Assembly: GCA_902826025.1 (NCBI GenBank)
Contig: CADEDH010000026.1
Span: 9,197 to 58,570 of the forward strand
DNA: 49,374 bases
From: an uncultured Actinomycetes bacterium
GTDB lineage: Bacteria; Actinomycetota; Acidimicrobiia; Acidimicrobiales; SZUA-35
Direction: 5' to 3'
Position 1 is the stretch's first letter, and each line of letters starts with the position of its first letter. A model generated the notes under the pieces. That model saw only the letters and a list, made by a program, of their open reading frames with translations, did no database searches and was not told the DNA's origin. Positions 1 through 49,374 of this stretch are shown here, piece by piece. A program made the translations under genes and the position numbers.

Positions 1-828
1 GGCGGCGGATCGGGCGGCGGCACCGGGTCCGCCCAGTCGCCCTACGTGCCCGCCGGGTACTCGCTGACGTGGAACGACGAGTTCGACACCCTCAGCCTCG
101 ACAAGGCGGCCAACGGCAACGGCAACTGGGCCACCAAATGGGTGGGGTTCAACGTGCTGAGCCTGGCCGGTAACGGAGACCGGTGCATGAAGGCCTACCC
201 GGAGTTCACCGGCACCGGCGGGCCGCCGCTCGGGATCGAGACCCACCGGGTCGACAACGGCGTGCTGACCCTGTTCGGCCGCCCGATCCCCGAGAACCGC
301 AAGGCCCAGTTCTGGAACTACGAGGCCGCCTGCGGCATGCTCAGCGGCCAGCTGTCCCACGACCAGACCTACGGCTACTGGGAGACGAGGATCCGGGTCA
401 CCAACGTGTCCCAGGGCCACCACTGGGGGGTCTGGATGCTCCCGGCCAACAACGCCTGGCCGCCGGAGATCGACATCCTCGAGGTGGTGGGCCGCAAACC
501 CGGCGACTCGAACGTCGGCCCCAGCCGGTTCCATTTCACCGGCCACTTCAACGACGCCAATGGCCAGCACACCGGCAACGGACGGGCCGTCAACGCCCCC
601 GGGGCCCCCGACGCCTGGTACACCCTCGGGCTGGAGTGGACCCGCAACGAGGTGGTCTGGTACCTCGACGGCAAGGAGGTCCACCGCCTGGGCAACTTCT
701 TCGGCACCGTGCCCGCCTACTTCCTGATCACCCCGGAGATCGGCGGCAACTGGCCCGGGCCGACCTCCAGCCAGACGGTGTGGCCCATGTCGATGGACGT
801 CGACTACGTCCGGATCTACTCCCGGTGA
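1..828 (+). CDS. Glycoside hydrolase family 16 (beta-glucanase/laminarinase type), 5' end outside window
   Basis: The reading frame is open from base 1, so the gene begins upstream; 275 residues are visible. The first residues are a Gly/Ser-rich linker (GGGSGGGTGSAQSP), which implies another domain or a signal peptide before it. The catalytic domain follows, with the GH16 signature EIDILE at about 480 (nucleophile Glu, assisting Asp, acid/base Glu). Trp and Tyr residues around it (for example WGVWMLP before the motif and LGLEWTRNEVVWYLDG after) fit the GH16 jelly roll. GH16 enzymes cut beta-1,3 or mixed beta-1,3/1,4 glucans, agar or related glycans by a retaining mechanism; the exact substrate cannot be read here. 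The GTG at 46 is only an internal codon. It is probably secreted. Confidence 0.88.
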   Translation, partial: GGGSGGGTGSAQSPYVPAGYSLTWNDEFDTLSLDKAANGNGNWATKWVGFNVLSLAGNGDRCMKAYPEFTGTGGPPLGIETHRVDNGVLTLFGRPIPENRKAQFWNYEAACGMLSGQLSHDQTYGYWETRIRVTNVSQGHHWGVWMLPANNAWPPEIDILEVVGRKPGDSNVGPSRFHFTGHFNDANGQHTGNGRAVNAPGAPDAWYTLGLEWTRNEVVWYLDGKEVHRLGNFFGTVPAYFLITPEIGGNWPGPTSSQTVWPMSMDVDYVRIYSR

Positions 829-884
829 CGGCCCAGGGGGCCGGCGGCCGAGAGGAACCCGCCGGCCCTGGGTAGTGTCGGCTC

Positions 885-3290
<2,406 letters not shown>

Positions 3291-3353
3291 CGTTCCAGGA
3301 CGCGGTCGGCGACCAATCAGATGCCCGACCCGAGACCTTGAAGGGGACTCACC

Positions 3354-3884
3354 ATGTCAGACCTCAACCAGCTGTGGAACGCGGCGGCCGATGCCTTCGA
3401 CCAGCGCTACCAGGCCGTCACCGACGCCGCTCAGGACCAGCCGACGCCCTGTGCCGAGTGGAAGGTGAGCGACGTCGTGGCCCATGCCGTCGGTGTGCAG
3501 GCCGCCTTCGGCGGGGCGCTGGGGGCCGGCACGGCGGAGGATGCCGACTGGCCGACCGCCCGCGACGCCATGCGGACCGCCCTGTCCTCTCCGGGCGCCA
3601 CCGAGGGCACGGCCTTCTACGCCGGCTTCGGCGGCGAGGTCCCCAAGGCCATGCTGCTCAGTGTCGCCACCACCGACCTCCTGGTCCACACCTGGGACCT
3701 GGCCCGGGCCCTGGGGGTCGATGCCACCCTGCCCGCCGAGTCGGCCGCCGCCGCCCTGGCCGCCCTGCAGAGCCTGCCGGCCGAGGTCCTTCGGGCCCCG
3801 GGCCGCTTCGGCCCCGAGGTGGAGGTGCCGGCCGACGCCGACGCGCAGACCAAGCTCCTGGCCTTCGCCGGTCGCCAGCCCTGA
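3354..3884 (+). CDS. TIGR03086-family (DinB/mycothiol maleylpyruvate isomerase-like) protein
   Basis: The 176-residue protein begins with an N-terminal helix bundle pattern: MSDLNQLWNAAADAFDQR, then the typical PTPCAEWKVSDVVAHAVG. It ends with a helical region containing TTDLLVHTWDLARALG. This is the layout of the actinobacterial TIGR03086 family. That family has a DinB-like fold and metal-binding histidines and is related to mycothiol-dependent enzymes. The His in VVAHAVG and the His in LLVHTWDLA are the visible candidate metal ligands. The specific reaction is unknown. The ATG is preceded by AAGGGGA at a good distance. The gene follows the ATPase by 63 bases but need not be functionally linked to it. 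Confidence 0.75.
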   Translation: MSDLNQLWNAAADAFDQRYQAVTDAAQDQPTPCAEWKVSDVVAHAVGVQAAFGGALGAGTAEDADWPTARDAMRTALSSPGATEGTAFYAGFGGEVPKAMLLSVATTDLLVHTWDLARALGVDATLPAESAAAALAALQSLPAEVLRAPGRFGPEVEVPADADAQTKLLAFAGRQP

Positions 3885-3916
3885 GCGACCGACCCTCAGG
3901 CCACCGCTGAGTGGGG

Positions 3917-3959
3917 ACTGTGGCGCCTGGTGCTGCATTTTGCGCGCTGGCGCCACAGT
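3917..3959. terminator. Inverted repeat, likely bidirectional terminator
   Basis: A perfect 11-bp inverted repeat (ACTGTGGCGCC at 3917-3927 and its complement at 3949-3959) encloses a 21-nt loop that holds a short T run. It sits exactly between two converging transcripts, the TIGR03086 gene and the pilMN-pilO cluster. That position suits a terminator read from both sides. It may equally be a REP-like element. Confidence 0.5.
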
Positions 3960-3974
3960 TCACCCGGGGAGACC

Positions 3975-4217
3975 TCAGGGCCCGAGCGGCACCGCTTGGA
4001 ACGGATCGCGGGGTTGCTCCGGTAGCACCCAGGCCTCGGAATCCCCGGTGCCCGCCGGCGGCTCGGTGGTGTACGTCCCACTCATGGGCACCACGTCGGG
4101 CTCGGGCTCGGCCGCTCCCTCGCCGCCGAACAGCATGCGACCGTAGACGCCGCCGGCCAACAGCACGCACAGGCCGAGCACGATCAGGAGCTTGCTCGAC
4201 GGTGGCTCGCCGGTCAC
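3975..4217 (-). CDS. Small membrane protein with PilP/GspC-like RDPF motif
   Basis: This is an 80-residue protein with one N-terminal membrane segment (about residues 9-25, LLIVLGLCVLLAGGVYG). A short extracytoplasmic tail ends in PEQPRDPFQAVPLGP. In PilP and GspC proteins an RDPF sequence marks the start of the beta domain; here the chain stops just after it, so only the membrane anchor and the motif remain. The GTG start overlaps the pilO stop (GTGA), so it is translationally coupled to the pilM-N-O genes and is probably the last member of the alignment complex. Assignment as a PilP analogue rests on position and this short motif. No BLAST-type support is available. Confidence 0.5.
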   Translation of the reverse strand: MTGEPPSSKLLIVLGLCVLLAGGVYGRMLFGGEGAAEPEPDVVPMSGTYTTEPPAGTGDSEAWVLPEQPRDPFQAVPLGP

Positions 4218-4870
4218 TGCGACGCCTCCTGCTCGCCGCCCCCGCCCGGGGCGTCGGTACCGGCCACAGCGTCGTCGGCCACGGCGATGGCCGGGTCATC
4301 GACCGTCGGGGGTCGGACCAGCTCCTGGGTGGTGAAGATCCTCACCTCGAGGTCGCCGACCAGGGACGCTGCGTCGTTCTCGTCGGTCCGCAGGTCGATG
4401 AGGTCGACGATCACCAGGCGAGGCTGGTGCCGCAGATCGTCGAGGAACCCCATGAGCGCCTCGTACGCCCCCCGGGTGCCGATGCTGAGCGTGATCGACG
4501 AGGTGCCGGCCGGCATGCGGGCGGAGGCCTCGGGGTCGGAGTCGGACGACGCCGCCAACGGTGAGATCTGGTCCACCGTGACCCCCCGGGCCGCCGCCTG
4601 CTGACCCACCATCTGCACGAACTCGGAGACCTCGGCCTCGGCCGGCACGGCGGCCACGGCGGCGGCCAGGCGCTGTTCAGCCGGGCCGGCCTCAGCCGGC
4701 AGCGTCCGGGCCGCCACCGCCTCGGCCACCAGCGCGTCGCGCTCCGCCTCGACCCGGGTCAGCCGGTCGGCGTCGCCCGACAGCCTCGGGGGCAACCATC
4801 CCACCCCGAACCAGGCGGCGAGCACCGCCAACGGCGGACCCCCCAGCTGGGCCACAGCCCGCGGCGTCAC
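4214..4870 (-). CDS. pilO: Type IV pilus alignment protein PilO
   Basis: The 218-residue protein has a membrane segment near residues 11-28, a coiled-coil-prone stretch (residues 33-75, rich in Ala, Glu and Arg), then a small alpha/beta domain. It includes FVQMVGQQAAARGVTVDQISP and YEALMGFLDDLRHQPRLVIVDLIDL. Those two phrases are typical of PilO, where the ferredoxin-like periplasmic domain dimerises with PilN. The GTG start overlaps the pilMN stop by four bases, and its own stop overlaps the next start. In this family PilO links the cytoplasmic PilM ring to the outer parts of the pilus machine. Assignment is good on domain pattern and context. Confidence 0.82.
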   Translation of the reverse strand: MTPRAVAQLGGPPLAVLAAWFGVGWLPPRLSGDADRLTRVEAERDALVAEAVAARTLPAEAGPAEQRLAAAVAAVPAEAEVSEFVQMVGQQAAARGVTVDQISPLAASSDSDPEASARMPAGTSSITLSIGTRGAYEALMGFLDDLRHQPRLVIVDLIDLRTDENDAASLVGDLEVRIFTTQELVRPPTVDDPAIAVADDAVAGTDAPGGGGEQEASQ

Positions 4871-6612
4871 GGCGCCTCCGTCCCCGGCACCGGCACTGAC
4901 ACCGGCACCGGCAACCCGGGCGACAACGGCTCGGCCCGCTCGGTGATGGCCCCGTCAACGGTGAAGACCTCGGCCACCTGTTCGGTGGGACCGTACGGGC
5001 CGTGGGCCGACTGCGACAGCCACAGCCCCCTGACCAGCGGCAGCGTCTGCACCTCCCGGAGCCAGCGCCCCACCCCGTCGAGCCCGCCAGCCACGCCGGT
5101 GGCGTTGAACACCCCGGGAGGCGGTGGACCGCTCCATCCGGTGGGTGCCTCTCCGGCCTTCGACCGCTGCACCCGTAACGACACGAGGAACGTGTCGGGC
5201 GGCATCACCTCCGCCATTCGGCGGACCACGGTGGGCAGGCCGTAGTCGTCGAGGCGGAGTGCGTCGATCCGGGCCGACGCCCGCTCCGCTTCGGCCTGAC
5301 GGTCCCGCTCGGCCTGGAACATGGCCAGCTCGTCCTGGAGATGACTCACCTGCGCCTCGGCGGCGGCCGCTACCTGGGCCGTGTCGGCCCGGGCCGCCCA
5401 GCGCGACGAGGCATCGGTCACCAGCACCGGGCACAGCGCCACCGCCGCCGCCGTCCCCACCGCCAGTCGGGCCCGGGCCGCCCTTCGGGCCCGCTCCTGC
5501 GGGGGCACCAGATCGAACCGGCGGAGATCGAGGCGACCGCCGGCGCCGACCAGCCCCACGCTGGCGGCGTCGTCGTAGCTGTGGGGGTCGCCGGCATCGA
5601 CCGGCCAGCCCGACTGCTCGAAACGGAGGATCTCGGCGTCGGGAAACGTCTCGGCCAGCTCCGACGCCAACCCACCGGCCCCCGACTGGGCCCCGCACAA
5701 CACGATGCGCTCGACCCGCCGGCTGTCGAGTTCGCTGACGTAGTAGTGGAGGGTGCGCCGTACCCCCTCCACCACGGTGGCCAGGCCGGGGGCCCAGGCC
5801 GGGCCGCCCGGAGCCGAGGGGGCGGAACCGCCCGTATAGCCCGCCAACAGGGCCAGCTCCATCTCCAGCTCGTCGGACAGCGACGCCTCACCCGCCCCCA
5901 GACCGGCGGTGATCACCCGGGAGAACAGCAGGCCGCCCCGGTCGTGCACCACCACCCCGGTGGAGCGGGAGCCGAGCTCCACCAACACGCCCAGGCTCTC
6001 CGGGGCCAGGTCCCGGTCGATCCCCATGGCGCCCACCAGGGCCGCCGGGACCAACTCGGTGGCCGCCGGGCGGAGGCCGGCCAGGCGGGCGGCCCGGCCC
6101 AGGTCGACCACCGCCCCCTGGCGAACGGCCAGGATCACGACCTGGGTGGCCGAGCCGTAGCCCGGGCCGCCGGCGTCGAGCTCGACCGCAGAAACCAGGG
6201 CCTCCTCCACCGGGTAGTTGAGGAGCTCGCCGATGTCGTACCGGGCGGCCTGGGCCAGCTCGGCCGGCGGCAGAGCCGGCATCTCCACCCGCCGGATGAC
6301 GGCGGCCCGGGCGTCGAGACCGAGCACCACCCGCCGGCTGGCGAAGCCGGCCTGCGCCCACAGGGCCCGGAGGGCGACGGCGAAGCGGTCGACGTCGACG
6401 ATCTCGCCGTGCTCCACCACCCCGGCGTCGAGCTCGACCGTGCCGACGGCCGACACCTCGCGGTTCCGCCCCGGGCCGCCCGAACGTCCGACCCGGCGCC
6501 GCTCCACCCCGCGCAGCGACCAGTCGTCATAGGCCACACCGACGAGCCGGCCGGGGCCCGGCCCGCTCCAGGATCGGTGCCAGCCGCCGGACATGCGCCG
6601 CGGGAGCTCCAT
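4867..6612 (-). CDS. Fused PilM-PilN type IV pilus assembly protein
   Basis: One reading frame of 581 residues joins two proteins that are normally separate. Residues 1 to about 360 are PilM, an actin-like ATPase fold: the opening strand is VGVAYDDWSLRGVE, followed by PALPPAELAQAARYDIGELLNYP and VLVELGSRSTGVVV. From about residue 365 the chain continues as PilN: RFDLVPPQERARRAA (equivalent of the PilN NLLP start that binds PilM), a membrane segment (LAVGTAAAVALCPVLV), a coiled coil, then a ferredoxin-like domain with GVGRWLREVQTLPLVRGLWL. In other bacteria the PilN N-terminus docks onto PilM, so fusion would fix a 1:1 ratio. I chose the ATG at 6612; the frame is open upstream to 6708. A GGGCTCAAT element about 30 bases upstream matches one before pilB. 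Confidence 0.83.
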   Translation of the reverse strand: MELPRRMSGGWHRSWSGPGPGRLVGVAYDDWSLRGVERRRVGRSGGPGRNREVSAVGTVELDAGVVEHGEIVDVDRFAVALRALWAQAGFASRRVVLGLDARAAVIRRVEMPALPPAELAQAARYDIGELLNYPVEEALVSAVELDAGGPGYGSATQVVILAVRQGAVVDLGRAARLAGLRPAATELVPAALVGAMGIDRDLAPESLGVLVELGSRSTGVVVHDRGGLLFSRVITAGLGAGEASLSDELEMELALLAGYTGGSAPSAPGGPAWAPGLATVVEGVRRTLHYYVSELDSRRVERIVLCGAQSGAGGLASELAETFPDAEILRFEQSGWPVDAGDPHSYDDAASVGLVGAGGRLDLRRFDLVPPQERARRAARARLAVGTAAAVALCPVLVTDASSRWAARADTAQVAAAAEAQVSHLQDELAMFQAERDRQAEAERASARIDALRLDDYGLPTVVRRMAEVMPPDTFLVSLRVQRSKAGEAPTGWSGPPPPGVFNATGVAGGLDGVGRWLREVQTLPLVRGLWLSQSAHGPYGPTEQVAEVFTVDGAITERAEPLSPGLPVPVSVPVPGTEAP

Positions 6613-6641
6613 CCTGGATCCATCGGGTGGCGGCCGGCCGA

Positions 6642-6650
6642 ATTGAGCCC
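6642..6650 (-). promoter_or_regulatory. Possible -10-like element before pilMN
   Basis: On the minus strand this reads GGGCTCAAT, with 29 bases between it and the chosen pilMN start. A near-identical CGGCTCAAT lies 30 bases before the pilB start. The shared spacing suggests a common promoter element, but no clear -35 partner is seen. Confidence 0.25.
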
Positions 6651-6749
6651 GGTCCGACCCCCGGGGACCGATCAGTCGGCCCGACCATGCCGGCCTCACG
6701 GGAGCCACACGACACCGCGGGCTAAGCCCGGCCGCACCACCGCCGATTG

Positions 6750-7253
6750 ATGACGATGGCAGGCGCCGCGCCGTCGCAGCCGCGCCACGATGGCGAGGCC
6801 GGGTTCTCGATCGTGGAGGCGATCGTGGCCACCATGCTGCTGGCAGTGGGGGTGCTGGCGGTGCTGGGGTCGATGGGGGCGGCGGCCCGCACCGGGGCGG
6901 CCGGCGATCACCGTCAGGAAGCGGCCCGATTGGCGTCGGGTGAGTTGGAGGCCGTGCGGGCCGTCCCCTACGCCGAGGTCGGCATCGCCCTCACCAGCCG
7001 GGGCTACATGGCCCGATTCGAGGGCCGGCCCACGGTCACCGCCACCGTCAACCGGGTGGAGGCGACGGGCACGGCCACCGTCGGCGACACCACCTACACC
7101 ATCCGTCGCCACGTCACCTGGGCCCCGATACAGGTCGGGTCGGTCCGCAACGTCCAGGGCTACAAGATGGCCACCGTGATGGTGTCGTGGACCGACGCCT
7201 CCGGCGCCCACCAGCTCCGGCAGGACACCGGCCTGTACGAGGTGGCCGGTTGA
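6750..7253 (+). CDS. PilV-like minor prepilin
   Basis: The product has 167 residues. After a short polar leader it carries a class III prepilin cleavage site, GEAG/FSIVEAIVATMLLAVGVL, with Phe at +1 and Glu at +5. A hydrophobic helix (about residues 22-42) follows, then GDHRQEAARLASGELEAVRAVPY, the PilV/PulI-type continuation. Minor pilins of this type prime pilus assembly and may form the tip. It opens the plus-strand minor pilin operon and diverges from pilMN. Start choice lies between TTG 6747, ATG 6750 and ATG 6756; I prefer 6750. Its stop overlaps the next start. Confidence 0.82.
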   Translation: MTMAGAAPSQPRHDGEAGFSIVEAIVATMLLAVGVLAVLGSMGAAARTGAAGDHRQEAARLASGELEAVRAVPYAEVGIALTSRGYMARFEGRPTVTATVNRVEATGTATVGDTTYTIRRHVTWAPIQVGSVRNVQGYKMATVMVSWTDASGAHQLRQDTGLYEVAG

Positions 7254-7857
7254 CCGCCGCCGCCGGCCGGGCCCGGCGCCCGGGGGCCGAACGGTCCGAG
7301 GCCGGGACGTCGTTGCCCGAGGTCCTCGCTGTCGTGTCGATCCTCGCCGTGTTGAGCGGCGCCCTGTTCGCCGTGTTGCAGACGGTGTCGAGCTTCGAGG
7401 CCGGTACCGCCGCTCGGGCCAACGCCCGGGACGACCTCACCCTGGCCTTCGACGCCATCGCCGCCGACCTCCGGGTCGGCACGCCGGCCGCCTCCCGGCC
7501 GGCCGGCGGCCAACCGGCCGACACCCTGGCCCTGCTGGTCACCGACCGCTACGCCACCCCCACCCTCGTGTACTGGACCGTAGGGCGGGCGGGGCTGGAG
7601 CGGCTGGAGGCCGACCCGGTGTCGCTGCGCATCACCGGCCGGACCGTGGTCGATCCTGGGGTGGAGCCGGCAGCCGTGGCCCCCTTCGTCTACGTCGATG
7701 CCGCCGGCAACCGCCTCGATCCCGTGCGGGTGACGGCCGATCAGCTGGCCCGGTGCACGACCCTGGTGGAGGTGACGCTGGCCGTGCCCGACGGCCAGCA
7801 GGTGTTGTCGGCCACCGAGCGGCGAGCGGTCCGCACCCGCCCACCGGAGACCGGGAC

Positions 7858-7864
<7 letters not shown>
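7250..7864 (+). CDS. Minor prepilin (PilW/PulJ-like) with Thr at +1
   Basis: The 204-residue protein carries a prepilin motif EAG/TSLPEVLAVVSILAVLSGALFAVLQ, with Glu at +5. The +1 residue is Thr rather than the usual Phe or Met. The hydrophobic helix leads into SFEAGTAARANARDDLTLAFDAIAADLR, which resembles PilW/PulJ pseudopilins. Translation probably starts at TTG 7250, which overlaps the previous stop. The frame stays open upstream to 7187, but that region is inside the preceding gene. It probably belongs to the minor pilin tip complex with its neighbours. Confidence 0.72.
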
Positions 7865-8933
<1,069 letters not shown>

Positions 8934-8937
<4 letters not shown>

Positions 8938-9653
8938 CCGTCGCCGGGCCCGTGATCGGGTGGCTGGCCGTCGGCCTGGCCGCCGGCCGGGCCGCCCGGT
9001 GGGCCGCCGACCGTGACCGGGACCAGACCAGGCGCCGGGCCGGCGCCGTGCGGGGGCCGGTGGCCTGGGACGGCGCCGGCGTCGAGGCGGTGTGCGCCGT
9101 GGTGCTGGCCGCCGTGGCGGCCCAGCTGGATTGGGGTTGGTCGGCCGCGCCCTACGTCAGCCTGGTGGCCACGCTGGCCGCCGTCACCATCACCGACCTG
9201 CGCCACTACCGGGTCCCCGATCGAATCCTGGCCGCCGGACTGACGGCCACGACGCTGGCCATGGGAGCGATCGGCGCCACCACCGGTCGGCCCGACCAGC
9301 TGCGGTGGGCCGCAGTGGGCGCCGTCGTGTTCCCAGCGCCCCTGCTCATGATCCACCTGGCCGCCCCCCGGGGCCTGGGCCGGGGTGACGTGAAGCTGAG
9401 CGTCCTCCTCGGCGCCGGGATCGGCTGGATCGGCCCCCCCGGCGTGGGCACGGTGCTCCTGGTGGTGTGGACCCTGATCGTGGCCTGCGGGCTCGGTCTG
9501 GTGGGGGCGATGGTGCAACGGGCGGCCACCACCGCCCGTCCGGCGGCAAGCAGCCCGCCGGGAGGGGCGCCGGCCGGTTCGATCCCGTTCGCCCCGGCCC
9601 TGTCGATCGCCACCATCGGCGTGGTGATCGCCGCCGGCCTGATCCTCGGGTGA
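8934..9653 (+). CDS. pilD: Prepilin peptidase (A24 family)
   Basis: This 239-residue, multi-pass membrane protein has both catalytic aspartates of the A24 aspartic peptidases. One is in TDLRHYRVPDRI and the other in GLGRGDVKLSVLLG (the GxGDxK motif). It should cut the leader peptides of the prepilins encoded here. Unlike most PilD proteins, the N-terminal region has one membrane segment and a charged loop without the paired CxxC motifs, so the N-methylation domain may be missing or reduced. The ATG at 8934 overlaps the preceding stop (ATGA). The longer upstream frame is a shadow of the PilX-like gene. Confidence 0.87.
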
Positions 9654-9661
9654 CCGGGGCG

Positions 9662-11383
9662 TCAGGTGATGACGCGGAACAGCTCCTCGACGGTGGTGAG
9701 ACCCTGTCGCACCTTGCGCAGCCCATCGACCCGCAGCGTGGTCATCCCCTGGGCCACCGCCACCCGTTCGATGTCGTCGGCCCGACCCCGGGACAACACC
9801 AGCTCGGCGATCTCCTCGGTCATGGTCAGGACCTCGTGGATGGCGAACCGGCCCCGGTAGCCGGTGCCGGCGCACGCTTCGCAACCCACGGCCACGAAGC
9901 AGGCGAACGTGTCGCCGGCCCGCAGATCCTCGGGTAGTGCCACCAGGCCGCTGTCACCCAGGCCCAGCTGGTCGAGCCGGAGGTCCCGGGGTTGGCGGCA
10001 CCGCTCGCACAGCCGCCGGGCCAGGCGCTGGGCCAGCACGGCCGACAGTGACGACGCCACCAGGAACGGCTCCACCCCCATCTCCACCAACCGCATCGGG
10101 GTGGAGGCGCTGTTGTTGGTGTGGAGGGTGCTCAGCACCAGGTGGCCGGTGAGCGACGCCTCCACCGCGATCGTGGCCGTCTCCCCGTCGCGGATCTCGC
10201 CCACCAGCATGATGTCGGGGTCGGCCCGCAGGAACGACCGCAGGGCCCGGGCGAAGGTCAGCCCCGACCTCAGGTTCACCTGGACCTGCTTGATCCCGTC
10301 CATCCGGTACTCGACCGGGTCCTCCACCGTGACGATGTTGCGGGTGGAGTCGCGCAGCTCCTGCAGGGTGGCGTACAGCGTGGTCGACTTCCCCGAACCG
10401 GTCGGCCCGGTCACGAGGATCGCGCCCCACGGGCGCTGGTAGGCCTGTCGGTAGCGGGTCAGCTGCTCGGGATGGAACCCCAGCTGGGCCACCCCGGCCC
10501 CTTCGTTGCCGCTGCGCAGGATCCGCAGGACCACCGCCTCGCCGTGCACGGTCGGCAGCGTCACCACCCGTATGTCGTGATCGAGCCCGTTGACCTCGAC
10601 GGTGAGCCGGCCGTCCTGGGGCACCCGCCGCTCGGCGATGTCGATGTCGGCCATCACCTTGATGCGGCTGATGATGCCGGCCTGGAGGGAACGGGGCGGC
10701 GACATGGCCTCGTGGAGCACACCGTCGACCCGGAAACGGATCCGCAGATCGTCGGAGCTGGGCTCGACGTGGATGTCGGATGCCCGCTCCTGGATGGCCT
10801 TGGACAGCAGCAGATCCACGAACTGGACGATCGGCGCCTTCTCCTCACCGTCGTCGACCCGTACGGTGGCCGCCGCCGGTTCGATCTGTTGGCGGCTCTC
10901 GCCCACTGCGGCCTGGATGGTCTCCTGGACCCGGGAATCGCTGTGCCCGAGGCGGTCGATGGCGGCCTGGATCTGGGCCGCCTCGCCCATCACCGGCTTG
11001 ACCTGGCGGCCCACCAGCGAGCGGATGTCGTCGAGGGCGAGCACGTCGACCGGGTTGGCCATGGCCACCACGACCTGGGGCCCCTCCCGCCACACGGGCA
11101 GCGCCCGGTGGCGGTGGGCCAGGCTCCGGGGCACGAGCTGGGCCACCTCTCCGTCGATCGAATGATCGTCGAGGTCGACGAACTCCAGCCCGAACTGCAC
11201 CGCCAGGGCCCGCACCAGATCGCGCGGCTTGACCACCCCGCTGGCCAGCAGCACCTCCCCCAGCCGGCGACCGGTCTCCCGTTGGGCGGCGAGGGCGGCC
11301 GTGATCTCGCCTTCACTCACGATCCCGAGCTCGACCAGGATCTCCCCGATCCGGCGGCGGGTGACGGCGGCGGTCTGGCTCAT
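9662..11383 (-). CDS. pilB: Type IV pilus extension ATPase PilB
   Basis: The 573-residue protein has a GspE N-terminal domain (residues about 5-150, including RRIGEILVELGIVSEGEITAAL), then the secretion ATPase core. Walker A is GPTGSGKSTT near residues 324-333, the Asp box and Walker B follow (DIMLVGEIRDGETA), and the His box is LVLSTLHTNN. A C-terminal zinc site is formed by CERC and CEAC. These are the hallmarks of the extension motor that polymerises pilin at the inner face of the membrane. I start at ATG 11383 (MSQTAAVTRRR); the frame runs upstream, but that part is low-complexity and unlike the family. It is divergent from pilT and convergent with pilD. Confidence 0.92.
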   Translation of the reverse strand: MSQTAAVTRRRIGEILVELGIVSEGEITAALAAQRETGRRLGEVLLASGVVKPRDLVRALAVQFGLEFVDLDDHSIDGEVAQLVPRSLAHRHRALPVWREGPQVVVAMANPVDVLALDDIRSLVGRQVKPVMGEAAQIQAAIDRLGHSDSRVQETIQAAVGESRQQIEPAAATVRVDDGEEKAPIVQFVDLLLSKAIQERASDIHVEPSSDDLRIRFRVDGVLHEAMSPPRSLQAGIISRIKVMADIDIAERRVPQDGRLTVEVNGLDHDIRVVTLPTVHGEAVVLRILRSGNEGAGVAQLGFHPEQLTRYRQAYQRPWGAILVTGPTGSGKSTTLYATLQELRDSTRNIVTVEDPVEYRMDGIKQVQVNLRSGLTFARALRSFLRADPDIMLVGEIRDGETATIAVEASLTGHLVLSTLHTNNSASTPMRLVEMGVEPFLVASSLSAVLAQRLARRLCERCRQPRDLRLDQLGLGDSGLVALPEDLRAGDTFACFVAVGCEACAGTGYRGRFAIHEVLTMTEEIAELVLSRGRADDIERVAVAQGMTTLRVDGLRKVRQGLTTVEELFRVIT

Positions 11384-11413
11384 TGTCGTCACCGTCGGCC
11401 GCCGCCACGCCAG

Positions 11414-11422
11414 ATTGAGCCG
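11414..11422 (-). promoter_or_regulatory. Possible -10-like element before pilB
   Basis: The minus strand reads CGGCTCAAT, 30 bases from the pilB start, the same spacing as the GGGCTCAAT before pilMN. A 17-bp palindrome (AGCCCGGG-C-CCCGGGCT, 11432-11448) lies just beyond it in the pilB/pilT intergenic region and could be an operator. Function is inferred only. Confidence 0.25.
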
Positions 11423-11484
11423 GGCCGGCCGAGCCCGGGCCCCGGGCTGTTTCAGCGGGCGGTGGCGATGGCCGATGGGATGGG

Positions 11485-12714
11485 GTGGAATCCCTTGCCG
11501 GCGACTGGCGGACCCTGGACGACGACGGTCGGGCCTTCCTGGCCCAGGCCCTCGCCTCCGGCGTGCCGCCCCATCCCGGGCCACACACCGGGCCGGGTTG
11601 CGGGCCCGACCCCGGGCCGGGCGCCGGCTCCGGAGAGGTGCAGGGTTGGCTGGCCGAGCTCCTGCAGACGGCGGTGGCGGCCGGCGCCTCCGACCTGCAC
11701 CTGAGCGCCGGCTGCCGCCCCTACCTGCGGCGGGGCGGGATCCTACGGCCCCTCGAGGGGACGCCCGTGCTCGACGCCGCCACCGTCCACGACCTGGTGA
11801 CCGGGCCGTTGGCGGCGGAACAGCGCCGCCAACTAGCCGCTACCGGCGATCTCGACACCGGCCTCACCCTGGGCGGCGACCGGGTCGGCGCCCAGCGCTT
11901 CCGGGCCAACCTGTTCCGCCAGAGTGGGGCCCTGGCCGCTGCCATCCGCATCGTGCCCGGCCGTATCCCGTCGCTCGACAGCCTGGGCCTACCGGCCCGC
12001 GTCGCCCGGTTCGCCGACCTCGGCTCGGGGCTGGTGCTGGTCACCGGCCCCACCGGCTCGGGCAAGTCGACCACGCTGGCCGCCCTGATCGAACAGGTCA
12101 ACCGGAGCCGACCGGCCCACGTGGTCACGATCGAGGACCCGGTCGAGTACCGCTACACGCCCGACCAGGCCCTGATCCAGCAGCGGGAGGTCGGGATCGA
12201 CACCGGGTCGTTCGCCACCGCTCTGCGCCAGGCCCTTCGCCAGGATCCCGACGTGATCCTGATCGGCGAGCTGCGGGACCTGGAGACGATCCGCACCGCC
12301 CTGACGGCGGCCGAGACCGGCCACCTGGTCTTCGCCACCCTCCACAGCGCCGATGCCCCCAGCGCCGTGAACCGGGTGATCGACGTGTTCCCGGCAGACC
12401 AGCAGGCCCAGATCCGCTCGCAGCTCGCCCTGTCGCTCGAAGGCTGCGTAAGCCAGCGGCTGCTCCCCGGCCGGGATGACGGCACGCTGACGGCGGTGAC
12501 CGAGGTGCTCGTGGCCACAGCCGCCGTGCGCAACCTGATCCGGGAGGACAAGGTCCATCAGCTCCGGTCGATGCTGGAGACCGGCAGCGAGGTGGGGATG
12601 CACACCTTCGACCAGTCCTTGGCCCGCCTCGTGCGTCAGCGGGTGCTCGACGTGGCGGTGGCCCGGGGGGCGGCCGACGACCTCTCCGTTCTCGACGCCC
12701 TGCTGGCCGGATGA
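11485..12714 (+). CDS. pilT: Type IV pilus retraction ATPase PilT
   Basis: The 409-residue protein has a Pro/Gly-rich N-terminal stretch (to about residue 50). The PilT domain follows: AVAAGASDLHLSAG, Walker A GPTGSGKSTT at about 188-197, the Asp box VVTIEDPVEY, Walker B DVILIGELRDLETI, and the His box HLVFATLHSADAPSAVNRVIDVFP. The AIRNLI-type C-terminal motif of PilT appears as AAVRNLIREDKVHQL. PilT disassembles the fibre and powers twitching. The start is GTG 11485; the Pro-rich leader is longer than in most PilT proteins. It overlaps pilC by four bases. Confidence 0.92.
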   Translation: MESLAGDWRTLDDDGRAFLAQALASGVPPHPGPHTGPGCGPDPGPGAGSGEVQGWLAELLQTAVAAGASDLHLSAGCRPYLRRGGILRPLEGTPVLDAATVHDLVTGPLAAEQRRQLAATGDLDTGLTLGGDRVGAQRFRANLFRQSGALAAAIRIVPGRIPSLDSLGLPARVARFADLGSGLVLVTGPTGSGKSTTLAALIEQVNRSRPAHVVTIEDPVEYRYTPDQALIQQREVGIDTGSFATALRQALRQDPDVILIGELRDLETIRTALTAAETGHLVFATLHSADAPSAVNRVIDVFPADQQAQIRSQLALSLEGCVSQRLLPGRDDGTLTAVTEVLVATAAVRNLIREDKVHQLRSMLETGSEVGMHTFDQSLARLVRQRVLDVAVARGAADDLSVLDALLAG

Positions 12715-13943
12715 CCGCCGCCCCGGCCACCCTGTTCCGCTACCGGGCGCTCGACGGCGGCGGAGGGATCCGAGAGGGTCGCCTCACGGCCGGCTCGGAG
12801 CACGACGCCCTGGAGCGCCTGCGCCGGTCGGGGCTGCGACCGCTGTCGATCGAACGCCATCGGGTGTCGGCTCTGGCCCGGGAGCTGTCGGTGCCCGGTC
12901 TTGGTCCCCGGGTGAAGCCGGCGGAGCTGGCGGTCGTCGCCCGGCAGTTCGCCACGATGGTGGCGGCCGGTATCCCCCTGCTGCGAACGCTCGAGGTGCT
13001 GCAGCGCCAGACCCGCAACCCGATGCTGGCCTCCACCCTCGATCAGCTACGGCTCGACGTGGAGAGCGGCCAGTCGCTCAGCGACGCCGTGGCCGCCCAC
13101 CCCCGGGTGTTCGACCGCCTGTTCGTGTCGATGATTCGGGCCGGGGAGGCGTCGGGCGCCTTGGACATCGTGCTCGGCCAGCTGGCGGTGGGCCTGGAGC
13201 GGTCGGTGGCGGTCCGCCAGAAGATCCGGTCGGCCATGACCTACCCGGTGGCGGTGCTGGTGATGGTGCTGGCGGTGATCACCGCAATGCTGACGTTCGT
13301 GGTGCCGACGTTCGCCGGCGTCTACGAGGATCTCGACGGGACCCTACCCCTGCCCACCCGGGTGCTGGTGGGGATGTCGGATTTGCTGACGGCCCGCCTG
13401 CCGCTGGTGGCGCTGGCCCTGGCCACCCTCGTGGTCGTCGTGCGCCGCTGGAAGCGGACGGTGAACGGCCGCTACCGCTGGGATGCGGCCAAGCTGCGCC
13501 TGCCCCTGATCGGGCCGCTGCTGCGCAAATCGGTGATGGCCCGGTTCGGCCGAACCATGTCGGTGCTCACCCGGTCCGGGGTACCTGTGCTGGAGACCCT
13601 GCGGATCTCGGCCGAGACGGTGGGTAACGAGGCCGTGGCCCGGGCCCTGTCGGCCACCCGGGATGCGGTGCGCCGGGGTGAGCCGATCGCCGCCAACCTG
13701 GCCGCCGATCCCCTGTTCCCGCCGCTGGTCGTGCAGTTGGTGGCCGTGGGCGAGGAGACCGGGTCGCTGGAGAAGATGTTCGACATCGTGGGCAGCTCGT
13801 TCGAGGACGAGGTGGAGACGGCGGTGGCCGGTTTCGCCGCCTTGATCGAGCCGCTGTTGATGGCCGTGATCGGCGTGGTGGTGGGGGCCATGGTGATAGC
13901 CCTCTACCTCCCCATGTTCCGGATCATCGATCTCGTCCAGTGA
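12711..13943 (+). CDS. pilC: Type IV pilus inner membrane platform protein PilC
   Basis: This 410-residue protein follows the GspF/PilC plan: an N-terminal FRYRALDGGG strand region, two repeated cytoplasmic domains (about residues 68-190 and 275-395) and three membrane segments (about 170-205, 217-240, 375-400). Family phrases include VVARQFATMVAAGIPLLRTLEVL, DAVAAHPRVFDRLFVSMIRAGEASG and VQLVAVGEETGSLEKM. PilC is the platform on which PilB and PilT act. The ATG overlaps the pilT stop (ATGA), so the motor and platform are made together. Confidence 0.92.
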   Translation: MTAAPATLFRYRALDGGGGIREGRLTAGSEHDALERLRRSGLRPLSIERHRVSALARELSVPGLGPRVKPAELAVVARQFATMVAAGIPLLRTLEVLQRQTRNPMLASTLDQLRLDVESGQSLSDAVAAHPRVFDRLFVSMIRAGEASGALDIVLGQLAVGLERSVAVRQKIRSAMTYPVAVLVMVLAVITAMLTFVVPTFAGVYEDLDGTLPLPTRVLVGMSDLLTARLPLVALALATLVVVVRRWKRTVNGRYRWDAAKLRLPLIGPLLRKSVMARFGRTMSVLTRSGVPVLETLRISAETVGNEAVARALSATRDAVRRGEPIAANLAADPLFPPLVVQLVAVGEETGSLEKMFDIVGSSFEDEVETAVAGFAALIEPLLMAVIGVVVGAMVIALYLPMFRIIDLVQ

Positions 13944-14052
13944 CCCGCCGACCAGCCGACACCAGCGCTGGCTTCAGTGTCACCCCGGTTCGGCCGATGG
14001 ATCGGGCAGCGACCCTGCTGGAGCCGCTCGCGCTCGACCGAGGAGACCCGAC

Positions 14053-14562
14053 GTGACCACCGAGCTCACCACGATCACCACCCCACCGGCGGCCGACGCC
14101 AGCCCAGTCTCCGATAGGGAGGCCGGGTTCACCCTGCTCGAGGTCATGGTGGTGGTGATGATCATCGGCATCCTGCTCGCCATCGGGATCCCCACGTTCC
14201 TGGGGGCCCGCTCCCGGGCCCAGGACCGGGCGGCGCAGTCGAGCGACCGTATCGCCCAGAGCGCGGCCATGGTCGTGTACGCCGACTACGCCGATTTCGC
14301 CCAGGTCACCCTGGCCCGGGTCCGAACGGCCGAGCCCGGCCTCACCTGGGTGGCGGGCAACGTGGCCTCCACCACCCCGCGGACGGCCAGCGCCGGGGCC
14401 AACGCCACCGGCACCGAGTGGGGCGCCGCCGCCAAGTCGGACAGCGGCGAGTGCTTCTACATCCGGCTGCGGGAGAACGCCTCGACGCTCTACGGGCGCT
14501 CGACGACCGCTACCTGCACCGGAGATTCGGCCCTCACCCGGGCCACCGCCGCCTCCTGGTGA
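14053..14562 (+). CDS. pilA: Type IV pilin, likely the major subunit PilA
   Basis: The 169-residue prepilin has a 28-residue leader and the cleavage site REAG/FTLLEVMVVVMIIGILLAIGIPTFLGAR, a canonical type IVa N-terminus with Phe +1 and Glu +5. The C-terminal part carries two Cys residues (SGECFYIRLRE and TATCTG), which can form the disulfide loop of major pilins. The GTG start has a GAGGAGA ribosome site about seven bases upstream. It lies 109 bases after pilC, so it may have its own promoter, as expected for an abundant subunit. Confidence 0.88.
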   Translation: MTTELTTITTPPAADASPVSDREAGFTLLEVMVVVMIIGILLAIGIPTFLGARSRAQDRAAQSSDRIAQSAAMVVYADYADFAQVTLARVRTAEPGLTWVAGNVASTTPRTASAGANATGTEWGAAAKSDSGECFYIRLRENASTLYGRSTTATCTGDSALTRATAASW

Positions 14563-14587
14563 CCGTCGGGGCCGGCTCCGGTTCGCC

Positions 14588-15403
14588 TCACACCCTGGGG
14601 GCCAACGGCTTGTCGAACCGTCGGCCGACCGTGTCGAGGGCCCCCAGCGCGCCCATGGCCACGAGCACGACGATGAGGGCCGGGATCACCAACGGCAGTG
14701 CGATGGCGGCGAAGATCGCCGCCCCCCACTGCCGGCCCCACAGGGCTCCCGACACCCCGAGCAGGGCCACACCGTAGAGCAGGGCCCACACCGGATGGCC
14801 CCCGGCCGCGATGCCCACCGTGCCCCCCATGCCGGCCAGGCTGGCCAGCCCCCACAGCACCACCTTGATCGTCTTCCAGCCGCCGGCCGCCCACCGGGTG
14901 CGCAAGGCCACCGCCGACCAGGCCGTCCACCGCAGGAACAGCGGCACCCCGCAGGCGTGCAGCATCTCCCGGAAGAACCGGTCGGCCACCACGTCGCTCT
15001 TGAGCGCGCCGTCGTCGCGCTGGCGGACGATCAGCTTGTCGTGGAGCACGGCGGCCAGCGTGTGGGTGCCGTAGGAATCGAGAAGCCAGCGCAGAGGCCG
15101 GGGAATCGAGGCCAGGTCGGTTGCCTCCCCGTCGGAGCCGTCGGCGGGCAGGGGGTAGTCGGCGGCGAGATCGAAGGCCTCGGACCGTTGCCCGTCGTCG
15201 GCGAACACGCCGATCTTGCGCAGATGCCCGACCACGCGCTCCTTCACGGCGTCGTTGGCGAACCGGAAGCGGGCACCCACGTAGAAGTTCCGGTCGTTGA
15301 ACTGGTTGAGGGGTACCCGCCCGAGGAGCTCGGGCCCGAACACCTCGAACCCACCCTGGGGGCAGACCGCCCAGGGCCGCCACCCGTCCTGCTGATCGTC
15401 CAT
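14588..15403 (-). CDS. DUF1353 domain protein with C-terminal membrane region
   Basis: The 271-residue protein contains the DUF1353 pattern around residues 75-140: DYPLPADG, TDLASIPRPLRWLL and HTLAAVLHDKLI, followed by ADRFFREMLHACGVP. About 100 residues with four hydrophobic segments follow, which is unusual for this family, whose better known members are short phage-associated proteins. The function is unknown. The gene is transcribed away from the dioxygenase gene and toward pilA. The ATG at 15403 has a GAGAGA sequence just upstream. Confidence 0.7.
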   Translation of the reverse strand: MDDQQDGWRPWAVCPQGGFEVFGPELLGRVPLNQFNDRNFYVGARFRFANDAVKERVVGHLRKIGVFADDGQRSEAFDLAADYPLPADGSDGEATDLASIPRPLRWLLDSYGTHTLAAVLHDKLIVRQRDDGALKSDVVADRFFREMLHACGVPLFLRWTAWSAVALRTRWAAGGWKTIKVVLWGLASLAGMGGTVGIAAGGHPVWALLYGVALLGVSGALWGRQWGAAIFAAIALPLVIPALIVVLVAMGALGALDTVGRRFDKPLAPRV

Positions 15404-15562
15404 CGTGATCTCTCCCCTCGTTTCCCGTAGCCATCATGGGCCGTTGAACCCGCCGCCACCAGGAGCACCGGGCCAGGCCGGAGATACAGCCGGTGCGCAG
15501 CAGAGTGTTCCGGGCGGCGCTCCAGTTCGGCGCGGCGCCACCGCGCGGGCGATCATGGGCCG

Positions 15563-16372
15563 ATGGCCGTCCCCGACGTCACCGCCCTGCTCGACGACCT
15601 CGACCGGGACGGGTACGCCATCCGCCCCTCGGTGCTCGACGCCGGTGAGGTGGAGGCGCTGCGGGCCACCCTGGCGCCGCTGCTGGAATCGACGCCCACC
15701 GGCCGCAACCCGTTCGAGGGCTACCGCACCCGCCGGGTCTACTCCCCGCTGGCCAAGACCCGGGCCCTCGACGACCTCGTGCTCAGCCCCTGGCTGGAGG
15801 AGTTGGCCAACCGCCTCCTCGGACCCCACACCCTGTCCTCCGTCCTGGCGATCGAGATCGGCCCGGGCGAAGTGGCCCAACCCATCCACCACGACGACGG
15901 CGCCTATCCGCTCCCCCGCCCCCACCCTGAGGTCGTGTTCAACACCATGTGGGCCCTCGACGACTTCACCGCCGGCAACGGCGCCACCGTCGTCCACCCG
16001 GGATCCCACCGCTGGGACTCGCCCCATCCGCCGGCCGGGGCCGAACCGGTCCCGGCCGTGATGCCGGCCGGCTCGGTGCTGGTGTGGCCCGGCAGCACCG
16101 TCCACGGCGGCGGCGCCAACCACACCGACCAGCCCCGCCTGGGTCTGGTGATCGAGTACGTGGCCGGCTGGCTCCGCCAGCACGAGAACATCCAGGCGTC
16201 GATCCCGGTCGACACCGCCCGCCACCTCCCGGGCCGCCTCCAGGAGCTGATCGGCTACCACCTCTATCCCGACTTCCTCGGCTTCGTCGACGGTCGTCAC
16301 CCCCGAAAGGTGCTCGACCACCCCATCGCCGAGCCCGATCCCAGCCAGGTCGGGACCGGTTCAACTCAATAG
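15563..16372 (+). CDS. Phytanoyl-CoA dioxygenase (PhyH) family protein
   Basis: The 269-residue protein has the non-haem iron, 2-oxoglutarate oxygenase pattern. The metal-binding HxD lies in PIHHDDGAYP (about residue 113), the distal His in STVHGGGANHT, and the 2-oxoglutarate-binding Arg probably in QPRLGLVIEY. TMWALDDFTAGNGATVVHPGSHRW is typical of PhyH proteins. Members hydroxylate diverse small molecules; the substrate cannot be assigned. It stands alone between divergent DUF1353 and the EAL/HDOD gene. Confidence 0.8.
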   Translation: MAVPDVTALLDDLDRDGYAIRPSVLDAGEVEALRATLAPLLESTPTGRNPFEGYRTRRVYSPLAKTRALDDLVLSPWLEELANRLLGPHTLSSVLAIEIGPGEVAQPIHHDDGAYPLPRPHPEVVFNTMWALDDFTAGNGATVVHPGSHRWDSPHPPAGAEPVPAVMPAGSVLVWPGSTVHGGGANHTDQPRLGLVIEYVAGWLRQHENIQASIPVDTARHLPGRLQELIGYHLYPDFLGFVDGRHPRKVLDHPIAEPDPSQVGTGSTQ

Positions 16373-16434
16373 CGTTCCCACCCTGCCGACGGGACCGGCT
16401 ACCGCCACCGACCCGAACGAAGGGGTGACCTCTG

Positions 16435-17643
16435 ATGACCGAGTGCTTCGTCGGACGCCAACCGATTCTCGACCAACGCAACCAGGTGTGGGCCTACGAG
16501 CTCCTGTACCGCCACAGCCTGGACAACGCCATCGGCGACGTCGACCGCACGGTCGCCACCTCCCGGGTGGTGATGAACGCCTTCGTTGACATCGGCCTGG
16601 AGCGGGTGGTGGGCCACCACCGGGCCCTCGTCCACGTGTCGGACGACTTCCTCCTCTCCCCCGAGCTCACCGGGTTCTCCCCCGAACGGGTCATGCTCCA
16701 GATCTCCGATCCGATCCCCAGCGGCGCCGAGCTCACCACCACGCTGCGACGCCTGCGGGACGAAGGCCACTCGATCGCCCTGAACGGCTACCGCAGCGAC
16801 CTGTCACTGGCCACCCTCCTCCCCTGGGCCGACGTGGTGAAGCTCGATGCCCTCGACCTCGACCACGACACCATGGCGGCCGAGGTGGCCACCCTCCGCC
16901 GCCACAACCGCCCCCTCACGCTGATCGCCAAGCGGGTGGAGACGATGGAGCAGCGCAACGAGCTGGCCGAGCTCGGCATCGACTGCTTCCAGGGCTGGTT
17001 CCTGGCCCGCCCCGAAATCATCACCGGCTCCCGCCTGCCCACCAACAAGCTGGCCATCCTCCAGCTCGTCAGCCGCATGAGCGATCCCGACATGGAGACG
17101 GCCGAGCTGGAGCAGCTGATCACGATCGATCCGTCGCTCAGCCTCCGGGTGCTCCGTTTCGTCAATTCTCCCCTCAGCGGCCTGACCCGCCGGGTCGACT
17201 CGATCCATCACGCAGTGGTGCTCGTGGGCCGCACGATCATCCGCAACTGGGTGATGCTGCTGGCCGTGGCCAGCCTGGAGGCCGCCATCCCCGAGCTGAT
17301 CAAGAACGCCCTGGTCCGGGCCCGCCTGTGCGAGCAGATGGTTCACGAGGCCGGCGTCACAGGCAAGGAGACGGCGTTCACGGTCGGCCTGTTCTCCCTG
17401 ATGGATGCGATCCTGGCCCGCCCGATGGACGAGCTGCTGGAAAGCCTCCCGTTCACCGAGGACATCCGCACCGCCCTCACCGCCCGGGCCGGCGTGTGGG
17501 GCGAGGCCGTCGAGTGTGCCGAGCAGCTCGAGCAGGGCGCCCCCGACGGCGCCGCCTTCCGCACGATCAGCAGCCACCGCCTCTCCGATCTGTACCTCGA
17601 GGCCATCAGCTGGGCCGAAGAGGCCACCGCCACCGTCCGCTGA
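16435..17643 (+). CDS. EAL-HDOD signalling protein (YuxH type), degenerate EAL
   Basis: The 402-residue protein joins an EAL-like domain (about residues 1-200) to an HDOD domain (about 200-385). The N-terminal motif FVGRQPILDQRNQVWAYELLYR shows ELL where active enzymes have EAL. The DDFG loop is replaced by NGYRSD, so c-di-GMP hydrolysis is doubtful. The HDOD part includes TIDPSLSLRVLRFVNSP. Such proteins often act as c-di-GMP-linked or stress regulators, and in some bacteria affect pilus motility. Its position 1.9 kb from pilA makes a pilus role plausible but unproven. An AAGGGGTGA ribosome site precedes the ATG. Confidence 0.85.
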   Translation: MTECFVGRQPILDQRNQVWAYELLYRHSLDNAIGDVDRTVATSRVVMNAFVDIGLERVVGHHRALVHVSDDFLLSPELTGFSPERVMLQISDPIPSGAELTTTLRRLRDEGHSIALNGYRSDLSLATLLPWADVVKLDALDLDHDTMAAEVATLRRHNRPLTLIAKRVETMEQRNELAELGIDCFQGWFLARPEIITGSRLPTNKLAILQLVSRMSDPDMETAELEQLITIDPSLSLRVLRFVNSPLSGLTRRVDSIHHAVVLVGRTIIRNWVMLLAVASLEAAIPELIKNALVRARLCEQMVHEAGVTGKETAFTVGLFSLMDAILARPMDELLESLPFTEDIRTALTARAGVWGEAVECAEQLEQGAPDGAAFRTISSHRLSDLYLEAISWAEEATATVR

Positions 17644-17727
17644 ATCGCGGGGCCGACCCGCGCCCGAGTTGGTGTCAGAACCCGTCACGCATCGAAAGCA
17701 GAACAGCGCGCCCCATATTGACTAGGT

Positions 17728-17740
17728 TGTGACTGTCACA
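17728..17740. promoter_or_regulatory. TGTGAC-T-GTCACA dyad before the permease operon
   Basis: A perfect 6-bp dyad with one central base lies 35 bases before the permease ATG, just after a TTGACT at 17718. The spacing is too short for a CRP site (TGTGA-N6-TCACA). It may be the operator of another regulator. Confidence 0.3.
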
Positions 17741-17775
17741 GCCGGCCGAACAGGTCGATCGATCGAGAGGCAATC

Positions 17776-19173
17776 ATGTCGTTGGCGGCGGAGCCCGAGG
17801 CACGGGTCGAGGTACGGGTCGTCGACCGCAAGCTCGGCCTGGCCGCCATCATCGGGCTGATCTTCTTCTCGGTGTCGGGTGGCCCCTACGGCCTGGAGGA
17901 CACGATCGGCGAGGCCGGCGCCGGCATGGGCATCCTGCTCATCCTCGTCACCCCGCTGGTATGGAGCCTCCCCACCTCCCTGATGGTGGCCGAACTGAGC
18001 ACGATGATGCCGGTGCAGGGCGGCTACTACCAGTGGGTCAAGAAGGGGCTCGGCCCGTTCTGGGGCTTCCAGGAGGGCTGGTGGAGCTGGGTGGTGTCAT
18101 GGGTCGATCTCGCCATCTACCCCGTGCTGTTCGTCGACTTCGCCTCCTACTTCTTCCCCATCCTCCAGGAGAACGGGTGGGTGCGGTGGCTGGTCTGCCT
18201 GTTCTTCATCTGGTCCCTGGCCCTGCTCAACATGCGGGGCTCCGACGTGGTGGGCGGCTCGTCCAAGCTGTTCCTGGTGATCGTGCTGGCCCCGTTCGTC
18301 GTGCTGTTCGTCGTGGGCCTGTTCAAGATGGACCGCAACCCGTTCCAGCCCTTCGTGTTCGAGGGCACCGGGTTCGGCACCGCCTTCGGCTCGGGCCTGT
18401 TCGTGATCATGTGGAACTACATGGGCTGGGACGGCCTGTCCACGGTGGCCGGCGAGATCCGCAATCCCCGCCGCGACTACCCCCGGGCCCTGGCCATCAC
18501 CATCCCTCTCATCACCGCCATCTACCTCCTGCCCACGCTGGTCTCGCTGGCCGTGGTGGGGCCCGACGAGGTGGAGTGGACGGCCGGGGCCTACAACCTG
18601 GTGGCCGACGCCGTGGTGGGCCGCTGGCTCGGGGTGGTGCTGTCGATCACGGCCCTGGTGTCGGCCATCGGGCTGTTCTCGGCCTGGATGCTGTCCTACT
18701 CCCGCATCCCGTTCGCCCTGGCCACCGACGGCTGGCTGCCGGGATCGCTCACCCGGTTGTCGCCGCGGGGCGCCCCCACCCGCACCATCGTGATCGCCGG
18801 CCTGATCTGCTCGCTGGCCGCCGCCGGGCCGTTCCAGGCGCTGGTCGCCATCGACGTCACCGTCTACGCCTGCGCCCTGATGCTGGAGTTCGTCACCCTG
18901 CTGGCTCTGCGTCGGAGCCATCCCGAAATCAACCGGCCGTTCCGGGTGCCGGGCGGCTGGGCCGGTGCCGTGCTCATCACCCTGCTCCCCCTGGCCGTCA
19001 CCGCCGTCGCCGTCTACTACCAGGTGCTCGACGTGGGCCCGATGCAGGGCTTGGGCTGGGCCGGCGCCGCGCTGGCCACCGGGCCCGTCGCCTATCTGGT
19101 GCTACGTCCCAGCAAGCTGCGTCGGGGGATCGACCAGCGGGTGGACCTCGAGACCGGAGAACTGATCGGATGA
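17776..19173 (+). CDS. APC-superfamily amino acid/polyamine permease
   Basis: The 465-residue protein has about twelve hydrophobic segments. The first carries GLIFFSVSGGPYGLEDTIGEAG, the unwound Gly-rich helix that binds substrate in APC transporters. MWNYMGWDGLSTVAGEIRNPRRDYPRAL and the final PFRVPGGW are further family phrases. It most resembles basic amino acid or polyamine carriers rather than sugar transporters. A ribosome site GAGAGG precedes the ATG. It is followed at 28 bases by a universal stress protein and then by a PotD-like binding protein, which hints at polyamine-type substrates. That substrate assignment is an inference. Confidence 0.85.
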   Translation: MSLAAEPEARVEVRVVDRKLGLAAIIGLIFFSVSGGPYGLEDTIGEAGAGMGILLILVTPLVWSLPTSLMVAELSTMMPVQGGYYQWVKKGLGPFWGFQEGWWSWVVSWVDLAIYPVLFVDFASYFFPILQENGWVRWLVCLFFIWSLALLNMRGSDVVGGSSKLFLVIVLAPFVVLFVVGLFKMDRNPFQPFVFEGTGFGTAFGSGLFVIMWNYMGWDGLSTVAGEIRNPRRDYPRALAITIPLITAIYLLPTLVSLAVVGPDEVEWTAGAYNLVADAVVGRWLGVVLSITALVSAIGLFSAWMLSYSRIPFALATDGWLPGSLTRLSPRGAPTRTIVIAGLICSLAAAGPFQALVAIDVTVYACALMLEFVTLLALRRSHPEINRPFRVPGGWAGAVLITLLPLAVTAVAVYYQVLDVGPMQGLGWAGAALATGPVAYLVLRPSKLRRGIDQRVDLETGELIG

Positions 19174-19201
19174 GGAGCCCTGGGATGAGGAGCCGCCGAC
19201 G

Positions 19202-19717
19202 ATGAGAGATCGCCCCGACGATTGGGACGCCCCGGTCGCCCTGCCACCGGTGGCCGCACCCGAGCGGATCCTGGTGCCGTTCGACGGCTCCCACAACGCC
19301 GAGCGGGCCCTGGCCTACGCCCGGCTGGTGGCCCGGGCGGCCGGCACCACCGAGGTGGTGGTGGTCGTGGCCTACGAGCAGCCGCTCACCATGCGGGGCC
19401 GGGGCGCGGCCTACGTGGAGACGCTGCGCGACGAGCTGGAGGCCGAGGCCAAGCTGCTGGCCACCGAATCGGTCCAGCTGCTGGTAACCGACGGGATCGA
19501 GGCCCGGGGCCTGGTGGTTCGGGGCGAAGCGGCCCGGGCCGTGCTCGACGCCGCCGACGACGAGCGGTGTGATCTGATCGTGATGGGCCGCCAGGGCCTG
19601 ACGGCCGAGCTGCGCGGCGTGGCCTCAGCCCTCAGCCGCTTCCGGGACCTGCTGTTGGGCGGGGTGGCCGAGAAAGTGGTCCAGCACTCGGCCGTACCGG
19701 TCCTGGTCGTGGCGTGA
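19202..19717 (+). CDS. Universal stress protein (UspA family)
   Basis: The 171-residue protein shows the Usp fold. The first strand is ERILVPFDGSHNAERALAYA; the second half has GEAARAVLDAADDERCDLIVMGRQG, and the chain ends in VVQHSAVPVLVVA. The GRxG-(8-10)-G(S/T) nucleotide motif is present only in altered form (GRQGLTAELRG, later LLGGVAEKV), so ATP binding is uncertain. It sits between a permease and a solute-binding lipoprotein; Usp proteins next to transporters often modulate them. Its stop overlaps the next start. Confidence 0.85.
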   Translation: MRDRPDDWDAPVALPPVAAPERILVPFDGSHNAERALAYARLVARAAGTTEVVVVVAYEQPLTMRGRGAAYVETLRDELEAEAKLLATESVQLLVTDGIEARGLVVRGEAARAVLDAADDERCDLIVMGRQGLTAELRGVASALSRFRDLLLGGVAEKVVQHSAVPVLVVA

Positions 19718-20820
19718 TGGCCTCGCCTCCGATCACACGGCGCGACGCCCTCCGCCTGGGGGCGATCACCGCCCTGGCGTTCGCCGCCTCACCCCTCGCG
19801 GCGGCCTGCGGCCAGGCCAGCGACCAGCGACTGCGCATCCTGAACTGGCAGAACTACGTCGACCCCAACCTGGTGGCCGATTTCGAGTCGCAAGCCGGCG
19901 TGACCGTCACCTACAGCACTTACGACTCCAACGACGCCTTGGCCGACCAGCTGGCCCTGGCCGGGGTCAGCCGGCGCCGGGGCCGCGACGCCACCACGGT
20001 GGACCTGATCGTCCCCTCCGACAACCTCTTCCGCCGTTTGCGGGACCAGGAACGGCTGCGTCCACTCGACACCGCCGTGGTCACCGAGGAGTTGCTGGGC
20101 CGCCTCGACCCGGCCATGCGCCAGCTCGACGCCGACCCGGGCAACCGCTTCGGGGTCCCGTGGGCCACCGGGGCCACCGGGATTGGCTACGACACGACCG
20201 TGTTCCCCGAGCCGCCCGACTGGCGTGTGTTCCTGTCGGCGGAGCACGCCGGGCGCATGACACTGCTCGACGAGCGGCGGGAGGCGTTCGCCGCCGCCCT
20301 CTATGCCGGCGACGGCGATCCCAACACCACCGACCCGGCCGAGCTGGCGACGGCGGAGGACATGCTGGTGGCCATGCTGGCCAACGCCGAGCTCGACGCC
20401 GCCACCTACCTGGGTCGCCTGGCCGGCGGCGAGCTGGTGGCGGCCCAGGCCTTCTCCACCGATCTGCTCCAGGCCCAGCAGGCCAACCCCAACCTGGCCT
20501 TCGTCGTCCCGCCCCAGGGCGGTACCCGTTGGGTGGACCTCCTGTGTGTGCCCGACGATGCCCCCAATCCCGAGCTGGCCAGCCGGTTCGTGGCCTTCTA
20601 CCTCGACCCCAAGGTGTCGGCGGCCAATGCCGCTGCCATCCGGGCCGACACCGGCAACGCCGCCGCCCGGGAGTTCGTGCCGGCCGACCTCCTGGCCGAG
20701 CCGGCCGCCTTCCCGTCGGAGGCCGACGCCGCGCGCCTCACCTCGCTGCGGGATCTGGGCGACGACGAGCAGCTCTACATCGAAGCCTGGGATCGGGTGA
20801 CATCGGCCGCCCAGGGCTGA
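19717..20820 (+). CDS. Tat-type lipoprotein, extracellular solute-binding protein (PotD/spermidine-like)
   Basis: The 367-residue protein begins with ITRRDALRLG, a twin-arginine signal, and reaches a lipobox LAAAC. After that comes LRILNWQNYVDPNLVADFESQAGVTV, the opening of PotD-type (family 1) polyamine-binding proteins. VPWATGATGIGYDTTVF also fits. It should sit on the outer face of the membrane. No ABC permease or ATPase gene follows; instead an APC permease lies upstream in the same operon. Start is either ATG 19717 or GTG 19714, both overlapping the Usp stop. Binding-site residues for a particular polyamine cannot be assigned by eye. Confidence 0.82.
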   Translation: MASPPITRRDALRLGAITALAFAASPLAAACGQASDQRLRILNWQNYVDPNLVADFESQAGVTVTYSTYDSNDALADQLALAGVSRRRGRDATTVDLIVPSDNLFRRLRDQERLRPLDTAVVTEELLGRLDPAMRQLDADPGNRFGVPWATGATGIGYDTTVFPEPPDWRVFLSAEHAGRMTLLDERREAFAAALYAGDGDPNTTDPAELATAEDMLVAMLANAELDAATYLGRLAGGELVAAQAFSTDLLQAQQANPNLAFVVPPQGGTRWVDLLCVPDDAPNPELASRFVAFYLDPKVSAANAAAIRADTGNAAAREFVPADLLAEPAAFPSEADAARLTSLRDLGDDEQLYIEAWDRVTSAAQG

Positions 20821-20878
20821 CCCATCCGCCGTTGCTCCGAGTTCAGCCGAGGCGGGCCCAGGCGTCCAGGGGTTCCTA

Positions 20879-21253
20879 CTGGACACGCACGTGTTCCTGT
20901 GGCTACAGGCGGAACCCGACCGGATCGACAGCACGCTCCTCGATCGGATGGGCCGCGCCGACGGGCTACTCCTGTCACCCGCCAGCGCATGGGAGATCGC
21001 CATCAAGTATCAGCTGGGCACGCTGTTGCTGCCGGCCGAGCCCTCCGTCTACGTCCCCGATCGGATGTCCCGGTCGGGGGTGGATCCGCTCCCGATCGAG
21101 ATCAGCCACACCCTGGCCGCCGGTGGATTGCCGCCGCACCATCGGGATCCGTTCGACCGACTGCTCGTCGCCCAGAGCCAGCTGTCGGGGATCCCGCTCG
21201 TGACCGCCGATCGTCAGATCACCGCCTATGACGTCGAGGTGATCCCGGCCTGA
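20879..21253 (+). CDS. Orphan PIN-domain protein (VapC-like), start codon unclear
   Basis: The encoded chain reads LDTHVFLWLQ, then SPASAWEIAIKYQLG, HHRDPFDRLLVAQ and LVTADRQITAYD. These carry the four acidic residues of the PIN nuclease active site (Asp, Glu, Asp, Asp). The first Asp lies before the only standard start (GTG 20891). Translation would have to begin at CTG 20879, or the 5' end has been lost. No VapB antitoxin gene lies directly upstream; the 58 bases between it and the binding-protein gene hold no ORF. It is either a broken toxin or one with an unusual start. Confidence 0.6.
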   Translation: MDTHVFLWLQAEPDRIDSTLLDRMGRADGLLLSPASAWEIAIKYQLGTLLLPAEPSVYVPDRMSRSGVDPLPIEISHTLAAGGLPPHHRDPFDRLLVAQSQLSGIPLVTADRQITAYDVEVIPA

Positions 21254-21287
21254 CGGCTGGCGGGCGCCCCGTCGGCGGTGGCTGCGA

Positions 21288-22037
21288 TCAGCCGGCGGGG
21301 GTGGGAGCGGACGTGGGGGTGGCGATGACCACGACGTTCGAGTCGTAGTGGCGGAGCTGCGGGTTGAAGCTGCCACCGCAGGTGATCAGCACCAGGCGCT
21401 CCGGGGAGTTGGGGGTGAACAGGTCGTCGATCGGCAGGTCGGCCTTGGGGTGGACGGCCACGCTGTCCACCCGGTAGCCGAGTTGGCGGCCGTCGACCGT
21501 CTCCACCACCACCGTGGCCCCCGGCTCCAGCGAACCCAGGTGACGGAACACGCCGTCCTCGCCGTCGTAGGCCACGTGGGCGGCCAGCACGACCGATCCG
21601 GCTCCGGCCCCCGGTCGGGCGCCGAACCGGTACCAGCCCACCTCGCGGGCGCCGGGTATCTCCAACCCCCCGGCGGCGTCGATGCCCACCGGCACCACCG
21701 CTGCGTCGTCGACCTCCAGTGCGGGGATCCGCAGGCGGGCGGGCCCGGCCGACACCCCGGAGCCGTCGTCGCCGGCACCGGCCGGCGGGAGGGCCCGAAG
21801 GGGCGACAGGTCGACGGGGGGCGGGGCGGCCATCGGTTCTTGTTCCAGGGTTGGATCCGGCACCGGGGCGGCGGCCACCGACGGTGAGCTGCTCTGCTCC
21901 GCCCGGAAGAGCGGCCCGGGGCGGGCGACGTCGACCGCCACCCAGGCCAGCACCGCCACCGCGGCCAGCACCGCCACCGCAACCGCCCAGACCCGGATCT
22001 GGTGTTCGGGGGCGTCAGCGGTGACGGCGGGGGACAC
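21288..22037 (-). CDS. Class F sortase
   Basis: The 249-residue protein has an N-terminal membrane segment (VWAVAVAVLAAVAVLAWVAV, about residues 15-34), a Pro-rich linker, then a sortase beta barrel. Catalytic residues are visible: His in VVLAAHVAYDG, Cys in LVLITCGGSFN and Arg in PQLRHYDSN. RIPALEVDDAAVVPVGID and YRFGARPG are phrases of class F enzymes of Actinobacteria. It joins surface proteins to each other or to cell wall. I start at GTG 22037, which overlaps the end of the preceding DUF4397 gene by 23 bases; the frame remains open to 22160. Confidence 0.87.
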   Translation of the reverse strand: MSPAVTADAPEHQIRVWAVAVAVLAAVAVLAWVAVDVARPGPLFRAEQSSSPSVAAAPVPDPTLEQEPMAAPPPVDLSPLRALPPAGAGDDGSGVSAGPARLRIPALEVDDAAVVPVGIDAAGGLEIPGAREVGWYRFGARPGAGAGSVVLAAHVAYDGEDGVFRHLGSLEPGATVVVETVDGRQLGYRVDSVAVHPKADLPIDDLFTPNSPERLVLITCGGSFNPQLRHYDSNVVVIATPTSAPTPAG

Positions 22038-22890
22038 GAGATCCGGGGTGCGAGCCGGCGGGGTCAGCGGCCGGCCGGCCGGCGGCGGGCGGGCCCGGGG
22101 CCAGCAGAGCCGCCGCCGCCCCGGCCAGGGCCACCAGGGCCCAGGCCGGCACGCCGGCACCGCTGTCGTTCGACACGGGCGAGTTGCCGCTGTCGACCCC
22201 GGTGGGACGGGGCCCCAACCCGGGGATCGACTCGGTGGCCACGGCCATCGTGTTCCGCTCGATCGAGCCCAGGCCGTAGACGATCACCGCCGTCCCTGCC
22301 TCCAGCGTCACATCGGCCGGGCCGAGGATGGCAGGACCAGCCGTGCCGGCCGGCACCAGCGAGGCGCTCACCGTGCCCGGAGGCAGGTCGGCCGTCACCT
22401 CGCCGCCGTTGGCCAGGTTCTCGAACACGGCCTCGCCGGCCGAGAGCACGTCCACCGGCGGAGCGGCCGCCAGATGTCGCACGATCAGCCGGCTCTCGCC
22501 CGCCTCCAGCGGGCTCACGTCGTTGGCGAAACTGGCCAGCCCCACCGAGCCGTCGAGCTTCAGGTGGAGCACCACCGTCAGGTTCTCCCCTGCCGGCAGC
22601 TGGACGTCGCCCGCCGCCAGCAGCACCTCGCCGGTCCCGGCCCGGGTCACTGTCACCGCCGGCAGCTGCGGTCCCAGCGTCGACAGGTCGTACGTGCCCC
22701 GGAACCCCAGGTCGCTGATGGCCGTCCGTCCGGCGATGGCGACGTCCACCGAGACGTCGGGCACCCCTTGGATGAGGTGGACCCGGGTGACGGCAGCCCC
22801 CGCTGGGGTCACCCCTCCCCCCATCGGAGCCAACCCGGCCAACACCAGCCCGGCCACCGCCAGGATCACCGCACGCATCCCACCGTTCAT
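22015..22890 (-). CDS. Secreted DUF4397 domain protein
   Basis: The 291-residue protein begins with a signal peptide (MNGGMRAVILAVAGLVLAGL) ending near GAA. Two or so DUF4397 beta units follow: TRVHLIQGVPDVSVDVAI and SRLIVRHLAAAPPVDVL. Near the C-terminus there is a membrane segment (AWALVALAGAAAALLAPG) and a short basic tail (RVPRRHR). DUF4397 proteins are commonly encoded beside class F sortases in Actinobacteria, and the gene pair overlaps here. A standard LPxTG motif is not seen before the membrane segment. Function is unknown; it is probably a surface protein. Confidence 0.8.
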   Translation of the reverse strand: MNGGMRAVILAVAGLVLAGLAPMGGGVTPAGAAVTRVHLIQGVPDVSVDVAIAGRTAISDLGFRGTYDLSTLGPQLPAVTVTRAGTGEVLLAAGDVQLPAGENLTVVLHLKLDGSVGLASFANDVSPLEAGESRLIVRHLAAAPPVDVLSAGEAVFENLANGGEVTADLPPGTVSASLVPAGTAGPAILGPADVTLEAGTAVIVYGLGSIERNTMAVATESIPGLGPRPTGVDSGNSPVSNDSGAGVPAWALVALAGAAAALLAPGPPAAGRPAADPAGSHPGSRVPRRHR

Positions 22891-22983
22891 GGGGCCAGCC
22901 CTTTCCACCCCGGGGCGCACCCCAAACCGATTTGGGTAGATCATCGGGTGAGAACCGGCGGCAATCGGGGTACTGCTCGGCGG

Positions 22984-23613
22984 ATGGACGCGCCGTCCCA
23001 GAACACGATCGACGCCTTGCTGGCCGAACTGGTGCCCACCGCCCGGCTCGACGACCCGCCCGCTGCTTCCGACGCCGGGGGCCACACGCCGGCTCCCCCG
23101 CCGAACCGCCGGGGCGGCTTCCCGGCCCGTCGACGTCGTCGATGGCCCACCCGCCTGGCCCTGATCGCGCTCTCCCTCGGCCTCGTCGGTGCGATGTTCG
23201 CCGCCGGCGTGCTGGTGGGGCGGCGCACGGCCGACGGCCCGACCGGTGGGGATGAGGCCGCCCGCCTGGCCTCCACCCCCGGCCAGCCGTTCGGCACGGC
23301 CAGCCTCCAGTCCGAGCTCGGCGACGCCGAGCAGAGCGATCCGACCGGCCTGGTGGCCCGGTACCGCGACGAGTTGGCCGCCCGCGACCTGGTGAGCACG
23401 AGCCTGGGCGATGACGACCTCACCCGGTTCGGCTACGCCGCCTGCGTCTTCGCCGCCAGCGCCGAGGGGCCAGCCGATTTCGACCGGTTCCGGGCCACCG
23501 CCGCGGCCGACGCCGAGACCTCGCTCAGCGACGCCGAGATGGAGGTGGTGATCGACACCGCCGTGCTGGTCTTCTGCCCGGTCGACGCCCAGCGCCTGGG
23601 CATCACGGCCTGA
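22984..23613 (+). CDS. DUF732-like membrane-anchored protein
   Basis: The 209-residue protein has a cytoplasmic N-terminus rich in Pro and Arg, one membrane segment (about residues 60-78, LALIALSLGLVGAMFAAGVL), then an outer domain. The outer domain carries two Cys residues, in GYAACVFAAS and LVFCPVDA, and a helical pattern that resembles mycobacterial DUF732 proteins. No function is known. The ATG at 22984 is preceded by a GGCGG sequence only. It is transcribed divergently from the sortase pair. Confidence 0.5.
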   Translation: MDAPSQNTIDALLAELVPTARLDDPPAASDAGGHTPAPPPNRRGGFPARRRRRWPTRLALIALSLGLVGAMFAAGVLVGRRTADGPTGGDEAARLASTPGQPFGTASLQSELGDAEQSDPTGLVARYRDELAARDLVSTSLGDDDLTRFGYAACVFAASAEGPADFDRFRATAAADAETSLSDAEMEVVIDTAVLVFCPVDAQRLGITA

Positions 23614-23684
23614 GCCTCCGAGCGGGTGCACCGGCCGGTTCTGGAGTACAACTCTGGGAACCGACCGATCCGGGAGGACCCCCC

Positions 23685-24848
23685 ATGGCCGTCACCGACC
23701 ACACCCCCACCGTCTCCGTCACCGAGGTGGCGGCCGAGGCCGGTAGCCGTTCGTCCGAGATCGAGGACCTCCGGCGGCTGCCCCCCGATCTGGTGGCCAA
23801 GCTGGTGGCCACCGGCGTGTTCAAGCTGTGGGTACCCCGGATCTACGGCGGGGCCGAAGCCCACATCACCGCTCTGCTCGACGCCATCGAGACCTGCTCC
23901 TATCACGACGGCTCCACCGGCTGGTGCGTGATGATCGGCGGCTCCACCGGGCTCAACGCCGGCTTCCTCCCGCCCGAGTGGGCCCGGGAGATCTACGGCC
24001 CGGCCGGCGCCATCACCGGCGGCTTCGGCATGCCCTCGGGGGCGGCGGTGCCGGTGGACGGCGGGATGCGGGTCACCGGCCGCTGGGCCTGGGGCTCGGG
24101 CACCGACCACTGCACGATGATCGGGGGCGGGGTGCGGGTGGTCGATGCGTCGGGGGCCCCGGCCGCCATGCCCGACGGCACCCGGACCCCCTTCGCCTAC
24201 TTCAGCCTCGACGACGTGGAACTGCTCGACACCTGGCATGTGGCCGGTCTCAAGGGCACCGCCTCCACCGACTACACCGTCACCGACGCCTTCGTTCCCC
24301 ACGGCCGGTGGGTGGAGTTCGTCAACGCCAAGGGCCCCCAGGTCGACAGCCCGCTGTACCGGTTCTCGTTCCTCGGCGCCCTGGGCATCGGGGTGGCCTC
24401 GGTGATGGTGGGCCTGGGACGGCGGGCCATCGACGAACTGGTGGCGCTGGGGGGCAAGGTGCCGGTGGGCAGCTCACGCACCCTGGCCGAGCGGCCCACC
24501 GTGCAGGCCCAGATCGCCGAGGCCGACGCCGCCGTGCGCAGCTCGCGGTCGTTCCTGCGGGAGGTGGTGGACCAGTGCTGGGAGGCGGCGGCCACCGAGG
24601 GTCGGATGACGGGTGAGCACAAGCGGCTGCTCCGACTGGCCGCCTCCAACATGGCCGAGCGGTGCGCCCACGCCGTCGACCTCTGCTACCACGCCGCCGG
24701 GGGCAGCGCGGTGTACGAGACCAGCGCCCTCCAGCGGGTGTTCCGCGATACCCATGTGGCCACCCAGCACGGCATGATAGCCCCCCGGACGCTCGAGCCC
24801 CTGGGCCGGATGGTGTTCGGGCTGGAGACTGACACCCGCCAGCTCTGA
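23685..24848 (+). CDS. Acyl-CoA dehydrogenase-fold flavoprotein (HsaA-like)
   Basis: The 387-residue protein has an N-terminal helical domain, a central beta domain (GGFGMPSGAAVPVDGGMRVTGRWAWGSG) and a C-terminal four-helix bundle. The central phrase and SYHDGSTGWCVMIGG resemble flavin-dependent hydroxylases such as HsaA or related monooxygenases more than classical dehydrogenases. Such enzymes use reduced flavin from a partner reductase. No reductase gene is next to it, so the substrate is unknown. A ribosome site GGAGGA lies eight bases before the ATG. Confidence 0.8.
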   Translation: MAVTDHTPTVSVTEVAAEAGSRSSEIEDLRRLPPDLVAKLVATGVFKLWVPRIYGGAEAHITALLDAIETCSYHDGSTGWCVMIGGSTGLNAGFLPPEWAREIYGPAGAITGGFGMPSGAAVPVDGGMRVTGRWAWGSGTDHCTMIGGGVRVVDASGAPAAMPDGTRTPFAYFSLDDVELLDTWHVAGLKGTASTDYTVTDAFVPHGRWVEFVNAKGPQVDSPLYRFSFLGALGIGVASVMVGLGRRAIDELVALGGKVPVGSSRTLAERPTVQAQIAEADAAVRSSRSFLREVVDQCWEAAATEGRMTGEHKRLLRLAASNMAERCAHAVDLCYHAAGGSAVYETSALQRVFRDTHVATQHGMIAPRTLEPLGRMVFGLETDTRQL

Positions 24849-24876
24849 GCGGGACGCTCCGGCCCGAAAACCGGGT

Positions 24877-25659
24877 TCAGGCCGCTGATCCGGCGGCGGT
24901 GGCCTCCACCGCCGGCTCGGTGTCGGGATCGAGGGCCGCCTTGTAGACGACGCCCCCTACGACCGCCCCCACGATGGGGGCCACCCAGAACAGCCACAGC
25001 TGACCCAGCGGCGAGGTCGCACCGTCTCCGAACACGGCGGCCACCAAGGCCACCGCCGAGGACCGGGCCGGGTTGACGCTGGTGTTGCTGATCGGGATCG
25101 ACACCAGATGGACGAGGGTCAGCATCAGGCCAATGGCCAGCCCGCCCATGGCCGGTGACGCCGCCCGGGCCGTGGCCCCCAGGATCACCAGCAGGAACAG
25201 GGCGGTCAGCACCAGCTCGGCCACCAGCACGGCGGCCAGCGAGTACCCGCCGGGTGAGAAGTCGCCGTAGCCGTTGGTGGCGAAGGTGCCGGCCGTGTTC
25301 TCGATGCTGAACCCCGACTGGCCGCTCTTGACCCCGTACAGAATCAGCGCCCCGCCCAATCCGCCCAGCACCTGGGCCACGATGTACTGCGGGGCCCGGG
25401 CCCCGGGGAACTTCCCCGCTGCTACCAGGCCCAATGTGACCGCCGGGTTGAAGTGGCCACCCGACACGTGGCCGAGGGCATAGGCCCCCGTCACCACCGT
25501 GAGCCCGAACGCCAGGCTCACACCCAGCAGCCCGATGCCGAGGTTGACCTCCGGCGACCCGCCCATGAACTGGGCGGCGAACACCGCCGAGCCGCAGCCC
25601 CCCAACACCAACCACAACGTGCCGATGAACTCGGCCGTCAACTCCCGATACGCCTTCAT
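24877..25659 (-). CDS. aqpZ: Aquaporin Z-type water channel
   Basis: The 260-residue protein has six membrane segments and both NPA boxes: [12 protein letters not shown] and [14 protein letters not shown]. The opening [21 protein letters not shown] and the residues around the boxes match AqpZ rather than glycerol facilitators, whose second box is usually NPARD. It should pass water. The C-terminus ends in an Ala/Glu-rich tail. It stands alone between the flavoprotein and the VOC gene. Confidence 0.92.
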
Positions 25660-25806
25660 GATGTCGCTCCCATCGTCGGTCGCCCCTGGCGGTGCCAGGA
25701 GCAGGAGCTCACAGTGGGCCGATCGTCCCCCAACGCCGAGCTCCCGACATCACGTTAGATCCCAGCCCGCTCCGGCGCCGGCTGACGCCGGGATTCGTGG
25801 GCCGGA

Positions 25807-26436
25807 TCAGGCGATCTCCACCCGACCGCCGGGGGTGTCGACCACGGCCACCAGGCGGGGCGACGTGGCCTCGACGGCGACGATGCCCAACCCCAGGCCG
25901 TCGACCATGGAGCGGACGGTGGCGTCGGGGTGCTCCAGACGCAGCTCCGCCAGGGCGCCCATCGAGGGCAGCGACCGGGCCGGGCTGGGGCTGGCCCCCC
26001 AATCGATCACGAACGGCATGGCCGCCGGGGCGGTGGCGAAGGGGGCCAGCGTGAGCCGCCAGCGGAGCTCCTCCCCGTCGGGCTTGAGCCGGCTCATAGC
26101 CGTGATGGGTCCGGGGTCGTGGCCCAGCACAAGCAGCCGGTCGACCACCTCCTCGATCGTCTCCCCCGGTGCCGGGTGCACGGCGTAGCCGGCCAGGCGG
26201 GGCGGGCGGCCCTCGTCGATCCCGAAGGGGCGGGGCCGGGCCGGCTCGCCCTGGTCGGCGTCGACGCCGATCACCTCGAAATAGGTGGTCTGGTCGAACG
26301 TGAGCAGGTGGTTGCGGGTGCCGACGCCGGGGTGGGGACCGCCCGGCACCGGCGTGGCCCCGGTCAGCTGCTCGATGTGGCGGACTCCGGCCGACAGGTC
26401 GGGGGAGGCGAAGACGAGATGGTCGAGCTCGGGCAT
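25807..26436 (-). CDS. VOC/glyoxalase-like domain protein
   Basis: The 209-residue protein begins with MPELDHLVFASPDLSAGVRHIEQLTG and continues with GTRNHLLTFDQTTYFEVIGVD, a glyoxalase-like (Glyoxalase_3) pattern. Candidate metal ligands are the early His and the Glu in TYFEVIG. The second half is a repeat of the fold with VEATSPRLVAVVDTPGG. Substrate unknown. It diverges from the TauD-type gene; the shared control region holds a 32-bp palindrome. Confidence 0.78.
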   Translation of the reverse strand: MPELDHLVFASPDLSAGVRHIEQLTGATPVPGGPHPGVGTRNHLLTFDQTTYFEVIGVDADQGEPARPRPFGIDEGRPPRLAGYAVHPAPGETIEEVVDRLLVLGHDPGPITAMSRLKPDGEELRWRLTLAPFATAPAAMPFVIDWGASPSPARSLPSMGALAELRLEHPDATVRSMVDGLGLGIVAVEATSPRLVAVVDTPGGRVEIA

Positions 26437-26479
26437 GCCCCGAGACGGTAGGCGCTCCGGCCCCGACCTGCCCGGCCCG

Positions 26480-26511
26480 CCGTACGGATTTCCCGCGGGA
26501 AATCCGTACGG
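26480..26511. promoter_or_regulatory. 32-bp perfect palindrome in divergent intergenic region
   Basis: A perfect palindrome is built from three nested parts: CCGTACGG at 26480-26487, a 16-bp palindrome ATTTCCCGCGGGAAAT at 26488-26503, and CCGTACGG again at 26504-26511. It lies 44 bases before the VOC gene and 132 before the TauD-type gene. The shape suits an operator for a dimeric or paired-dimer repressor. It could also form a cruciform or hairpin. Confidence 0.65.
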
Positions 26512-26643
26512 ATGTGGTGCTACCCGTCACCGGCTGATCGCCGGCCGAACCCCGAGCCTCTGCCCCCGTGCACCGAGGGCCGGCGCCTGGCAGGCTGGAG
26601 GCACCCGTTTGCCGATGATCGACGGGTGAAGGAGAGCGGCGAG

Positions 26644-27612
26644 ATGACGACCACCAGCGAACCCGAGCTGCATAGCAGCCGGCCGGGGGGGGCCCCGGCC
26701 GAGATGGGGCCCGGGGGCACAGCCCCCGCAACAAAACAGCACGTGAGCTGTGATATCCGGCCCCTGGCCGCCGCCCTGGGGGCCGAGGTAACCGGCCTTG
26801 GCCTGGCCGGGGCCGGGCGGGCCGAGGTCGACACCGTTCTCGCCCTCCTGCTCCGCCACCGGGTCCTGTTCTTTCCCGGTCAGCACCTCACGCTCGACCA
26901 GCACGTGGCCCTGGCCGAGCAGCTCGGGCCGCTGGAGGCCCACCCCAACCTCCACAACGCCGGCCTCGACCATCCGTCGGTGTTCGAGCTGGCGGCCTCG
27001 TCGGGCGGCATCGCCGACGAGTGGCACACCGACCTCACGTTCCTCTCCTCGCCCTCGGTGATGTCGGTGCTGAACATGATCCGCTGCCCGGAGGTGGGGG
27101 GCGACACGATGTGGACCAACCTGGAGCTGGCCTACGAGGAGCTGTCGGCCCCCATGCGTGATCTGTGCGACGGCCTCACCGCCCTGCACGACGCATCGCC
27201 CCACAACCGGCCGGAGAAGACCGCCATCCACCCGGTGGTCCGCATCCATCCCGTCACCGGGCGTCGGGCCCTCTACGTCAACGAGCACTTCACCCGGCGC
27301 ATCGTGGAGCTCAGTGCCCCTGAGAGCGATGCCCTCCTCGGCTTCCTCACCGGCTGGGTCACCCAGCCCCGCTTCACCGTGCGGTACCGCTGGTCGGAGG
27401 GCACGATCGCCATCTGGGACAACCGTTGCACCCAGCATTTCGTGGTCAACGATTTCAGCGGCGAGCGCGTGATCCAGCGGGCGACCGTGATGGGCGACCA
27501 GCCCCAGGGGCTTCCTCCCCGCTGGGAGCCGTTCACCGGCACCCGGGGTGGGGCCGCCACCCGCCACGACCGGCAGCTCCGCCATGTCCTGCGGGAGCGC
27601 GACCAGGGCTGA
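26644..27612 (+). CDS. TauD/TfdA-family 2-oxoglutarate dioxygenase
   Basis: The 322-residue protein has the iron-binding HxD in DEWHTDLTFLSSPS, the distal His in NRCTQHFVVND, and the Arg for 2-oxoglutarate in GERVIQRATVMGD. The N-terminal part has PLAAALGAEVTGLGL and HRVLFFPGQHLTLDQHVALAEQLGPLE, typical of TauD. Family members release sulfite or open aromatic ethers and other substrates; taurine is only one possibility. The ATG at 26644 is preceded by GGAGAG; the upstream frame is not family-like. The palindrome at 26480-26511 may control it. Confidence 0.85.
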   Translation: MTTTSEPELHSSRPGGAPAEMGPGGTAPATKQHVSCDIRPLAAALGAEVTGLGLAGAGRAEVDTVLALLLRHRVLFFPGQHLTLDQHVALAEQLGPLEAHPNLHNAGLDHPSVFELAASSGGIADEWHTDLTFLSSPSVMSVLNMIRCPEVGGDTMWTNLELAYEELSAPMRDLCDGLTALHDASPHNRPEKTAIHPVVRIHPVTGRRALYVNEHFTRRIVELSAPESDALLGFLTGWVTQPRFTVRYRWSEGTIAIWDNRCTQHFVVNDFSGERVIQRATVMGDQPQGLPPRWEPFTGTRGGAATRHDRQLRHVLRERDQG

Positions 27613-27740
27613 AGCCCGACGCCACGCCGCCGCCGGATAGTCAAAACCTGGCGGATCCTAAATCGAACGGCCCCTCCGGTCGATGCAGACCTGTGGCGCT
27701 CGCCTTGCGCCCGCTCCTGCTTCAGTGATCGAGGTGACCG

Positions 27741-28103
27741 ATGCCCTCCATTCTTGCCGTGGACGACTCCGTGTCCATGCGCCAGCTCGTGGCGTTCACG
27801 CTCAAGGAGGCCGGTTTCGACGTGATCGAAGCCGTCGACGGTGAGGACGCGCTGGCCAAGGCCCAGGCCCGGCGGGCCGACGTGGTACTCACCGACGTGA
27901 ACATGCCGAAGATGGATGGCATCTCCCTGATCCGGAACCTCCGCCAGCTCCCGGCCTACAAGTTCACCCCCATGCTCCTGCTGACCACCGAGTCGGCACC
28001 GGAGAAGAAGGCCGAGGGCAAGGCGGCCGGGGCCACCGGCTGGATCGTCAAGCCGTTCAACCCGGAGCAGCTGCTGGCCACGATCAGCAAGGTCATCAAG
28101 TAG
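27741..28103 (+). CDS. cheY: CheY-type single-domain response regulator
   Basis: The 120-residue REC domain has the acidic pair in VDDSVS, the phosphorylated Asp at residue 52 in VVLTDVNMPKMDG, Thr in LLLTTES and Lys in IVKPFNPEQL. No output domain is attached. It opens the chemosensory operon and would carry the signal to a motor, pilus or flagellar. A GAGGTGA ribosome site precedes the ATG, and its stop shares a base with the cheA GTG. The 128 bases upstream, with a locally AT-richer patch around 27640-27665, probably hold the operon promoter. Confidence 0.9.
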   Translation: MPSILAVDDSVSMRQLVAFTLKEAGFDVIEAVDGEDALAKAQARRADVVLTDVNMPKMDGISLIRNLRQLPAYKFTPMLLLTTESAPEKKAEGKAAGATGWIVKPFNPEQLLATISKVIK

Positions 28104-30301
28104 TGGCCATCGACGTAACCAAGTTCCACCAGACCTTCTTCGAGGAGTCGCTCGAAGGTCTGGAGCTGATGGAGTCGGGCCTCCTCGAGCTGGAGGTCGG
28201 GGCCGACAACAACGAGGCCATCAACCAGATCTTCCGGGCCGCCCACTCGATCAAGGGCGGCGCCGGCACGTTCGGGTTCACCGCCGTCACCGAGTTCACC
28301 CACCTGCTGGAGACGATCCTCGACCGGCGCCGCAGCGGCCAGGCCGAGGTCACCCAGGACGCAGTCGACGTGCTCCTGGAGAGCATCGACGTGTTGCGCG
28401 ACATGCTGTCGGCCACCCGAGACGGCAACGAGCTCGACCCGGCGGATGTGGTGGACGTCCAGGCCCGCCTGCAGGAACTGGTGGACCGTGACGTTCCGGC
28501 CCCGGATGGGGCCACCGTCCCGGTTCCTGCGCCGAACGAGGACGCGCCCACAACCGGCACCGACGGTGATACCGCCCTCGGCACGTGGCGGATCGTGTTC
28601 AAACCCCAGGCCCACCTGTTCCGCACCGGCAACGACCCGGTGCGGATCCTGGGCGAGCTGGCCGAGCTCGGCTCCTACACGGTGGAGGCCGATACCTCCG
28701 GCCTCCCCTCCCTGGCCGACCTCGACGTCGAGAGCTGCTACACGGTCTGGACCATCGAGCTGGAGGGCCCCACCGAGCAGAGCGCCATCTCCCAGGTCTT
28801 CGAATGGGTGGAGGACGACGCCGAGATCACGATCACGCGGCTCGACACACCCGCCGCCCCGACGGCACCCGACGGCCTGGAGGCCAGCGAGACCGCCACC
28901 GACGCCCCCGCCGCCGGCACCGGCACCGGAACGGCCGATGCTGAGCGTCGCACCGGCGGCGAACGGCGCCAGGCCGAAGCCGCCCACGGCGCAGCCGCCA
29001 CTACCACCTCGATACGGGTCGACATCGAGAAGATCGACACGCTCATCAACATGGTGGGCGAGCTCGTCATCACCCAGTCGATGCTGCAGGAACTGGCCCA
29101 GGGCAACGCCATCAACACCGAGAAGCTCCGGGAGGGGCTGGCCGACCTGGAACGCAACACCCGGGAGCTCCAGGGCAGCGTGATGCAGATCCGCATGCTC
29201 CCGATCAGCTTCTCGTTCAACCGCCTGCCCCGTCTGGTGCGCGACCTGTCGGGCAAGCTGGGCAAGAAGGTGGAGCTGAAGATCCACGGCGAGTCCACCG
29301 AGCTCGACAAGACGGTGATGGAGAAGATCGGCGACCCGCTGGTCCATCTGATCCGCAACGCCCTCGACCACGGTCTGGAGACCCCCGAGGTCCGGGTGGC
29401 CAACGGCAAACCCGAGACCGGCCGGATCAACCTCGACGCCTACCACGAGGGCGGCAACATCGTCATCGAGATCGCCGACGACGGCACCGGCCTGAACACC
29501 CAACGCATCCTGGCCAAGGCCCGGGAACGGGGTCTGGTGGGCGAAGACGACCAGCTCACCGAGCGCCAGATCCACGACCTCATCTTCCACCCCGGGTTCT
29601 CCACCGCCGAGGCGATCAGCGACATCTCGGGCCGCGGCGTCGGTATGGACGTGGTCAAGCGGAACATCATGGACCTGGGCGGTGTCATCGAGGTTCACTC
29701 GGTGGCCGGCCGAGGCTCCCGGTTCCGGATCCGGCTTCCTCTGACCCTGGCCATACTCGACGGCCAGGTCGTCCGGGTCCGGGACCAGGTCTTCATCGTG
29801 CCCCTGGTGTCGATCGTGGAGTCGATCCTGTTCGACCCGGTGCTCACGAGCTCGTTGGCCCGCGGGGCCGGCGTGTACCGCCACCGCGAGGCCGCCATCC
29901 CCGTCATCGACCTCAGCGAGTCCTTCGGCATCCCGCCCGCCTCGGACACCGAGGGCTCGACGCCCCTCCTGGTCGTGGTGGAAGCCGAGGGCACCCGGGC
30001 CGGGCTCCTGGTCGACGACCTCCTGGCCCAGCAGCAGATCGTGATCAAGAGCCTGAAGACCAACTTCCGGGCCGTGCCCGGCCTGTCGGGCGCCACCATC
30101 CTCGGCGACGGCACCGTGGCCATGATCCTGGACGTCAACAGCGTCCTGGGGCTGTACCGCCAGTCCATGCCCGCCCGCCCGGCGCCGGACGCAGCCGAGC
30201 CGGGCTCCACCCCGGGCCACGACGTCGAGGACACAGCGCCCGCTGGCGGCCAATCGCAAACCGTCAGCGAACCAAGCGATGAGGAGAAGGGACCGAGGTG
30301 A
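28103..30301 (+). CDS. cheA: Chemotaxis histidine kinase CheA
   Basis: The 732-residue protein has the CheA order. Hpt domain: FRAAHSIKGGAGTFGF with His48. P2-like CheY-binding domain, about 155-245: WRIVFKPQAHLFRTGNDPVRILGELAELG. A low-complexity linker follows, then the dimerisation domain from about 305 (RVDIEKIDTLINMVGELVITQ). The ATPase has HLIRNALDHGLE, DDGTGL and SDISGRGVGMDVV, and the CheW-like domain runs from about 540. All nucleotide-binding boxes are intact. The GTG start overlaps the cheY stop, and its own stop overlaps cheW. It takes signals from the receptors encoded downstream and phosphorylates CheY and CheB. Confidence 0.95.
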   Translation: MAIDVTKFHQTFFEESLEGLELMESGLLELEVGADNNEAINQIFRAAHSIKGGAGTFGFTAVTEFTHLLETILDRRRSGQAEVTQDAVDVLLESIDVLRDMLSATRDGNELDPADVVDVQARLQELVDRDVPAPDGATVPVPAPNEDAPTTGTDGDTALGTWRIVFKPQAHLFRTGNDPVRILGELAELGSYTVEADTSGLPSLADLDVESCYTVWTIELEGPTEQSAISQVFEWVEDDAEITITRLDTPAAPTAPDGLEASETATDAPAAGTGTGTADAERRTGGERRQAEAAHGAAATTTSIRVDIEKIDTLINMVGELVITQSMLQELAQGNAINTEKLREGLADLERNTRELQGSVMQIRMLPISFSFNRLPRLVRDLSGKLGKKVELKIHGESTELDKTVMEKIGDPLVHLIRNALDHGLETPEVRVANGKPETGRINLDAYHEGGNIVIEIADDGTGLNTQRILAKARERGLVGEDDQLTERQIHDLIFHPGFSTAEAISDISGRGVGMDVVKRNIMDLGGVIEVHSVAGRGSRFRIRLPLTLAILDGQVVRVRDQVFIVPLVSIVESILFDPVLTSSLARGAGVYRHREAAIPVIDLSESFGIPPASDTEGSTPLLVVVEAEGTRAGLLVDDLLAQQQIVIKSLKTNFRAVPGLSGATILGDGTVAMILDVNSVLGLYRQSMPARPAPDAAEPGSTPGHDVEDTAPAGGQSQTVSEPSDEEKGPR

Positions 30302-30855
30302 CCACAATCACCACCGAATTCACCGGCACGGCCGAGACCGGCCTGTCGACCAACCAGTATCTGACCTTCCTGCTCGGCAACGAGGAGTACGGGGTCGACA
30401 TCCTGCGGGTGCAGGAGATCAAGGGCTGGGAGCGGGCCACCGAGATCCCCAACACGCCCGATTACATCCCGGGCGTGATGAACCTCCGAGGCACGGTGAT
30501 CCCCATCGTCGACCTCCGGCGCCGCTTCGAGTTGGGAGCGGCCGACTACACGAGCACCACGGTCGTGATCGTCCTACGCATCGAGGGCGAAACGGGCACC
30601 CGCACCATGGGCTTCGTGGTGGACGCCGTCTCGGATGTCTACAACGTGGCCTCCGACCACGTGCAGCCGGCACCCGACTTCGGCTCCCGGGTCAACACCC
30701 AGTTCATCAAAGGCCTCGCCACGGTCGACGAAAAGATGGTGATCCTGCTCGACATCGATCGGTTGATCGGGCTCGACGCCGTGTTCTCCTCCCTGGACGT
30801 GGTCGATGACCAGCGCAGCAATCCCTCGGCAACCTCGCCCCAAGAAACGGAGTGA
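30298..30855 (+). CDS. cheW: Chemotaxis coupling protein CheW
   Basis: This 185-residue protein is a single CheW domain. [25 protein letters not shown] begins it, followed by [21 protein letters not shown], the receptor-binding region, and [13 protein letters not shown]. It links CheA to receptors. The GTG overlaps the cheA stop, so coupling is tight. The receptor gene starts five bases after its stop. Confidence 0.94.
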
Positions 30856-30859
30856 TGAA

Positions 30860-33529
30860 GTGACCCAGACCACCGCTACGACTCGCCCCACCGGCGGGCG
30901 CGCCCCGGCCGGCAAGAAGACCACGGCCAAGAAGGCCTCGGCTCCTCGCACCCCGGCCCGCAAGCCGCCCGCCGCCCGGGCGGCGTCGTCGAGGGATGCC
31001 GACATCATCCGGTTCCAGGCCGAGGCCCTGAACACGGTCCGCACGGCCGTGATGATGGCCGACCGCGACCTGGTCATCTACTACCTCAACGACGAGGCCA
31101 CGGCCCTCATGAAGCGGGCCGAGACCACGTTCCGCCAGATGTGGCCCTGGTTCGACGCCGACAACCTCATCGGCCAGTGCATCGACCGGTTCCACGTCAA
31201 CCCCGAGCACCAGCGCCGCTTGCTGGCCGACCCCGCCAACCTGCCTTTCCGCACCAACATCCAGGTGGCCAACCTCTCGTTCGGGCTGACGGCCACGGCC
31301 CAGATCAGCGCCAGCGGCGAGTACGTGGGCTGCAGCCTGGAATGGGACGACCAGACGGCCCTGCTCGACAGCACCTCGAAGCTGGCCGCCATCGACCGCA
31401 ACCAGGCCGTCATCGAGTTCGCTCCTGACGGCACGGTGCTCGCCGCCAACGAGAACTTCCAGAAGACGATGGGCTACACCCTCGACGAGGTGGTGGGCAA
31501 GCATCACCGGAGCTTCGTCACGCCCGACGAGGCGGGCTCCCCCGCCTACGTCGAGTTCTGGGACAAGCTCCGGGCCGGTCAAGGGTCCGCCGGCGACTTC
31601 CTCCGGCTCGACAAGTCGGGCCGCGAGGTCTGGCTCCGGGCCAGCTACAACCCGATCCTGGACAACAGCGGCGCCACGACCAAGGTGGTGAAGTTCGCCA
31701 CCGACATCACCGAGGAGAAGCTCTACCAGGAGTCGGTGACGGGCCAGATGGCGGCCATCCACCGCAACCAGGCGGTCATCGAGTTCACCCCCGACGGCAT
31801 CGTCGTCACCGCCAACGAGAACTTCCAGAAGACGATGGGCTACGCCCTCGACGAAGTGGTCGGCGTCCACCACCGCTCCTTCGTCACCCCCGACGAGGCG
31901 GGCTCCCCCGCCTACGCCGAGTTCTGGGACAAGCTCCGCCGGGGCCAGTTCGTGGCCAGCGACTTCCTGCGTCTCGACAAGTCCGGTCGCGAGGTCTGGT
32001 TGCGGGCCAGCTACAACCCGATCGCCGACCGCTCCGGAAAGATCGTGAAGGTGGTGAAGTTCGCCACCGACATCACCGAGGAGAAGCTCTACCAGGAGTC
32101 GATGAAGGGCCAGATGGAGGCGCTCGACCGGTTCCAGGCCATCATCGAGTTCACCCCCGAGGGCACTGTCGTCACCGCCAACGAGAACTTCCAGAAGACG
32201 ATGGGCTACAGCCTCGACGACGTCGTGGGCCTGCACCACCGCACCTTCGTCGATCCGGCCGAGGTCGCGTCGCCGGCCTACGGTGAATTCTGGGACAAGC
32301 TCCGCCGGGGCCAGTTCGTGGCCGGAGACTTCCGCCGGTTCAACCGCTCGGGCCAGGAGGTGTGGCTGCGGGCCAGCTACAACCCGATCCCCGACCGGTA
32401 CGGCAAGATCGTGAAGGTCGTGAAGTTCGCCACCAACATCACCGAGGAGAAGCTGTACGAAGAGGCCATCCAGCGGATGGTGGGTCAGTCGACCGAGGTG
32501 ATGGGGGCGGTGGCCGACGGCGACCTGACCCACACCATCGACGGCGACTTCCCGGGCGAGCTCAACCTGCTCCAGGACGCCACCAATCGCAGCATCGAGA
32601 ACCTGTCGGGCCTGATCACCCAGATCCGGGGATCGGCGGCGTCGATGTCGACCTCGGCCAACGAGGTGGCTCTGGCCAACCAGGACCTGAGCCGGCGTAC
32701 CGAGAGCCAGGCCTCCTCGCTGGAGGAGACCGCCTCCTCGATGGAGGAGATGACGGCCACCGTGCAGCAGAACGCCGATAACGCCCGCAAGGCCAGCCAG
32801 CTGGCGGTCAGCGCCCGGGAGCAGGCCCAGGACGGCGGCCAGGTCGTCGACCGGGCGGTCGACGCCATGCGGGCCATCAGCGAGTCGTCGAAGAAGATCG
32901 CCGACATCATCGGCGTGATCGACGAGATCGCCTTCCAGACCAACCTGCTGGCCCTCAACGCCGCCGTCGAGGCGGCCCGGGCCGGCGATCAGGGCCGGGG
33001 CTTCGCCGTGGTGGCCTCCGAGGTGCGCAACCTGGCCCAGCGGTCGGCCGGGGCGGCCAAGGAGATCAAGGCCCTCATCCAGGACAGCCTGGACAAGGTC
33101 GACGACGGCTCGAACCTGGTGAACCAGTCGGGCAGCCAGCTCCAGGAGATCGTGAACTCGGTCAAGAAGGTGAGCGACATCATCGCCGAGATCGCAGCCG
33201 CCTCCGAGGAGCAGTCGGCCGGCATCGGCCAGGTCAACCAGGCCGTGGCCGAAATGGACCACGGCACCCAGCAGAACGCCGCCATGGTGGAAGAGGCCGC
33301 CGCCGCCTCGGAGTCGATGCAGCAGCAGTCGCATGCCCTCCTGGAGCTCACTCAGCAGTTCCGGGTGGCCGGCTCCGATGACACCGCCCGGCCCGCAGGG
33401 ACGCCGGGCGCCGCCGTGTCGCATCCCGATCAGCCGGCTCGACGCCAGTCCCGCCCGGCCGAAGCGACCACCAAGGCGGCCCGGGCCGATGAGCCGGCGG
33501 GCGACGACGAGGCCTGGCAGGAGTTCTGA
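30860..33529 (+). CDS. Soluble methyl-accepting chemoreceptor with four PAS domains and CheR/CheB tether
   Basis: The 889-residue receptor has no membrane segment. Residues 1-45 are Lys/Arg/Ala/Pro-rich ([19 protein letters not shown]). A divergent PAS domain occupies about 45-170. Three closely related PAS modules follow at 178-299, 300-421 and 422-543, each with [15 protein letters not shown]-like unit ([15 protein letters not shown]) and the signalling bundle come next, with the hairpin tip [23 protein letters not shown] and methylatable Glu/Gln clusters. The last residues are WQEF, the WxxF form of the peptide that recruits CheR and CheB. I start at GTG 30860, behind GGAGTGATG. Candidate ligands are redox cofactors or small molecules. 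Confidence 0.93.
31391..32488 (+). repeat. Three tandem 366-bp PAS-coding repeats
   Basis: The same 122-codon unit begins at 31391, 31757 and 32123 with no length change between copies. The protein copies keep long identical stretches (such as [10 protein letters not shown] and [10 protein letters not shown]). This points to recent duplication or ongoing homogenisation. Confidence 0.93.
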
Positions 33530-33597
33530 GCCCACCCCGAGCGGCAGCCCGGCACCACCCCTGACCCGTCCCCTTCCCTGACATCCGGAGATCGACC

Positions 33598-33891
33598 ATG
33601 AGCGAGAACAACGAATGCAGCGGGTCTCCCACCCGCTTCGAGCTTCCCGTGCAGGCCGACATCCGGCTGGGAACGGAGATCCAGGCTCGGTGCCGGGCCG
33701 CCCTCGAAGCCGAAGGCGACGTCCAGCTCCACTGCGAGATGGTGGAGCGGGTCGATGCCGCCGTGCTCCAGTGCCTGGCGGCGCTGGCCGATGGGCTGAG
33801 GGCCGGCGGCCGCCGGCTCGAGGTACTCAACCCCAGCACCGCCTTCAGCCGAGCGGTGGACCTCGTCGGGTTCACCGCCCTTGCGAGCTGA
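33598..33891 (+). CDS. STAS-domain protein
   Basis: The 97-residue protein is one STAS domain: FELPVQADIRLGTEIQARCRAALE, then VQLHCEMVERVDAAVLQCLAALADGLRAGG and FSRAVDLVGF. Related proteins are anti-sigma antagonists or lipid-transport partners. The usual phosphorylatable Ser of SpoIIAA is replaced in the VDAAVLQC segment by Ala, so phospho-switching is doubtful. STAS proteins do occur in chemosensory operons. It lies between the receptor and cheR; an Asp/Val-rich sensory or scaffold role is possible but unknown. Confidence 0.78.
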   Translation: MSENNECSGSPTRFELPVQADIRLGTEIQARCRAALEAEGDVQLHCEMVERVDAAVLQCLAALADGLRAGGRRLEVLNPSTAFSRAVDLVGFTALAS

Positions 33892-33899
33892 GACCGGCC

Positions 33900-34769
33900 A
33901 TGGCTGCAGTGCTGCCCGAACGGGCCGGGCGGGAGTTCCCGTACGAGAAGCGCCACTTCGAAAGCCTCCGGGCCCTGGCCCGGGAGGAGGCCGGGATCGA
34001 GCTGGCGGAGCACAAGCGGGAGCTCGTCTACGGGCGGGTGTGTCGCAGGCTGCGCGAGCTCCGGCTCGACAGCTTCGACGCCTACCTGGCCCTGGTGACG
34101 CCGAAGGGATCGGCCGAGCGGCCCAACTTCGTCAACTGCATCACCACCAACGTGACGGCCTTCTTCCGGGAGGGCCACCACTTCACCTTCCTCCACGACG
34201 AGGCCGTCCCCCGGCTGATGAAGGCCCGCCAGCCCACCCGGCGCCTCCGGATCTGGTCGGCGGCCTGCTCCACCGGGCAGGAGCCCTACAGCATCGCCAT
34301 CACGATGGCTCGGGCCATGGAGTCGGTCTCGTATCCCTGGGACTGGAAGGTGCTGGCCACCGACATCGACTCCAACGTGGTGGCCCGGGCCCAGACCGGC
34401 GTCTACGGGGCCAACGAGATCCCGGGCTACGAGACGGCCGAGATGCGGCGCTGGTTCCAGCCGGCCGGCGGAGAGACGAACAACGGCCCAGCCCGGGTGC
34501 AGGTGAACGACGCCCTGCGCAAGGCGCTGTACTTCCGGGTGCTGAACCTGTTCCACCAATGGCCCATGCAGGGTCAGATGGACGTGATCTTCTGCCGTAA
34601 CGTGGTGATCTACTTCTCCAAGGAGGACCGGCGGGCGCTGTTCGATCGGTTCGCCCAGATCATGGCGCCCGACGGCTACCTGTTCATCGGCCACTCGGAG
34701 TCGATGCTCGACGGTACCGACCAGTTCGAGCCGGTGGGGCGCACGATCTACCGCCTGAAGAGCAGTTGA
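33900..34769 (+). CDS. cheR: Chemoreceptor methyltransferase CheR
   Basis: The 289-residue protein has the CheR N-terminal helical domain (RHFESLRALAREEAGIEL) and the methyltransferase domain. The latter includes TNVTAFFREGHHFTFL, IWSAACSTGQEPYSIAI (SAM-binding loop), VLATDID and DVIFCRNVVIYFSKEDR. It methylates receptor Glu residues using SAM. The ATG lies eight bases after the STAS stop. Its stop shares one base with the cheD ATG. The beta-subdomain that binds WxxF receptor tails should lie in the C-terminal part and would fit the WQEF tail of the upstream receptor. Confidence 0.94.
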   Translation: MAAVLPERAGREFPYEKRHFESLRALAREEAGIELAEHKRELVYGRVCRRLRELRLDSFDAYLALVTPKGSAERPNFVNCITTNVTAFFREGHHFTFLHDEAVPRLMKARQPTRRLRIWSAACSTGQEPYSIAITMARAMESVSYPWDWKVLATDIDSNVVARAQTGVYGANEIPGYETAEMRRWFQPAGGETNNGPARVQVNDALRKALYFRVLNLFHQWPMQGQMDVIFCRNVVIYFSKEDRRALFDRFAQIMAPDGYLFIGHSESMLDGTDQFEPVGRTIYRLKSS

Positions 34770-35452
34770 TGACACCGATCAGCAGGGCGGCAGCTCGAAC
34801 CACCGACCGTCATGGCCGCCCGCTGCCCAAGCTGACGGTGAAGGGCTTCGGCCACATCAACCGCTTCTGGGACCGCTCCCGGGACACGGTGCACGTCAAG
34901 ATCCTGCCCGGCGAGTACTACGTGACCACGGCCGACGAGGTGATCTCCACCGTGCTCGGCTCGTGCGTGGCCGCCTGCGTCTGGGACCCCGTGGCCCGTA
35001 TCGGGGGCATGAACCACTTCATGATCCCGACCGCCAGCCGACAGAAGACCGAGGCCGGTCCGATCGACGACGCCGCCCGCTACGGGATGTTCGCCATGGA
35101 ATTCCTGATCAACACGATCCTCCGCCAGGGAGGCGAGCGCTCCCGGCTGAAGACGAAGATCGCCGGCGGCGGGCACGTGATGCCGATCGCCACCGACATC
35201 GGACAGAACAACATCGACTTCGTCCGCCACTACCTGGCGGCCGAGAGTCTGGAGTTGACCAGCGAGCACGTCGGGGGCCCGTACCCGATGAAGGTCCTGT
35301 TCCATCCACTCGACGGCCGGGCCCGGGTGATGGAGATCAACACCCGCACCAACACCCGCACCAACAACACGGTGGTCCGGAGGGAGCGCAACTACGCGGC
35401 CCTCCTCGACCACGCCGACGACGCCGTGCCCGGCGCCGTTGAGCTCTTTTGA
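34769..35452 (+). CDS. cheD: Chemoreceptor glutamine deamidase CheD
   Basis: The 227-residue protein has the CheD core, with the catalytic Cys in LGSCVAACVWDP, the His in GGMNHFMIP and the Thr or Ser in the GGGHVMP region. It deamidates receptor glutamines and in some bacteria works with CheC. No cheC is present here. The first ~35 residues before the core are longer than usual. The C-terminus is AVELF, like the IELF end of the last protein of this operon. The start is ATG 34769, which overlaps the cheR stop. Confidence 0.92.
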   Translation: MTPISRAAARTTDRHGRPLPKLTVKGFGHINRFWDRSRDTVHVKILPGEYYVTTADEVISTVLGSCVAACVWDPVARIGGMNHFMIPTASRQKTEAGPIDDAARYGMFAMEFLINTILRQGGERSRLKTKIAGGGHVMPIATDIGQNNIDFVRHYLAAESLELTSEHVGGPYPMKVLFHPLDGRARVMEINTRTNTRTNNTVVRRERNYAALLDHADDAVPGAVELF

Positions 35453-35463
35453 GGAGATGAGAG

Positions 35464-36525
35464 ATGGCTACGCGTGGAACGACGACCCGGGTGCTGATCG
35501 TCGACGACTCGGCCCTCGTACGCAAGGTGATGACGGAGATCCTCTCGTCCGATCCAGGCATCGAGGTGGTGGGGGCGGCCAGCGATCCCCTCGACGCTCG
35601 GAACTTGATCAAGGAACTCAACCCCGACGTGCTCACACTCGACGTCGAGATGCCCCGGATGGACGGCATCACCTTCCTCGGCAACCTGATGCGGCTTCGG
35701 CCCATGCCGGTGGTGATGGTGTCGTCGCTCACCGAGAGGGGCGCCGACGTGACCCTCACCGCCCTCGAACTGGGGGCCGTCGACTTCGTGACCAAGCCCA
35801 AGCTCGACGTGGCCCACGGCCTCCAGGAGTACGCCGACGAGATCACGGCCAAGGTGAAAGCGGCGGCCCGGGCCCGGCCCCGGGTGGCAGCTGACGGTCC
35901 GCGGCCTGGCGCCGCGGTCACCGCGCCCAAAGCGGTCATGACGCGGGTGCGAGCCACCGACCGCCTGCTGGCCATCGGCGCCTCCACCGGCGGGACCGAG
36001 GCCATCCGCGAGGTGCTGGAGGCCATGCCCCCCGATGCCCCGCCCACGGTTATCACCCAGCACATCCCGGAGGCCTTCTCCAAGCCCTTCGCCGACCGGC
36101 TCGACCGGTACTCGGCCATGCGGGTGTGCGAGGCCACCGACGGCCAACAGATCCTCCCCGGCCACGCCTACGTGGCCCCCGGCAACCGCCATCTCCGGGT
36201 GAAGCGGGACGGCGCCCGCTTCATCTGCAAGCTCGACAACGGCGATCCGGTGAACCGGCACAAGCCGTCGGTCGACGTGCTGTTCGAGTCGGTGGCCCAA
36301 CAGGTGGGCGTGAACGCGGTGGCAGTGCTGCTCACCGGCATGGGAGCTGACGGGGCGAAGGGGATGCGCCAGATCCTCGACGCCGGCGCCCCCACGATCG
36401 CCCAGGACGAGGCCACCAGCGTGGTCTGGGGCATGCCGGGCGAGGCGGTGAAGCTGGGGGCGGCCAAAGAGGTCCTCCCCCTGTCGAAGATCGCCAAACG
36501 GGCTCTGGAGCTGGCCACCGGCTGA
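35464..36525 (+). CDS. cheB: Chemotaxis methylesterase CheB
   Basis: The 353-residue protein has a REC domain with Asp60 in [12 protein letters not shown] and Lys in VTKPKLDV. A linker of about 30 residues follows, then the methylesterase domain. The latter has Ser in [13 protein letters not shown], His in [10 protein letters not shown] and Asp in [12 protein letters not shown], the three catalytic residues. It removes receptor methyl groups and deamidates Gln when phosphorylated by CheA. The gene is 11 bases after cheD. Its start lies inside a GAGGAGATGAGAGATGG region with several possible ATGs; I use 35464. Confidence 0.95.
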
Positions 36526-36541
36526 CCGGGGCGGAGCAGGG

Positions 36542-37744
36542 ATGACAGATCAAGAGGCCACAACCACCCGCTCGACAGCGTTCGGTGCACCGCCGACCCT
36601 CCTCGGTCGGCTCACCGTTGGCGCCAGCGCCGCCGTGGTGGCGCTCTCCGTGTGGGGGCCGAGCCGCCTGTGGCTGACCCTCGGCGCGCTCGTACTGCTC
36701 GTGCTGGTGGTGCTGAGCGCGCGGGCCGACGGGCGCTCGCCCCACCGCCGCCACTACGCCGCAGGGTTCGCCGAGGTCAACCAGATCGGCGACAGCCTGG
36801 CCGGCACCCTCCCGTCTGCTGCTCGCGACGTGCAGAGCGAGTTGGAGCAGATCCGGCTGCTCGTGTCCGACGCCGTGCGCTCGCTCGAGGCGGCGTTCGC
36901 CTCGATCCACAGCGATAACGCCGCCCAGCGGGAACTGATCGACGACATGGTCAGCGCCTTGTCGGTCGGAGCCGGGGGCAGTGGCCAGGCCACGATCGGC
37001 ACGTTCGTCCGGGGCACGGCCGATCTCCTCGCCGGCTTCGTCGACCTCAGCGCCACGTCCCGCAAGCAGAGCATCGAGATGGTGGCCATGATCGACGAGA
37101 TGTCGGGCCAGATGGACAAGATCCTAGGCATGCTGGCCGGCGTCAACGACATCGCCAACCAGACCAAGCAGCTGGCCCTCAACGCCACCATCGAGGCGGC
37201 CCGGGCCGGAGAGGCGGGCCGGGGTTTCGCCGTGGTGGCCGACGAGGTCCGCCACCTGTCGGTCAGCTCCAACGAGTCGAATGCGCTGATCCGGGCCCAG
37301 ATCGAGGACACCCGGCGCACCATCCAGCGCACCCGGGACGTGGTCAACTCGGCCGCTTCGCGTGACACCGAGGTGCTCGAGTCGGGCCAGGCCGACATGG
37401 CCAAGATGACCGGAAACCTCCGCTCCCTCGAAGAGTGCCTCAACGGGCAGGCGGCTCAGGCCGCTCAGCTGGCCCAACGGCTGGGCGCCGCCACCGCCGA
37501 AGCCATCCGCAGCCTCCAGTTCGAGGACATCGTGCGCCAGGTTGCCGAGCACGCCGACACCAGGGTAGGCCAACTGCGGGGTGTGCTCGAGCTCGTGCCC
37601 TCCGAACTGCAGCGGGCCGAGCCCTTCACGATCGCCGAGGCCCGCCGGGCGATCGAGGCGGCGGCCGATGAGCTCCTCGCGGCCGCTCCCCGCCGCCCCG
37701 CTGTGCAGGAGGACCTGGCGGCGGGCGACATAGAGCTGTTCTGA
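36542..37744 (+). CDS. Receptor-like signalling protein with CheZ-type DxxxQ motif
   Basis: The 400-residue protein has two short membrane segments near the N-terminus (about 24-62), no sensory ectodomain, and a helical signalling bundle with a receptor tip: [39 protein letters not shown]. Near the C-terminus the helix reads [13 protein letters not shown]. Asp329 and Gln333 form DxxxQ, the catalytic motif of CheZ phosphatases. The chain ends in GDIELF. The operon otherwise lacks CheC, CheX and CheZ. The protein may therefore be a receptor-like scaffold with CheY phosphatase activity. It is the last gene of the operon, 16 bases after cheB. Activity is inferred. Confidence 0.8.
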
Positions 37745-37757
37745 CGCGCGACGTCAG
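37741..37757. terminator. Small hairpin at convergent stops
   Basis: CTGACG and CGTCAG, six bases each, enclose CGCGA and contain the stop codons of the two converging genes. A weak two-way terminator is possible. Confidence 0.3.
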
Positions 37758-38296
37758 GAGGTGCTGTCGGGCGTGACGCTGCCCAGCAGGAACAACAGGA
37801 GCAGGGCGAGGGCCAGCCCGAGCGCCAGGTTGCTGATCCGGCGGGGACGGGCGAACAGGCAGGCCGGCAGGGCCACGAGGGCGGCGAAGATCGGTCCGGC
37901 CAGCGTGTAGCCGACGATGTAGGCGGCATCGTCGGGCTCTTCGGCCGCACCCCGGGCGAAGGAGGCGATCACCTCGATCAGCATCACCACCAGCGTGACC
38001 CCGAGAAGCCACCGGTTGGTGGTCTTCCTGACCGGCATCGGCGGAGCTGCCCACTGCGGCTGCTGGGGCCCGGCGTAGCCGTACTCATAGCCGTAGGCGG
38101 GCGGGCTGGTGGGCGCCTGATAGCCGGGTTGGACAGGCGACGGCGAGGCCCAGGGTCCCGACTGGGGCGGTACCGGCGCCCCGTACCCCGGGGGCGGACT
38201 GTACCCTGGGGGCGGGTTGTAGCTGGGGGGCGGACTGTACCCCGGGGGCGGGTTGTAGGGCGGCGGGGTGCCGTAGGGTCCACCTGGCTCGCTCAC
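37754..38296 (-). CDS. Pro/Gly/Tyr-rich membrane protein
   Basis: The 180-residue protein has a cytoplasmic-looking N-terminus made of PPPGYSPPP and YNPPPGY repeats (about residues 12-85). Two or three hydrophobic segments follow (about 97-113, 130-150 and 158-175). Such proteins are common in Actinobacteria and have no known role; the repeated tail resembles those of DUF4190/DUF4870-type proteins. The GTG at 38296 is the chosen start. It runs toward the chemosensory operon. The 206 bases upstream hold no other gene. Confidence 0.6.
   Translation of the reverse strand: MSEPGGPYGTPPPYNPPPGYSPPPSYNPPPGYSPPPGYGAPVPPQSGPWASPSPVQPGYQAPTSPPAYGYEYGYAGPQQPQWAAPPMPVRKTTNRWLLGVTLVVMLIEVIASFARGAAEEPDDAAYIVGYTLAGPIFAALVALPACLFARPRRISNLALGLALALLLLFLLGSVTPDSTS
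38180..38262 (-). repeat. Degenerate tandem repeat coding for PPPGY units
   Basis: Units of the form GGGGGCGGACTGTACCC alternate with GGGGGCGGGTTGTA. They encode PPPSY, PPPGY and related pieces. Confidence 0.7.
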
Positions 38297-38502
38297 GCCT
38301 CACCTCCACCGCCGTCCCGAATCGACGGCCCGATCGACGGCTCCGATCGTAGTGCACGGCGCCGGGGGCGAGGCCTCGGCCAGCGGTGCCGAGCCCACTG
38401 TCGGCGGCAGGGATCGCCAGGGCGGTGGGGGCGATCTAGGCTCTCCGGTGGGCGGTCCCGAGGGGGTCGTGGACCGCTTCTGTCCGAGGGGGACCGGCCA
38501 TC

Positions 38503-40923
38503 ATGCTGTCGCACTACCGGGTGCTCGACCTGTCCGACGACCGGGGGCTGCTGTGCGGCCACATCCTGGCCCAGCTGGGAGCGGACGTGATCCAGGTGGA
38601 GCCGCCGTCGGCGGCGGCCGAGCCCCGGTCCACCACCCGCCTGGCCTACACCCGGGGCACCCGCAGCGTGACCCTCGACCTGGACAGCCCGGCCGACCGG
38701 GCCCGGTTCCACGAGTTGGTCGCTTCGGCCGACGCCTTGATCGAATCGGCCGATCCCGGCACGTGGGAGGCCCGGGGCCTGGGCTACGACGATCTCAGCG
38801 CCGTCAACCCCCGCCTGGTGTGGACGTCGATCACGGCCTTCGGCCCCGACGGCCCCAAGGCCGGCTACGCCGCCACCGACCTCATCGTGCAGGCCGCGTC
38901 GGGAGCGATGGACCTGGCCGGCCCGCTCGACCGGCCCCCGCTGCGCACCGCGGCCATCACCGCCTACGCCCACGCCGGCGCCGAGGCGGCCGGCGGCACC
39001 CTCATCGCCCTGGCCGAGGCCCGGCACTCGGGCCGGGGCCAGCGGGTGGACGTATCGGCCCAGCGGGCCAAGAACCTCACCGCCTTCTTCACCGTGCCGG
39101 CAGCCGAGGTGGGCCACAACCGGCTGGAGCGCACCGGCAGCGGGTTCCGCATGGTGGGCGTGGAGTTCCCATTCGTGTGGCCCTGCGCCGACGGGTTCGT
39201 GTCGCTCACCGTGGCCCTCGACGCCGGCAACATGCCGTTCCTCACCCGGCTGCTGACCTGGATGGCGGAGGAAGGAGCGATCGACCCCGACCTGGTGGCC
39301 ACGGACTGGCGGGCCAACGTGAAGTCGATCCGGGCCGGCGACATCACCAACACCGACCTCCAACGCCTGTCCGACTCGATCGGGGCGTTCATCGCCTCCC
39401 ACACCAAGGCCGACCTGATGGCTGCGGCGCTCGACCGGCGCCTGCTGCTGGTGCCGGTGGCGACCATCGGCGATCTGCTGCACAGCCCCCAGCTCGATGC
39501 CCGCGGCTTCTGGCGGCGGGAGACCCTGCCCGACGGCCGTGAGGTCGACCTCCCGGCCCATCTGGTGGTGGGTGCCTCGCCCACCCCCGCCGGCCCCGCC
39601 CCCGCTCCGGGCCAGCACACGGCCGAGATCCTGGCCGACCTCACACCCCGGCCGGCATCTTCCACGGCTGGCGCTTCGCCGCCGGCATCGTCGGCCTCAC
39701 CTCTCCCCCTCCAGGGACTCAAGGTGCTGGACATGATGTGGATCATGGCCGGGCCCACATCCACCGGGGTGCTGGCCCAGTACGGGGCGACCGTGGTGCG
39801 GGTGGAGAACGCAGGCCGGATCGACACGGTGCGCCTGCTGCCTCCGTACTTCGGGGGCAAGGCGGGTCGGGAGACGTCGTTCGCGTTCGGCAGCATCAAC
39901 GCCGGCAAGCTCAGCGTCACCCTCGACCCCAACGTGGCCGAGGCCCGGGACGTGATCCGGGACCTGGTGCGGTGGGCCGACGTGGTCACGGAGTCGTTCT
40001 CCCCCAAGGCCATGGCCGCCTGGGGCCTCGATCACGCCTCCCTGCGCCAGCTCAAGCCCGACCTCATCATGATCAGTTCCTGCCTGTTCGGCCAGACCGG
40101 GCCCTACGCGCTGGTCGCCGGGTACGGGACGATGGGGGCCGCCATCGGCGGGATGGTGCAGCCCACCGGCTGGGCCGACCAGCCCCCGGCCGGACCCTAC
40201 GGGGCCTACACCGACGCCTGCGCCCCCCGCATCTCGGTGGCCGCCATCCTGGCCGCCGTCGAGCACCGCGACCGAACGGGCGAGGGCACCTACCTCGACC
40301 AGAGTCAGATCGAGGCGTCGCTCCACTACATGACCCCGGCCATCCTCGACCACCAACTCACCGGCAACCCATGGGACCGTCTGGGCAACGACGACCCGGA
40401 GCTGTGCCCCCACGGCGTGTACCCGTCGGCCGGCGACAACGAGTGGGTGGCGGTGGCCGTTCGGTCGACCGACGACTGGCGGGCGTTGGCCGCCGTCATC
40501 GGCCGGGACGACCTGGGCGCCGATCCGGCGTTGGCCACGGCCGAGGGCCGCCGGGCCCGGCAGGGCGAGATCGACGCCGCCATCTCGGACTGGACCGCCG
40601 GCCGCCCGCCCACCGACGCCGAGGTGGCCCTCCAGGTCCGATCGGTGCCGGCCCACGCCGTGGTCCACAGCCACATGGACGCACCCGACCCCCAGCTCGA
40701 GCACCGCCGGCACACGGTACCGGTGGTCCACGAGGGTCAGCCCGATCGGATGGTGGAGCGGAGTCGGATCGAGCTGAGCCGCACCCCGCCCGATCCCCAC
40801 CACATCCCGGCCCTGGGTCAGCACACCGAGCAGATCCTGCGCGACGTGCTGGGCTACGACGACACGAGGCTGGCCCAGCTCCGGGCCTGCGGCGCCCTGG
40901 GCAGCGAACCCGCCCGCCGCTGA
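38503..40923 (+). CDS. Two-domain CaiB/BaiF (class III) CoA-transferase
   Basis: The 806-residue protein is a fusion of two class III CoA-transferase domains (about 1-375 and 405-795), joined by an Ala/Ser/Pro linker. The first has LAQLGADVIQVEPP and SITAFGPDGPKAGYAATDLIVQAASGAM. In the position of the catalytic Asp it reads VDVSAQRAKNL (Arg instead of the expected acidic residue). The second has GATVVRVENAGRIDTVR and LDQSQIEASLHYM, where Glu takes the place of Asp. The second domain is probably the active one. Substrate acyl group unknown; related proteins serve carnitine, bile acid and aromatic acid pathways. Confidence 0.82.
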   Translation: MLSHYRVLDLSDDRGLLCGHILAQLGADVIQVEPPSAAAEPRSTTRLAYTRGTRSVTLDLDSPADRARFHELVASADALIESADPGTWEARGLGYDDLSAVNPRLVWTSITAFGPDGPKAGYAATDLIVQAASGAMDLAGPLDRPPLRTAAITAYAHAGAEAAGGTLIALAEARHSGRGQRVDVSAQRAKNLTAFFTVPAAEVGHNRLERTGSGFRMVGVEFPFVWPCADGFVSLTVALDAGNMPFLTRLLTWMAEEGAIDPDLVATDWRANVKSIRAGDITNTDLQRLSDSIGAFIASHTKADLMAAALDRRLLLVPVATIGDLLHSPQLDARGFWRRETLPDGREVDLPAHLVVGASPTPAGPAPAPGQHTAEILADLTPRPASSTAGASPPASSASPLPLQGLKVLDMMWIMAGPTSTGVLAQYGATVVRVENAGRIDTVRLLPPYFGGKAGRETSFAFGSINAGKLSVTLDPNVAEARDVIRDLVRWADVVTESFSPKAMAAWGLDHASLRQLKPDLIMISSCLFGQTGPYALVAGYGTMGAAIGGMVQPTGWADQPPAGPYGAYTDACAPRISVAAILAAVEHRDRTGEGTYLDQSQIEASLHYMTPAILDHQLTGNPWDRLGNDDPELCPHGVYPSAGDNEWVAVAVRSTDDWRALAAVIGRDDLGADPALATAEGRRARQGEIDAAISDWTAGRPPTDAEVALQVRSVPAHAVVHSHMDAPDPQLEHRRHTVPVVHEGQPDRMVERSRIELSRTPPDPHHIPALGQHTEQILRDVLGYDDTRLAQLRACGALGSEPARR

Positions 40924-40932
40924 TCCAGACCC

Positions 40933-40979
40933 AAAGTAGGAGCATGAGCCGCGCTGAGCGCGGCTCAGGCTCCTACTTT
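40933..40979. terminator. 21-bp near-perfect hairpin between convergent genes
   Basis: The left arm (40933-40954) and right arm (40958-40979) pair over 21 bases with one A/G mismatch (40944 against 40968) and a TGA loop. The arms start with AAAGTAGGAGC and end with its complement. It sits between the CoA-transferase and the hydrolase and overlaps the last codons of the latter, so it is well placed to end transcription from both sides. Confidence 0.72.
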
Positions 40980-41731
40980 CGCTGGGTGAGGGGGACGAGG
41001 AGGTCGGCCAGCGTGGCGGGGGCGCACAGGAACGGCGAGTGGTCGGCGTCGATCGACACCACCTCGCTGCACCGCTCGGCCTGCTGGTCCTGGGCGGCCG
41101 GGGGCACCGCTCGGTCCTGGAGGCACGTGATGTAGGTCGACGGCACCGACCGCCAGTTGGCCCGGGTCAGCGGTTGCTTGAACGTGGCCGCCCGCTGGGG
41201 GCAAAGCCGGGCCAGGGCGGCCGCCGTCTGCGCCGGGGTGCAGGTGTTGTAGAAGATCCCGGGCCCTTTGGCCTGATCGGCGGCCAGGGTGCCATCGGGT
41301 TGACGGACGAAGAAGGCGCCGCCGCCCGAACCAGAGCCGGAGGACCGGGCGGGCGGGGCCGGTTTGGGTGGAGACGGGAAGGCGGCCATCACGCCGGCCG
41401 GGTCGTCGCCTTCGTCGGGCACCAGGGCGGCCAGGTACACGAGGCGGCTCACCCGGCCCCCGAGGTCGGCCTGGCTGATCACGGCGCCGCCGTAGGAGTG
41501 GCCAACGAGCACCACGTCGTCGGTGCCCAGCCGTTCCAGCACCCGGCTCAGGGCGTCGGCGTCGCCGTGGAGGTCGGTGAGGGGTTCGGTGGACACGCCG
41601 TGGCCCGGCAGGTCGACGGCGAACGACGGGACGCCCCGCCGGTCGAGCTCGGCCTGGAGCCCGGCCCAACACCAGGCGCCGTGGAAGGCGCCGTGCACCA
41701 GCACCACGAGGCGGGCGGCCGACCCGGTCAC
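40973..41731 (-). CDS. Alpha/beta hydrolase
   Basis: The 252-residue protein has the oxyanion phrase LVVLVHGAFHGAWCW, the nucleophile elbow GHSYGGAV and the catalytic His in DADHSPFLCAP. This is the pattern of esterase- or hydroxynitrile lyase-type hydrolases such as methyl esterases. The lid region (about 115-160) has a run of Gly and Ser. The GTG start overlaps the cupin stop (GTGA), so the two are co-translated. Substrate unknown. Confidence 0.83.
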   Translation of the reverse strand: MTGSAARLVVLVHGAFHGAWCWAGLQAELDRRGVPSFAVDLPGHGVSTEPLTDLHGDADALSRVLERLGTDDVVLVGHSYGGAVISQADLGGRVSRLVYLAALVPDEGDDPAGVMAAFPSPPKPAPPARSSGSGSGGGAFFVRQPDGTLAADQAKGPGIFYNTCTPAQTAAALARLCPQRAATFKQPLTRANWRSVPSTYITCLQDRAVPPAAQDQQAERCSEVVSIDADHSPFLCAPATLADLLVPLTQRK

Positions 41732-42405
41732 AGCGGGGTCACCCCACCCCACAGGAACCCCAGCACGGTGGCCCCGTTGGGGGTGCGGACGGTGTGCTGG
41801 CACCCGTCGGGCCGGTAGCCGACCACGCCCGGGCGCAGGGCACCGGCCTCGTCCTCCACCGTGCCCTCGATCACGAACACCAACTCGTCGCCAACGTGAC
41901 GGTGGGCCGGCAGCTCGGCTCCCGGGTCGAACCGGGTGAACGACACCGATCGCCCGGCGGCCTCATCGCGCCAGAACGCCTTCTGCTTCAGGCCGGGGCG
42001 GGTGTCGGCCCACGGCATGGTGGCCAGGTCGAACACCTGGGACGGTGGGCCGCCGCCGTCGTCGGCCCCCTTGGGGTTGATCGAACCGCTTATCACGGCG
42101 AACACGGTGGCCCCGGTGGGGCTGCGCACCGTGTGGAGGCAGCCGTTCGGCCGGTAGCCGACGTTGCCGGCCGTGATCGCCCCGTGGTCGTCGGCCAGCA
42201 CGCCTTCGAGCACATAGACCAACTCGTCGCCGTCGTGCACGTGGCGGGGCAGGGACGTGTCGGGGGCGAAGCGGATGAACATGGCCACCCGGTTCGTGTC
42301 GGAATCGGCCCACACCCGCTTGGCCTGCACCCCGGGCAACAGGTCGGCCCAGCCCATGGCCCCGATGTCGATCAGTTGCGAACTCACCACGGCGGACTCG
42401 GCCAT
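41728..42405 (-). CDS. Bicupin protein (ChrR-type cupin)
   Basis: The 225-residue protein contains two cupin units with matching metal-binding motifs. The first has LPRHVHDGDELVYVLEGVL and the second LPAHRHVGDELVFVIEGTV. Each is followed by a GYRP(N/D)GC.HTV segment. The halves resemble each other, so this is a duplicated cupin. The ChrR cupin of anti-sigma factors has this type of sequence, but there is no zinc-binding anti-sigma domain. I choose ATG 42405, which has AAGGGG nine bases upstream; the GTG at 42414 would be too close to it. It may act with the overlapping hydrolase. Confidence 0.8.
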   Translation of the reverse strand: MAESAVVSSQLIDIGAMGWADLLPGVQAKRVWADSDTNRVAMFIRFAPDTSLPRHVHDGDELVYVLEGVLADDHGAITAGNVGYRPNGCLHTVRSPTGATVFAVISGSINPKGADDGGGPPSQVFDLATMPWADTRPGLKQKAFWRDEAAGRSVSFTRFDPGAELPAHRHVGDELVFVIEGTVEDEAGALRPGVVGYRPDGCQHTVRTPNGATVLGFLWGGVTPL

Positions 42406-42490
42406 CGTGCGCACCCCTTACCTTGTTCGGGGCCAGCCCGGGAACGGGCCGGCGGTTGACCGCGACGCTAGTGCGCCGGCCGCCGCCCGG

Positions 42491-43216
42491 TCATCCTCCG
42501 GTGATGAGGCACATCCCAAACGTGGTCGCCGCCCGGCCGCCCAGGCTCTCGTTGTAGCCGGCCTCGCCCCGGAAGGTCACGGCGCCGGCGCCGGCCGGTT
42601 GGGGCACGGCGCTCCAGATCGTGTCGATCGTCCCGGGCAGGTCGAGGGTGACCTGCCAGAGGATCGGGCGGTCGGTGGTGTTGGCCAGATCGACCTGCAG
42701 GCAGAAGCCGCCGGGCCAGCTCGACGTGGTCTTGGTGGTGACGCCGATGCCCGGCGCAACCTCAGCCACCGTCACCGACGGGTCCGGGCGCTCGCCGGGC
42801 GCAGCAGCCGACGTCGTATCGGGTCCCGTCGGTGTCACCAACGGCGACTCCGAACCCGACGGCCCGGGCCGGCTCACGCCCGGATCGATCTCGGTGGAGC
42901 CGGTCGGGGCGCCCGCCGCCGTAGTGACGACGTCGATCCCAGAATCGAGGCCGGCGGTCGACGGAATCGCGACCCCGTGCGGAGCGGGCGACCCGTCGGC
43001 CACCGCCGCCAGCGAACCGTCGGTGGCGAGCCTGTCGTCGGTCGTGACCGTCAGGCTGGTGACGACGAGGGCGGCGCCGCCCAGGGCCGCCGCCGCCAAC
43101 CCCGTGGTCTGTAGGAGCCGGCGGCGCCGACGCCGGCCGGCCCGGGCGGCAATCTCGGCCACCGGGAGCGGCGAAGCCGGTGCGTACGGTTGAAGGGCCT
43201 GGCGGAGGTCAGCCAT
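42491..43216 (-). CDS. Membrane protein with CBM2-like ectodomain, candidate anti-sigma factor
   Basis: The 241-residue protein has a short cytoplasmic part (1-33) ending in six Arg, one membrane segment (about 37-57), then a Ser/Thr/Pro-rich stalk and a C-terminal domain from about 160. That domain reads as a family 2 carbohydrate-binding module. Trp167, Trp187 and Trp201 fall where CBM2a has its three cellulose-binding Trp residues. GYNESLGG matches the YN..I..G segment, and FGMC matches the end. Cys172 and Cys236 could form a disulfide. The start overlaps the ECF sigma gene stop by eight bases. No HxxxCxxC zinc motif is present. Anti-sigma function is inferred from topology and gene order. 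Confidence 0.72.
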   Translation of the reverse strand: MADLRQALQPYAPASPLPVAEIAARAGRRRRRRLLQTTGLAAAALGGAALVVTSLTVTTDDRLATDGSLAAVADGSPAPHGVAIPSTAGLDSGIDVVTTAAGAPTGSTEIDPGVSRPGPSGSESPLVTPTGPDTTSAAAPGERPDPSVTVAEVAPGIGVTTKTTSSWPGGFCLQVDLANTTDRPILWQVTLDLPGTIDTIWSAVPQPAGAGAVTFRGEAGYNESLGGRAATTFGMCLITGG

Positions 43217-43796
43217 CGACCGCCGCCGGGTTCTTCTGGGTCCAGTGCATCACTGCGTCCTCCCTGTCTCCGCCGGGGTCCCCGGCTGGGTCGCTCCCGC
43301 CGGCTGTGATGTCGTCCCCCAGCGCGCTCTGCAGGCTCCGGCGGGCCGACGCCAGCGTGGCTGACGCCGCGCCGCGGCTGATGCCCATCGTGGTCGCCAC
43401 CTCCCGCTCCGTCAGGTCCAGCACGTAGCGCAAGGCGATCGCCGACCGCTGACGGCGCGGGAGCACCCGTACCGCCTCCCACACCCGGGAATCGGCCACC
43501 GGGGGAGGTTCGAGCATCGTCTGGTCGGGCTGACGGCGTCTCAGAAGCTCCCGCTCGAGGGCCCGGCGCCGGTAGCGGCGCCGCAGCTCGTTGAGCGCCA
43601 CGCGGTAGAGCCAACCGCCGGGCGACTCCATGCGCCTCACCTTGGACCAGCGTTCGAAGGCCCGGACGAAAGCCTCGTCGGTCGCCTCGCGGGCGATCTC
43701 GCTGTCGCCCCCGGCCACGGCCAACGCCGTGAGCACGCGGGGGTGCTCACGGCGATACCAGCGCTCGAAGTTCAGGTCGGGTCCGTCGTCGATCAT
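43209..43796 (-). CDS. ECF-type RNA polymerase sigma factor
   Basis: The 195-residue protein has region 2 (FERWYRREHPRVLTALAVAGGDSEIAREATDEAFVRAFERW), a linker, and region 4 (AVRVLPRRQRSAIALRYVLDLTEREVATTMGIS with a helix-turn-helix). It has no region 1 or 3, as in ECF factors. I start at ATG 43796; the frame upstream is Pro-rich and not sigma-like. The gene lies 71 bases after the LPMO stop and overlaps the downstream CBM2 protein gene. It is likely to drive a regulon that includes the LPMO gene. Confidence 0.88.
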   Translation of the reverse strand: MIDDGPDLNFERWYRREHPRVLTALAVAGGDSEIAREATDEAFVRAFERWSKVRRMESPGGWLYRVALNELRRRYRRRALERELLRRRQPDQTMLEPPPVADSRVWEAVRVLPRRQRSAIALRYVLDLTEREVATTMGISRGAASATLASARRSLQSALGDDITAGGSDPAGDPGGDREDAVMHWTQKNPAAVDG

Positions 43797-43867
43797 GGCA
43801 GGGGTGGCGGGCGGAACAAGGGGGTGGGAGTCGGTGCCCCCCACCGGGTCAGGGGGTGGGGTGACCG

Positions 43868-45031
43868 TCACCCGATGGTCCGGGCCCGACGGTGGCGGCG
43901 GTCGGGCCGCTGCGCTCGAATCCACGCCGGCACCGGGCGGACCGGAGGCGCCAACAGGCAGGTCAGGCCGACGAGGCCGGCGACGGTCAGGATCGCGGTC
44001 ACCGTCCACAGCAGCGCACTCGAGCTGCCCGACGGCTCGGCCGCCACGGCCCCGTCGGGGGCGGCCGCGGTGGCCGACACCTCCGGGACACTGGTGGCCG
44101 ATACCACCGCGGACGGCGCCGCCATTGCGGGCGGCGCCGTAGCCGCGGATGGTTCCGTCACCGCCGGGGGCGATTCGGCGGTGGCGGACGGGGCCTGCGC
44201 CAGCTCGACCGCCGGGGAGACGGTGGCGCTGACAGCCGGCGAGGGGGCCGAGGTGGCAGGTGTGGGTGGAGCGGCCGGGGTGCGCCCGACAGCGGCGGGC
44301 GGCAGAGCGGGCGAGGCGACCGTGACCGTGACCGGCGAGGCGACGGTCGTCGGCCCGCCGGCGGCGGTGACCGGTGGCCCGGCGGCGGCGGGCACTGAGG
44401 TGGCGCCGACGGTCACGTCGCTGCAGGCATAGAACGCCTCGCTGCTGTCGTTACGTTGCCAGATGACGTAGAGGATGGCCGGGGTCGACCGTGTGGGCAA
44501 CGGGACCTGGAAGCGCGGCTCGGGCGAGGCCGCCAGCGGTCCGGAGTCGTACATCAGCTCCAGATCACCCCAAGACAGGCTGTCCGAGCGGGCGTCGAAG
44601 CCGTCCCGGGTGAGATAGAAGCGGTAGTAGGCCGTGGCATGGGGCGCCGTGCTGGTGTAGACGATGTCGACCAGGCCCGACCCGTTGGGCTGGAGGTTGG
44701 CGACCGGCCAGTTGCCGGGAGCATCGAACGCCGCGTACTTGCTGCGGTTGGCGCTGCACAGCCGGCCGTCGGGTATCAGCTCCTGGTGGTGCCCATCGGC
44801 ATCGCCGACGTTCACCTCCATCCAGTCGTACAGGGCCTGGGCGTTGGCCGACCAGGCGGCGGCGCACATCGGGTTGGCCGGGTTCTCGAAGCGGCAGGAG
44901 TAGTAGCGCGATGGCGGCCGCTGGGTCGAGCCGTGGGCGGCCGCCGGCCCGGCCACCGAGGCCCCGACGGCAGCGGAAGCGAGCAGGCCCACCGCCGCCG
45001 CGAGGAGCCGTGCCTGGAGAAGTCGTCGCAT
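43868..45031 (-). CDS. AA10 lytic polysaccharide monooxygenase, C-terminally membrane-anchored
   Basis: The 387-residue protein has a signal peptide ending in AGPAAA, giving His33 as the mature N-terminus, the first copper ligand. The second is His131 in TAPHATAYYRFYLTRDGF. RPPSRYYSC, NPMCAAAW, IPDGRLCSA and SEAFYACSDV match cellulose-active AA10 enzymes; the aromatic residue in AFYAC fits the axial position. A long Ala/Thr/Pro/Ser linker (about 205-330) leads to a membrane segment (about 336-356) and a basic tail. The enzyme is therefore probably held at the cell surface. Start is ATG 45031 or GTG 45037. Confidence 0.9.
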   Translation of the reverse strand: MRRLLQARLLAAAVGLLASAAVGASVAGPAAAHGSTQRPPSRYYSCRFENPANPMCAAAWSANAQALYDWMEVNVGDADGHHQELIPDGRLCSANRSKYAAFDAPGNWPVANLQPNGSGLVDIVYTSTAPHATAYYRFYLTRDGFDARSDSLSWGDLELMYDSGPLAASPEPRFQVPLPTRSTPAILYVIWQRNDSSEAFYACSDVTVGATSVPAAAGPPVTAAGGPTTVASPVTVTVASPALPPAAVGRTPAAPPTPATSAPSPAVSATVSPAVELAQAPSATAESPPAVTEPSAATAPPAMAAPSAVVSATSVPEVSATAAAPDGAVAAEPSGSSSALLWTVTAILTVAGLVGLTCLLAPPVRPVPAWIRAQRPDRRHRRARTIG

Positions 45032-45154
45032 GACCACGCCAAGTCACGACGGCCGCCAAGTGCTTAGCCGGAGGAGCGAATTTCCGGAGGGCCGACAGGG
45101 CCGGGGAGGACCGCCGCCGGGATCGGCCGGATCGTGGCCCCGGGCCGCCCCGCG

Positions 45155-45682
45155 CTACAGCCGTTCGTAGTCCCACGAGAGGGGCTGATCGCCGTCGTAC
45201 GGCATGGTGCCGTGGAAGGGCCGGGGATCGTCGTCGAACACGAGGGGCACGAACCACCGGTCGCCGGGCCACATGGGCAGGTCGGCCGCCGCCCGCTCGG
45301 CCTCGTCGTGGCTGCAGGCGGCGAGCAGCCGCTCCCTGGGTACCCACTCCAGCGTCCCCTCGGCGTTGGCCGCCGGCGGGTCGCCCCGCCAGCCGGTGGA
45401 GAGGAACACGAAGCCCAGCCACTCCTCCCGCTTGGGCCCGAAGTTGGTCCAGGTGACCGTTCCCCGCAGGGCCAGCGCCGTCAGCTCGACACCGGTCTCC
45501 TCGTGGATCTCCCGGCGGATGCCGGCGGCGACGCTCTCGTCGGCCTCCAGCTTCCCACCCAGCCCGTTCACCTTGCCGAAGTGGTCGTCGTCGGGGCGGG
45601 CGTTGCGTCGCACCAGCAGCACCCGGTCGGCGGCGACGTCCCACAGGTAGGCCAGCGTGCCGACGATCGGGGTGAAGGGCAT
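45155..45682 (-). CDS. NUDIX hydrolase
   Basis: The 175-residue protein has a clear Nudix box, GGKLEADESVAAGIRREIHEETGVEL, fitting GX5EX7REUXEEXGU. FGKVNGLGG precedes it. The pattern and size fit 8-oxo-dGTP diphosphatase-type members. The start is the ATG at 45682; the upstream frame is not Nudix-like. It is divergent from the HpaB-family gene and separated from the LPMO gene by 123 bases. Confidence 0.88.
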   Translation of the reverse strand: MPFTPIVGTLAYLWDVAADRVLLVRRNARPDDDHFGKVNGLGGKLEADESVAAGIRREIHEETGVELTALALRGTVTWTNFGPKREEWLGFVFLSTGWRGDPPAANAEGTLEWVPRERLLAACSHDEAERAAADLPMWPGDRWFVPLVFDDDPRPFHGTMPYDGDQPLSWDYERL

Positions 45683-45785
45683 CGGCTCACCGTACCGAGC
45701 ACCGGGAGGCGGTCGACAGCCGGCCCTCCCGCCCGGGATGATGGTGGGGGCCAGCCCCGGCCCCCCGCCACGACGAGGAGACCAC

Positions 45786-47261
45786 ATGCCCGCCCGCACC
45801 GGTGACGAGTACCTGAAGGGCCTCCGGGAGACCAGTCGGGACCTGTGGTTGGGGTCGGAGAAGGTCGACTCGGTGGTCGACCACCCGATGTTGGCCGGCG
45901 GGGCCCAGGCCATCGCCGACTACTACGACCTGCATCATCGGCATCCCGACGAGCTGCTGATGCCCGACCCCGAGACGGGCGAGCCCATCAGCCTCAGCCA
46001 CCTCCTGCCCACTTCCACCGACGACCTCCACCGCCGGGGCGCCGCCCTCACCCGGATCGCCGAGCTGAGCATGGGCACGATGGGCCGCACGCCCGACTAC
46101 ATGAACGTCACCTTCGCCGGGTTCGCCCAGGACCGCCACCGTTGGGCCGGGCCCGACGGGATGAACGACGAGGGCTACGAGAACCTGGTGGCCTTCCAGC
46201 GCCGCCTGCGGCGCGACGACGTGTCGCTCACCCACACCATCGTCAACCCGTCGATCGACAAGGCCACCGACTACACCTTCGGCGACCATCCGGTGGTGCC
46301 GCTGCACAAGGTGGACGAGACGGCCGACTCGATCATCGTGTGCGGCGGCCGCACGCTGGCCACCCTCGCCCCCTTCGCCGACGAGAGCGCCATCTACCCT
46401 GGTCGCCCCCTGCCTCCCGACACCCCGCCCGAGTACTCGCTGGCCTTCACCGTGCGACTCGACGCCCCCGGCCTGCTGTTCCTGTGCCGCGACTCGGGCA
46501 GCCGGGTGGCGCCCCCGTTCGACGCCCCGTTCTCCACCAAGTACGACGAGCAGGACGCCTACTGCATCTTCGACCACGTGGAGATCCCCAAGCGCGACGT
46601 GTGGATCGACTCGAAGCCCGAGGTCTACAACGCCGTGATGTTCAACAGCCCGTGGTGGGCCAACATCATGCAGCAGACCACGCTGCGGGCCATCACCAAG
46701 CTGGAGTTCGCCTACGCCCTGGCCGCTCGCATGGCCGATGTGGTCAACGACACCAGCGACGCCACCGTGGTGCAGCTGGGCGAGATCCAGACCTACGCCG
46801 AGACGGCCCGGGCGGCGCTGGTGGCCGCCATCGCCGAGGCGGTCACCTGGGAAGACGGCAACGTCACCCCCAACCCCCGCTACATGCACCCCATGCGGTC
46901 GCTGTTGCCGGCCTGGTTCGTGCGGGTGTCGGACATCTTCAAGGAGGTGGGCGGGGGCAAGATGCTGGCCGCCCCCAGCCGGGGCCAGCTCGACGACGAG
47001 CGGGTGGCGGCCCTGATCGACACCTACCTGCCGGGGGCCAAGGGCGTCACCGGTGAGGAGCGGGCCGCGGTGTTCAAGCTGGCGTGGGACTTCGTCGGCT
47101 CCACCTTCGGCAGCCGCAACGAGCTGTACGAACGCAACTACCTGGGGTCGACCACCCTCAACCGGCTGATGTCGCACCGGCTGTACTCGGGGCCCACCCG
47201 GGCCCGCGGCGACGAGCTGGTGGACCGGTTCCTGGCCGACTCCCACAACCGGGGGGAATGA
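45786..47261 (+). CDS. 4-hydroxyphenylacetate 3-hydroxylase (HpaB) family flavoprotein
   Basis: The 491-residue protein has the family's N-terminal domain (ARTGDEYLKGLRETSRDLWLG), then AELSMGTMGRTPDYMN, the highly conserved VNPSIDKA segment and FDHVEIPKRDVWID. The C-terminal part is a helix bundle with RNELYERNYLG. HpaB members use FADH2 from a reductase to hydroxylate phenols, or act as dehydratases (4-hydroxybutyryl-CoA type). The Cys/His iron-sulfur ligands of the latter are not obvious. The stop is one base before the amidohydrolase ATG. A GAGGAGA ribosome site precedes the start. Confidence 0.87.
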   Translation: MPARTGDEYLKGLRETSRDLWLGSEKVDSVVDHPMLAGGAQAIADYYDLHHRHPDELLMPDPETGEPISLSHLLPTSTDDLHRRGAALTRIAELSMGTMGRTPDYMNVTFAGFAQDRHRWAGPDGMNDEGYENLVAFQRRLRRDDVSLTHTIVNPSIDKATDYTFGDHPVVPLHKVDETADSIIVCGGRTLATLAPFADESAIYPGRPLPPDTPPEYSLAFTVRLDAPGLLFLCRDSGSRVAPPFDAPFSTKYDEQDAYCIFDHVEIPKRDVWIDSKPEVYNAVMFNSPWWANIMQQTTLRAITKLEFAYALAARMADVVNDTSDATVVQLGEIQTYAETARAALVAAIAEAVTWEDGNVTPNPRYMHPMRSLLPAWFVRVSDIFKEVGGGKMLAAPSRGQLDDERVAALIDTYLPGAKGVTGEERAAVFKLAWDFVGSTFGSRNELYERNYLGSTTLNRLMSHRLYSGPTRARGDELVDRFLADSHNRGE

Positions 47262-47262
47262 C

Positions 47263-48990
47263 ATGAGCGGTATCGATCTGGTGGTGCGGGGCGGGCTGGT
47301 GGACGACGGCACTGGCTCGGGCGCCCGCCCGGCCGATGTGGCGGTGGGCGCCGACGGGCGGATCGCCGAGGTCGGCGCCGTGGGGCCGGTGGACGGTGCC
47401 CGGGTGCTCGATGCTGCCGGGCTGCTCGTCACCCCCGGGTTCGTCGACATCCACTCCCACTTCGACGCCAACGTCACCTGGGAGAGCCGGCTGGCCCCCA
47501 GCTCGGGCCACGGGATCACGGCCACCGTGTTCGGCAACTGCGGGGTGGGGTTCGCCCCCTGCCGCCCGGCCGACCGGGGCTTCGTCGTCGACCTCATGGA
47601 GGGGGTGGAGGACGTGCCGGCCGATCTGCTCCACCAGGCCCTGGGCTGGACGTGGGAGACGTACCCCGAGTACCTGGCCACCGTGGGGGCCCGCCGGTTC
47701 GACATGCACGTGGGCGGGCTGCTCCCCCACTCCTGCCTACGGGTGTACGTGATGGGCGAGCGGGCGATCGCCGGCGAGGAGGCCACGCCGGCCGACCTGG
47801 CCGCCATGTCGGCGCTCGTCACCGAGGCCCTCGACGCCGGGGCCATGGGCGTTGGCACCACCAAACTGTGGAACCAGAAGACCCGGGCTGGGGTGCGGGC
47901 CCCGTCGGGCTCGGCGGCCGAGGCCGAGCTCGACGTCATCGCCTCGGCGTTGGCTCGGGCCGGTACCGGGCCCGCACGGGGCGTGCTGCAGGTGGCGCCG
48001 GAGTTCAACCAGTTCCCCACGGCGGTGGCCGAGATCCGCCAGCTGATCGCCCTGGCCCAGCGGCACGGCATCCGGATCACGTTCACCGTGAAGCAGACCA
48101 ACCGGTTCCCCCAGGGGTGGCGCCAGCTGCTGGAGCTGGCGGCCGAGGCCCAGGCCTCCGGGATCGACATCCGGCCCCAGGTGCTGGGCCGCCCCACCGG
48201 GGTGGTGGTCACCTGGGACTCGACGTTCCACCGCTTCACCCGGGCCCCCAGCTACGCCGCCATCGCCGGGCTCCCGCTGGCCGACCGGCTGGCCGAGCTG
48301 GCCCGGCCCGAGCGCCGGGCCGCCATCCTGGCCGAGATCGCCGCCATCGAGGCCGAGCACCCCTACCGCACGGGGCCGGAGCTGATGTTCCCCATGGCCG
48401 ACGTGCCCGACTACGAGCCGACACCGGACATGTCGGTGGCCGCCCTGGCTCACTCGTCGGGGATCGACGAGCGGGCCCTGTGCTACGAGCTGATGAGCGA
48501 GCGCGACGGGCGCGGGGCGATCCTCGTGTGCAGCGGCAACTACGCCGAAGGCCACCTGGGCCCGGCGGCCGAGATGCTGGGGTTCGAGCACTCGCTGTGG
48601 GGCCTGGGCGACGCCGGGGCCCACTGCACCGCCATCTGCGACGCCAGCGCCACCACCCACCTGCTGTCGTACTGGGCCCGGGACCGCACGCTCGGCCCCC
48701 GCATCGACCAGACCGAGGTGATCCGCCGCCTCACCAGCGTGCCGGCCGACTTCTTCGGCCTGGCCGGCCGGGGTCGCCTGGTGCCAGGGGCGGTGGCCGA
48801 CCTCAACGTGATCGACGTCGACCGCCTGGCCCTCAAGGCCCCCCGGATGGTCTACGACCTGCCCGGCGGCGGCCGCCGCCTGGTGCAGGACGCCGTCGGC
48901 TACCGGGCCACGGTCGTGGCCGGCCAGGTCGTGGTGGCCGACGACACCGACACCGGCGCCCGCCCCGGCACCCTCCTCCGCCCCACCTGA
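47263..48990 (+). CDS. D-aminoacylase-type amidohydrolase
   Basis: The 575-residue protein has the amidohydrolase entry motif GFVDIHSHFDANVTW, ATVFGNCGVGFAPC with the metal-linked Cys of N-acyl-D-amino acid deacylases, and SLWGLGDAGAHCTAICD with the catalytic Asp. It ends with the DLNVID small beta domain. The overall pattern fits N-acyl-D-amino acid or N-acyl-D-glutamate deacylases. It is co-transcribed with the HpaB-family gene, which suggests catabolism of an aromatic or amide substrate. The exact substrate is unknown. Confidence 0.85.
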   Translation: MSGIDLVVRGGLVDDGTGSGARPADVAVGADGRIAEVGAVGPVDGARVLDAAGLLVTPGFVDIHSHFDANVTWESRLAPSSGHGITATVFGNCGVGFAPCRPADRGFVVDLMEGVEDVPADLLHQALGWTWETYPEYLATVGARRFDMHVGGLLPHSCLRVYVMGERAIAGEEATPADLAAMSALVTEALDAGAMGVGTTKLWNQKTRAGVRAPSGSAAEAELDVIASALARAGTGPARGVLQVAPEFNQFPTAVAEIRQLIALAQRHGIRITFTVKQTNRFPQGWRQLLELAAEAQASGIDIRPQVLGRPTGVVVTWDSTFHRFTRAPSYAAIAGLPLADRLAELARPERRAAILAEIAAIEAEHPYRTGPELMFPMADVPDYEPTPDMSVAALAHSSGIDERALCYELMSERDGRGAILVCSGNYAEGHLGPAAEMLGFEHSLWGLGDAGAHCTAICDASATTHLLSYWARDRTLGPRIDQTEVIRRLTSVPADFFGLAGRGRLVPGAVADLNVIDVDRLALKAPRMVYDLPGGGRRLVQDAVGYRATVVAGQVVVADDTDTGARPGTLLRPT

Positions 48991-49011
48991 CCCGAACTGC
49001 GCGACGGAATC

Positions 49012-49070
49012 GCGTCACGGGGCCGTTCTGCGTCACGTTGTCTACGCTTTTCGGAGGTTTCGTGACGCAG
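49012..49070. repeat. Short GCGTCACG repeats and inverted repeat
   Basis: GCGTCACG occurs at 49012 and 49030 and inverted at 49061. CTGCGTCACG (49028-49037) pairs with CGTGACGCAG (49061-49070) across a 23-nt loop with a TTTT run. It lies between converging genes, and its right arm overlaps the last codons of the partial hydrolase. A terminator or REP-like element is likely. Confidence 0.5.
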
Positions 49071-49374
49071 TTCGCCGGCGGGGCGCGGTTTTCGTGGCGC
49101 GGTTCGAGTCGGCCGCCAGGAACTCCCGGACGGCGGCGGTGGTGATGTCACACTGCTCGACCTGGGGGATGTGGCCGCACTGAGGGACGATCACCACCCG
49201 GCTGCCGGCGATGCGGCGGCCGAACTCGTGGGCGTAGGCCACCGGGATCAGCCGGTCGTTCTCGCCCCACACCACCAGCGTGGGGGCCGACACCCGGTGC
49301 AGGCGCTTTTCCAGGCCCCGGTCGGGGATGGGCCACACGAACTTGGCGCAGCAGCCGATGTTCCACACCAGCTG
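49042..49374 (-). CDS. Alpha/beta hydrolase, C-terminal part (5' end outside window)
   Basis: The visible 110 residues carry the end of an alpha/beta hydrolase: APTLVVWGENDRLIPVAYAHEF with the catalytic Asp, then VVIVPQCGHIPQVEQ with the catalytic His. The nucleophile part lies beyond the window. The frame is open to 49374, so the GTG at 49368 is not a real start. The last ~20 residues (NRATKTAPRRRTASRNLRKA) look like read-through into the repeat sequence and are not typical of the family. Confidence 0.8.
   Translation of the reverse strand, partial: QLVWNIGCCAKFVWPIPDRGLEKRLHRVSAPTLVVWGENDRLIPVAYAHEFGRRIAGSRVVIVPQCGHIPQVEQCDITTAAVREFLAADSNRATKTAPRRRTASRNLRKA

Follow-up and report, generated by a model that had tools for sequence, protein, structure and literature searches.

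A candidate polysaccharide-sensing switch composed of an ECF sigma factor, a CBM2-bearing membrane protein and an AA10 monooxygenase

How free-living bacteria sense insoluble polymers, which stay outside the cell, has been worked out in detail chiefly for the clostridial SigI/RsgI systems and for systems of Bacteroidota. In SigI/RsgI, a sigma factor is encoded together with a membrane anti-sigma that displays an outer carbohydrate-binding module, the system is autoregulated, and the targets are enzymes that attack polysaccharides (PMC6056542). SigI itself carries the SigI-C domain in place of the sigma4 domain (PMC6056542).

The window analysed here (the whole stretch of 49,374 nucleotides, positions 9,197 to 58,570 of contig CADEDH010000026.1, assembly GCA_902826025.1, from an uncultured bacterium of the order Acidimicrobiales) contains a three-gene set that resembles this plan: an outer carbohydrate-binding module is present on a one-pass protein co-encoded with a sigma factor, and autoregulation and control of a polysaccharide-attacking enzyme are proposed below. 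The originally noted likeness to RsgI in design was upheld as one of plan, not of family membership. The window sigma is a normal ECF factor, the inner part of the membrane protein is only about 36 residues long, and neither an RsgI N-terminal domain nor any other Pfam or NCBIfam match, nor a zinc domain, was found in residues 1-36. Membership of SigI/RsgI was rejected because region 4 is present and the RsgI domain is absent from these residues. The phylum also differs from that of the clostridial systems, and a single lytic polysaccharide monooxygenase (LPMO) is the visible target. We consider it likely that the three genes form one polysaccharide-sensing switch, in which the membrane protein restrains the ECF sigma and the LPMO is the switched gene.

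Gene order and the LPMO

Read 5' to 3' on the minus strand, the set comprises the genes for an AA10 LPMO (43868-45031), an ECF sigma factor (43209-43796) and a single-pass membrane protein of 241 aa (42491-43216), the latter a predicted sensor and anti-sigma. This order had been noted and all three genes were found in their places; the eight-base overlap between the sigma gene and that of the membrane protein is likewise real (ATGGCTGA, 43209-43216, minus strand). In the membrane protein, an inner part of roughly 36 residues (residues 1-36, 43109-43216) leads into one transmembrane helix (about residues 37-57, 43046-43108, hydropathy 1.85 at residue 39), after which come a Ser/Thr/Pro linker and the CBM2 domain (42503-42754), all on the minus strand.

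The LPMO is composed of a signal peptide, a catalytic domain (PF03067, E 7.5e-43), an Ala/Pro/Thr linker and a membrane anchor. The features of AA10 membership are present: the mature N-terminus is predicted at His33 (HGST) and the second conserved histidine is His131. The nearest match in the PDB is CbpD (8c5n, E 1.3e-42), and the nearest solved relatives are CbpD (8c5n/7sqx), 7zjb, 6if7 and 5fjq, with 4oy6 and 4oy7 further off. Because a linker, a membrane helix (residues 343-361, 43946-44005 on the minus strand, hydropathy 2.13 at residue 343) and an Arg-rich tail stand at its C-terminus, as judged by hydropathy, the enzyme is probably anchored to the cell. The same C-terminal anchor layout was seen in the LPMOs of two other loci (L038 and L113). 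At a further locus (L111, 4774-6855, minus strand) an AA10 LPMO appeared, by eye, to end in a CAP-like domain.

The surroundings of the set were also inspected. An attenuator hairpin in the gap between the LPMO and sigma genes was rejected, as the gap folded no better than shuffled sequences (z -0.05), and an Rfam search gave no match at 40-47 kb of the window. A tandem ChrR-type cupin gene (PF12973, E 2e-40; 41731-42414, minus strand) starts about 77 bp past the membrane-protein gene. ChrR cupins are the sensor domains of another ECF anti-sigma; this one has no attached anti-sigma domain, and at the other cassettes no such neighbour was seen.

The outer CBM2 domain and its candidate ligands

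That the outer domain has a CBM2 fold, as originally predicted, was borne out by four approaches, and absence of the fold is excluded. Pfam CBM_2 (PF00553) matched residues 159-235 of the membrane protein with 28-31 bits (cut-off 24), the only CBM_2 found in the source genome. The AlphaFold2 (AF2) model of the 95 C-terminal residues, built with 20 relatives, had a pLDDT of 96.2. In Foldseek the domain matched best the endoglucanase D CBM2 (3ndy_E, E 2e-5, TM 0.77), and structural Z scores in VIA were 11.3 for 3ndy (rmsd 2.1 over 85 residues), 11.0 for the chitinase 6bt9, 10.9 for 6qfs and 9.1 for 1exg. When a profile of 21 short CBM2 domains was compared with solved structures, the chitin-binding domain of ChiC (2RTT, 1.9e-12) and 1EXG (1.9e-10) were matched.

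The binding face of CBM2 domains is formed by positions 17, 54 and 72 in the numbering of the C. fimi domain. Alignment to solved CBM2s placed Trp167 at C. fimi Trp17, Trp201 at Trp54 and Tyr221 at Trp72, and placed Trp187 at Trp38, the tryptophan of the core "GW", off the binding face. Three binding tryptophans had been proposed; Trp167 and Trp201 were upheld and Trp187 was reassigned to the core, so that on this alignment the predicted aromatic face is Trp/Trp/Tyr rather than three Trp. The domain is a short form, stopping after position 80-85 of the 101-position profile. It contains two cysteines (C172 and C236) that are invariant in all 21 short CBM2 members, an invariance that is partly by choice, these members having been selected with a pattern requiring both Cys.

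Elsewhere, this short two-Cys CBM2 occurs mostly at the C-terminus of AA10 enzymes from Actinomycetota and Myxococcota; as read from their sequences, some of these enzymes also hold a GH18-like chitinase part. Since the relatives of the sensor CBM2 sit on LPMOs with such a part, chitin appears at least as likely as cellulose as its ligand. The closest solved LPMO and CBM2 sequences also include chitin binders, and the proposal of cellulose as the specific signal was thus not supported. In the source genome no GH18 was matched (control positive) and GH5 gave one match only, so that a degrading pathway is not evident; a GH6 search gave no match and its positive control was likewise silent.

CBM2 domains of this kind were also seen in other settings. 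A CBM2 membrane protein at L039 (7725-8414, minus strand) has no adjoining ECF sigma, and its neighbours are histidine kinase-like and TPR genes. In genome G174 the same short CBM2 lies in a locus of pseudopilin-like membrane proteins (L115, 5241-6587, minus strand), perhaps a pilus that binds a polysaccharide.

Recurrence, sigma family and promoter

Relatives of the set were sought in the family, in the order (298 genomes of the order for the LPMO search) and in GTDB contigs. Three clear cassettes are known: the window, L038 (identical to L123; Acidimicrobiales MAG-27, same family, other genus) and L043 (another family of the same order). A third recurrence is partial: at L037 a sigma gene and a CBM2 sensor gene are present, and the contig starts in an LPMO-like linker with a membrane anchor before the sigma. 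L122 encodes an LPMO that is 68% identical, on a contig ending within the LPMO linker. The gene order therefore recurs in two other genomes and in part in a third, and lack of conservation of the pair is excluded. A genome contig scan with the membrane protein alone as query and a plasmid search each found no relative.

Cassette sensors of different genomes are 41-44% identical, and the four cassettes do not all fall in one clade of the sigma tree. The L043 LPMO has no anchor and instead a C-terminal CBM2 that is 62% identical to that of the adjoining sensor; sensor and enzyme there thus carry the same binding module. At L038 the LPMO gene (1340-2740, minus strand) lies in frame behind a gene for a response regulator; its signal peptide is very short (about 15 residues) and the family promoter is absent, which could reflect a rearrangement, an assembly join or changed control. 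Stretches of N (masked or unresolved) occur in or near the genes of interest at L053 and L165.

The window sigma (about 195 aa) consists of regions 2 and 4 only (PF04542 and PF08281, both over cut-off), and its best NCBIfam model is TIGR02983 (106 bits, under the cut-off of 141.6). Its family may already be listed as a group in the full ECF reclassification. Among 38 related ECF sigma genes of the order, 34 have directly downstream an overlapping gene for a single-pass protein in which basic residues precede the helix, compared with 21 of 544 control ORFs; the overlaps are mostly of 4 or 8 bp. A profile made from the inner segments of the four cassettes retrieved further partners encoded next to ECF sigmas, with E values as low as 1e-11; of its 20 best matches, almost all adjoin a sigma gene. 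The common pattern is M-DL--L--...P-P---L--R--RRRRR, followed by the membrane helix. The outer domains of these partners vary (Peripla_BP_6, NHL, FG-GAP, Kelch, pectinacetylesterase-like (PAE), DUF4232/BNR, or no match). The conserved part of the partners is thus the one facing the sigma and the outer parts differ, a pattern that anti-sigmas with interchangeable sensors would be expected to show.

From the profile, the alignment and the AF2 helices, the inner segment of the window protein is predicted to form a short helix, a Pro linker and an Arg-rich helix continuing into the membrane helix (helix 4-8, Pro linker and helix 19-55 in the AF2 model; mean pLDDT 78, pTM 0.33). It contains neither Cys nor His, and is therefore not a zinc anti-sigma. 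A Tat-type signal peptide was set aside as an explanation of the Arg-rich N-terminus, because partners whose N-termini do not fit such a peptide have this 36-residue segment and motif as well.

A shared element (YAAGCA-N16-RCTTGR) was first seen upstream of the LPMO genes of the window, L043 and L122. Its one other match among the loci collected by then lay directly before a paralogous sigma gene (L052). The family motif, TAAG(C/A)A-N12-CGTGACTT, has an ECF-like two-part geometry and stands before the paralogous sigma genes and before the LPMO. For a held-out comparison, a 28-bp matrix was built by EM on the upstream regions of the paralogous sigma genes only, leaving the cassettes out (log-likelihood gain 186, versus 85-94 for shuffled sets, which were run with fewer starts and single-base shuffling). 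Over both strands of the window, the top site of this matrix was at 45039-45066 (minus strand, 21.5 bits; runner-up 12.0). The top sites in L043 (20.3 bits; next 8.6) and L122 (21.1 bits; next 6.3) also lie directly before the LPMO. The LPMO therefore stands behind the sigma family's own candidate promoter in three genomes; at L038 no family promoter site was found. In the window and in L043, where the contig continues past the LPMO, the enzyme gene lies between the family promoter and the sigma gene.

The candidate ECF promoter of the window (TAAGCACTTGGCGGCCGTCGTGACTTGG) has a -35-like TAAGCA and a -10-like CGTGACTT. Because the element stops 7 nt before the LPMO ATG, its position suggests a leaderless or nearly leaderless LPMO transcript. 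The motif was matched once in the window (0.01 expected), and this site is the only full match in the source genome. Besides it, four sites with three mismatches were counted in that genome, versus 17 for the reversed-pattern control, and hence no regulon is claimed beyond the operon. On contig C6 of the source genome, a family promoter (L040, 4976-5003, plus strand, 18.0 bits) precedes another ECF sigma gene, whose partner is an overlapping one-pass protein.

Proposed mechanism, alternatives and known systems

The proposal that a CBM-bearing membrane protein runs the sigma, which acts on the LPMO, was strengthened by the CBM2 fold, the recurrence, the common inner segment and the family promoter. 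The mechanism would be as follows. The inner segment of about 36 residues would act as a short anti-sigma that keeps the ECF sigma bound at the cytoplasmic side of the membrane. The CBM2, displayed outside the cell, would bind an insoluble beta-1,4 polymer, either chitin or cellulose. Binding would break the hold on the sigma, probably via regulated cleavage or a conformational change, and the freed sigma would start transcription at the TAAGCA-N12-CGTGACTT-type promoter before the LPMO. A single transcript would then yield the membrane-anchored LPMO together with more sigma and sensor, a positive feedback.

Other roles of the membrane protein were weighed against this mechanism. It is unlikely, in our estimate, that the protein is an anti-sigma whose CBM2 merely pins the cell to the polymer, with LPMO products, mechanical pull, envelope stress or another cue as the signal. 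CBMs mainly anchor, a membrane-anchored LPMO would work beside the sensor, and the outer domains of the paralogs include propellers and a periplasmic-binding-protein domain; the near-duplicate CBM2s of sensor and enzyme at L043, however, fit sensing of the enzyme's substrate. We regard it as quite improbable that the protein serves as an adhesin or carbohydrate-binding anchor at the cell surface, co-transcribed with the ECF sigma but not controlling it. The L039 protein, with its missing sigma, and the absence of a Pfam match to a known anti-sigma domain in the window protein would agree with such a role, but the family-wide pairing and an inner segment common to proteins with unrelated outer domains would be difficult to account for if there were no link to the sigma.

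The membrane protein could also be required to activate the sigma instead of restraining it. Dual roles are described for some ECF partners, such as RskA (PMC7509140), but the studied membrane partners encoded with ECF sigmas are mostly inhibitory (PMC8103513), and very little weight is given to activation.

If this reading is true, the locus represents a compact actinobacterial solution, in which a true ECF sigma is combined with a minimal anti-sigma and with an enzyme-type binding module as sensor, and LPMO expression would be tied to an identified regulator. The short promoter before the LPMO is an element that can be tested directly. In the literature searched, "ECF sigma" and "lytic polysaccharide monooxygenase" did not occur together in any paper. 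Dozens of sister switches that differ in their outer domains are indicated as well, and these could serve as exchangeable biosensors. More tentatively, and with somewhat less than even confidence, the set may belong to an unrecognised modular receptor family of Acidimicrobiia-type actinobacteria, with an ECF that has its own promoter code, a separate class of short anti-sigma and an often-swapped sensor, here a CBM2 of the LPMO type.

Among the described anti-sigma classes, class I (zinc) was rejected: the inner segment has about 36 residues, compared with a four-helix domain of about 100, and neither the Hx3Cx2C motif nor a Pfam match was found. Class II anti-sigmas (CnrY-like) wrap around the sigma and block sigma2 and sigma4; CnrY is not known to carry a sugar-binding outer domain of its own. 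The window protein is like CnrY of the CnrY/CnrH pair in that its inner part is very short and, by the model, may form two helices ahead of the membrane segment; a sequence relation is not claimed. An anti-sigma domain shorter than 50 residues is regarded as pointing to class II (PMC7406223), and a short class II anti-sigma is the nearest structural idea for the modelled inner segment (PMC7406223, PMC8103513).

The ECF52/ECF53 proteins (SCO4117 of Streptomyces coelicolor) share with the window set an actinobacterial ECF, a membrane helix, a Pro-rich linker and an outer carbohydrate-binding domain (PMC5826349, PMC8999054). Theirs, in contrast, is one fused polypeptide with a zinc-finger anti-sigma (PMC5826349, PMC8999054), whereas the window set is encoded by two overlapping genes, has no zinc finger, carries a CBM2 and has an LPMO behind the same promoter. 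Membership of ECF52 was rejected on the two overlapping genes and the missing zinc finger. The AA10-CBM2 LPMOs of Actinomycetota and Myxococcota MAGs, some with a GH18-like part, share with the window set the short two-Cys CBM2 and a close LPMO domain. In them the CBM2 belongs to the enzyme itself, whereas in the window it forms the outer domain of a sigma-linked membrane protein.
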